The notes under the pieces: model-generated
Told to the model about the DNA's origin: nothing
Database searches by the model: none
Seen by the model: the letters and a program-made list of their open reading frames with translations, nothing else
Position numbers and translations under genes: made by a program
Shown: positions 1-40,287 of the stretch, piece by piece
How the letters are laid out: each line of letters opens with the position of its first letter
Position numbering within the stretch: position 1 is the first letter of the stretch
Assembly (NCBI GenBank): GCA_012800435.1
Contig: JAAZJH010000012.1
Coordinates: 1-40,287, forward strand
Source: Clostridiaceae bacterium
GTDB lineage: Bacteria > Bacillota > Clostridia > Saccharofermentanales > DTU023
Direction of reading: 5' to 3'
Length of the DNA: 40,287 nucleotides

Positions 1-354
1 ACGCCATGGACCTGACAGCAACTCCGCCGCTTTTAGATAAATCGCTTGACGATGCTCCGGAGGCATCGCAGCCCAAGATGCTTTCGCCTCCATGGCTATG
101 TCAACAGCCATCTTTAGCTCTTTTTCGCCTGCCTGCTGTACACGTGCGAGCACATGTCCATGATCGTGGGGCATCACCACGTTTTTTACGTGCCCCGTCT
201 CAATCCTCTTGCCGCCAATGATCAGAGGAATATCGACCGTAATTTTCGACTGGCGCTTAAGCTCAGCCTTTAGAGCAGCGCGCGCAGGCGTACCCGGTGA
301 ATAATCTTGGATCGGCTCATTTTTAGCATGAGGAAGTACGAAATAACCGTTCAT
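1..354 (-). CDS. pruA: L-glutamate gamma-semialdehyde (P5C) dehydrogenase, N-terminal part, cut by window edge
   Basis: The 118 visible residues begin MNGYFVLPHAKNEPI and continue with PGTPARAALKAEL, IPLIIGGKRIETG and LSGPWR. This is the N-terminal pattern of the aldehyde dehydrogenases that oxidise glutamate semialdehyde/pyrroline-5-carboxylate to glutamate in proline and arginine catabolism. The catalytic Cys and the NAD-binding core lie beyond the left edge. The ATG is preceded by AGAAAGGATG, a reasonable ribosome binding site. It is a standalone dehydrogenase start, since no proline dehydrogenase sequence precedes it. A perfect TATAAT lies about 64 bases upstream on this strand. Family call is confident for the part seen; the exact substrate is inferred from the family. 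Confidence 0.85.
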   Translation of the reverse strand, partial: MNGYFVLPHAKNEPIQDYSPGTPARAALKAELKRQSKITVDIPLIIGGKRIETGHVKNVVMPHDHGHVLARVQQAGEKELKMAVDIAMEAKASWAAMPPEHRQAIYLKAAELLSGPWR

Positions 355-694
355 CTAAGCATCCTTTCTGGTTGAATCGTGTTAAATAAAGAGGTGCCGT
401 GTTGACAATCCCGATACATTATACATGAAAAATTCACTTATCCGTTGTCGTCTATGCACATTAACTAGCAATATAGCAAACAACGTGTAAACATCACTTT
501 TACAAGCACAACTGTCATAGCGGCTGAACGAAAAAGCATACTGGACGCGAGGCGTGCAAGACGTCCGGACAACTCTTACATTCAGAGCAAAAACACATAG
601 ATGCATGACAAGCTATATTCAGAAAAGTGAGATGTAAAACTGAACTGGAAAGTGAATTAGAAAAACTAAACGATAGTGAAGAACTGAGGCCGTC
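355..694. other. Intergenic stretch without a supported gene
   Basis: This 340-base gap separates the P5C dehydrogenase start from the end of the DUF554 gene. It holds the probable -10 at 418-423. A 74-codon minus-strand reading frame at 382-606 has no convincing ribosome binding site and a Cys/Arg-rich, unprotein-like translation. I see no RNA gene or clear terminator. Confidence 0.5.
418..423 (-). promoter_or_regulatory. Probable -10 element (TATAAT) of the P5C dehydrogenase promoter
   Basis: Read on the minus strand the sequence is GTATAATGT, a perfect -10 hexamer 64 bases from the start codon. No good -35 box is visible at 16-18 bases. The same nine bases occur upstream of two other minus-strand genes in the window, the YtxH gene and rtcB. 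Confidence 0.4.
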
Positions 695-1402
695 CTAACC
701 TATCAGTGGCAAAATCCATGTAACCCATACATAACTAATCGGCATCACTAAGATTAAAGCAGGAATCATATCCGCCGTAGGAAACGGCTTGAGATCCATC
801 ATCCGGAAACCTGTGCCCATCAAGATAAACCCGGCGCAGGCCTTAAAATCTGCAATCATAATATCCGTTGTCAACGGAACGATTAATTTTGACAACAGAA
901 AAAGAAACATCATAATCATCAATTGAGGTATGGCGATCAGTGCTGTTGCCTTACCGAGCTGAGAGGCAAATATCATGGCAGTGAAAAAATCAAGAACTGC
1001 CTTCACAATCAACAAGCTATGATCGCCGGTCATACCTGATTCAAGAGAACCGCAAATGCCTGTCCCGCTGGCGCAAAAAAGCACCACCGCCGTTAACATC
1101 AGCTCGTCAGCTTCCCTATCCTGATGTTTCATCAGTCTTTCAAGCACGTACCCGGTAAGTTTTTGAATGGAAAGATTGATTTTCAAAACTCGACCGATCA
1201 GCGTGCCGAAGATAATCGCCAGCACAACAGCCGGCATGTTCTTCATCACGACAATTGAAGCAATGCCCATACTCATGGCACACAAGCCAAAAACTAAAGT
1301 CATTGTTCTTTTCAGATCTTCAGATAATTTGTTTCCTACAACAGAGCCAATAAGGCCACCTGTTACGACAGACAATACATTCACAATGACGCCAATAGGC
1401 AT
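695..1402 (-). CDS. DUF554 family multi-pass membrane protein
   Basis: The 235-residue product starts MPIGVIVNVLSVVTGGLIGS and contains several hydrophobic helices with small-residue patterns (IIFGTLIGRVL, ASGTGICGSLESGM, GTGFRMMDLKPFP) characteristic of the DUF554/YqgA-YdfK family of integral membrane proteins, whose function is unknown. I chose the ATG at 1402 because GGAGG lies 9 bases upstream and family members begin at this MP(I/L)GVI(I/V)N sequence; a GTG-type start 18 bases further upstream adds only MWRLAD and is unlikely. A small membrane ORF ends 39 bases upstream on the same strand and may be cotranscribed. Confidence 0.88.
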   Translation of the reverse strand: MPIGVIVNVLSVVTGGLIGSVVGNKLSEDLKRTMTLVFGLCAMSMGIASIVVMKNMPAVVLAIIFGTLIGRVLKINLSIQKLTGYVLERLMKHQDREADELMLTAVVLFCASGTGICGSLESGMTGDHSLLIVKAVLDFFTAMIFASQLGKATALIAIPQLMIMMFLFLLSKLIVPLTTDIMIADFKACAGFILMGTGFRMMDLKPFPTADMIPALILVMPISYVWVTWILPLIG

Positions 1403-1441
1403 ATCAGCCAACCTCCACAACAGACAGCAATATCAATATTC

Positions 1442-1675
1442 CTACCGTTCAGCTTCTATATTCTTTTTCGTAACATAAATATGTCCTGTTGCGAATAGAA
1501 CAGTAAAGCCTACAAGCAACCAATGTCTTAACACAAGGCCACTCAGCAGAAAAATGCACGCAGGCAACACAGCCAAAATCAATGATCTTCTCGCGTTTTT
1601 TTCTTTGAAATATAATGCAAATGCTATCAAATAGGCTATCAGCAACACACTATTGCCTAACAAATACAGCAGCAT
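1442..1675 (-). CDS. Small hypothetical membrane protein (77 aa)
   Basis: The translation has about three hydrophobic stretches (LLYLLGNSVLLIAYLIAFAL; SLILAVLPACIFLLSGLVL; LLVGFTVLFATGHIYV) and a charged tail (KKNIEAER). I do not recognise a family. The ATG at 1675 has no clear ribosome binding site, while the same frame stays open for 32 more codons upstream without ATG, GTG or TTG and still looks protein-like (IASKATDIVWKFGFASVFE). The gene may therefore use a rare start, or may be the 3' part of a longer, broken gene. It sits just upstream of the DUF554 gene on the same strand. Confidence 0.5.
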   Translation of the reverse strand: MLLYLLGNSVLLIAYLIAFALYFKEKNARRSLILAVLPACIFLLSGLVLRHWLLVGFTVLFATGHIYVTKKNIEAER

Positions 1676-1847
1676 TTCAAAGACGCTTGCAAAGCCAAAC
1701 TTCCAAACGATATCGGTTGCTTTGGAGGCAATGATGGTGGCTGTTTCAATAAGCCTTTGGAAAGCTTGGTATCACTCAAGATTAACAGACCTCTCAATAC
1801 ACTGGATATCAAATGTTTGATGGTCTTTCAGCGGACTCTTTCAGCAA

Positions 1848-3350
1848 TTAAAATCCCAACGGCTTCATCGTGGGGAAGAGCAAAACATCGCGGATGGAAG
1901 GACTGTCGGTCAACAGCATGACGAGGCGATCAATACCAATGCCGAGACCGCCCGTCGGCGGCATGCCGTATTCAAGTGCCTCGACAAAATCCTCGTCCGG
2001 CAACTGCGCCTCTTCGTCACCGGCTTCGCGCATCGCACGCTGATGTTCAAATCGCCGTCGCTGATCGTCAGGATCATTGAGTTCGGTATAAGCGTTCCCG
2101 TATTCGCGACCGTCAATAAAGAGCTCAAAGCGCTCTGTAAGACGTCCGTCCGTTCCGGGTTTAACTTTGGCAAGCGGCGAGTCTTCAATCGGATAATCGA
2201 TCACAAATGTCGGTTGCGTTATTTTGTCTTCTACGTATGTTTCAAAACAGGCGTTAAGGATGTCGCCCCACTTCGTCAACGTTGTACGGCTCTTGAGTTC
2301 CAACTCTTTAGTATGCTTTTTTGCTTCTTCATCCGAGCCCATAAACGAAGCAAAATTAATTCCCGTCGCTTGCTTTACAGCCTCGATCATGGTAATCCGC
2401 TTAAAAGGCGGTTCAAGTGAAAGCGGTGTACCTTGATATGTGATTGACAACGTACCCTTGACGTGAAGGCAAGCCTCACTGACGAGTTTTTCCGTAATCT
2501 CCATCATGCCGTGATAATCCGTATACGCTTGGTAAAGCTCCATCATCGTAAATTCCGGATTGTGTTTCGTGCTCATGCCTTCATTGCGGAAATTGCGACC
2601 AATCTCATAAACACGCTCCAGCCCGCCAACAATCAAACGCTTCAGATACAATTCGGGAGAAATGCGTAGATAAAGATGAAGATCCAGCGCCTGATGATGT
2701 GTAATAAACGGACGTGCTGCAGCTCCCCCGGGAATATTATTCAAGAGTGGTGTTTCAACCTCAAGGAAACCGAGGTCATCAAGGGTCTTGCGTATACAAC
2801 GAATGATTCGGCTCCGATCAATAAACGTCTCTCGAACATCCGTATTCGTCATAAGATCGAGATAGCGTTTTCGGTAACGCATGTCGGTATCACGCAAACC
2901 GTGGAATTTTTCAGGAAGAGGGCGAAGCGCCTTTGCGTGGAGCTGCCACTCGCTATTACGAATGGAGATCTCTCCGGTACGCGTCTTGAAAACTTGCCCC
3001 TTTACCGCGACTAGATCACCGACATCGAGCCCTTTCCATGCATCATAAGATGTCTCTCCCAACTGATCCTGTTTGCTAAAAATCTGAATTGTGCCTGTCT
3101 TGTCAGAAAGGTCAGCAAAAGAAACTTTGCCCATGCCGCGCCGCGCCATCAATCGACCGGCAACTGTGACCTCTTGTTCTTCAAATTGTTCAAAATTGTC
3201 TACAATTTCTCTTGCGTGAGCAGTCACCCTGCACGTCGTAATAAGATATGGGTTTTCGCCGGATTCTCTTAACGCGCCCAACTTGTCGCGTCGAAACTGC
3301 ATTTGTTCCGGAAGATTCTCCGTTGATGTATTCGCGTCATTCTTTGACAT
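1848..3350 (-). CDS. lysS: Lysine--tRNA ligase (class II)
   Basis: This 500-residue protein charges tRNA-Lys with lysine in the cytoplasm. An OB-fold anticodon-binding domain occupies roughly residues 55-150 (VTVAGRLMARRGMGKVSFADL). The class II catalytic core follows: motif 1 around RSRIIRCIRKTLDDLGFLEV, motif 2 FRNEGMSTKHNPEFTMMEL, and motif 3 GLGIGIDRLVML, ending LLFPTMKPLGF as in typical bacterial LysRS. Length is normal. It lies 59 bases downstream of greA on the same strand, a common Firmicute pairing, and is probably cotranscribed with it. Confidence 0.97.
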   Translation of the reverse strand: MSKNDANTSTENLPEQMQFRRDKLGALRESGENPYLITTCRVTAHAREIVDNFEQFEEQEVTVAGRLMARRGMGKVSFADLSDKTGTIQIFSKQDQLGETSYDAWKGLDVGDLVAVKGQVFKTRTGEISIRNSEWQLHAKALRPLPEKFHGLRDTDMRYRKRYLDLMTNTDVRETFIDRSRIIRCIRKTLDDLGFLEVETPLLNNIPGGAAARPFITHHQALDLHLYLRISPELYLKRLIVGGLERVYEIGRNFRNEGMSTKHNPEFTMMELYQAYTDYHGMMEITEKLVSEACLHVKGTLSITYQGTPLSLEPPFKRITMIEAVKQATGINFASFMGSDEEAKKHTKELELKSRTTLTKWGDILNACFETYVEDKITQPTFVIDYPIEDSPLAKVKPGTDGRLTERFELFIDGREYGNAYTELNDPDDQRRRFEHQRAMREAGDEEAQLPDEDFVEALEYGMPPTGGLGIGIDRLVMLLTDSPSIRDVLLFPTMKPLGF

Positions 3351-3409
3351 GGCATCCCTTGGCTTTCTTCGACAACCGTCTTTGTAGCTTTTTGCTCTTA
3401 ATTCTTAAC

Positions 3410-3910
3410 TTACACTATCCGATCGTTATCCTCTGACTTTGAAATTTTCAAAATAGTGTATTTGAAAATGCCTGCGGGTGCTGTGACCTCAATCTGATCA
3501 CCTTTTTTACGTCCCAACAACGCTTGACCGACTGGAGAATCACTCGATATTTTATTTTTGAAAATGTCTTCTTCTTTCTCCGAGACAATCATAAACTCAT
3601 CTTCTTCGCCAGTGTCTTCGCGTCGGAGCATCACTTTGCCGCCAAGAGAGACACGCGTGCGGCTGATATCCTTTGCGTCGATGACCTTCGCGTTCTTCAA
3701 AATCGCTTCGATCTCCATGATCGCGACTTCATTGTTCGCTTGTGCCTCTTTGGCAGCGTCGTATTCGGCATTTTCTGAAAGATCACCTAACGCGCGGGCC
3801 TCTTTCAGACGTTCGGAGATCTCAGCTGCTGTCGTCGTTTTGCGTCGTTCAAGTTCTTCTTGGAGTTCACGGATCTTGCCTAACGTAATCTCATATACTT
3901 TTTCAGCCAT
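3410..3910 (-). CDS. greA: Transcription elongation factor GreA
   Basis: The 166-residue product stimulates cleavage of backtracked transcripts by RNA polymerase. Residues 1-75 form the N-terminal coiled coil, with the acidic tip sequence GDLSENAEYDAAKEAQ that enters the secondary channel; the rest is the FKBP-like domain (ISSDSPVGQALLGRKKGD, EVTAPAGIFKYTILKI). I start it at MAEKVYEIT (3910) because AAGGAACG precedes that ATG at good spacing; an in-frame ATG 15 codons upstream would add an atypical extension. A TATAGT on the minus strand at 3974-3979 is a possible -10. The 284-base gap before guaB shows no clear terminator. Confidence 0.95.
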   Translation of the reverse strand: MAEKVYEITLGKIRELQEELERRKTTTAAEISERLKEARALGDLSENAEYDAAKEAQANNEVAIMEIEAILKNAKVIDAKDISRTRVSLGGKVMLRREDTGEEDEFMIVSEKEEDIFKNKISSDSPVGQALLGRKKGDQIEVTAPAGIFKYTILKISKSEDNDRIV

Positions 3911-4194
3911 ATTGCCACGTTCCTTCACATCTAGAATTAATAAATCGTCATGCATTCATACACGCCAGAGGACACTATAACACGAGATATAAAGTTTTAC
4001 ACGAACATATTAAGAATTTTTCAAACGATGTTCCAACGAAATACATTGACTTAAAAAGAGCATCGCCAGAATATTACATAAGATAGCGAGTGATCAAGTT
4101 GCGTTAAGTTAACTTTGTGCCTTCTAGGTAATGATTCTGTTCTTACTATAAGGGCTTACATTTTTTAGATTCAGAGTGCGCAGCTGTCTTAAGA

Positions 4195-5697
4195 TTACGG
4201 CTCGCTTTCCTTACGGATCACATCGTGTGCTCCGCCTTCTACGATACTCGTCGGCGATACAACGGTGAGGCGAGCTTTTCTTTGGAATTCACTGAGATTG
4301 ATGGCGCCGCAAGCACACATAGTGGCACGTATTTTTGCCAGGGTCACCGCGACATTATCAACCAGCTTTCCTGCGTAAGGCACGTAAGAATCGACACCCT
4401 CCTCAAAGGCCATACCAACTTGATCACCGCCGTCAGAATAACGCTGCCAGTTGCGTGCACGGTTGGAACCCTCGCCCCAATATTCTTTAACATAAGTGCC
4501 GTTAAACAGCAGACGACGTGTCGGACTCTCGTCGAAACGTGCAAAATAACGCCCCAGCATCAAGAAATCGGCGCCCATCGCGAGCGCGATCGACATATGA
4601 TAATCGTAAACGAGTCCTCCGTCTGAACAAATCGGAATATAGACGCCCGTTTCCTCAAACCATTCATCGCGTGCTTCTGCAACAGCAATGACTGCTGACG
4701 CCTGACCGCGACCAATCCCCTTCTGCTCGCGCGTGATGCAGATTGATCCGCCGCCGATACCAACCTTGATAAACGACGCGCCTGCTTCTGCTAGAAAACG
4801 AAAACCCTCGCGATCGACGACATTGCCCGCCCCGAGCGGGAGATCATTGCCGTATGTTTTACGAATCCACTCAATGGTATCCTTCTGCCAGTCAGAAAAT
4901 CCATCAGAGGAATCGATGCAGAGGACGTCACATCCCGTGTCAAGTAAAGCCGGAACACGCTCTTGGTAGTCACGGGTGTTGATTCCCGCGCCGACCAACA
5001 AGCGTTTATGCGAATCGAGCATTTCATTCGGGTTTTCTTTATGTTTATCGTAGTCTTTTCGGAAAACTAGCGATACGAGATGTCCGTCACGGTCAAGGAT
5101 CGGCAGTTGGTTCAGCTTGTGATCCCAAATGATGTCATTGGCTTCACTCAATGTGAGACCTTCAAGGCCATAAACGATGTCCTCAATCGGCGTCATAAAG
5201 GAACGTACCGGTGTTTCCGGAGAAAGTCTGGACACGCGGTAATCACGACTGGTAACAATACCGACAAGTTTGCCGTTCGATGTTCCGTCCTCAGTAATCG
5301 GAACAGTAGAATGTCCCGTTTTTTTCTTCAGGTACAAAATATCTTCAAGAGTCGCGTCGGGAGGCAGATTGCTGTCACTCGGAACAAACCCTGCTTTGTA
5401 TTTCTTGACCTTGCTCACCATCGCACACTGACTCTCGATCGACTGAGACCCGTAAATAAACGAAAGCCCGCCCTGACGAGCGAGCGCAATAGCCATCCGA
5501 TCCCCGGATACCGCCTGCATAATGGCCGACACCATGGGAATATTTAGATTTAGAGGACACATTTCATCCGCTTTTCGATAGCGTACGAGTGGCGTTACAA
5601 GGGACACACGGTCAGGTGTACAGTCTCGAGTCGTGCGATTAGGCACCAGTAAATATTCGCTAAATGTTCGTGAAAGATCCGGTAAATACTGAGCCAT
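4195..5697 (-). CDS. guaB: IMP dehydrogenase (Tritrichomonas-like branch)
   Basis: It converts IMP to XMP with NAD+, the committed step of GTP synthesis. The 500-residue protein has a TIM barrel interrupted by a CBS-domain pair at about residues 100-220. The catalytic loop is [17 protein letters not shown] with Cys320, and the flap carries the Arg-Tyr pair in NWQRYSDGG (R419-Y420). Most bacterial enzymes have GPGSICTTR instead; the sequence here follows what I remember of the Tritrichomonas foetus IMPDH ([13 protein letters not shown], Cys319, the [11 protein letters not shown] segment, Arg418-Tyr419) almost residue for residue. The start at 5697 is fixed by AAGGAG five bases upstream; a start seven codons earlier is less likely. 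Confidence 0.96.
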
Positions 5698-5847
5698 AAA
5701 AACTCCTTCTTTGTTCAATCGTCTTTGTAATCATCATTTCTAATACTATTACGATAGACTGATCGATCCGATATAGAACAGTGCATCTTATTTTTTTAAT
5801 CTATCGTTCCTTCTATCAACACTACTAGGTGCAAATTAGCAGCTCGA

Positions 5848-7503
5848 TCACTTCTCAATAGAAGAACGCATATCTTTTTGATCAATTGTCTTTTTTAAGA
5901 AGGCAACGACGACAGGATGCGGTCGCGTTGGACGCGACTTAAATTCCGGGTGTGCAAGCAGTCCAACGTAAAATGGATGATTCGGCAGTTCGACCGCTTC
6001 AACAAGTCGACCATCAGGCGACATTCCGGCAAAGCGAAGTCCGGTCGACACGATGGCGGAAGCATAAGCAGGGTTAAATTCGCGTCTGTGATGGTGGCGT
6101 TCGGTTGTTTGATCTGTCCCGTAAATTGATCGAAGAAGCGATCCTTCCTCCAAAATCATAGGATATGAACCCCTTCGCATCGGTCGATCGCAAAAAGGAA
6201 TTGCTTCAATGTTTTTTACCATCTCAGGTGTCAAGCCCGCGTAGTAAAATACATCCTGAATATCATCCTCATCAGATTCGTCTGTGTGTGCTCGTGTTAG
6301 GCCGGCAAGTTCACGCGCGATGTCAACAACGCCCATCTGCATACCTAGACCTATGCCCAAAAATGGAGTCTCCCGCTCACGAGCGCTTCGACTTGCGGCG
6401 ATCATTCCTTCCATGCCACGCGAGCCAAAACCGCCGGGCACAATCACACCATCCGCATCCGCAAGACGTGCATCAACGTCTTCCGGCGGAATATTCTCCA
6501 GATCTTCGCTCGCCACCCAGTCTATTACTGCTTCGGCGCCAAGTTGAATGCCTGCATGCTCAAGTGCTTCGGTAACACTGTAGTAGGCGTCTTGCATCAC
6601 CGTATATTTTCCAACGAGAGCAATATTGATTTTACGACGCGATGCCTTCGCCTTGTCGACAATCATCTGCCAATCACTCAAATCAGGCTCTGTTTGAGGA
6701 AGATTGAGACGCTCACAGATTCTCTTCGCAAACCCTGCTTTCTCAAATCTAAGCGGCAACTCATAAACGGATTCACAATCCAAATTTTCAAAGACCGAAT
6801 CAATACGAACGTTACAGTAAAGAGCTATCTTGCGACGGACGCTCTCTTCTAAAGGATATTCGGTACGGCACACCAGAATATCCGGCTGAATACCGGAAGA
6901 AAGAAGTCTTTGGACACTGTGTTGTGTCGGTTTTGTTTTCAGTTCACCAGGCTGGCGCACATATGGCAGAAGAGTCACATGGATAAAAAGACAATTCTCA
7001 CGTCCTACCTCATAGCTAAACTGACGGATTGCCTCAATGAACGGCAACCCCTCGATATCACCTACGGTACCGCCGATTTCCGATATGACTACATCTACCG
7101 TGTTGTTTTCAGATACTTGGTAGATGTGATCTTGGATCTCATTGATGATGTGAGGCACCACTTGAACCGTGCCGCCGTGATACCCTCCGGAACGCTCACG
7201 GTTGATGACGTTAAGGTACACTCGACCGGAAGTAATATCGCTCTCCCCTGTGAGATTAATATCCGTAAATCGTTCATAATGACCAACATCAAGATCTGTC
7301 TCAGCGCCGTCTTCTGTCACAAATATTTCACCGTGTTGTAAAGGACTCATGAGCGCAGGATCCACGTTGATATAGGGATCAAATTTCTGATTGCGCACAG
7401 AAAGACCGCGCGCCTTAAGCAATCGGCCTAGGGCTGCAGCTGTGATCCCCTTACCTAAACCGGACACCACACCGCCCGTAACAAAAACATACTTCGTAGC
7501 CAT
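5848..7503 (-). CDS. pyrG: CTP synthase with the glutaminase nucleophile Cys replaced by Gly
   Basis: CTP synthase aminates UTP to CTP using ATP and ammonia from glutamine. Of 551 residues, about 1-270 are the synthetase domain (VTGGVVSGLGKGITAAALGR, GAETDLDVGHYERF, GELKTKPTQHSVQ). About 290-540 are a class I glutamine amidotransferase domain. The nucleophile elbow, normally GICLGMQ, reads GIGLGMQ here: Gly385, codon GGT at 6349-6351, one base from TGT. The rest of the triad is present (His518 and Glu520 in HPEFKSRP), as are the RHHHRREF and GGFGSRG motifs. If real, the enzyme would use only free ammonia; a sequencing error is the alternative. The ATG at 7503 has AGGAG 9 bases upstream. I saw no pyrG-type leader attenuator. 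Confidence 0.95.
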   Translation of the reverse strand: MATKYVFVTGGVVSGLGKGITAAALGRLLKARGLSVRNQKFDPYINVDPALMSPLQHGEIFVTEDGAETDLDVGHYERFTDINLTGESDITSGRVYLNVINRERSGGYHGGTVQVVPHIINEIQDHIYQVSENNTVDVVISEIGGTVGDIEGLPFIEAIRQFSYEVGRENCLFIHVTLLPYVRQPGELKTKPTQHSVQRLLSSGIQPDILVCRTEYPLEESVRRKIALYCNVRIDSVFENLDCESVYELPLRFEKAGFAKRICERLNLPQTEPDLSDWQMIVDKAKASRRKINIALVGKYTVMQDAYYSVTEALEHAGIQLGAEAVIDWVASEDLENIPPEDVDARLADADGVIVPGGFGSRGMEGMIAASRSARERETPFLGIGLGMQMGVVDIARELAGLTRAHTDESDEDDIQDVFYYAGLTPEMVKNIEAIPFCDRPMRRGSYPMILEEGSLLRSIYGTDQTTERHHHRREFNPAYASAIVSTGLRFAGMSPDGRLVEAVELPNHPFYVGLLAHPEFKSRPTRPHPVVVAFLKKTIDQKDMRSSIEK

Positions 7504-7728
7504 ATTAACGATCTCCTCTTGGCCCCTGCGATCTACCACGTATCTTACGATTGCTTTAAGCGCCTTTAATCATCTTAGGATCAAAAGAGTTGTTTCCGCA
7601 CTTCCTCTTATCTCCACTAAACATACCACTTTTTCGGAAAGGTTGCCTCATCTATAGCCTTATCTGCATAGTTGCGATCTGATCACCTCTCAAAACCGGA
7701 AATCCTCGTTCAAAGCATTATCAATTTA

Positions 7729-7765
7729 CAAAAAATGTCCCGAATCCTCAAGGGCTCCGGGACAT
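7729..7765 (-). terminator. Rho-independent terminator for the DUF948-like/YtxH operon
   Basis: On the minus strand ATGTCCCG pairs with CGGGACAT (7758-7765 with 7735-7742), with further pairing of GAGCCC against GGATT in the loop, followed by ATTTTTTGT. It lies about 120 bases past the stop codon at 7885 and between that operon and pyrG. Confidence 0.8.
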
Positions 7766-7884
7766 CATCATTTTGTGCTAAACAGGCGTGCGGAAGAATC
7801 AGTACTGAGGAAAACTCTCGCTTTCCAAACACTATACTTTCTACGCAAGAATAGCGTTCAAAAACCGCAAAGTTTCCGTCTCAT

Positions 7885-8448
7885 TTATGCTTTTTCGTTC
7901 GCCTCTTCCTTTTTCTTTCGACGCTCGCGTGCGCGCTCTTCTTTTTCCCGCTCCGCTTCTCTTGCTTCTTGATCCTTCTTCATATCGCGCAGAACACTGA
8001 TTAAAGCAACTACTTGACCGGCAATACGTGCAACTTGCGCAAGATCAAACGAGCATTCCTCTTCCTTTTTCTCTTGCGCTTTTCGTCGCGAAAGCCGATC
8101 TGCAATGCCCGAAGCAGCGTCACCTATCGATCCGACCGTCGTCTCTACTGCACCGGTAATGCCGGATGCGTCTTGTAGAATTTCCGGTATCGAATCTTTA
8201 GCAGAATCGGTCACCGTCTGAACATCATCCAGAACACCGTCAACTTTTTCCATCACACTTGGAAGCGTCTTGACCGTTTTGGTCACGTCAGGTGATATAT
8301 CGTCCAAACTTTTTTTCAAACGACCGACAACACCTACCAGTTGAAACAATAAGATCGCAAGCGCAATCAGCGCCACAGCGCCGACCAGAGCCAGCAAGAT
8401 ATAGAGCAAGGATGAAAGCGGAATCATGACTTCCATTACAAAATACAT
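7885..8448 (-). CDS. DUF948-like membrane-anchored coiled-coil protein
   Basis: The 187-residue product has one N-terminal transmembrane helix (YILLALVGAVALIALAILLF, about residues 11-32). A helical region with DDISPDVTKTVKTLP and repeated Asp/Val/Thr heptads follows, as in DUF948 proteins. The C-terminus is a strongly charged coiled coil (REAEREKEERARERRKKKEE). The ATG at 8448 is chosen because AGGAG sits eight bases upstream; a GTG three codons earlier overlaps that site. It follows the YtxH gene after 52 bases and shares its terminator. DUF948 and YtxH genes are often paired in Firmicutes and are generally linked to envelope or stress functions; the exact role is unknown. Confidence 0.75.
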   Translation of the reverse strand: MYFVMEVMIPLSSLLYILLALVGAVALIALAILLFQLVGVVGRLKKSLDDISPDVTKTVKTLPSVMEKVDGVLDDVQTVTDSAKDSIPEILQDASGITGAVETTVGSIGDAASGIADRLSRRKAQEKKEEECSFDLAQVARIAGQVVALISVLRDMKKDQEAREAEREKEERARERRKKKEEANEKA

Positions 8449-8500
8449 GACGATCACTCCTAGATTAGTTGTTTTGAATTGGCTGACTTCGCATCATCCT

Positions 8501-8881
8501 TTAATCTGCTTCTTTGTCAGCGTCGCAAACATCTTCCTCAGTCTCATCACATTCGCACGCTGCTTCCGCCTCGTCACACTCGAAGTCTTCAGCTTCTTCC
8601 TCATCACAAACGCAGCCACAGCCTTCTTTGAATTTCTTTGCGAAGATCTCTTTTTGCTCTTTCAGGTATTCGGCAGCTTCACGAACTTTTTCGCGCGCTT
8701 TATCGACACCTTGCACTGCCGTATCCGAGATCTGATCGCGTGTTTCCTTACCTGACTGCGGAGCAAGCAGCAATCCACCCGCTGCACCGAGAAGTATTCC
8801 GGCCAATGTTCCGATCGCCACATTCATGCGCGCATTTTTCTTGGAAGTAACTCCAAACCAGTCTTCTAATCTTTTATTCAT
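8501..8881 (-). CDS. YtxH domain protein with a Cys-rich acidic C-terminal tail
   Basis: The 126-residue product has the YtxH signature: a short N-terminus, one glycine-rich membrane helix (IGTLAGILLGAAGGLLLAPQ, residues 23-42) followed by SGKETRDQISD and a helical segment to about residue 85. Unusually, residues 86-126 form a tail of Asp/Glu with seven cysteines (88, 90, 92, 102, 109, 111, 119) arranged around a repeated CDE/CDA step. This looks like a metal- or thiol-binding segment, by inference only. The ATG at 8881 has AAGGAGG at ideal spacing. It is the first gene of a two-gene unit; a TATAAT lies 68 bases upstream. Confidence 0.82.
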   Translation of the reverse strand: MNKRLEDWFGVTSKKNARMNVAIGTLAGILLGAAGGLLLAPQSGKETRDQISDTAVQGVDKAREKVREAAEYLKEQKEIFAKKFKEGCGCVCDEEEAEDFECDEAEAACECDETEEDVCDADKEAD

Positions 8882-8948
8882 GTTTCCCTCCTTATGAAGC
8901 TGATAAAAGCCGATCAAGACTTTTCTATGGTTAAAGATATTCCATTAC

Positions 8949-8954
8949 ATTATA
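8949..8954 (-). promoter_or_regulatory. Probable -10 element (TATAAT) for the YtxH operon
   Basis: The minus strand reads CTGTATAATGTAATGG, with a perfect -10 hexamer 68 bases before the YtxH start codon. The -35 region is AT-rich and poor. The core GTATAATGT is shared with two other minus-strand upstream regions. Confidence 0.45.
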
Positions 8955-9311
8955 CAGAAATTATTACACAAAAACGATGGTAATGTAACTTCATTTTTTT
9001 CTTAGAATATATGATACCTCTTTTACAGAGTACTATATTATGAAAAGGGAACAACAAGCTTTTATTACTGGATGAGTAATGTGATTTGCGAAAAAAGAAC
9101 GCTGGGTCAGCATTGTTATCGTCTGCTGGCGGATGAGCTGCATAGTTGCTATAGATGAGCAACTGAGGTAGGATGTTCGCCTATGAGACAATTCACGTTC
9201 AAAAAACACTGTAGCTGATCCTTAAAATTACCATTAGGACATTCGCCTATCGAACGACAGGTATTTGAAAGGCTATTTAATTGAGTATACATAAGATATT
9301 GGGAGGTTCTC
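8955..9311. other. Divergent intergenic region upstream of ppa
   Basis: About 360 bases separate the YtxH promoter from ppa. It contains a 7-base inverted repeat (AGTTGCT/AGCAACT, 9144-9164) and two near-copies of a short word, ATGTTCGCCTAT (9174-9185) and ACATTCGCCTAT (9240-9251), 66 bases apart. A possible ppa promoter is TTGAAA at 9265-9270 with TACATA 17 bases later at 9288-9293, which is weak. I found no coding sequence. Confidence 0.4.
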
Positions 9312-9839
9312 ATGAATCCTTGGAATAATCTGCCTAAGGACAAAATACAACCGGATGATTTTCTTGCTGTTATCGAGATTCCAAAGGGAAGCAAACAAAA
9401 ATATGAGGTAGATCCTCAAACAGGCCTTTTGCGACTCGATCGTATTCTCTACACGTCAACGCACTATCCGCAAAATTACGGTTTTATTCCGCAGACCAAG
9501 TCTGATGACGGAGACCCGCTGGATGTTCTAGTGCTCTGCTCCGAGAGTTTGACTCCGCTTTGTATGGTGCGCTGTTACCCGATTGGCGCTATTAAGATGA
9601 CGGATGATGACGACATTGATGAAAAAATCATTGCCGTGCCTTTTGATGATCCTCAGATGCGCTCTTATCAAAATCTAACGGATTTACCGGATCATGTTTA
9701 CAACGAAATCATGCATTTTTTCGAAGTTTATAAAGATTTAGAGAATATCAAAACCGATATTTTACAGATTGATGGACGTGAAACTGCCAATAAGATCATT
9801 GCCCACAGTCGCGCGGCGTACGAAGCGGCAAATATCTGA
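9312..9839 (+). CDS. ppa: Inorganic pyrophosphatase (family I, soluble)
   Basis: The 175-residue enzyme hydrolyses pyrophosphate, pulling biosynthetic reactions forward. Family I hallmarks are all visible: AVIEIPKGSKQKYEVD, the HYPQNYGFIPQT segment, the DGDPLDVLVL signature with its metal-binding aspartates, GAIKMTDDDDIDEKIIAVP, and FFEVYKDLE near the end. Length matches bacterial family I enzymes. GGGAGG lies six bases before the ATG. The gene is alone on the plus strand and runs into rtcB with only eight bases between the stop codons; no terminator is evident in that gap. Confidence 0.97.
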   Translation: MNPWNNLPKDKIQPDDFLAVIEIPKGSKQKYEVDPQTGLLRLDRILYTSTHYPQNYGFIPQTKSDDGDPLDVLVLCSESLTPLCMVRCYPIGAIKMTDDDDIDEKIIAVPFDDPQMRSYQNLTDLPDHVYNEIMHFFEVYKDLENIKTDILQIDGRETANKIIAHSRAAYEAANI

Positions 9840-9847
9840 TGCTGAAA

Positions 9848-10954
9848 TTATCCCTTAAAGTTGTATAGAGGTTTTAGGTGGGCAATGATTTCTGCTGAGT
9901 CGTGGATATTATCGGTGACAATGCTTTTATCTTTGTAGGCCTCCGGCGACTCATCAATAGTTTGTTTATTGATCGATGTTGAATAGACCTGACTCATCGA
10001 TTTCTTGAAGTTTTCTAATGATAGTACCCGTTTAGCCTCAGTTCTTGACAATACCCTCCCTGCCCCGTGCGGCGCAGAGTAATTCCAATCAGGATTTCCC
10101 TTCCCGATAGCGATCAACGACCCATCGCGCATATTTAATGGGATCAAAATTTTTTCTCCCTTTTGTGCTGAAACAGCACCCTTTCTTAAGATCATGTTTT
10201 TCAAATCAACATAGTTGTGAATAGTCGTAAATTCATCGATGATTTCCCATCCCATGCTTTCAACAATAATATCTCGTATAGCTAACCTGTTATATACGGC
10301 ATATTCCTGCATGATTTTCATGTCATGAAGATAGTCACTGTATTTTTCGCCCTCTAAATAGGCAAGACTCTTAGGCTGATGAGGCGTCATCTTCATGGCT
10401 TCTCTCTGATACAGGGAGGCTACTTGATTTCCAATGTTTCTAGAGCCGGTATGAATGACCAAATAGAGGTCATTATTCTCGTCTTGATTGATCTCGATGA
10501 AGTGATTTCCGCCCCCAAGTGTGCCTATTGATCTTTCTGCACGTTTGATGTTCAATTTCTTATCGTTTTTTCCATTTCTTCTAATTTTTAGCTTATTGAC
10601 ATCGACATATTTGACATACTCGTGAGCTTTATTTCGAATGGAAAACCCGGAAGGTATCTTGCAGCGGATGACGGTATCTAAAGTCGAAAAATCAATCTTT
10701 CTTACTTTGATTTTGCTCGTTAACATCCCGCATCCTATATCTACTCCTACAAGATTCGGTACGACTTTGTCTCGAATTGTCATCGTTGTGCCGATCGTCG
10801 AACCGGCTCCGGCATGAACATCGGGCATGACTCTAATTTTGCTGTTCTCAACAAAGGGTTGATCGAGCATCGTCTTAATTTGCAATCTCGCCCCTTCTTC
10901 TATTTCATCTACAAAAACTTTTGCCGTGTTGTATTTGCCTTCGATGATGATCAT
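9848..10954 (-). CDS. rtcB: RtcB family RNA ligase
   Basis: RtcB joins RNA 2',3'-cyclic phosphate or 3'-phosphate ends to 5'-OH ends using GTP and Mn2+. The 368-residue product has the metal and guanylate motifs in order: VGVDIGCGM with Cys75, GTLGGGNHFIE with Asn150-His151, HTGSRNIG with His168, IHNYVD near His246, and the guanylylated His296 in SAPHGAGR. I start at MIIIEGKYNTAKV because GGAAAGAGAG precedes it; an ATG eight codons upstream has no ribosome binding site. No archease or rtcA is adjacent. The gene and its upstream DNA are clearly more AT-rich than neighbours, suggesting separate acquisition. RNA repair is the known family role; the substrate here is unknown. Confidence 0.95.
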   Translation of the reverse strand: MIIIEGKYNTAKVFVDEIEEGARLQIKTMLDQPFVENSKIRVMPDVHAGAGSTIGTTMTIRDKVVPNLVGVDIGCGMLTSKIKVRKIDFSTLDTVIRCKIPSGFSIRNKAHEYVKYVDVNKLKIRRNGKNDKKLNIKRAERSIGTLGGGNHFIEINQDENNDLYLVIHTGSRNIGNQVASLYQREAMKMTPHQPKSLAYLEGEKYSDYLHDMKIMQEYAVYNRLAIRDIIVESMGWEIIDEFTTIHNYVDLKNMILRKGAVSAQKGEKILIPLNMRDGSLIAIGKGNPDWNYSAPHGAGRVLSRTEAKRVLSLENFKKSMSQVYSTSINKQTIDESPEAYKDKSIVTDNIHDSAEIIAHLKPLYNFKG

Positions 10955-11089
10955 AATGACTCTCTTTCCATAAAACATTAAAATTTACTTATTGTGCGCT
11001 ATTTATTGCTTAATTATTGTTATAATATTAATAAAAATTCTAACGATTAGAACCTTGTGTTGCATTTACAATTACACACATTATACGGC

Positions 11090-11095
11090 ATATTT
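11090..11095 (-). promoter_or_regulatory. Possible -10 element upstream of rtcB
   Basis: TATAAT occurs on the minus strand within GTATAATGTGTG, 136 bases before the rtcB start. There is no good -35. The long A/T-rich leader that would result contains no structure I could identify. Confidence 0.3.
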
Positions 11096-11204
11096 TTTAA
11101 CAGCATATATAATTTCGTGGCTTGGCTCTCGTTTAACATTTTTATTCAAGATAAAAACGTAAACTTGAGCGGCGTAATAATTGTTCCATGGGAAAATAAC
11201 GATA

Positions 11205-11234
11205 CCGCTATTGATACACATGCACCCATAGCGG
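11205..11234 (-). terminator. Possible terminator just after tRNA-Ala
   Basis: On the minus strand CCGCTAT and ATAGCGG form a 7-bp stem around a 16-base loop, followed by TATCGTTATTTTCC. It starts 10 bases after the tRNA 3' end. The loop is long and the T-run interrupted, so termination is likely only partial and read-through into rtcB is conceivable. Confidence 0.35.
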
Positions 11235-11243
11235 CATTCATTG

Positions 11244-11319
11244 TGGTGGACGATAAGAGATTCGAACTCTCGACCTCTGCGATGCGAACGCAGCGCTCTC
11301 CCAGCTGAGCTAATCGCCC
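11244..11319 (-). tRNA. tRNA-Ala, anticodon CGC
   Basis: Read on the minus strand the gene starts GGGCGATTAGCTCAG and ends with an encoded CCA. The acceptor stem GGGCGAT/ATCGTCC contains the G3-U70 pair that identifies alanine tRNAs. The D arm is GCTC/GAGC, the anticodon arm CTGCG-TTCGCAT-CGCAG gives anticodon CGC (codon GCG), the variable loop is AGGTC, and the T arm is GAGAG-TTCGAAT-CTCTT. All helices close. Confidence 0.97.
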
Positions 11320-11363
11320 ATATTATCCTGATAACAGCAATGTTTCTTTCGTGCCGCTTCGCT

Positions 11364-11391
11364 ATTGTACCACAAGTATTCGCCTTGTCCA
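11364..11391 (-). promoter_or_regulatory. Promoter of tRNA-Ala
   Basis: On the minus strand TGGACA (11386-11391) and TACAAT (11364-11369) are separated by 16 bases, each matching consensus at five of six positions. An extended -10 TG is also present (TGGTACAAT). It would start transcription about 38 bases before the tRNA. Confidence 0.6.
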
Positions 11392-11547
11392 ATCGTTCGA
11401 TTTTGACTGGTTATATAAGCAACAATTGGAGCTGAACGCTAAAGAAGGTCGATCGCAAGGCAGGTCGTGAGCTAGATTACAAGGGTTAATGCCGCTTCGT
11501 TTAACCTTAATTCAAAGAAGAAAAAAATCTTAATGGCGCAGAAAACA
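11392..11547. other. Non-coding gap between tRNA-Ala promoter and protease terminator
   Basis: With the tRNA promoter and the terminator at 11548-11571, this makes up the 288 bases between the tRNA and the large protease gene. I see no gene or repeat in it. Confidence 0.4.
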
Positions 11548-11571
11548 GGAACGGCGCGTCTGCGCCGTTCC
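11535..11571 (-). terminator. Terminator of the large subtilase gene
   Basis: A perfect 10-bp stem, GGAACGGCGC paired with GCGCCGTTCC around a four-base loop (11548-11571), lies 37 bases past the protease stop codon. On the minus strand it is followed by TGTTTTCTGCG, a short T-run. Confidence 0.7.
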
Positions 11572-11607
11572 CTACTCTATCTACGCATTATTTTGTTACT
11601 TACCCGA

Positions 11608-14600
11608 TTAGTTGGTGCCGATATTTAGTGGTCGTCCTTCATAGCTCATCGTATTGATAGGTGTCACCTTACCATTCCTAATCTCACAGACTTTCCAAAG
11701 GGTGCCTTCTTGGTACGGCACATCAAAGCTTATCGGTTCACTATCGCCTTCAAAGTAGACAAGGACTGTGGCATCAGAATTTGCGAGAGCATAGGATCCC
11801 CTTTGCTTCGCCGTGTTTGTAAAATCATGCACATAAACCGTATAGACGACATCTTTTTCCGGGGACGATAAAATGACGGCTTCCGGACCATAACCGAGGT
11901 CACTGTCTGCTTCTACCCATGCATCAGGGTAGTCGGGATTTCCATAGTAAACATAATCGGAAAAGGCAAACAGATGGAACGGGCGTCCGTAACTTTCGAT
12001 TGGCGCAGTGACGTGAAGATCAAGATCTTCCGGTGCAGGACCCCATTCGAGGATAACGGCAATCTCTCCTTCATTCAATTCGGAGCCTAAAGGCTGAAGA
12101 TAAAATACACCTAGATCTGTGACAGCGCCTTCCTTGACGACAAAGGAGTCCACATACACCGATACGTAACCATCCGCCTCAATTGTAAAAGGCTCCATCG
12201 TTCCAGAACTCTCACCAAGCGTACCAACCCAGAAAATAAACTCTCCTTCAATCTGCGCCAACATGTCATCCGGATACGGCCAGTCAAAGTACGTGTCTTC
12301 ATAATCGGCCGGTGAACCGTCAAGCCACGTGAGATCCACAAAACTGAATGATGGTATAGGCTTTTTCGTTACGGCATCGTAAACAAAGCCCGCAAAACCG
12401 CCACAGCCTTCTCTTGGCGTGAAAGGCGTGTGACCCGGAATGCGAATAACACCGTCATCGGGATCCGGCTCAACCGGTTGCGGCTGCGGTTCCGGACCAG
12501 GGGATGTGCCCTCGCGTTTGAGGTAAACGACACCGGCATCAGTAAACAACCCCTCTTTGATATTAAAATCGCCGAGGTAAACAGAAACGTAGCCGTCAGC
12601 GTGTACCGTCAAGTCCTCAACATCACCCTCCGTTCCTTGGACATCGACAAGAATCATATATTCGCCCTGCAACTGAGCATATTTGCCCTCTGCAGGCGGG
12701 AACGTGTACTCAAAGGTGTAGTGTTCCGGTTCTCCGGTGTCAAAATCTCTATAGGAAACTTCAATCCAGAAGTCTGAGATCGGTGTTTTGGTCTCGTCAT
12801 CGTATACAAAACCGACAAATCCACCCCAGCCGTCTCTCGGGGTAAAGGGTGTATGTCCGGGAATGCGGACGACGTCCTCGCTTTCAGGCTCAAGATATAT
12901 TTTTCCCAGATCCGTGACTTCTCCGCCACGAACGGTGAATGGCGGAACCTCATAAGTTTTATAGCCTATTGCCTCGATCACAAGATCAGCGACAGTCGTA
13001 TCCTGTCCGTCTTCGGCGAGTACTCTTGTGAAGAATTCACCCATCTTTTGTGCATCGTAGGACGCAGGATACGGGTATGTATAATCGAGTGTTACTAATT
13101 CTCCGTTATGATCAGTCAAATACAAAGTAAATAATGCAATTTCACTTTTCGAATCCGCATCGCACACAAAGCCGGTAAAGCCGCCCTTGCCGCTTTCACC
13201 TCTAAACGGCGTGTGACCGGGGAACTGAAATACACCCGGTTCTCCCGGTTTGGTTGGCTGCGGCGGTCCCGGGTATGGCGTAACCGCAGGATTAGGAATC
13301 ACTTGTCCTGGCGGAAGCAGAGGAGTATCCCCCGTCTTCGCGTAGTCTGCAGAAAGCGCAGCGTTGACAACAGGAATGATATTCGTGCCGTCCGTCGTGA
13401 ATGTATCGGTTCTCTCCATTAAGATAGCCTTGACCTGAGATGCATAGTATTCAGGATGCGCGCCATAAATCAATGATGCGACACCTGCTGCCATCGGAGA
13501 GGCCATTGAAGTTCCCGATTTGAAGTCATAGCCTTGACCGGGAACCGTGCTGAAAATATCTGATCCCGGTGCGGCGATATCTATGAGGGTACCGTAGTTT
13601 GAGTAATCGGGCATACGATACGCGTACTTAATACGGTCATCGACTCCTTTGTCGAAATCGATAGGCGTATTCTCAATCGAAGCGACCATCACCGTATGTC
13701 TGCGTCCGGGATCGGTGCCCATCATAATACGGTTCATTTCGAAGTCAGCTGCATCCATTCCCTCATTACCTGCTGCTTTAAAAACGAGGAAGTCGTAGCC
13801 GAGACTTTCAAGCCTCAGACACAGATCACCATAGGCCTGTGTCTCAATCAGTTCATCTTTGCCGTCCGGTTCGGATGGATCGCTATCTCCAACACTGAAA
13901 TTGATCACACGACATCCTTGCTCAACGAGGGTCGTGAGCGTAACTTCAAGTTCAAACGATGTTGTGACGTTCCAAAGATCAAGCTCTCCTGTGTCTTCGT
14001 TAACACTCATGTGCCAATAATGATAAAAATACGGCACCGTGTTCCAGTTAACGCCTGTCGCTCCGATACCGTTATCACCCAGTTCACTGATAATACCGGT
14101 GACATGTGTTCCATGCTCTTTTAAACGGTAGTAGCGAGATCCGGGCGACTTATCGGACTTTGTGTAATAAAGCTCAAGGTCCTCAAGAGTCTCCATTGTA
14201 TATGTCGGGAAAAGATAGATCTTTGAGCGGTCAATACCAAGATCTTCGTGATCGTACTCGATACCGCCGTCAGCGACACCGATTGAAATCGGTGTAAAAC
14301 CATCGAGATCTTTCCAGACGAGCGGAGCTCGGATAACTTCCAGACCCCAATTATTGCCATCCGGATTGTTGATATCCCATGAATCAAGCTTGGCATCGTT
14401 TGTATAAAATTGTGCTTCAGAGCGTTTATAAACATAATTATATTGCGCGATCTCAACGCTCGGATGAGCACGAAGCGTTTCCAAAATTGCGTCCAATTCG
14501 GCAGAACTGACCTTGTCATAGCGAATCTGATACCGCAAGATTGACGGTATTTCACCCACGATCTTACCGCCCGTCTCAGATGCTAACTGCTCCGCGATAG

Positions 14601-15582
14601 AACGGTCACTATCCATAGTGAGTGAGATAAGTAACTCATTCGACAAACTGTCAAAATCACCCGATTTTCCAATGCGAATCTTCGATCGATCGGGCGGTGA
14701 GGAGATACCGGATGCATAGTGTAGGTTGAATGGAATGGGGTCTGATGTGCCGAACATCGTTTTCAGCGTAATATACAACGTGTGGTTACCGATCTTCGCA
14801 TTGGCATCTGAACGTGCCCACGGTCCACGTTCTTGAGACGATTTGTTGATTTTGCGGTCAAGGGAAAGTTTGGGTAGAATACCCGTTTTCTCGAAGATCC
14901 CGCCATCAATATTGTCGAGTATCTTATACGCGTCCGGATCGGTTGGATCGGAGGGATTGAGCGCGTAGCGAATCTCTCGGATCATTTGGTTCGATTTGGC
15001 TTGCAGTGACAGTTTACTGATGGTACCGTCTAATGTTTGACGAATGCCTTCGAGTCGTACTTCCGGTCGAAGAGGAAGAGAATAAATAAGAAAAGCGGCG
15101 ACCAGTGCAATTAACACACTTAATATGGACAGCCCGATAATCAAGCCTTTCTTTTTCTTCTTTCGGGGAGGTTTGACAGAAGGAGACGATTTTTGCCATC
15201 CGTCCTGCGAAGATACTTGTCCGTACGATGGAGAAGAAGTCATCGGCGATTGTGGCTGCATAGGAGGACGGTAACCCGGTTGTGGCGGAGGTGCTCCGAC
15301 CGGATATCCCGTTTGTACGGAACCAGAATACGGCGTGGAAGATTGATGACCCTGTATAAAACCAGAATACGGCGCGGGAGGTTGATGACCCTGCACGGAA
15401 GGAGATTGTGTCGGCGCCGGGGTATAATAGTCCGAGCGGATGTCACCTCTTCCGGAATCGGGCTCAGTGCTGGAAGGTCTTGGAGCTCCCTCCGGCTGTC
15501 CTTTTGATTCGATGGGTTGACCGCACATGATGCAAAAGCGTACATCATCCTCGTTTACATGCCCGCAGTTATTACACCGCAT
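11608..15582 (-). CDS. Membrane-anchored subtilisin-like (S8) protease with zinc ribbon and repeat domains
   Basis: This 1324-residue protein begins with a CxxC-x10-CxxC zinc ribbon (Cys3, 6, 17, 20). A Pro/Gln/Tyr/Ser-rich linker to about 140 and a Lys-rich stop-transfer before one membrane helix (about 146-168) follow. The remainder should lie outside the cell. The S8 domain spans about 430-730, with Asp438 (GVADGG), His490 (EHGTHVTG), oxyanion Asn606 (AAGNEG) and Ser692 (SGTSMASP). Three related modules starting with PGHTPF and containing GFVGFVYD lie at about 786-900, 905-1022 and 1046-1163. A C-terminal segment with LEWGPAPEDLDLHV resembles the YfaP/DUF2135 beta-domain. AAAGGAG precedes the ATG. 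There is no signal peptide, so the helix must act as a signal anchor. Substrate unknown. Confidence 0.93.
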   Translation of the reverse strand: MRCNNCGHVNEDDVRFCIMCGQPIESKGQPEGAPRPSSTEPDSGRGDIRSDYYTPAPTQSPSVQGHQPPAPYSGFIQGHQSSTPYSGSVQTGYPVGAPPPQPGYRPPMQPQSPMTSSPSYGQVSSQDGWQKSSPSVKPPRKKKKKGLIIGLSILSVLIALVAAFLIYSLPLRPEVRLEGIRQTLDGTISKLSLQAKSNQMIREIRYALNPSDPTDPDAYKILDNIDGGIFEKTGILPKLSLDRKINKSSQERGPWARSDANAKIGNHTLYITLKTMFGTSDPIPFNLHYASGISSPPDRSKIRIGKSGDFDSLSNELLISLTMDSDRSIAEQLASETGGKIVGEIPSILRYQIRYDKVSSAELDAILETLRAHPSVEIAQYNYVYKRSEAQFYTNDAKLDSWDINNPDGNNWGLEVIRAPLVWKDLDGFTPISIGVADGGIEYDHEDLGIDRSKIYLFPTYTMETLEDLELYYTKSDKSPGSRYYRLKEHGTHVTGIISELGDNGIGATGVNWNTVPYFYHYWHMSVNEDTGELDLWNVTTSFELEVTLTTLVEQGCRVINFSVGDSDPSEPDGKDELIETQAYGDLCLRLESLGYDFLVFKAAGNEGMDAADFEMNRIMMGTDPGRRHTVMVASIENTPIDFDKGVDDRIKYAYRMPDYSNYGTLIDIAAPGSDIFSTVPGQGYDFKSGTSMASPMAAGVASLIYGAHPEYYASQVKAILMERTDTFTTDGTNIIPVVNAALSADYAKTGDTPLLPPGQVIPNPAVTPYPGPPQPTKPGEPGVFQFPGHTPFRGESGKGGFTGFVCDADSKSEIALFTLYLTDHNGELVTLDYTYPYPASYDAQKMGEFFTRVLAEDGQDTTVADLVIEAIGYKTYEVPPFTVRGGEVTDLGKIYLEPESEDVVRIPGHTPFTPRDGWGGFVGFVYDDETKTPISDFWIEVSYRDFDTGEPEHYTFEYTFPPAEGKYAQLQGEYMILVDVQGTEGDVEDLTVHADGYVSVYLGDFNIKEGLFTDAGVVYLKREGTSPGPEPQPQPVEPDPDDGVIRIPGHTPFTPREGCGGFAGFVYDAVTKKPIPSFSFVDLTWLDGSPADYEDTYFDWPYPDDMLAQIEGEFIFWVGTLGESSGTMEPFTIEADGYVSVYVDSFVVKEGAVTDLGVFYLQPLGSELNEGEIAVILEWGPAPEDLDLHVTAPIESYGRPFHLFAFSDYVYYGNPDYPDAWVEADSDLGYGPEAVILSSPEKDVVYTVYVHDFTNTAKQRGSYALANSDATVLVYFEGDSEPISFDVPYQEGTLWKVCEIRNGKVTPINTMSYEGRPLNIGTN
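15323..15400 (-). repeat. Tandem duplication of 39 bp in the Pro-rich linker of the subtilase
   Basis: Two adjacent 39-base copies (15323-15361 and 15362-15400) differ at a few positions and encode QGHQxxxPYSG twice. The length is a multiple of three, so copy-number change would lengthen the linker without breaking the frame. Confidence 0.85.
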
Positions 15583-15822
15583 AATGATCTCCTTTCCGTC
15601 ACGCTAACAGACGTATGCATAATTGACCTGTTGATTAGTTTAACAAAAAAAATCGAACTTTCATAGAAATAAAGCAATTCATACAAACGCGTCCTTCTTA
15701 TTTTAAAATGTAATTGTTCGACATGCACTGAAAAGTTCCGGTGATTTAAGATGCTTCTCACAGATAACTTATAGGTGCAGGCACAGACTTGCTCCCCATC
15801 TTGGCGTTTGTTAGGATGAAAA

Positions 15823-18549
15823 ATGATGTCAAAGTGTCAACAATCACAAGATTCGCCAAACTTTTCTGATCGCCCTTTACTTTCGATCGGTGTTCGCGCG
15901 CTTTCCGAATTCTCAAGAATGCGTGGCGGACTGGGAAGTCCTCTTTTTGCTGGTATAACCGGTTTAGAAGGCATACGTCTTCATCAGCGTTTTCAACAAA
16001 ATGCGAAACACTGGTTTCCTAATGACAACCTTCATTTTGAAACACCTGTTTTGGGTGTATTTCATGATCCTGCGTTCCCTTTCGATTTGCGTATTGAGGG
16101 TCGTTGCGATCTTCTGGCGCGCCATCCTGATGGCAGTGTAAAGATTATTGAAGTCAAAGGCTATCGCGGCAATCCGTCAAGTCTTCCGGAGCACGGTGAT
16201 CCTGTTCATCTTACACAGGCGATGCTCTATGCGGCTCTTCTTCTCCAAGAGACAGAACAAAACAAAAAAAAGGTTGAAGATAAATTCGAGAGATCCCCCG
16301 CCTCGTCCATTGAGGTTTGGCTTTGTTATCTTTCTCTAGATACCGGAGAGCCGCACTTCATCAAAACATCCTACCAATGCCAAGAGCTTGAATTTTTCTT
16401 CAAAAGCCTGTGCACTGTGTTCGCTGAATCGGCAGGCATGCTTTACGCGCACCGGCGCGAAAGAGATACTAAAAATAAAGTCGCATCGTTCCCCTATCCT
16501 CATTTGCGCGACGGCCAAAAGGACATGATGCGCGAGATCATGGCGGCCATTCGCGATCAACAGGTGCTTTTTGTATCAGCGCCGACCGGAATCGGAAAAA
16601 CTATGGCAACCCTCTACCCGTCAATCAAAGCGCAAGCCAACGGGTTAACTAATCAACTTTTTTATCTGACTCCGACACGTTCACAAAGGAAAGTTGCAGA
16701 AGACGCGCTGGAGGATTTGTGCAGAAAGGGCTTCATTCAGCGTTCCATCACCATACAAGCCAAAGAACAAATGTGTCTCTCACCAACACTCTTCTGCAAT
16801 ACCCTCCGTTGTCCTTACGCCGTGACGTACTACGAACGAATCAAAGACGCTGTACGAGAAAGCTATGCTTTCTCAAGGATCACGCCATCCACAGTCCGCG
16901 AACTTGGACAAAAACATACACTCTGCCCGTACGAGTTATCGCTTGATCTTCTCTCAACATGCGATACGGTGATTTGTGACTACAACTACATCTTTAATCC
17001 ACGTGTTCGATGGAGTGAACGCCTAGATGATGCCGGAACACGATATACCTTACTTGTTGATGAAGCGCACAACCTTGCTAGGCGCTCTAGAGAGATGTTC
17101 TCCGCTTTCCTCTATTTAGCAGATCTTGTGGATTATAGAAAAAAACTCCTCAATGCAGCACACGCATCAAGACAGGCGACAAAACCGAACGTTTGTGCGC
17201 CACTTCCTGCACATGCCACCATCACACATAGCGCAAATGTAGAGAGGAAGCACATCCATTCTGGGCAAGGCAAGTCAACGCTTTCGCAAGATGTAAAGCG
17301 AGTCTTAAATCCCCTTGATCGTTTGATTGCAGGACTAACACGTTTTCTGCCTCTTATTAATGAAAAGCAGAACATGGAAAATACGGATACTCTAAATGAA
17401 AAGGAAGCCTTTTTAGAAGAACTTAAACCGTATCATCCTGTATTATCTCCTCAGTTTCTTGCAACGAGAGCTATACCTTCTTTTATTTTGAAAGACCTTA
17501 CAGCGCTCATCGGAACGTTAACGCGTCTATTTGAAACCCATGTTGACTTTCCCGGACGTGAATCCCTTCTCATCTTGTACTTTGATTTGCTCTTTTTCCA
17601 ACGGGTAGCCGATCGTTACTACGATCAGACGTACATTACGTGTTTTCGACAGATGGGAGCAGAAAATATGGCAGTCTCCTTGATGACACTCGACGCCTCC
17701 GGCCATTTAACTGATCTCTACTACGGACGATCGCCTGTTGTCTTTTTCTCTGCGACATTGTCGCCGATGCCGTATTACCAGTCGCTGCTCGACGCTTACG
17801 CGTCTCAGGATCAAGCGGAAACTATCCAACTTCCTTCACCTTTTCCGCCAGAACGTCGATTGGTCATCGCACACGTAGCATATTCCATTCGTTACAAAGA
17901 CAGACTTCGAACCCTTCCTGACGTAGCACGTCTGATTGTGGAAACAATTCGCCTGCGAAAAGGTCATTACCTTATTTTTTCACCGTCATTTGCCTATCAA
18001 CGTCAGCTAGTGCGCGTGTTTAGCGCTCTAAAAGCAGAGGATATTGACTGGATCATTCAGCCATCACGGATGACCGATTCTCAGAAAAATAACTATCTTG
18101 CCTATTTTAGCGACACTTCTCGCAAGCGACCGCTTGCGGGGCTTACAGTGCTCGGTTCGCTTTTTAATGAAGGAATAGATCTTACAGGCGAAGAATTAAC
18201 GGGTGTCATCATCATCGGCACCGGTCTTCCCGGTCTTTCGCCGGAACGTGATCTTTTAAGGCAGTATTACGACGCAACCCGCGGTCAGGGATATGAGTTC
18301 GCATATCTTTGGCCGGGGTTTAATCGTGTTGCCCAGGCGGCAGGACGCCTCATTCGGAGCGAGGAAGATTATGGTTTGGTTCTTCTCATTGATGATCGTT
18401 ACGCGGATCCGGTGCATCGTGCCCTTTTGCCTAGTGAGTGGCACACCGAACACATCTCGGGTGCCGACGACTGTCTGGCACGGATCCGTCAGTTTTGGAA
18501 CGAGATCGAACAGTCGATGAAAGACGCTTCAACTACGACTCAACGATAA
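15823..18549 (+). CDS. Rad3/DinG-like ATP-dependent helicase with N-terminal PD-(D/E)XK nuclease domain
   Basis: The 908-residue protein joins a nuclease-type domain to an iron-sulfur superfamily 2 helicase. In the N-terminal 210 residues, GRCDLLARH (Asp96) and KIIEVKGY (Glu110, Lys112) form the PD-(D/E)XK centre, Cas4/RecB-like. The helicase follows: motif I SAPTGIGKT (252-260); Fe-S cysteines 318, 325, 330 and 368 in the XPD/DinG arrangement; DEAH box LLVDEAHN (413-416); FFSATLSP, GSLFNEGIDLTGE and QAAGRLIRS for motifs III, V and VI. It should unwind 5'-3' and process DNA in repair, by family analogy. AGGA lies six bases before the ATG at 15823; an adjacent ATG is equally possible. It is a single-gene unit meeting sdaAA tail to tail. 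Confidence 0.92.
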   Translation: MMSKCQQSQDSPNFSDRPLLSIGVRALSEFSRMRGGLGSPLFAGITGLEGIRLHQRFQQNAKHWFPNDNLHFETPVLGVFHDPAFPFDLRIEGRCDLLARHPDGSVKIIEVKGYRGNPSSLPEHGDPVHLTQAMLYAALLLQETEQNKKKVEDKFERSPASSIEVWLCYLSLDTGEPHFIKTSYQCQELEFFFKSLCTVFAESAGMLYAHRRERDTKNKVASFPYPHLRDGQKDMMREIMAAIRDQQVLFVSAPTGIGKTMATLYPSIKAQANGLTNQLFYLTPTRSQRKVAEDALEDLCRKGFIQRSITIQAKEQMCLSPTLFCNTLRCPYAVTYYERIKDAVRESYAFSRITPSTVRELGQKHTLCPYELSLDLLSTCDTVICDYNYIFNPRVRWSERLDDAGTRYTLLVDEAHNLARRSREMFSAFLYLADLVDYRKKLLNAAHASRQATKPNVCAPLPAHATITHSANVERKHIHSGQGKSTLSQDVKRVLNPLDRLIAGLTRFLPLINEKQNMENTDTLNEKEAFLEELKPYHPVLSPQFLATRAIPSFILKDLTALIGTLTRLFETHVDFPGRESLLILYFDLLFFQRVADRYYDQTYITCFRQMGAENMAVSLMTLDASGHLTDLYYGRSPVVFFSATLSPMPYYQSLLDAYASQDQAETIQLPSPFPPERRLVIAHVAYSIRYKDRLRTLPDVARLIVETIRLRKGHYLIFSPSFAYQRQLVRVFSALKAEDIDWIIQPSRMTDSQKNNYLAYFSDTSRKRPLAGLTVLGSLFNEGIDLTGEELTGVIIIGTGLPGLSPERDLLRQYYDATRGQGYEFAYLWPGFNRVAQAAGRLIRSEEDYGLVLLIDDRYADPVHRALLPSEWHTEHISGADDCLARIRQFWNEIEQSMKDASTTTQR

Positions 18550-18551
18550 TA

Positions 18552-19487
18552 TTATTCAGAAGATGGCAACTTTTTACTATCCTGCCAAGTGATTTTTCCC
18601 GTCTGTTTCAATTCACGCGTATAGCGGCGTGCTGTCGGTGTCTGTGCCAAACCTCCAAGCGCTGTTTCCCGAAGAGCGCTTGGCATTAATTGTCCAACTG
18701 AATACATCGCTGAGATGACTTCATCGGTGGGAATTCGACTCAGCATACCTGCCAAAGCCATTTCTGCAGCTGTAATGGCATTGACGACACCGGTCGCATT
18801 GCGCTTGATACAGGGCACTTCAACAAGACTGGCAACCGGATCACATACGAGACCAAGCAATCCTTTAATAGCAATAGCAAGCGCGTTACTTGATGCCCTC
18901 GGCGAACCGCCTGCTGCTTCGGCAAGCGCGGCTGCAGCCATGCCGGATGCAGAGCCTATTTCAGCCTGACAACCGCCTTCCGCTCCGGAAATCGAGGCCA
19001 AGTTGCCAATCATTAGCCCGCAACCGCCGCTCGTGATCAGAAAATCAAGCTGTTGGCGCCTATTCAACTTCAAATGCTCTCTTGCTGCGAGCAGGATTCC
19101 GGGTACAACGCCACAAGATCCGGCCGTTGGCGTAGCACAAATGAGCCCCATGGATGCATTGACTTCATTGATCGCGATCGCATTCACAACTGCATCTAAG
19201 TAGATACTCTGCCCCAAACTTGCTTTTTCAGAGCGATATGTGTTGAGTCGCGTTGCGTCATAACCGGTAAGACCGGAATAAGATTGAACGCCATTGATGC
19301 CTTCTTTCACCGAAGATTCCATAACCCGAAGATTAATGTCCATCTTCTCTAATATCGTCTCCGGTGAGCTATCTTCACCGTTGCGCCGACGCCATTCCAT
19401 CTCTTGATGTAGAAAATAGTCAGCAAACTTCCATTTTTTTTCCTCGCATGTTCTGACGATCTGCGAGAATGTGGTAACTCGTCTCAT
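18552..19487 (-). CDS. sdaAA: L-serine dehydratase, iron-sulfur-dependent, alpha subunit
   Basis: With its partner it deaminates L-serine to pyruvate and ammonia. The 311-residue chain has the conserved cysteine motifs that hold the oxygen-sensitive 4Fe-4S cluster: PTAGSCGVVPG, ISGAEGGCQAEIGSA and GLVCDPVASLVEVPC, plus the IAINEVNASMG stretch. Length is normal for the alpha subunit. Its ATG overlaps the stop of sdaAB by four bases (ATGA), so translation is coupled. An oxygen-labile serine dehydratase agrees with an anaerobic host. Confidence 0.96.
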   Translation of the reverse strand: MRRVTTFSQIVRTCEEKKWKFADYFLHQEMEWRRRNGEDSSPETILEKMDINLRVMESSVKEGINGVQSYSGLTGYDATRLNTYRSEKASLGQSIYLDAVVNAIAINEVNASMGLICATPTAGSCGVVPGILLAAREHLKLNRRQQLDFLITSGGCGLMIGNLASISGAEGGCQAEIGSASGMAAAALAEAAGGSPRASSNALAIAIKGLLGLVCDPVASLVEVPCIKRNATGVVNAITAAEMALAGMLSRIPTDEVISAMYSVGQLMPSALRETALGGLAQTPTARRYTRELKQTGKITWQDSKKLPSSE

Positions 19488-20203
19488 TGAGCGGCTCCTT
19501 TCGCCATCAAGGCCTTCGCGGCATCGGGCTCACGTCTTATTTCGGAAAGATCAATAATCTGTACAACGTGCTCAACCGCAGAGATCTCTTCCAGTGTGTC
19601 ATCCGGGATGTCGCCGTCAGTCGCAATCAGCATGAGCGCCAGTTTACCTTTAGTTTTACGCGATACTTCCATCTGACTAATATTGAGGCGATGTTTGCCA
19701 ATAATGTGAGTAACACTTGCAATGACGCCGGGACGATCCATATGAAAAATGAGGACAACCGGATTGTCGTTATGCACATGAACGTTAAATCCATCGATTT
19801 CCACTAGATCGATGGAACCTCCACCGGTTGATATGCCTGTCACAGAAACAGTACGTGATCCTCTTGTCATGCGGACTTCCGCAGTGTTCGGGTGTTTCAT
19901 TTTTTCTTTCGATGTGACGATTTTAACTTTCATCCCCGATTCTTTGGCGCGATCATACGCATAACGCAGATCCGGGTTTGCCGTTGATAGCCCAAGCAGA
20001 CCGCCGATCAAAGCCAGATCAGTGCCATGTCCCTTATAAGTGTGCGCAAAAGAGCCGAAAAATGTAATTTGAACGTTTTCGGGCATCTCTCCGAAAATAG
20101 CGCGCGATGCAAGACCTATCCGAACGGCACCTGCTGTATGAGAACTGGACGGACCGATCATGATCGGTCCAATAATGTCAAAAATACTGTGAAATTTTGC
20201 CAT
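19484..20203 (-). CDS. sdaAB: L-serine dehydratase, iron-sulfur-dependent, beta subunit
   Basis: The 239-residue beta subunit begins FDIIGPIMIGPSSSHTAGAV, the signature of this subunit, and includes FGSFAHTYKGHGTDLALIGG. Residues about 147-220 form an ACT domain (VLIFHMDRPGVIASVTHIIG), the usual regulatory and dimerisation module. GGATGG lies a few bases before the ATG. It is the promoter-proximal gene of the pair; the 145 bases upstream, after recO, contain an 11-base palindrome, CTGTCGGACAG. Confidence 0.96.
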   Translation of the reverse strand: MAKFHSIFDIIGPIMIGPSSSHTAGAVRIGLASRAIFGEMPENVQITFFGSFAHTYKGHGTDLALIGGLLGLSTANPDLRYAYDRAKESGMKVKIVTSKEKMKHPNTAEVRMTRGSRTVSVTGISTGGGSIDLVEIDGFNVHVHNDNPVVLIFHMDRPGVIASVTHIIGKHRLNISQMEVSRKTKGKLALMLIATDGDIPDDTLEEISAVEHVVQIIDLSEIRREPDAAKALMAKGAAQ

Positions 20204-20312
20204 AACAGACCATCCAAAAATACATGCCGAAGCAAAGGTTCTCCCAAAATGTCTGGTTAAAAGATGAATTTAATAATACATCGTGACTAAGTTTATCATG
20301 AGTTGCCCTATT

Positions 20313-20323
20313 CTGTCGGACAG
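20313..20323. promoter_or_regulatory. Short palindrome between recO and sdaAB (possible operator)
   Basis: CTGTC-G-GACAG is a perfect 11-base palindrome 110 bases upstream of the sdaAB start. No recognised operator consensus fits it, and the surrounding promoter elements are unclear. Confidence 0.2.
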
Positions 20324-20348
20324 TTTAATATTCTACAGTTGTGTTTTG

Positions 20349-21131
20349 TTAATTCGATTTAATCGGGGGGCTGTCCTCAAAACGGAATCCTGACTGATCA
20401 ATTAACGATAGGCGACGGTACGATTTCTCCATTTTTTGTTCCAGCCATCGGTCGGCAAAATTGGATGCTTCCTCTCGAACAAAGTCTGACACTTGAAAAA
20501 GGAAAAGACGGTTGAATGGAGCTTTAGCGATATAACACAACAGCGCCGCAGCACCTTCTGAGAGTGCTATTCCTTCATCGCCCACTCTTCTGCAGTCACT
20601 TTTCTCACATACAAGACCTCCCGCACGAAAACTGAACTGACACGGATACGCAATCTCACATTGGCAGCGCACACAGGCATCCAACATCGGTGCAAAGCCG
20701 CTTTCAACCATAAGACGAAACGTTGCCAGACGCGCTGCAAAGACGGGATCTTCGCCGTTGGCAATTTGATAAATCGTATATGCCCACAGGTCAAAAATAT
20801 AACGGTGCGGCTCCCCGTTTCGAGCCACATCTGAAAAAGCTTCCGCTGCATGTGAAGCCGCTGCTAGACGGTCAAGATCGAAAGATATTCCGGCAAATGA
20901 CTCCTGAAGAACACCGGAACGAATGGTATACCTCCCCTGTCGTTCGATAAGTATAAAATCGGAAAGTGAAAAAAGTTGTGTCAAACTGCGAAGTTTGCTT
21001 TTCATGCTTGCGCTACCGCGTGCGTTGGCCGTTATGAGCCCAAGATCCGGTGTCAGAAGGTGTAGAAGACGATCTCGATCTTTCCACGCAAATACATTCA
21101 TGACAAATCCTTTAGTCTCGACCGTCTTCAT
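20349..21131 (-). CDS. recO: DNA repair protein RecO
   Basis: RecO helps load RecA on SSB-coated single-stranded DNA in the RecFOR pathway. The 260-residue product has the N-terminal OB fold (KGFVMNVFAWKDRDRLLHLL, LITANARGS) and a helical C-terminal domain with the zinc-finger cysteines in CVRCQCEIAYPCQFS and GGLVCEKSDCR. The position after Era is conserved in Firmicutes. Only 14 bases separate it from the ybeY-era stop codon, and its own ribosome binding site is weak, so it is probably translated by coupling. Confidence 0.95.
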   Translation of the reverse strand: MKTVETKGFVMNVFAWKDRDRLLHLLTPDLGLITANARGSASMKSKLRSLTQLFSLSDFILIERQGRYTIRSGVLQESFAGISFDLDRLAAASHAAEAFSDVARNGEPHRYIFDLWAYTIYQIANGEDPVFAARLATFRLMVESGFAPMLDACVRCQCEIAYPCQFSFRAGGLVCEKSDCRRVGDEGIALSEGAAALLCYIAKAPFNRLFLFQVSDFVREEASNFADRWLEQKMEKSYRRLSLIDQSGFRFEDSPPIKSN

Positions 21132-21145
21132 AACGTACCGCTAAC

Positions 21146-22573
21146 CTAAAGGGGTGAATCGGAGGGCAACAGACCCACCGCACCGAGATCCTGTGGACGA
21201 TTCTGCCAATTTGAGCGCACCCGAACAAAGAGATTTAGATAGACCGGCGCATCAAAGAGGGCTTCCATCGCTTTACGAGCTTCGGTGCCGATTGAGCGCA
21301 CCATGCGTCCACTGCGTCCCACAAGGACCTTTTTATGGGATGCTCTTTCACAGATAATGTCCGCCTCGATCAGTATTTCAGATCGATCACCGGATTCGTC
21401 GATCTCTTCTTCAAAAGAACGCACCAAAACAGCAACACCGTACGGAATTTCTTGCTCTGTCTGACGAAGAATTTCACGTCGGACGAGTTCTGCAGCGAGG
21501 ATGCGCTCCGTTTGATCCGTTTCATCACCTTCTAGAAACATGCGGCGTCTTACCGGTAACAGGCATTTGATTTCATTTATAAAAAGATTCAATCCGTCAC
21601 CTGTTTTCGCTGAAATCGGGATACAGGCGTCCGGTTTCCAATTATTATCGTAAAGCGCAATTAAGGGCAGAATCGCTTCCTTTGGGGAACGATCTATTTT
21701 GTTAATTAAAAGGATCACTTTTTTGTGATCTTCCTTGGCGATCTCAAGGACGCGACGTTCTTCTTCTCCGATATAGGGGTGCCAAGAAGCATCGATTATC
21801 AGCGCTATGATATCGGCTTGACGGATTGATTGCATAGCCGTCTTCATCATGGCACGCCCTAAAGCATTGTTGGGCTTATGTAAGCCCGGCATATCAAGAA
21901 AAGCGATCTCTGCATCGTCTAGAAAGAGAACACCTCGAATCGCGTGTCGTGTCGTCTGGGGTTTAGGAGATTCAATCGAGAGTGTTCGTCCCAGAAGTTG
22001 GTTAAGGAGAGTCGATTTACCGACATTCGGCCTGCCGCAAAGTGCCACAAAACCGGAAGGCACCTCTTCAAGTGAGCGAATCAGTTGACGTTGCAACGTT
22101 TCCATAGTCATCGCGTCTTCTTCAGATTCATGATCGTAACCGAGCAGATGGAGAACACCATGTATAGTAAGAAACATCAACTCGCGCTCCAGATCATGTC
22201 CAAGTGCTTCTGCCTGTTGCGTCGCGCGATCAGGAGATATGACAAGCTCACCGAGGTAAAGCGTATTCTGATCATCCGGAGCGAATGTCTCCCAAGGATC
22301 TAACGGTTTCTCCAATGCGCCTTCTCGCATATCGTGCGCAGGAAATGACAGGACATCCGTTAATTCATCGATACCGCGCTGTTCTCGATTGATTTTGCGC
22401 ATGATGCGAGGTCCGACCATCGTTACATCAATGTGCACACCGATGCCAGTTTGCAATAGTTGTTTTACAAAAGGGGATAAAAACAGGACATGCTCCGCTG
22501 TTTCACGAATGACAGGAAACAGGATCTTCGCGCCATAAACACGTTGACGATTGTAACACTGAACGTCAATCAT
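21146..22573 (-). CDS. ybeY-era: Fused YbeY endoribonuclease - Era GTPase
   Basis: One 475-residue frame encodes two normally separate ribosome-maturation proteins. Residues 1-170 are YbeY, with ELTDVLSFP and the zinc motif HGVLHLLGYDH (His138, His142, His148). Residues 171-475 are Era: P-loop GRPNVGKS (180-187), PKPQTTRH switch, DMPG (227-230; usually DTPG), NKID (291-294), SAK (321-323), and a KH domain at about 398-460 (VLVGRSGRMVRSIGTEARK). The junction EEVPSGFVALCGRP has no linker beyond the normal Era start. YbeY trims 16S rRNA and Era binds its 3' end. The dgkA and cdd genes usually found between them in Firmicutes are absent. Its start overlaps the pgpH stop by eight bases. Confidence 0.96.
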   Translation of the reverse strand: MIDVQCYNRQRVYGAKILFPVIRETAEHVLFLSPFVKQLLQTGIGVHIDVTMVGPRIMRKINREQRGIDELTDVLSFPAHDMREGALEKPLDPWETFAPDDQNTLYLGELVISPDRATQQAEALGHDLERELMFLTIHGVLHLLGYDHESEEDAMTMETLQRQLIRSLEEVPSGFVALCGRPNVGKSTLLNQLLGRTLSIESPKPQTTRHAIRGVLFLDDAEIAFLDMPGLHKPNNALGRAMMKTAMQSIRQADIIALIIDASWHPYIGEEERRVLEIAKEDHKKVILLINKIDRSPKEAILPLIALYDNNWKPDACIPISAKTGDGLNLFINEIKCLLPVRRRMFLEGDETDQTERILAAELVRREILRQTEQEIPYGVAVLVRSFEEEIDESGDRSEILIEADIICERASHKKVLVGRSGRMVRSIGTEARKAMEALFDAPVYLNLFVRVRSNWQNRPQDLGAVGLLPSDSPL

Positions 22574-25145
22574 CCTGATCGCTCTTATCTTTTTTACGCT
22601 CCGTTACAATGCGTACCGGCGTGGTTCTATCTTTACGTCCGACTCTTTTTTGTGCAATTTCGCCCGGTGTTATCACGCGGATGGGCATTGTTCTTTCCCT
22701 GCGTTCGCGTCCGATCTTCGCACTTTCTTCAGGAGTCGAAACTTGTATCGGAATTGTCCCCTCTTTTTGCTCATGCTCTGTCTGTGCGACATCTTCCGGG
22801 CTAGCAACGTGGACGGGTGTTGTGATATCTTTGTGTCCGGTTGCAATTTGCGCGCCTTCACTCATCGTCATGATGCGTACAGGCATTGTTGTCTCTTTCA
22901 CAAAAGTATCCTTTATGCCTGCAGATTCTCTTTCCGGCTCCGGAGCGGTCGGTTTGTTTTGTTCGCTGTACGCGACGCGCTCATGAAAATGTCCGGCATA
23001 AATCTGGAGGAAGGATTGTATAATCTTTTCGATGTCGGCAAATGAAAGCCCTGAATTCTTCAGTTGATCTTGGTCGATTTTTACCTTGATGACATTGCGA
23101 ATCAATTGTTCTGCTCTGTCGAGCTTGTCGATCCCTTCTGAACGCATTGCCGCTTCCGTCGAATCAGCCAGCATTACGATCGCGGATTCACGCGAACTGG
23201 GGAGCGGCGTCCGGTAACGGAACGCGTCTGCAGAAGGCGGCGACAATCCCTTCATTTCCGCTTCACGACAGGCTTTTCGCCAAAAATATTGCAGTACCGT
23301 CGAACCGTGATGTTCGTTTGCAATTTTTAAAAGCGGCATTGGCAATCTGTATTTGCGACCGAGCGTGAAACTGTCTTCCGGATGCCTCGTGATAATGCGT
23401 GCGCTTTCTAGTGGCGTCAACTGGTCATGAGGGTTAATTCCCGTCTGATTCTCAGTAAACATCATAGGGTTTTCCAGTTTGCCAATATCATGAAAATATG
23501 CACCGACACGGGCAATCATGGCATTGGCTCCAATGGCTTCTGCCGCCGTATCTGCCAAATTCGCGACCATCATTGAATGTTGCGAGGTGCCAGGAGCTTC
23601 CACAAAGAGACGCTTCATTAGAGGGTGTCCTGGTTGCGATAATTCGATCAGGCGCAACGGCGATACTGTATTAAAAATGAGCTCAAAGAGCGGCATGATG
23701 CCAATAGCGGCGATAACCGACAATCCTCCGGACAACGAAGCCTGAAGGACGGTCGAAGCTAAAAGCGGCGTCGAAATCTTTTGCAGGACGCTCATCAATA
23801 GTGCTGATACCGCCGTAGTCAGCGAAGTACCGACAATAATATGGGCATAATTGTCTTGTCGCCTCGATCCCTGTGTGAAGAGCGCTGCAACCATGCAGCC
23901 AATGATCCCAACTATTGGAAAAGACGGATAATACGACGCCATCGGCATGATCAGTACGATTAGAAGTGATGTCGTAAAAATCGCAGCGCGCAAACCGAAG
24001 TAAGCGGTCACAACTACGGCAGCAAAATAGACCGGAGGAGCAAGCGGAAAACTACGTGCAAGATACGCCGACATGAGTAGCGGAAGAAGCACGGTTAATG
24101 CTAAAGCGATCACGCTGCGCGAAGGCTGATCACCAAGAATAGAAATGTATCGTCTGAAGAACAAAACGGCAATGATTGTGCATAGCAACGTCAAACCGGC
24201 AATTCCTCCAAGACGTGCCCAGTCAAAAGACGCCGATTTGGTCATATTCAGATCGTTTAGCATTGACATGATCTCCGGCGTGATCACATCTCCTTGACTT
24301 AATATACGTGTGCCGCGACTGACCATCACCGGATCATTCATCACACGATCATAGGCCGCGACACGCGCTTTTTCCGTCGCTTCTTCATTGTATTCCACAT
24401 TCGGCTGTAGCGTCAGGCTCAGAAGACGGCCGATCAGTTGCGCGTCATCTTTGAAAAAGGTCGCGATGTTTTGGATATGTTCGACGGAAGACACAATCTC
24501 GCGTTGCAGTGCCGCTTCATCCAATGTGTCCGAAACAATAAGGCGTGCCTCAGTCATGATCGTATTGCTGAGCGCTTGAAAACGCTCTTCACTCATACGG
24601 ATGAGAAGATCGGCATCTCCGGATGGTAGAATAAGCCCTTCTTTCTGGCTCAATTGTGAAATTAGCGTCGATATTGCTAATTCAATTTCATGTTTTTCCG
24701 GTGCGCGAGCAATCGTAACTCCTTGTGACTCAGTCTCCGACGGAGCCGTAGATTCCGGATCGGGATTAACCGTCTCAAATCCATATAAATCGTTGCGACA
24801 ATCGGCCGTAAGTGAGAGCAAAATGCGAATTTCATCTATGGATGCATCACTTTTTGCCTCGGATCGAATCATAACATTCGGCACCTGCGATCGCGCAACC
24901 AATGCGCGTCGCATGGTTTCGGATTTGTCCGCTATATCACGCGGTGTAGCAATGTCGTATACACTGATGTCACCGATTTGAAGGTCATATTTATGTGGCG
25001 TTGAGCCGATGAATACGGTAATGATCGTGATCACCATTAGCCCAAGCACAATAAATGCCGCCGCCACATTTTTATGCAGCAGATGCACATTCTTCTTTGC
25101 TTTTTGCTTCACGACTTTCTTCCTGTCCATCCTACTTGCCCCCAT
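22566..25145 (-). CDS. pgpH: 7TM-HD family cyclic-di-AMP phosphodiesterase (PgpH-like) with repeat tail
   Basis: This protein should hydrolyse the second messenger c-di-AMP at the membrane. Of 859 residues, one helix at about 27-47 precedes the extracellular 7TMR-HDED region (50-310). Seven transmembrane helices (310-490) and a cytoplasmic HD domain follow, with SQHSMMVANLAD (His523), AYFHDIGK (His552-Asp553), ITRHPE (His588) and EHHG (His612). Residues 752-859 are an unusual tail of 22-residue repeats. Two starts are possible: ATG 25145 without a Shine-Dalgarno, or ATG 25130 with GGGGG eight bases upstream; the latter may be preferred. Gene order phoH-pgpH-ybeY is conserved in Firmicutes. 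Confidence 0.95.
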   Translation of the reverse strand: MGASRMDRKKVVKQKAKKNVHLLHKNVAAAFIVLGLMVITIITVFIGSTPHKYDLQIGDISVYDIATPRDIADKSETMRRALVARSQVPNVMIRSEAKSDASIDEIRILLSLTADCRNDLYGFETVNPDPESTAPSETESQGVTIARAPEKHEIELAISTLISQLSQKEGLILPSGDADLLIRMSEERFQALSNTIMTEARLIVSDTLDEAALQREIVSSVEHIQNIATFFKDDAQLIGRLLSLTLQPNVEYNEEATEKARVAAYDRVMNDPVMVSRGTRILSQGDVITPEIMSMLNDLNMTKSASFDWARLGGIAGLTLLCTIIAVLFFRRYISILGDQPSRSVIALALTVLLPLLMSAYLARSFPLAPPVYFAAVVVTAYFGLRAAIFTTSLLIVLIMPMASYYPSFPIVGIIGCMVAALFTQGSRRQDNYAHIIVGTSLTTAVSALLMSVLQKISTPLLASTVLQASLSGGLSVIAAIGIMPLFELIFNTVSPLRLIELSQPGHPLMKRLFVEAPGTSQHSMMVANLADTAAEAIGANAMIARVGAYFHDIGKLENPMMFTENQTGINPHDQLTPLESARIITRHPEDSFTLGRKYRLPMPLLKIANEHHGSTVLQYFWRKACREAEMKGLSPPSADAFRYRTPLPSSRESAIVMLADSTEAAMRSEGIDKLDRAEQLIRNVIKVKIDQDQLKNSGLSFADIEKIIQSFLQIYAGHFHERVAYSEQNKPTAPEPERESAGIKDTFVKETTMPVRIMTMSEGAQIATGHKDITTPVHVASPEDVAQTEHEQKEGTIPIQVSTPEESAKIGRERRERTMPIRVITPGEIAQKRVGRKDRTTPVRIVTERKKDKSDQDD
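22569..22892 (-). repeat. Tandem 22-residue (66-bp) repeats in the PgpH C-terminal tail
   Basis: Four full and one partial copy begin at residues 752, 774, 796, 818 and 840. Each starts T-T/M/I-P-V/I-R/H/Q-V/I followed by T/S-P-E/G-E and ends in a charged stretch such as GRKD or ERRE. The copies have diverged at the DNA level, so this is an old expansion. Confidence 0.88.
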
Positions 25146-25248
25146 GAAGCTGATATTTACCGTTTAAGAATCTATAAAACTCATTTACACTATTTTACTG
25201 CACTATCGGCAAATACACAGTAAGCTGATTTTTCATTCGGTAGCCTTC

Positions 25249-26250
25249 TTATGCCCGATGACGTGTTCTTGCTGCACGTTTTTCCGCATCTTTCTCATAC
25301 GCGCGGATAATCCGCTGCACCAGTGGATTGCGAACGACGTCGCGATCTGTCAGAATCACGCGCGTCACACCGTCTAGCGATTTCAAAAGATCTGCCGCCT
25401 CCGCAAGTCCGCTCATATGCCGTCTTGGAAGATCAATCTGCGTAATATCGCCGGTGACTACAGCCCGTGCGTTATAACCGATCCGCGTGAGGAACATTTT
25501 CATTTGAGAACGCGTCGTATTCTGTGCTTCATCGAGGATAATAAACGCATCATTCAACGTTCTTCCTCGCATATACGCAAGTGGTGAAATTTCGATTTCG
25601 CCGCGTTCAAGATGTCGTTGATAAACGTCAAATCCTAAAAAATCTTGCAATGCATCGTAAAGCGGACGCATATAGGGATCAACTTTGCTTTGAAGATCAC
25701 CCGGTAGAAAACCTAAATTTTCACCGGCTTCAATTGCCGGACGTGTAAGAATGATTCGCGACGCCTCATGCGCTCGAAAAGCCTTGACTGCCATCGCGAC
25801 GGCCAGATATGTTTTGCCCGTACCGGCTGGCCCTATAGCAAACGTAAGCTCATGTGAAGCGATCGCGTCAACATATGCTTTTTGCCCCATGGTCTTCGTC
25901 ATAATCGGACGTCCTTTTGCGTTCGTAAGAAGAAGATTTGGCGTGAACTTCTCTGCTTCGGAAAGCTTACCTTCAACAGAGGCATCAATAAGATAGCGTA
26001 CCAATTGCTCCGTGACGGGCGTTGAGCCTTGACAAAGCGTATGCATTTTCTTAAAAATACGAGCTGCCGTTTCGACTTTCTTACGATTCGGACCGTGTAT
26101 AACCATGCCGCCGGGAGCTGAATCGCACGTCACCGACAGTGCCTGTTCCACCAGCGATGCATTGGCATTGAATGCGCCGAGCAGTGCGATACCCTCGTCC
26201 GGACTATCGAGCTCAATATAATGTTCGTAAGAAGATGGATTCATATACAT
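25249..26250 (-). CDS. phoH: PhoH family P-loop ATPase
   Basis: The 333-residue protein has an N-terminal RNA-binding-like region (about 1-75, with VIHGPNRKKVETAARIF). The PhoH NTPase core has Walker A GPAGTGKT (140-147), Walker B FIILDEAQN (Asp240-Glu241), TRPAIEAGENLGFLPGD, and GDITQIDLP as the sensor segment. PhoH proteins are cytoplasmic ATPases linked to RNA metabolism and are genetically associated with YbeY. GAGGAAAAG lies about 9-13 bases before the ATG; an ATG two codons inside is possible. It heads the phoH-pgpH-ybeY/era-recO series, after a 185-base gap behind a DUF881 gene. Confidence 0.95.
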   Translation of the reverse strand: MYMNPSSYEHYIELDSPDEGIALLGAFNANASLVEQALSVTCDSAPGGMVIHGPNRKKVETAARIFKKMHTLCQGSTPVTEQLVRYLIDASVEGKLSEAEKFTPNLLLTNAKGRPIMTKTMGQKAYVDAIASHELTFAIGPAGTGKTYLAVAMAVKAFRAHEASRIILTRPAIEAGENLGFLPGDLQSKVDPYMRPLYDALQDFLGFDVYQRHLERGEIEISPLAYMRGRTLNDAFIILDEAQNTTRSQMKMFLTRIGYNARAVVTGDITQIDLPRRHMSGLAEAADLLKSLDGVTRVILTDRDVVRNPLVQRIIRAYEKDAEKRAARTRHRA

Positions 26251-26435
26251 CCGTTTATCTTTTCCTCTTGTCTTCCTTTGACGTTGTCCTTTTGTCTTCC
26301 CTTAATCGCTAAAACAGGTCACGTCGAGGTGTACTATTCCACCAGTGTCAATTAATTCTTATAGTAAGTGATGCAGTCTTCTTCTGCAAAGAAAATGCGG
26401 TTGTAGAAGGCATGTAGACGCCTTGTTGTGATGGA

Positions 26436-27176
26436 TTACTCCACAGGTATCAGCAACTCCTTCTGATAGGCGATGCGGTCTTCTTCCAGAGCCGGAATGG
26501 TCACAGAAGACTCGCTTCGAATGGCAATAGCCAACGCGTCATTGCCGATTTGTTCTCTAAGATTCCCTGCTACCGTTTCAAGATACGGAACGATATACGT
26601 ATCGATTTTCGACGGCGGTACAATCGCCTTAATGTCAAACGGAGATTCACGACTGTATGCGACACCGTTGATGATAATAGAGTCTTGATTCGCTCGTATT
26701 TCCGTCGTCGCGACTTTGCGCTCGCCATTGATGGAGATCGCCTGCGCTCCTAACGCTGACAGCTCATTAACAAACTGCTGGATAACGATATCCTGTATTT
26801 TGTATCCTGACATCGGCGTTAATGTTACAGATACACCCTTGTTTCGAACAGCGCGTAGTCCCGCGAAAATAGCATATTGCTCCTTCTCTTCGACAATCCT
26901 TAAGAAACTTTCGCCGCCTTTGCCGCTCGCAAGATCGTCCTCGAGTTCACGAATGTACTCATAAAGGTGTACATTCCGATTATTTAACTCCTCGTTTTTT
27001 CGTTGGTACTCAATGATCGAGTTTTGTAAATCCTGATAGCTTTTGTCACTTACCGCCGAAGCATTTAGTGTTTTCATAAGAAGTGCTGCCACAAGGCCAA
27101 CAATTATTCCAACCACTAAAATGGTCGTATATCGCGTAAGTTTCGACGGATTGTTAGCACTCTTCTTTTCTTTCAT
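26436..27176 (-). CDS. DUF881 family membrane-anchored protein (downstream copy)
   Basis: The 246-residue product has a Lys-rich N-terminus, one membrane helix (TTILVVGIIVGLVAALLM, about 18-35) and a coiled coil (about 45-90). The extracytoplasmic DUF881 domain follows, with GLRAVRNKGVSVTLTP, IVIQQFVNELSALGAQAISI and PPSKIDTYIVPYLE. DUF881 proteins occur near division and envelope genes in Gram-positive bacteria; their function is not established. AAGG precedes the ATG by eight bases, and the gene follows a second DUF881 gene after 18 bases. The two differ greatly in sequence but share a C-terminal LLIPV motif. Confidence 0.87.
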   Translation of the reverse strand: MKEKKSANNPSKLTRYTTILVVGIIVGLVAALLMKTLNASAVSDKSYQDLQNSIIEYQRKNEELNNRNVHLYEYIRELEDDLASGKGGESFLRIVEEKEQYAIFAGLRAVRNKGVSVTLTPMSGYKIQDIVIQQFVNELSALGAQAISINGERKVATTEIRANQDSIIINGVAYSRESPFDIKAIVPPSKIDTYIVPYLETVAGNLREQIGNDALAIAIRSESSVTIPALEEDRIAYQKELLIPVE

Positions 27177-27194
27177 TGGAAAACCTTCTTTCGG

Positions 27195-27938
27195 TTACGA
27201 CTCATCCACAGGAATCAATAGATCCATATAGGATCGAAAGTCATGTGTTTTTGAAAAAGAGGGCAACGTCATCATCGCCTCCTCGGAAAGGGTTATACGG
27301 ACACCTATTTCTTTTTGCCGCAAACGGGCGAACCAAGAGTCGCTTTCGACCGCCTTCTTCATGCTATCTGCAGGCCCGATAGCTTCAATCTCATAAGGCG
27401 GCATAAGACGCACATCGTAGCTCAAGATGGTAGGTCCTACGCATGAAATATTCGACACAGCGGTCATACGTGTACCGTTGAGTGTCATAGCACGCGCACC
27501 GGCTGCCCATAGAAGATTCATTGCATAAATAACGGTGGTATCGTGTACGACCGATTCGATCGGATCTGAGACCGGATTGTAATTTAGTTTATCATCCAGC
27601 GTCAAACGAATGCCCGTGCCGGAAACATCCGTCAACCCGGAAAGCAGAGCATATTCTTTCCAAGCAGCGTAGAGACGTTCACTGGAAGGATCATGGCTGT
27701 CAACTTGGAGTAGCGTTCGTTTGCGCGCTTCCAGCTCCTGTTGACGATTCGCTAACTGTTCGTATTTTGCTTTTTCAACAGCAAGTTCCGCGCGCAGATC
27801 CGAGATAGCGACCGCGTCGCTATCCTTTGCGCGAAATAAAGTCCTTCCCTGAACTAGGAAGTTTCCAAAAAAGAGACCGAATACCACAGATAGCAGCACC
27901 GTGATGATGGAATACCAGCGTTTGCTTACCATATTCAT
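27195..27938 (-). CDS. DUF881 family membrane-anchored protein (upstream copy)
   Basis: The 247-residue product has one N-terminal membrane helix (IITVLLSVVFGLFFGNFLVQ, about 11-30) and a coiled coil (SDLRAELAVEKAKYEQLANR, about 45-78). A DUF881 domain follows, with GTGIRLTLDDKLN, TTVIYAMNLLWAAGARAMTL and VGPTILSYDVRLMPPYEIEA. It is paralogous to the next gene and probably cotranscribed with it. Neither ATG (27938 or 27932) has a strong ribosome binding site. It follows rluD by 56 bases. Confidence 0.87.
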   Translation of the reverse strand: MNMVSKRWYSIITVLLSVVFGLFFGNFLVQGRTLFRAKDSDAVAISDLRAELAVEKAKYEQLANRQQELEARKRTLLQVDSHDPSSERLYAAWKEYALLSGLTDVSGTGIRLTLDDKLNYNPVSDPIESVVHDTTVIYAMNLLWAAGARAMTLNGTRMTAVSNISCVGPTILSYDVRLMPPYEIEAIGPADSMKKAVESDSWFARLRQKEIGVRITLSEEAMMTLPSFSKTHDFRSYMDLLIPVDES

Positions 27939-27994
27939 AGGATACCGTAAAAGATCTCCATTTGTCCTTAAATATCCATTCCTCTTTTAGCGCG

Positions 27995-28957
27995 TCACGC
28001 ACGGATACCTGAGGCCGCATCAATCTCGTCAAGGTAGGGTTTAAAGCGATCGTCAAGCGGGCTTTCAAAGGCCATTATTTCATTGGTAATTGGATGAACA
28101 AAAGAAATAAGCGAGGCGTGAAGAAGCTGACCGGTCTCTTTTCTCCCGCCGCAACGGCCACCGTAGAGCGTGTCTCCAATTACCGGATAGCCAATGTGCG
28201 CCAGATGAACACGGATCTGGTGCGTTCTTCCCGTCACTAATGCACATCGAAGATGTGTTATCCGGCCATTTCCAGCGATATTCTCAATGCGTGTTTTTGC
28301 CGGTTTTCCGTCTTCTCGAACGACCATTTTTTTACGGTTGACATCGCTTCGAGCGATGGGCAATTCAATTACTGCGCGCGGCGCTTCAAAATCTCCCCAA
28401 ACGATAGTGTCATATATGCGCTCCACCTCATGTTGACGGAAAAGACGTTGGATCGCATGGCGCACATTGTTATCGAAGACAACGATCATAACCCCGGATG
28501 TATCACGATCCAGGCGATGTACGATTCCCGGACGAACGGGATCACGATCGGCGGAAAGTTGCTTTTCATACCGATGTAAAATAGCGTTTACAAGCGTTCC
28601 TGAGGAATGACCATGCGCAGGATGAACCACCATCCCAGCCGGTTTATCAATCGCTGCAATCCAATCATCCTCATAAAGTACATTCAGAGGAATCTGCTCA
28701 GGTTGCGGATGGCAATCTTTTTGCTGCTCGGGAAGCAGACACACGATGGTTTCACCTAATGCAGGTCTGTAAGACGAAGACACTTTTTTCTTTCCTGTTT
28801 TCACTTCGCCTTCTTCGATCACACGTTTCCATCGTTCGCGTGAAAAATCAGGGAAACGATCCGCGAGCAAGCGATCTAGACGTTTTCCCTCCTCCTCGGA
28901 GGTCACTTTAAACGTGCGATTCCGATCTTTCGAAAGTTGATCCTGCGTATTATTCAT
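27995..28957 (-). CDS. rluD: RluA/RluD family ribosomal RNA pseudouridine synthase
   Basis: The 320-residue enzyme isomerises uridine to pseudouridine in large-subunit rRNA. Residues about 15-80 form an S4 RNA-binding domain (KRLDRLLADRFPDFSRERWK). The catalytic domain carries GIVHRLDRDTSGVM, whose Asp150 is the expected nucleophile, followed by HPITNEIMAFESPL and VTGRTHQIRVHLAHIGYPVI. Its ATG overlaps the lspA stop by four bases. The lspA-rluD order is standard in Firmicutes. The choice between RluD and other RluA members is by overall layout. Confidence 0.94.
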   Translation of the reverse strand: MNNTQDQLSKDRNRTFKVTSEEEGKRLDRLLADRFPDFSRERWKRVIEEGEVKTGKKKVSSSYRPALGETIVCLLPEQQKDCHPQPEQIPLNVLYEDDWIAAIDKPAGMVVHPAHGHSSGTLVNAILHRYEKQLSADRDPVRPGIVHRLDRDTSGVMIVVFDNNVRHAIQRLFRQHEVERIYDTIVWGDFEAPRAVIELPIARSDVNRKKMVVREDGKPAKTRIENIAGNGRITHLRCALVTGRTHQIRVHLAHIGYPVIGDTLYGGRCGGRKETGQLLHASLISFVHPITNEIMAFESPLDDRFKPYLDEIDAASGIRA

Positions 28958-29466
28958 CGTGATTTTTTTCTTCTCCGAGAGGCGTTCGTATCTTTCGGCA
29001 AGCCGAACACGTTATTAAGAAACGGGAGGTTTTGAATCGTGAAGACGACCAGCAAGAATGCACCGACGGTGATCAAACTATCTGCCAAGTTAAACGACGG
29101 AAAATGGTAGGATCCGAACGTGAATGAAAGAAAATCCGCAACCGCGCCGATACGGACACGATCGATCAAATTACCCGCGCTGCCGGCGATGAGCATCACC
29201 AGTACTGTCCGTGCTTTCCATCCTGTGGCAAAACGCAGACGATGTATAAGAAAAGCCATCACCAAAAAAGAAACTAACGACAATACGATTATGCCCCATG
29301 TCTTGTTTGACAATAATCCCCAAGCAGCACCGGTATTATATGAACAGGTCAAACTGAAAAATCCCGGGATAACCGTGACGCTATTGCCGGGGCCGATCAG
29401 GCGCTCCGCCAATCCTTTTGTGAGCTGATCGAGCGCGATGAGCGCTAGAATGATCAAGGTCTCCAT
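28954..29466 (-). CDS. lspA: Lipoprotein signal peptidase (signal peptidase II)
   Basis: LspA removes signal peptides from prolipoproteins at the membrane. The 170-residue protein has four hydrophobic helices and both catalytic aspartates in GSAGNLIDR (Asp102) and FNLADS (Asp129), plus the conserved NTGAAWG loop. The basic tail ends SRRRKKSR. AAAGG lies eight bases before the ATG. Its start lies inside the end of the upstream lipoprotein gene (13-base overlap), and its stop overlaps rluD. Confidence 0.96.
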   Translation of the reverse strand: METLIILALIALDQLTKGLAERLIGPGNSVTVIPGFFSLTCSYNTGAAWGLLSNKTWGIIVLSLVSFLVMAFLIHRLRFATGWKARTVLVMLIAGSAGNLIDRVRIGAVADFLSFTFGSYHFPSFNLADSLITVGAFLLVVFTIQNLPFLNNVFGLPKDTNASRRRKKSR

Positions 29467-31478
29467 AAAGTCAGCCTTTCTATCTCTTTATATGGCGCGT
29501 TCCATGTCCCCGACATCGTGCCTTGGACGTCGCTGCCATACCATACCATCGTATCTAGTCCTCCGATACCGAGCACCGGCACGGTATCAAACACACTTCT
29601 AAGAGCAGAGGTGTATTGCGCGTCACGCACTTCCGGAGATTCTTCGTCAGAAATAACGGGACACGCAGGTAAAGATTCAAGAGTCGCGATCAAAGAAGCG
29701 TCCGCATACTCGCGCCACGACCAAAGACCTGCTCCATCAAGGCCGTCAAGCCATTCTACCGGATCTAAAGCACACAGTGCGACATCGGTGAGAATAGCTC
29801 CATCGTAGTCGTCTTCACGCAATTTTTCGAACCAGTCCGCCGCCGCAACCACTTCAATTTCTAACTGCATATTTTGCAAGAGAAAAATCGGTTCGAGCCT
29901 ATTGAAAAGACGAGCAGGCAAGAACCCTTCAGGCACTAATAATACAAAAGGCGACGAGCTGCCAGTCCTCTCCAACGCCGTTAACGATACGGTTGGGTCA
30001 AACCTAGAGTGCACTTCAATTGAGCCAAAAAGACGCCAATCACCTTTAAGGATCGGAAACCTTGCACTTTCGTGGGGAGCTGCCAATTCATTCACTGTAA
30101 TGGGATGTTCACCTAAAGCTATTCTGAAACGGTCTCTTGCTTCGATGGCAGAATCTTTCTGTCCCGAAAAATAGAGTGCGAAATGCCCGGGTGCTTCGAA
30201 TCGCTGTTTTCGGATGCGGCTTCTGCTTGAATAAAGCGGCGCTGTTGTTTCATCCATGAAGAGAAGATCGATGTCCCCTTCATCGAAGGCGCGCACCGCA
30301 TCCAACAAGCGGTCATACGGCAGAACCTCAATCGTGGAAATACCCTTCCCTGACGACACGCGATGAAGCGAATAATATCCGTGAAATCCGCCAGGAGTAA
30401 TCTTCCATTCACCGCTTCCTGGAATAACAAGTGACGTCGTATTTCTCACGAACGATGCCGGAATCACCGGAAATGTCAAATACTGAGCGGCATTTTGGTC
30501 AGGCACATGAAATCCAAGGTAAAGAACACCCTCTTCAATGGACACAGAGTCAATGTTGTCAAGAGCCCGCATCCGGTATTGATAAAGCGTTGAGTATTCC
30601 GCAGGATCAAATCCGCCTTCTTGGGGAAAAGTCAATATCCTTTGACCATCTAAGGCATCAGTAAAAGTCGTTTTCGCAACAATGTCACGAAGAGTTGTCG
30701 TCATTCCGGAAATAGGATCCGGTGAGTCTTCTTGATCATGCTCTGCGTCACCATTTTCCGCTGTTCCATTTTCCGTATCACTCGAATCATCCGTCCCCTG
30801 TTCAGGATCATCCGTTTCTTGCGGTTGCTTTTCCGTCGGTTCCGGATCTTGTGGCAACGTTTTAATAGGCTCACTTTCTGATTCAGACGGCTGAACGATT
30901 TCATCAGAAAAGAGAGAGGCAGGCGATTCGAGTGCACGCGGCACATCTCCAGTAACTTGACGAATAACTTCATTCAAGCACGCTCGTGCATCTTCTACAC
31001 GCACCGGATTACCATCATGAAAAACGGCTTGATCGCGAATTTTGATACGCAGCATGTCATATGATGCATTAAAATCAGCCGACTCCGCCAGAACAAGTTC
31101 CATCCGGCCATCTTCGTCCATACGCATCAATGGCTCATACACCAATGAAAAGACAGCCTGAGTATCCGTATGCTTAGGCGTCAAGGGATTCATATCTCGC
31201 TCCGGATGAGCCGCAATACGTAACGTCAAAGCGCTGTCGTTCGGAAGACGCGGACTCGGAAGAGTCGCTAATGTATCGACAGGAACTGAAGGCAAAGAGG
31301 GCTCTGTCATCACATTTTGGTCGGGTGTGCTGTCCGTACATCCCGTCAAAAAAATCAAAATAGAACACGTCAAAAGAAGCGATGCGACGCGTGTCTGAAA
31401 GAGCCGTTTCGCGCTAAAAAAAGGCGTTCTTTCGACTTCATGAATTTTCATTCTGTTCGACGTGTGATTAATACTCAA
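29454..31478 (-). CDS. Solute-binding (family 5-like) lipoprotein with an acidic low-complexity insert
   Basis: The product has a long N-region, a hydrophobic stretch and lipobox LTGC (lipidated Cys47), so LspA encoded next to it could process it. The mature part has features of peptide/nickel-type binding proteins: TQAVFSLVYEPLMRMDEDGRMEL, DMLRIKIRDQAVFHDGNPV and VEDARACLNEVI. A stretch rich in Glu, Asp, Pro, Gln and Ser (about residues 194-256; 30711-30893) is inserted inside this domain. The start is a TTG at 31478, preceded by AGGAG at six bases; an internal ATG at 31451 has no binding site. No permease or ATPase genes are adjacent, so it may be an orphan receptor. Ligand unknown. Confidence 0.85.
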   Translation of the reverse strand: MSINHTSNRMKIHEVERTPFFSAKRLFQTRVASLLLTCSILIFLTGCTDSTPDQNVMTEPSLPSVPVDTLATLPSPRLPNDSALTLRIAAHPERDMNPLTPKHTDTQAVFSLVYEPLMRMDEDGRMELVLAESADFNASYDMLRIKIRDQAVFHDGNPVRVEDARACLNEVIRQVTGDVPRALESPASLFSDEIVQPSESESEPIKTLPQDPEPTEKQPQETDDPEQGTDDSSDTENGTAENGDAEHDQEDSPDPISGMTTTLRDIVAKTTFTDALDGQRILTFPQEGGFDPAEYSTLYQYRMRALDNIDSVSIEEGVLYLGFHVPDQNAAQYLTFPVIPASFVRNTTSLVIPGSGEWKITPGGFHGYYSLHRVSSGKGISTIEVLPYDRLLDAVRAFDEGDIDLLFMDETTAPLYSSRSRIRKQRFEAPGHFALYFSGQKDSAIEARDRFRIALGEHPITVNELAAPHESARFPILKGDWRLFGSIEVHSRFDPTVSLTALERTGSSSPFVLLVPEGFLPARLFNRLEPIFLLQNMQLEIEVVAAADWFEKLREDDYDGAILTDVALCALDPVEWLDGLDGAGLWSWREYADASLIATLESLPACPVISDEESPEVRDAQYTSALRSVFDTVPVLGIGGLDTMVWYGSDVQGTMSGTWNAPYKEIERLTLWRP

Positions 31479-31560
31479 TTTTTTCTCCTGATACACGTTC
31501 TCAAAGGACTTACACCACAAAAATACCGTGTACCGTGTATTGTATCAAATCCTTCGGCGC

Positions 31561-31589
31561 TTGACACTTCAGCCTTCTGAAGCTATCAT
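31561..31589 (+). promoter_or_regulatory. Promoter of tRNA-Pro, near consensus, with palindromic spacer
   Basis: TTGACA at 31561-31566 and TATCAT at 31584-31589 are 17 bases apart. The spacer is itself a perfect inverted repeat, CTTCAG-CCTT-CTGAAG. Transcription would begin about five bases before the tRNA. Confidence 0.8.
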
Positions 31590-31600
31590 CACAAGGTGAT

Positions 31601-31677
31601 CGGGGTGTAGCTCAGGTGGCTAGAGTGCTTGCTTGGGGTGCAAGAGGTCGCAAGTTCAAGTCTTGTCACTCCGACCA
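31601..31677 (+). tRNA. tRNA-Pro, anticodon GGG
   Basis: The gene starts CGGGGTGTAGCTCAG, the usual proline tRNA opening, and ends with an encoded CCA. The acceptor stem is CGGGGTG/CACTCCG, the anticodon arm CTTGC-TTGGGGT-GCAAG gives GGG (codon CCC), and the T arm is GCAAG-TTCAAGT-CTTGT. All stems pair. Confidence 0.97.
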
Positions 31678-31681
31678 TAAT

Positions 31682-31720
31682 AAAACCGCTGGTACAACAA
31701 TCTTCCAGCGGTTTTTGTTT
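31682..31720 (+). terminator. Rho-independent terminator of tRNA-Pro
   Basis: AAAACCGCTGG (31682-31692) pairs with CCAGCGGTTTT (31705-31715), followed by TTGTTT. It begins five bases after the tRNA CCA end, so the tRNA is a single-gene transcript. Confidence 0.9.
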
Positions 31721-31805
31721 GCATCATTTTTGTTTGATTCTCATTTTTGCACCAGCAGAATATACAATCGTTTGAGTAATAATGCTCTAACGGTCCTTGT
31801 TTCAA

Positions 31806-31843
31806 AAATCACAGCCCCTGCCACTTGGCGATGACAGGGGCTG
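31806..31843 (-). terminator. Rho-independent terminator of the symporter operon
   Basis: CAGCCCCTG (31812-31820) pairs with CAGGGGCTG (31835-31843). On the minus strand the stem is followed by TGATTTTTG. It is 44 bases past the symporter stop codon. Confidence 0.8.
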
Positions 31844-31886
31844 CTCTTTGTTTAAATAAAGAATGAAGGCGTATTCTTAAAAAGAA

Positions 31887-33335
31887 TTACTTCGTTTTCT
31901 CAGGGAAAAATTTGTCAAGCGTCTCCTTTGACGTAGGCTTTGATGCGTATGTTCCAATAAGTGTTGCAATGACACATGCAATAACACCAAACATAATGGG
32001 AGCCATACCGAACGGTGACCATTTTGTCGCCGAAACAGCAAGGAATACGGCGGCACCGCAACCCATTCCCATACAAACGCCGAGGGCGTTCAGGCGCTTC
32101 CAATACAGACCTCCATAGAAAACCAATGCAAACGATACGCCTAAAATACCCCATGCAGGATACATGAGTGTCGCAAGCATTACAGGCGGCCTGAGACCCC
32201 AGATCACAGAGATAACACCGATCACAACTACCGTGATTCTAGCAACAAGCACTCTCTGCTTTTCGGTGATATTCATCTTGAACACTTTTACCATAATGTC
32301 GTTTTCAACAGTAGATGCACACATCAGTAATAAACCGTCCATAGTCGACATCATCGCTGCGGCAATCGCAGCAAGGACTGCGCCGCCAAGAAACTGAGGC
32401 AACAGTTTATCGATCATGTTGAATACGTTGTGGTCAGGAGACTCTAAATTCGGGAAGATGACTCTTCCGCAGAGTCCGATCACCACGATAGCTAACTCAA
32501 TAGTGCACACAATCGCCATAACGATGAGATATCCGCGTTTTTGCTCTTTGGGAGATTTCAGAGAATAAAAACCTTTAATATAGTTCGGAGCACCGAGCGC
32601 GCCGAAGAAATTATTCATAAGAACACCGATAAGAGCAATAGGCGTCAAGGCGGAGCCTACGGTCGGCCATGATGTCGCTCCCGCCGGATTGACAGCGGCA
32701 TATTGGGCTCCGAGATTTCCCCCGATGGCAGAAAGACCGGTGACAAGAAGGACAAAAATACCCACAAGAACCAATCCGCCCTGAACAGCGTCAGTATAAA
32801 CAACAGCGTAATAGCCTCCGAACGCCACATATACGAATACGATGACTCCAAATACGATAACCGACAAGTCGTAACTAATGCCGGTAACCATGTTTAGGAG
32901 AATACCAGCAGCTTTGAATTGTGAAACCATCAGCGGAACGGTGAAAACCAACAGGATTATTCCGGAAATCAAGCGTGCCGCTTTGCTTTCAAAACGGGCT
33001 TCAAGAAAATCCGGCACCGTCAAAAGATCCAATTTTTTCGAAATCCGCATGACTTTACCCGAGAGAAACCTCCAACAGATAAACGTTGCTATAGTCACCG
33101 CACATCCGGCGTAAATAAACCAAAATCCGTAGCTCCATGCCTGCCCTGTCCAGCCAACTAGAGCGCCGGCGCTGACAAGACTTGACATATAAACGAGAGC
33201 GACTAGTACACCTCCGAGTTTTCTTCCGGCTACATAGTAGTCTTCAACGGTCTTTGATTTTTTATTAGAAATAACACCGATGATAAACATTCCTACAAAG
33301 TAGACCATTAGAATAATAAAAATAGTCCATTTCAT
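31887..33335 (-). CDS. Sodium:solute symporter family (SSS) transporter
   Basis: The 482-residue protein has about 13 hydrophobic helices and SSS-family signatures: SKTVEDYYVAGRKLGG after helix 1, YMSSLVSAGALVGWTGQAWS, LLTVPDFLEARFESKAARLI, FGGYYAVVYTDAVQGGLVLV, and AAIAAAMMSTMDGLLLMCAS. Layout resembles the PutP/PanF branch, but the substrate cannot be read from the sequence. AGGAGG lies 11 bases before the ATG. A 35-codon ORF ends 17 bases upstream and seems to be its partner. An inverted repeat lies upstream of that ORF. Confidence 0.93.
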   Translation of the reverse strand: MKWTIFIILMVYFVGMFIIGVISNKKSKTVEDYYVAGRKLGGVLVALVYMSSLVSAGALVGWTGQAWSYGFWFIYAGCAVTIATFICWRFLSGKVMRISKKLDLLTVPDFLEARFESKAARLISGIILLVFTVPLMVSQFKAAGILLNMVTGISYDLSVIVFGVIVFVYVAFGGYYAVVYTDAVQGGLVLVGIFVLLVTGLSAIGGNLGAQYAAVNPAGATSWPTVGSALTPIALIGVLMNNFFGALGAPNYIKGFYSLKSPKEQKRGYLIVMAIVCTIELAIVVIGLCGRVIFPNLESPDHNVFNMIDKLLPQFLGGAVLAAIAAAMMSTMDGLLLMCASTVENDIMVKVFKMNITEKQRVLVARITVVVIGVISVIWGLRPPVMLATLMYPAWGILGVSFALVFYGGLYWKRLNALGVCMGMGCGAAVFLAVSATKWSPFGMAPIMFGVIACVIATLIGTYASKPTSKETLDKFFPEKTK

Positions 33336-33352
33336 AACCGTTCATCCCTCCT

Positions 33353-33460
33353 CTACTCACCATCTCCATAAGGATCCTCGGTGATTTTATCCTTGCTCAA
33401 CCACGTAAGAACCCAAACGATAGCTTGAATTGCCAACGCAATCCAGAATCCAGTAAACAT
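33353..33460 (-). CDS. Small (35 aa) membrane protein, probable symporter accessory subunit
   Basis: The ORF begins MFTGFWIALAIQAIVWVLTW and continues with a short charged tail (SKDKITEDPYGDGE). It has one hydrophobic helix with an amphipathic end. The ribosome binding site GAGGAGGT is among the strongest in the window, nine bases before the ATG, and the stop codon is 17 bases from the symporter gene. Short single-helix proteins adjacent to SSS symporters are annotated as symporter small accessory proteins, and MetS is a comparable small subunit of the MetP transporter; the assignment here rests on position and shape. Confidence 0.72.
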   Translation of the reverse strand: MFTGFWIALAIQAIVWVLTWLSKDKITEDPYGDGE

Positions 33461-33490
33461 AGTACGAACACCTCCTCGTATATTAATGTC

Positions 33491-33514
33491 CATCAAGATC
33501 GCAAAATCTTGATG
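33491..33514. promoter_or_regulatory. Inverted repeat in the symporter operon leader
   Basis: CATCAAGAT (33491-33499) and ATCTTGATG (33506-33514) form a perfect 9-bp stem with a six-base loop, ending 31 bases upstream of the small ORF start. No T-run follows on the minus strand, so it is more likely an operator or RNA control hairpin than a terminator. Confidence 0.5.
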
Positions 33515-34015
33515 TCATTTCCCTAATCATTCTGAAACCATGTTTAGGAATTAAACTCGTATTGTTGCGAAAACCGTACCCCTTTCTCAATATTATGTCT
33601 TGGCAGAAAGACAAATGCCTCAACCTTATGTGATAAACAGGAGTTGAATAAGCCGTATGGGAAATTAGTACCGTATTCTAGCAGTTCAAAAGTCCCATCG
33701 CTGCATGTGGATAACCTCTCTGCTACTTCTAAAAAAGTAGCGAACACCATACATTAAATTGTAGCTTCATTAATTAATACAAAAAAGAGGTCAAATAAAG
33801 TTATAGTGCGCTCACATTACCATGTGTCTAAAGAAAAAGCAACTATATTTTGTGTTTTTATGCATATTATTTGGGTAGAGTTGAAAATCTTATATTCGCC
33901 AATAGCCGTCTTTATTCCACGCTCTTCTTCTGTTTATTTTCTTCTCAGTAAAGAGCGATTAAGTAGACTCTTTCTCAATCATTTCATATGGTGACAATTT
34001 GTTGATGCTGTTTTT
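33515..34015. other. Intergenic region between the symporter operon and the MBL hydrolase
   Basis: About 500 AT-rich bases. A 68-codon minus-strand frame at 33544-33750 lacks a ribosome binding site. GCTACTT/AAGTAGC forms a 7-bp hairpin at 33722-33741, with no downstream T-run. No terminator for the MBL gene is clear. The symporter promoter should lie here but I cannot pick one out. Confidence 0.4.
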
Positions 34016-34861
34016 CTAGAGTGTCAACTCACTGCCGGATGACAGGTAATCAATTTGATCACCCATAATGGATCTCAGTCTTCTATACGGTTCTAGACCT
34101 GTGCAATGGCAAGTATAGAATTTTGCTTTCGTGTCCATAAGGTATTCGGCGATTTCATCTATCGTTTCAGGATCTTCGTTGCCGCTAGAACGACTGGAGA
34201 GATGAAATCCGCCTACCACATAATTCGGCGTGATCCCTTTTAGAGAGTAAAAATGCTCTAGAATATTAACAATGCCTTTGTGAGCGCAACCGACCAGCAA
34301 CAGGGTCTTCCCGTCCTCCTCGATCACGAGGTTCTGCTCATGTGCGAAAGTATCGTTTGCGATTTGTCCTTCATGCTCAACGAATAATCCTTTATTAGAT
34401 TTCGGACGTGGCACTTTTTCAACAACATTCGAAAAAACTTGAATGTTGTCGTTAATATCAAAGTGGTCTGACGTGAATATTATTCGTTTGTTTGTTTTCA
34501 GCTTCTGATCAAGACCTATGTAATCTAACGATTTATTAGCGCGTGCCGAATAGTATTTTTCGAAAGCGAGTCGATGTACATATACATTGGCCTTCGCGTT
34601 CTCTTCTAAAAAAACTTTAAGTCCTCCACCATGGTCGTAATGACCATGAGAAATAATAAGAAAATCAACATCAGTAATATTCACATTGAGTTTTTTAGCG
34701 TTTTGGAAAGATAAAGCGCTCTCCCCTACATCGAATAATATGTTGTATTTATCCGATTTAATAAAAAGACTAAGACCGTGCTCACAGCCTAAATCACTCG
34801 ATATTGATGTGTTTTCAACTAAAACTGTAATCAACATATATTTGGCCGATATCCTTTTCAT
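34016..34861 (-). CDS. MBL-fold metallohydrolase, COG1237-like
   Basis: The 281-residue protein has the metallo-beta-lactamase motif SHGHYDHGGG (His72, His74, Asp76, His77). Later metal ligands lie in LLLVGCAHKGIVNI and in the C-terminal KFYTCHCTGLEPYRRL. NILFDVGESALSFQNAKKLN and VVGGFHLSSRS match the subfamily related to archaeal dihydropterin-6-ylmethyl-aminobenzene phosphate synthase, many of whose members have unknown substrates. Two ATGs are possible (34861 and 34837); the shorter form starts MLITVLVENTS, which is the usual family beginning, but neither has a strong binding site. The gene is AT-rich and stands alone. Confidence 0.88.
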   Translation of the reverse strand: MKRISAKYMLITVLVENTSISSDLGCEHGLSLFIKSDKYNILFDVGESALSFQNAKKLNVNITDVDFLIISHGHYDHGGGLKVFLEENAKANVYVHRLAFEKYYSARANKSLDYIGLDQKLKTNKRIIFTSDHFDINDNIQVFSNVVEKVPRPKSNKGLFVEHEGQIANDTFAHEQNLVIEEDGKTLLLVGCAHKGIVNILEHFYSLKGITPNYVVGGFHLSSRSSGNEDPETIDEIAEYLMDTKAKFYTCHCTGLEPYRRLRSIMGDQIDYLSSGSELTL

Positions 34862-35345
34862 AATACTTTACATTAAAAAGTCAAAACAAAAAATCAAAAG
34901 ATTTTTCCAAAAAAGGACCGATCAAGTCCCCATCTACAAGACTCTTGATACCGGCACAAAGAAATAAAAGAAAAGGAGTTAAAAGAGAAGACGCTCAACA
35001 TACCTCAAATTAATTGTTTCAAGAATATCATCCGACAATTGTGAATTTCACAGAGGATAACTTTGAAAATTGAATTCATCACTAAAAAACATCAATAAAA
35101 AACACAGAAAAAACACAATCCCAGAACATAAAAAACAAATCGACTTCCTATACTGAATTTACAGGGTCAGCTCTGGATAAAAAGGCAAGGGAGCTTAATC
35201 AATTCAAAGTTCCAATTTCTGAAGTAACAAAATACTTCTCTAGGCTCTTTTCAGAACCATGACTGAAAAAGCGGTTGGTTACACCAACCCGAAGAGGATA
35301 AGAACTTCTTTCCCTTTCTAATAATAATATGGGTGAGGTATTGAA
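34862..35345. other. A-rich divergent intergenic region upstream of the repeat-protein locus
   Basis: No gene is evident. Four A6 tracts at 35084-35089, 35097-35102, 35108-35113 and 35130-35135 are spaced 13, 11 and 22 bases apart, close to helical phasing, so the DNA may be bent. A small hairpin, GGTTGG-TTACA-CCAACC (35273-35289), lies 57 bases before the secreted repeat protein. TATACT at 35151-35156 is a possible -10 without a clear -35. Confidence 0.45.
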
Positions 35346-35966
35346 ATGAAAAAGAAATCAGCTTTAGTATTCTTAACGGCACTCGTTTTGTTCTTAACCT
35401 TTACTTTCTTCCCCGTGAAAACCGAAGCGCTCTCACGGCGAGGTAACGACGAGGCAACCAAAACTAAGACAGCAAGAGCACGCATGAGCCAGATCGGACA
35501 AAGTGACGACGATTCGACCGCTAATGTAAAAAGTGAAGTGCGTGCTAGAAAAAGATTCTCCAACTTGATAAGAACGACCACTGCGAGCACCACATGCGCT
35601 AGGATGGGATACGCCGGATCCAAGGATGATTTAGACAGAGGCGTACGCAACTGCCCTAACGGTAAACAAGATCCGGAATTCTGTGTGCCTGCGCCTGATG
35701 GTTCCGGCAATCAGAACAGGTATCAAGAGAATAATCGTTTCGACGGTTCCGGAAATCCGAACGCAGGGCAAAAAAATAGAGCCAATGATGGTTCCGGCAA
35801 TCAGAACGGAAAACAGGAAAACAGACGTTTTGACGGCTCCGGGAATCCGGATGCAGGACAAGCAGATAGATCCTGTGACGGTTCCAAATGTCTGAACCCG
35901 GACTGCACTGCTACTCCAAAAAGAGACGGAACAGGAAATCGTAACCGCGGAAACTCCACAAATTAA
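35346..35966 (+). CDS. Secreted Cys-containing protein with 15-residue DGSGN tandem repeats
   Basis: The 206-residue product has a classical signal peptide (KKKSALVFLTALVLFLTFTF, cleavage probably near EALS) and no lipobox or sorting signal. A basic region to about residue 90 and cysteines in TTCARMG, NCPNGKQDPEFCVP and SCDGSKCLNPDCTATP follow. From residue 118 come four exact-length 15-residue units beginning DGSGN, alternating DGSGNQN and DGSGNPN, then two variant units (DGSKCLN, DGTGNRN). I do not recognise a family; the Asp/Gly/Asn spacing is only vaguely like calcium-binding loops. GAGG lies seven bases before the ATG. It is directly upstream of a two-component system whose sensor also carries extracellular tandem repeats. 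Confidence 0.82.
   Translation: MKKKSALVFLTALVLFLTFTFFPVKTEALSRRGNDEATKTKTARARMSQIGQSDDDSTANVKSEVRARKRFSNLIRTTTASTTCARMGYAGSKDDLDRGVRNCPNGKQDPEFCVPAPDGSGNQNRYQENNRFDGSGNPNAGQKNRANDGSGNQNGKQENRRFDGSGNPDAGQADRSCDGSKCLNPDCTATPKRDGTGNRNRGNSTN
35697..35876 (+). repeat. Four tandem 45-bp repeats in the secreted protein gene
   Basis: Units begin at 35697, 35742, 35787 and 35832, each starting GA(T/C)GG(T/C)TCCGG(C/A/G)AATC. Units 1 and 3, and 2 and 4, are most alike, pointing to duplication of a 90-base pair of units. Confidence 0.9.
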
Positions 35967-35968
35967 GC

Positions 35969-35981
35969 GACTATAATAGTC
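35969..35981 (+). promoter_or_regulatory. Palindrome containing a perfect -10 hexamer before the response regulator
   Basis: GACTAT-A-ATAGTC is a 13-base perfect palindrome whose centre is TATAAT (35972-35977). It starts three bases after the repeat-protein stop codon and could be an internal promoter with an overlapping operator for the two-component genes. The -35 region (GGAAAC) is poor. Confidence 0.4.
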
Positions 35982-35991
35982 TAATGTAGAG

Positions 35992-36020
35992 GGGCATAGA
36001 TAATTCTATGCCCTTGTTAT
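35992..36020 (+). terminator. Hairpin between repeat-protein gene and response regulator (partial terminator)
   Basis: GGGCATAG (35992-35999) pairs with CTATGCCC (36006-36013) around a six-base loop, followed by TTGTTATT. The weak T-tract suggests attenuation: high expression of the secreted protein, lower of the regulator genes. Confidence 0.5.
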
Positions 36021-36034
36021 TCGCGGAGGTAGAT

Positions 36035-36727
36035 ATGACCAAATTACTCATCGCAGAAGACAACGAACAGATTACTGAAGTCGTACGCACTTTTGCAGAA
36101 AAGGAAGGAATGGCCGTTGATGTCGCCCATGACGGTCAACAAGCCTTAGACCTTTTTTATAAAAATGATTACGACTTAATCCTCTTAGACATCATGATGC
36201 CCAAGCTGGACGGATATCAGGTAATAAAAAGAATCAGGCAAGAATCGCTCGTACCGGTTATCTTCTTGACGGCTAAGGGTGAGGACTATGAGCGGATCAT
36301 GGGCTTAGATTACGGAGCCGATGATTATATTGTTAAGCCCTTTTCTTTAGGTGAATTAATGGCACGGATAAGAGCTGTCTTGCGACGTATGCCAGGATCA
36401 ACTGCAGAGACAGAAGTGAAAATTGAGTTGGAGAATCTGGTACTTGACTTGGACGCTTACACCTGTACGATCAATGACGAACCTGTCCCGCTGACTGTCA
36501 AAGAATTCTCCATCCTCTACCTTATGGCAACACATGTGGGCAAAGTTTTTACACGAGACGCTATTTTAGACAGAGTTTGGGGTGACGATTATTATGGGGA
36601 TGCTCGTACCGTTGATTCACATATAACAAGGTTACGGAGCAAACTTCCCGAGAAAAGTCTTAGACAATGGGACATTGTTACGATCAGAGGCATCGGCTAC
36701 AAATTGGAAAGAAACAGCGCAAGATGA
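36035..36727 (+). CDS. OmpR/PhoB-family response regulator
   Basis: The 230-residue regulator has a receiver domain with the acidic pocket AEDNEQ, phosphoacceptor Asp52 in LILLDIMMPKLDGY, Thr79 (VIFLTAKG) and Lys101 (YIVKPFSL). A winged-helix DNA-binding domain follows from about 130 to the end, with LTVKEFSILYLMATHVGKVF, ARTVDSHITRLRSKL and IRGIGYKLE. I start it at MTKLLIAED because GGAGG lies five bases upstream. Its stop overlaps the sensor kinase start by four bases. The likely targets are the adjacent envelope genes, by inference. Confidence 0.95.
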   Translation: MTKLLIAEDNEQITEVVRTFAEKEGMAVDVAHDGQQALDLFYKNDYDLILLDIMMPKLDGYQVIKRIRQESLVPVIFLTAKGEDYERIMGLDYGADDYIVKPFSLGELMARIRAVLRRMPGSTAETEVKIELENLVLDLDAYTCTINDEPVPLTVKEFSILYLMATHVGKVFTRDAILDRVWGDDYYGDARTVDSHITRLRSKLPEKSLRQWDIVTIRGIGYKLERNSAR

Positions 36728-38427
36728 AGTCGCGAATTCTAAAAAAAGTTCTGATCTATTTCTTACTTATACTTCTTCTGTTTGCTCTTTTAATAGGGCT
36801 TCTTTTCTTCCGTTTAGGACAAAAAAGCATCAATGAAGCTTCGCTGAAAATGGCAGAGAGCAGGGCAAAAAACATTGCTGCTTCTCTGACATCTTTTCTT
36901 TATAGTGATCCCTTTATAGATCTTGCTCCGAATAATGATAACGAAACAGAATCAGGAAATGTAGGGCAGGATTCGAGTCAAGGAAATAAAGGATCAAATT
37001 CAAGTCGAGGAAATAAGGGTTCTGATACAGAACAGAGCAAAGGGCAAGGCAAGGGCAGTCTGCCGGATACTCAGGGAGAGAGCAATCGACCGGATTCTCA
37101 GGGAGAAAGTAACCGACAGAATCCTCAGGAAGATAGTAACCGATCGGATTCTCAAGGAAAAAGCAATCGACCGAACTCTCAAGTTGAGAGCAATCGACAA
37201 TACCAAAAGCCTCAAGGCCAAGGTCATCGTTTTATCGCTTGGATGAACACTCTCTTGTCAACGAACATACAGATCGTAGTCGATACTGATGATAAAGCGT
37301 TTCCGATGAACATCGAGACAATTTTAAAAAGCGAACTGCCTGAAGAAGAACAAGACATGATCGACAAAGCTCTGCAAGGTGAGTCTGTTTCCCTACTTAA
37401 AGGCATAATAGTCCGCGAAGATGCGTTAATTCTGGCGGCAACGCCTCTATACGATGCGGATGGTTATATTACGGCATGTTTGCTATTAAAAGAAAATACC
37501 ACTGTCCCCTCAGTTTTACGAGCTGAAGCACAGCGCCTTTTCCTCATCTCTATCGGAATAGCCGCCCTTTTTGTATTTGTATTAGCGATCTTCTTAACAC
37601 ACAGATTGCTTAGACCTTTACGCAGAATTCAACTTGTGACACAAGAACTCAGTGCCGGCAATTACAATGTGCGAACAGAAATTTTCCAACGCGATGAACT
37701 GGGTGATTTGGCTAAAGATGTAGACGTACTGGCACTTAGGCTTGAAGAAGCTAAAAAGGAATCTGCCTACCTTGATCGATTGCGCGATGACTTTATATCG
37801 AGCATGTCTCACGAACTAAAAACGCCCGTAACTGTGATTAAATCTTCGACAGAGGCTTTGCAACAAGGATTGATCGCCGAAGAGACGAGGCAAAGCTATT
37901 ACGATGTTCTGTATCAAGAAATCAGTTTGTTGGAAAGACTTATCCAAGATTTAACAGATTTGAATGTTCTACGCAATGAGAAGTATCCCCTACAACAGGA
38001 AGAACTTAATGTATTCGATGTCCTAAGAGACGCTGTTCGCTCACAAAGACTTCTTGCTCGTGAAAAAGATATTACTCTAGAAGACAAGATTGCGGAAGAA
38101 ACGTTATATTTTCAAGGTGATTACGCTCGGATAAGACAGATGTTTGTAATTGTGATAAATAACGCAATTAAATACTCCGTGCCCGGCAGTCAAGTTCGGA
38201 TTGACTTTTCCGGATCTGATAAAGTTTTGAGCATAATGAATTGGGGAAAAGAACTCAGACCGGAGAGTCTTTCTCGGATTTTTGAGCCGTTCTACCGAGA
38301 TAAAAATACGAAAGAAAAGGGCGTCGGCTTGGGATTGTCAATTGCCAAAGAAATTGCCGATAGACACGGTCTTAAAATAGATGTAAGCTCCGGCGCCGGA
38401 GAAACGATTTTTTCTTTCCATTTCTAG
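36724..38427 (+). CDS. Sensor histidine kinase with repeat-rich extracellular domain
   Basis: The 567-residue kinase has a membrane helix (about 9-31), an extracellular region (32-270) and a second helix (271-292). Then come a HAMP domain (LRRIQLVTQELSAGNYNV, DELGDLAKDVD), HisKA with phosphoacceptor His363 (ISSMSHELKTPVTVIKSS) and an HATPase domain (NNAIKYSVPGSQ, EKGVGLGLSIAKEIADRHGL). The extracellular part contains an 80-90-residue hydrophilic stretch of Gly, Ser, Asn, Gln and Asp, including five 9-residue repeats (about 113-157). A folded, PAS/Cache-like segment follows (IQIVVDTDDKAF, GIIVREDALILAATPLYDAD). Coupled translation with the regulator indicates a cognate pair. Confidence 0.93.
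   Translation: MKSRILKKVLIYFLLILLLFALLIGLLFFRLGQKSINEASLKMAESRAKNIAASLTSFLYSDPFIDLAPNNDNETESGNVGQDSSQGNKGSNSSRGNKGSDTEQSKGQGKGSLPDTQGESNRPDSQGESNRQNPQEDSNRSDSQGKSNRPNSQVESNRQYQKPQGQGHRFIAWMNTLLSTNIQIVVDTDDKAFPMNIETILKSELPEEEQDMIDKALQGESVSLLKGIIVREDALILAATPLYDADGYITACLLLKENTTVPSVLRAEAQRLFLISIGIAALFVFVLAIFLTHRLLRPLRRIQLVTQELSAGNYNVRTEIFQRDELGDLAKDVDVLALRLEEAKKESAYLDRLRDDFISSMSHELKTPVTVIKSSTEALQQGLIAEETRQSYYDVLYQEISLLERLIQDLTDLNVLRNEKYPLQQEELNVFDVLRDAVRSQRLLAREKDITLEDKIAEETLYFQGDYARIRQMFVIVINNAIKYSVPGSQVRIDFSGSDKVLSIMNWGKELRPESLSRIFEPFYRDKNTKEKGVGLGLSIAKEIADRHGLKIDVSSGAGETIFSFHF
37060..37194 (+). repeat. Five tandem 27-bp repeats in the sensor kinase gene
   Basis: Each unit encodes nine residues following the pattern R-P-D/N-S-Q-G-E-S-N. 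All keep the frame. Upstream, GNKGS occurs twice in a looser repeat (about 36985-37020). Confidence 0.85.
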
Positions 38428-38491
38428 GGTTTACGGCAACAATCAAAATAGAACAGAAGAGGATTTTGAGAAGTTTGCGAGGTGACATTTT

Positions 38492-39139
38492 ATGAAAACA
38501 ATACATTTTTTTAGTCTCTTGTTAGTTATCGTGATGGTCATTGGCTTTGCCCTATTCGGCTGCAATAAATCACCTAGTCCATCCAGTCCGCCTAGCTCAT
38601 CTGAACTGCCTTTCGAAGCTCTTTACCTTGGCAACAATTTATTCGTCATCACGAAAACCTCTGAGGAAACTTCTGTAAACCTTCATCTGCCTCTAGTTGC
38701 ACACTTTGATAGCCAACAAGAGATTCAAGTCGGAGATGCCGTGGCCTTAGCCTTTGATGAAATAATGGAATCTTTTCCGGCACAAGCAAAAATTACTGCG
38801 TCGGAAAAACTGCCGCAAGAAACCAAAGCTTATACGGCATCCTTTAATTTAGCCTATCAGCTGCTTCAGATTCGTCCTGACAAAACCCATCTTATAGACG
38901 TGAGAACTATAGATGAGTTCGAGTCGGGTCATGTGCCGGATAGCATCAACATCCCCGTCGATCAAATCAACGATATTGTAGATAGCATACCGGATCTCGA
39001 CAGCACTCTCTTAATCTACTGCCGTAGCGGTCGCCGCACCGTTACCGCTGCACGAGCACTCATAGATTTAGGATACAAGGTCATTTTCGACTTAGGCGGA
39101 ATCTCTAACTATGAAGGCGACTTAGAAAAAGGTAGATAG
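38492..39139 (+). CDS. Lipoprotein with C-terminal rhodanese domain
   Basis: The 215-residue product has a lipoprotein signal peptide with lipobox LFGC (Cys24), then a Ser/Pro linker. An unrecognised beta-rich region (about 40-110, EALYLGNNLFVITKTSEETS, VGDAVALAFDEI) precedes a rhodanese domain (about 115-213) with LIDVRTIDEFESGHVPDSIN and the active-site loop CRSGRRT (Cys177). It should sit on the outer face of the membrane, where a rhodanese could handle sulfane sulfur or act as a thiol-binding module. GAGGTGA precedes the ATG. The gap from the kinase is 64 bases with no clear terminator, so cotranscription is likely. Confidence 0.9.
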   Translation: MKTIHFFSLLLVIVMVIGFALFGCNKSPSPSSPPSSSELPFEALYLGNNLFVITKTSEETSVNLHLPLVAHFDSQQEIQVGDAVALAFDEIMESFPAQAKITASEKLPQETKAYTASFNLAYQLLQIRPDKTHLIDVRTIDEFESGHVPDSINIPVDQINDIVDSIPDLDSTLLIYCRSGRRTVTAARALIDLGYKVIFDLGGISNYEGDLEKGR

Positions 39140-39486
39140 AATTAGTATTTATACAGAAAATTTATGTAAGGAAGAAGCGGAATCATGCTCATCGTTTAAA
39201 GAATACCCTTGGGCAAGAGCATTCTATTAACTGGAAAATGAAAAATCATTACTAAAACTAAAAGGCTTCTTAATTTAGAAAGAATTGTCATTCTATTGTA
39301 ACGTATTACATCGTAATCCCTTAATATAAGTAGTTTCAGCACATCATCGTATACGATAGAATCTATATAAGTGTGTCATTAATTATCTTCTGCTTTTTGA
39401 TGTACGCCGGCATATTACAGGAACAGGATAACCTATCCTCTTTCGTATTTACGCTAGTTATAGGACTGAATCGAGAATAATTTGGA
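39140..39486. other. Intergenic region before the CAP lipoprotein gene
   Basis: About 350 AT-rich bases. ATGCTC (39184-39189) and GAGCAT could pair over a long loop, but no convincing terminator is present. I see no coding sequence; the promoter for the next gene is not obvious. Confidence 0.35.
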
Positions 39487-40287
39487 ATGAAGTATCGTAT
39501 ATCTATGCTTTGTTTAGCATTCGTTATCTTCGGATGCGTCCTAGCGGGCGGGTGCATAGACCTGACCGTTGTTCCATCATCTCCTTTAACCGATCCTTCA
39601 CCGACGGCATCAACAAAAAATTCGATACTACATTTACCCAAGATAACTATATATGAGCCCATGACAACCACTAGAACTGAAGAGACAACAACCACGCAGA
39701 TGATAACATCAAGTAAAACAACGACGATACCGCCAACGACAACAAGGACAACCACGATAACAACCACACCACCAACAACCACACCACCAACAACCACACC
39801 ACCAACAACAACTACTACTACAACAACGACTACGACTACAACGACAACTAAGACGACGACAACAACATCAACTACAAAAGAGACGACAACGACAACACCT
39901 AAAACAACAACAACGATCAAGACCCCCCCGGGGGGCTATGTGCAAAGCTATGAGGATGAAGTACTTGTCATATTAAACAAAGCGCGTGTGGAAAAAGGAT
40001 TGCATCCACTAGTCATGAATGAATCTTTGCGAGCATCAGCGCGTGTGCGAGCCGTAGAGATTATCGAATTATTTGACCACAAGCGGCCTGACGGCAGTTC
40101 CGCAACGACCGTCGTTGCCATACCATGGTCTTATTTCGGTGAGAACATTGCTGCCGGCCACCCTAATCCAATAAGTGTCTATAACGCTTGGAATAAATCG
40201 GCGGGTCATCATAGGAATATGTTCTACGAGAATTTCCGCAAAATTGGAATAGGCTGTTATCGAATCAATAATCTTCACTATTGGGTA
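39487..40287 (+). CDS. CAP/SCP-domain lipoprotein with threonine-rich linker, cut by window edge
   Basis: The 267 visible residues start MKYRISMLCLAFVIFGCVLA, a signal peptide with two candidate lipidation cysteines (FGC at 17, AGGC at 23). A linker follows in which nearly every residue from about 59 to 146 is Thr, with TTTPP and Lys interspersed. The CAP/SCP domain (from about 152) has LNKARVEKGLHPLVMNESLR, ARVRAVEIIELFDHKRPDGS, the ligand histidines in FDHKRP and KSAGHHRNM, and FGENIAAGHP. CAP proteins are secreted and diverse in function. TTTGGA is the only weak upstream binding site. A C7G6 tract at the linker/domain junction (39923-39935) could be a slippage site. The C-terminus is missing. 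Confidence 0.9.
   Translation, partial: MKYRISMLCLAFVIFGCVLAGGCIDLTVVPSSPLTDPSPTASTKNSILHLPKITIYEPMTTTRTEETTTTQMITSSKTTTIPPTTTRTTTITTTPPTTTPPTTTPPTTTTTTTTTTTTTTTKTTTTTSTTKETTTTTPKTTTTIKTPPGGYVQSYEDEVLVILNKARVEKGLHPLVMNESLRASARVRAVEIIELFDHKRPDGSSATTVVAIPWSYFGENIAAGHPNPISVYNAWNKSAGHHRNMFYENFRKIGIGCYRINNLHYWV
39661..39922 (+). repeat. ACA/ACC-rich low-complexity tract coding for poly-threonine
   Basis: The tract is built mainly of Thr codons ACA, ACC and ACG with ACACCACCAACAACC recurring three times near 39766-39809. The opposite strand yields an artificial valine-rich reading frame. Such linkers often span peptidoglycan in lipoproteins. Confidence 0.8.

Follow-up and report, generated by a model that had tools for sequence, protein, structure and literature searches.

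The secreted repeat protein SEC and the two-component pair that follows it, the response regulator RR and the sensor kinase HK, form a conserved unit in which SEC carries the system's predicted binding site. Comparative sequence analysis establishes this unit, together with its predicted promoter box, a hairpin and an extracellular sensor domain (Table 1). We consider it probable that these genes make up a self-regulated two-component system comparable to SaePQRS or CpxP, the main target of which is a secreted accessory protein that would tune the sensor or relieve the stress that is sensed. The initial annotation of the window (the whole 40,287-nucleotide stretch that was analysed) had described four genes, for SEC, RR, HK and a rhodanese lipoprotein (RHO): all four are present, with the coordinates and orientation originally given, and Pfam backs the assignment of an OmpR-type regulator, a HAMP/HisKA/HATPase kinase and a rhodanese domain.

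Table 1. Features of the SEC locus, in window coordinates.
Feature	Position	Strand	Remarks
Predicted RR box, direct repeat ACACA-N6-ACACA	35102..35120	+	half-sites 35102-35106 and 35113-35117
Putative -10 element TATACT	35149..35154	+	found by eye
SEC: secreted, Cys-containing DGSGN-repeat protein, predicted disordered	35346..35966	+	
SEC-RR intergenic hairpin, candidate partial terminator	35990..36015	+	z -3.35; covariation
RR: OmpR/PhoB-type response regulator	36035..36727	+	start corrected from 36008
HK: sensor kinase; two TM helices, disordered G/N/Q/S linker with 9-aa repeats, PAS/PDC-like ectodomain, HAMP, HisKA, HATPase	36724..38427	+	
RHO: lipoprotein, DUF3221-like part and rhodanese domain, CRSGRR active-site loop	38492..39139	+	
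CAP/SCP (YkwD-like) lipoprotein, Thr-rich linker	39487..40287	+	next gene after RHO; runs off contig

RR combines a receiver with a winged-helix domain and HK a HAMP-HisKA-HATPase series (Pfam), an architecture that places them among OmpR/PhoB-type two-component systems. None of the four genes reaches a curated cut-off in NCBIfam, and named two-component equivalogs (WalKR, PhoPR, Cpx and others) score far under theirs (WalK, 180 vs 725; YycF, 216 vs 340). Two translation starts were revised. The RR start at 36008 falls within the hairpin; the ATG at 36035, preceded by GGAGG (36025-36029), is the likely start. HK begins at 36724, not 36667, in an ATGA overlap with the RR stop codon. The CAP/SCP lipoprotein gene (39487-end) is a fifth member of the locus and continues a gene order that is conserved in the relative G011; a CAA-type trinucleotide array at 39734-39914 encodes its Thr-rich linker.

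When SEC was used as a single-sequence query against 59 genomes (the window's own, G000, and 58 relatives), full-length matches were confined to G000 and G011, with weak matches in G044 and G052; a profile search recovered five copies in 4 of the 188 genomes of the order. G011, for which the matching public MAG is Clostridiaceae bacterium AS22ysBPME_250, keeps the order SEC-RR-HK-RHO-CAP, and G044 and G052, which belong to another family than the window's, keep SEC-RR-HK with no RHO beside the pair. The three-gene order is thus held in four genomes of two families, though SEC identity drops to 30-36%. Of the four-gene order originally proposed, it is RHO that does not hold: it adjoins RR-HK only in the two genomes of the window's genus that carry this SEC type, and its close relatives stand alone in G041, G049 and G052. 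RHO was therefore rejected as a core member and the unit is defined as SEC-RR-HK; in the window's genus the operon has probably gained RHO and CAP as envelope genes at its downstream end. The further idea that the rhodanese handles SEC thiols likewise finds no support from co-occurrence, because RHO is not adjacent to the pair outside the genus. Its active-site loop (CRSGRR here, CRSGxR in four RHO proteins) conforms to the CxxGxR pattern of single-domain rhodaneses, and rhodanese activity is predicted. In G011 the start codon of the rhodanese gene (L053:3699-4335) is out of frame near homopolymers, reflecting either a frameshift or an assembly error.

That RHO does not stay with the pair speaks for another explanation, in which the four genes are simply a chance neighbourhood with no regulatory link. 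We regard that explanation as scarcely credible: order, box and hairpin are conserved in two families, and the association is missing for weakly related kinases.

G052 offers two further observations. Its second SEC copy (L055:5429-5851, C6) lies about 15 kb from the kinase gene, with large surface-type proteins encoded between them; an exact box of its own accompanies it, as does a hairpin that resembles a terminator and has a T tract. The kinase gene itself (L056:6915-8501) is broken by an in-frame TAG and is either a pseudogene or subject to an assembly error.

When the DNA upstream of the five SEC copies is aligned, a near-invariant block, ACACAnAAnAAACACAAnC, stands out, and TATACT is kept in four of the five promoters, 28 bp past the box. 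The ACACA half-sites are spaced 11 bp apart, which is the spacing expected of OmpR-family dimers. SaeR exemplifies this arrangement (PMC5083920). The exact 19-nt pattern has five matches in the 188 genomes of the order, one ahead of each SEC copy; since the pattern was derived from those same five sites, their recovery was expected, and the informative result is that there are no further exact matches. One-mismatch matches in these genomes are scattered, like those of the reversed control.

The geometry ACAYA-N6-ACAYA, applied strictly, stands before 16 of 19 order-level secreted genes, where 0.05 would be expected from the rest of the loci; these upstream regions had, however, already served to define the box before it was counted in them. 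We also applied a matrix trained on the order loci to 12 class-level loci outside the training set, the upstream regions of which had been inspected beforehand yet were left out of matrix building. The best site lies at -68 to -89 from the gene start in 10 of these 12 loci, and region-wide P is <0.07 in 8 and <0.02 in 6; the test fails at L117 and L130 and gives weak results at L129 and L119, and at L122 the gene start is uncertain. Taken at the level of sequence, control of SEC by the regulator is well supported, and we infer that RR binds the predicted box. Also of interest is that in G030 and G036 (L079, L081) the 11-bp box occurs on the opposite strand too, in at least one case facing the divergent RR gene; this suggests regulation of the RR-HK pair itself.

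In four loci, the stretch between SEC and RR gives a more stable fold than shuffled sequence does. The hairpin covaries over five: both partners have changed in three pairs, and pairing holds in 98% of cells. Its T tract is short and the terminator scan returned no entry for it; the conserved hairpin may cause partial termination between SEC and RR.

SEC itself is marked as a real gene under purifying selection by its divergence from the G011 relative (dN 0.24, dS 1.24), and constraint is stronger in the repeat half (0.18 vs 1.34). The tandem repeats described for SEC and HK are genuine, that of SEC having a 90-bp period (35696-35861). No Pfam family matches the protein: the DUF2680 domain (PF10925) is not detectable, and neither is the LTXXQ family of CpxP and Spy, SEC being predicted disordered rather than helical (pLDDT 43, from a shallow alignment of five sequences). 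All SEC proteins carry DPxxCVP, exactly or in a close variant, as well as a [KR]-R-D-G-T-G-x-x-R motif at the C terminus, which reads KRDGTGxxR in the window's SEC. We set aside EF-hand-like calcium binding by DGSGN, a resemblance by eye, and ruled out a generic polycation, the pI of the partner proteins spanning 4.2 to 11.4.

Tandem DGSGN units under purifying selection, the LRDGSG repeats of G030 and G036 and the conserved C-terminal KRDGTG would all be in keeping with a role for SEC as the source of short, repeated DG[ST]G peptides, cut from a precursor, that signal to HK from outside the cell (autoinduction), and the gene layout would then yield positive feedback. We think this very unlikely, given that in many class-level partners a DUF2680 body bears just one DG[ST]G motif and that the conserved locus includes neither a processing enzyme nor an exporter.

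In HK, a 27 bp x5 repeat encodes part of the extracellular linker (37063-37198, + strand). The initial annotation had stressed that secreted protein and sensor both bear repeats; both tracts exist, but the case for a match between the two is weak. The kinase repeat is confined to the window's genome (the G011 kinase, 77% identical, has a short G/Q/N-rich linker at that position), and the compositional match between linker and secreted protein is slight (23 pairs, p about 0.02, uncorrected for kinship). A lock-and-key relation between the repeats was rejected on these grounds. What most family members do have in common is a linker of low complexity. The model of the HK ectodomain has a confident PAS/PDC-like core together with flanking helices, and the linker that these surround, about 100 residues long, is modelled at low confidence. 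The best Foldseek matches of the ectodomain model are PAS domains (E about 1e-3), with the sensor domains of CitA and WalK lower down, and a sequence search against solved structures returned no match. As modelled, HK is an extracytoplasmic PAS/PDC sensor, with a PAS-like sensing fold between its two TM helices.

A profile of this ectodomain finds it in 24 of the 188 genomes of the order and in 45 of 393 sampled in the class; almost every order genome that has the system has a single copy. Many of these sensors adjoin a small secreted protein of another kind, characterised by DG[ST]G motifs or by a DUF2680 domain: RARDGSG/DGTCPYYETREERRE proteins in genomes of the window's genus, DTDGDG-repeat proteins in G024 and G027, DUF2680-like bodies with LRDGSG repeats in G030 and G036, and, in the wider class, DUF2680/CDG[ST]G proteins. 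In a uniform scan, adjacent secreted DG[ST]G proteins accompany 14 of 24 order-level loci (a fifteenth hit, the GalE-like epimerase at L080, was false); at class level they accompany 11 of 23 kinases with close ectodomains and 0 of 17 with weak ones. Conversely, when 30 DUF2680 loci were sampled, a 3-kb stretch contained an RR or HK motif in 15; neighbours were counted by motif, and a few of the loci are identical to places from the kinase search. The secreted partners vary widely in sequence and in pI, and often cannot be aligned with one another; a single conserved contact surface is therefore not favoured.

In the kinase tree, the SEC-type kinases group together across the two families in a single clade (99/99), which excludes the kinases of four further genomes from the window's genus. 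This cross-family clade, and the presence of almost always one copy per genome, suggest that the SEC-RR-HK cassette has been exchanged between families, although differential loss may account for the pattern instead. In G546, which has a sister kinase, a signal-peptide protein rich in Lys/Asn/His/Gly is encoded two genes upstream (L113:870-1295), and a cation/proton antiporter-like gene sits between it and the related RR-HK; the latter may hint at an ionic signal.

SEC could instead be purely an effector (an envelope, metal or matrix protein) that is made in response to HK-sensed stress and makes no contact with HK, like the Spy and ZraP outputs. That the partners differ in sequence and charge yet have the promoter box in common fits such a role, as does the second SEC copy of G052, which is distant from the kinase gene and yet is preceded by a box. 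On the other hand, the tight, recurring adjacency to one sensor clade suggests more than regulation, an argument tempered by the fact that co-location is common for direct targets too. On balance we hold a pure effector to be possible, though doubtful.

In the account that we favour, a self-regulated system with an accessory protein, HK would sense an extracellular condition through the PAS/PDC-like ectodomain on its disordered linker and then phosphorylate RR. Phosphorylated RR would bind the 11-bp direct repeat and strongly activate SEC; the hairpin would pass part of this transcription into RR-HK, so that much SEC and little kinase is made. Once secreted, SEC would exert its effect extracellularly; the likeliest target would be the HK ectodomain or linker, with SEC in the role of a feedback or co-sensing partner. 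Such contact we infer by analogy with SaeP, CpxP and HbpS.

The nearest working model is SaePQRS of Staphylococcus aureus, in which an exported accessory gene likewise comes first, followed by regulator and kinase (PMC5083920); CpxP and HbpS are other exported partners of kinases (PMC4160245, PMC4991794). The strong first promoter of SaePQRS has direct repeats for its own regulator, of the GTTAAG-N6-TTTAA / GTTAA type (PMC5083920), and these have an 11-bp period, as at SEC. A comparable layout, with an 11-bp-period box upstream of RR-HK, is present here, and autoregulation is predicted. There are also differences: SaeP is a lipoprotein that works with the membrane protein SaeQ, the SaeS extracellular linker is short, the box sequence is unlike that of the window, and an internal P3 promoter takes the place of the hairpin (PMC5083920). 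No gene for a SaeQ-type membrane protein lies between SEC and RR, and the locus is not assigned to SaePQRS.

CpxP-CpxAR of Escherichia coli also ties an exported accessory protein to a PAS-type sensor (PMC4160245, PMC11078701), and some class-level partners have small DUF2680 domains that recall it; CpxP, in contrast to SEC with its predicted disorder and lack of a Pfam match, is a folded LTXXQ protein of the periplasm. HbpS-SenS-SenR of Streptomyces provides a Gram-positive case of a secreted protein that modulates a sensor kinase (PMC4991794), but HbpS is a folded haem-binding octamer (PMC3754957) and the parallel with SEC is one of proposed role, with no similarity shown. With the DUF2680 proteins, half of whose sampled Clostridia loci adjoin two-component genes, several partners have CDG[ST]G in common; the domain is present in several divergent partners, not in SEC.

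Among open-access papers on DUF2680, DG[ST]G and repeat-secreted two-component systems, we found no description of this family. The locus sets secreted low-complexity and DUF2680 proteins, which are almost absent from the literature searched (a single paper mentions DUF2680), in a genomic context, supplies a predicted binding site and a circuit open to test, and offers a case of a regulatory site that is better conserved than the protein under its control. A bolder interpretation, which we judge unlikely, is that of an undescribed, Clostridia-wide sensor class: a secreted DG[ST]G protein, disordered and quick to evolve, and the disordered kinase linker would co-evolve as signal and receptor. 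Families would exchange the pair as a cassette, with a promoter box that stays conserved while the secreted protein changes beyond recognition.

Elsewhere in the window, positions 11608-15582 encode a 1324-aa protein with zinc-ribbon and subtilase domains.
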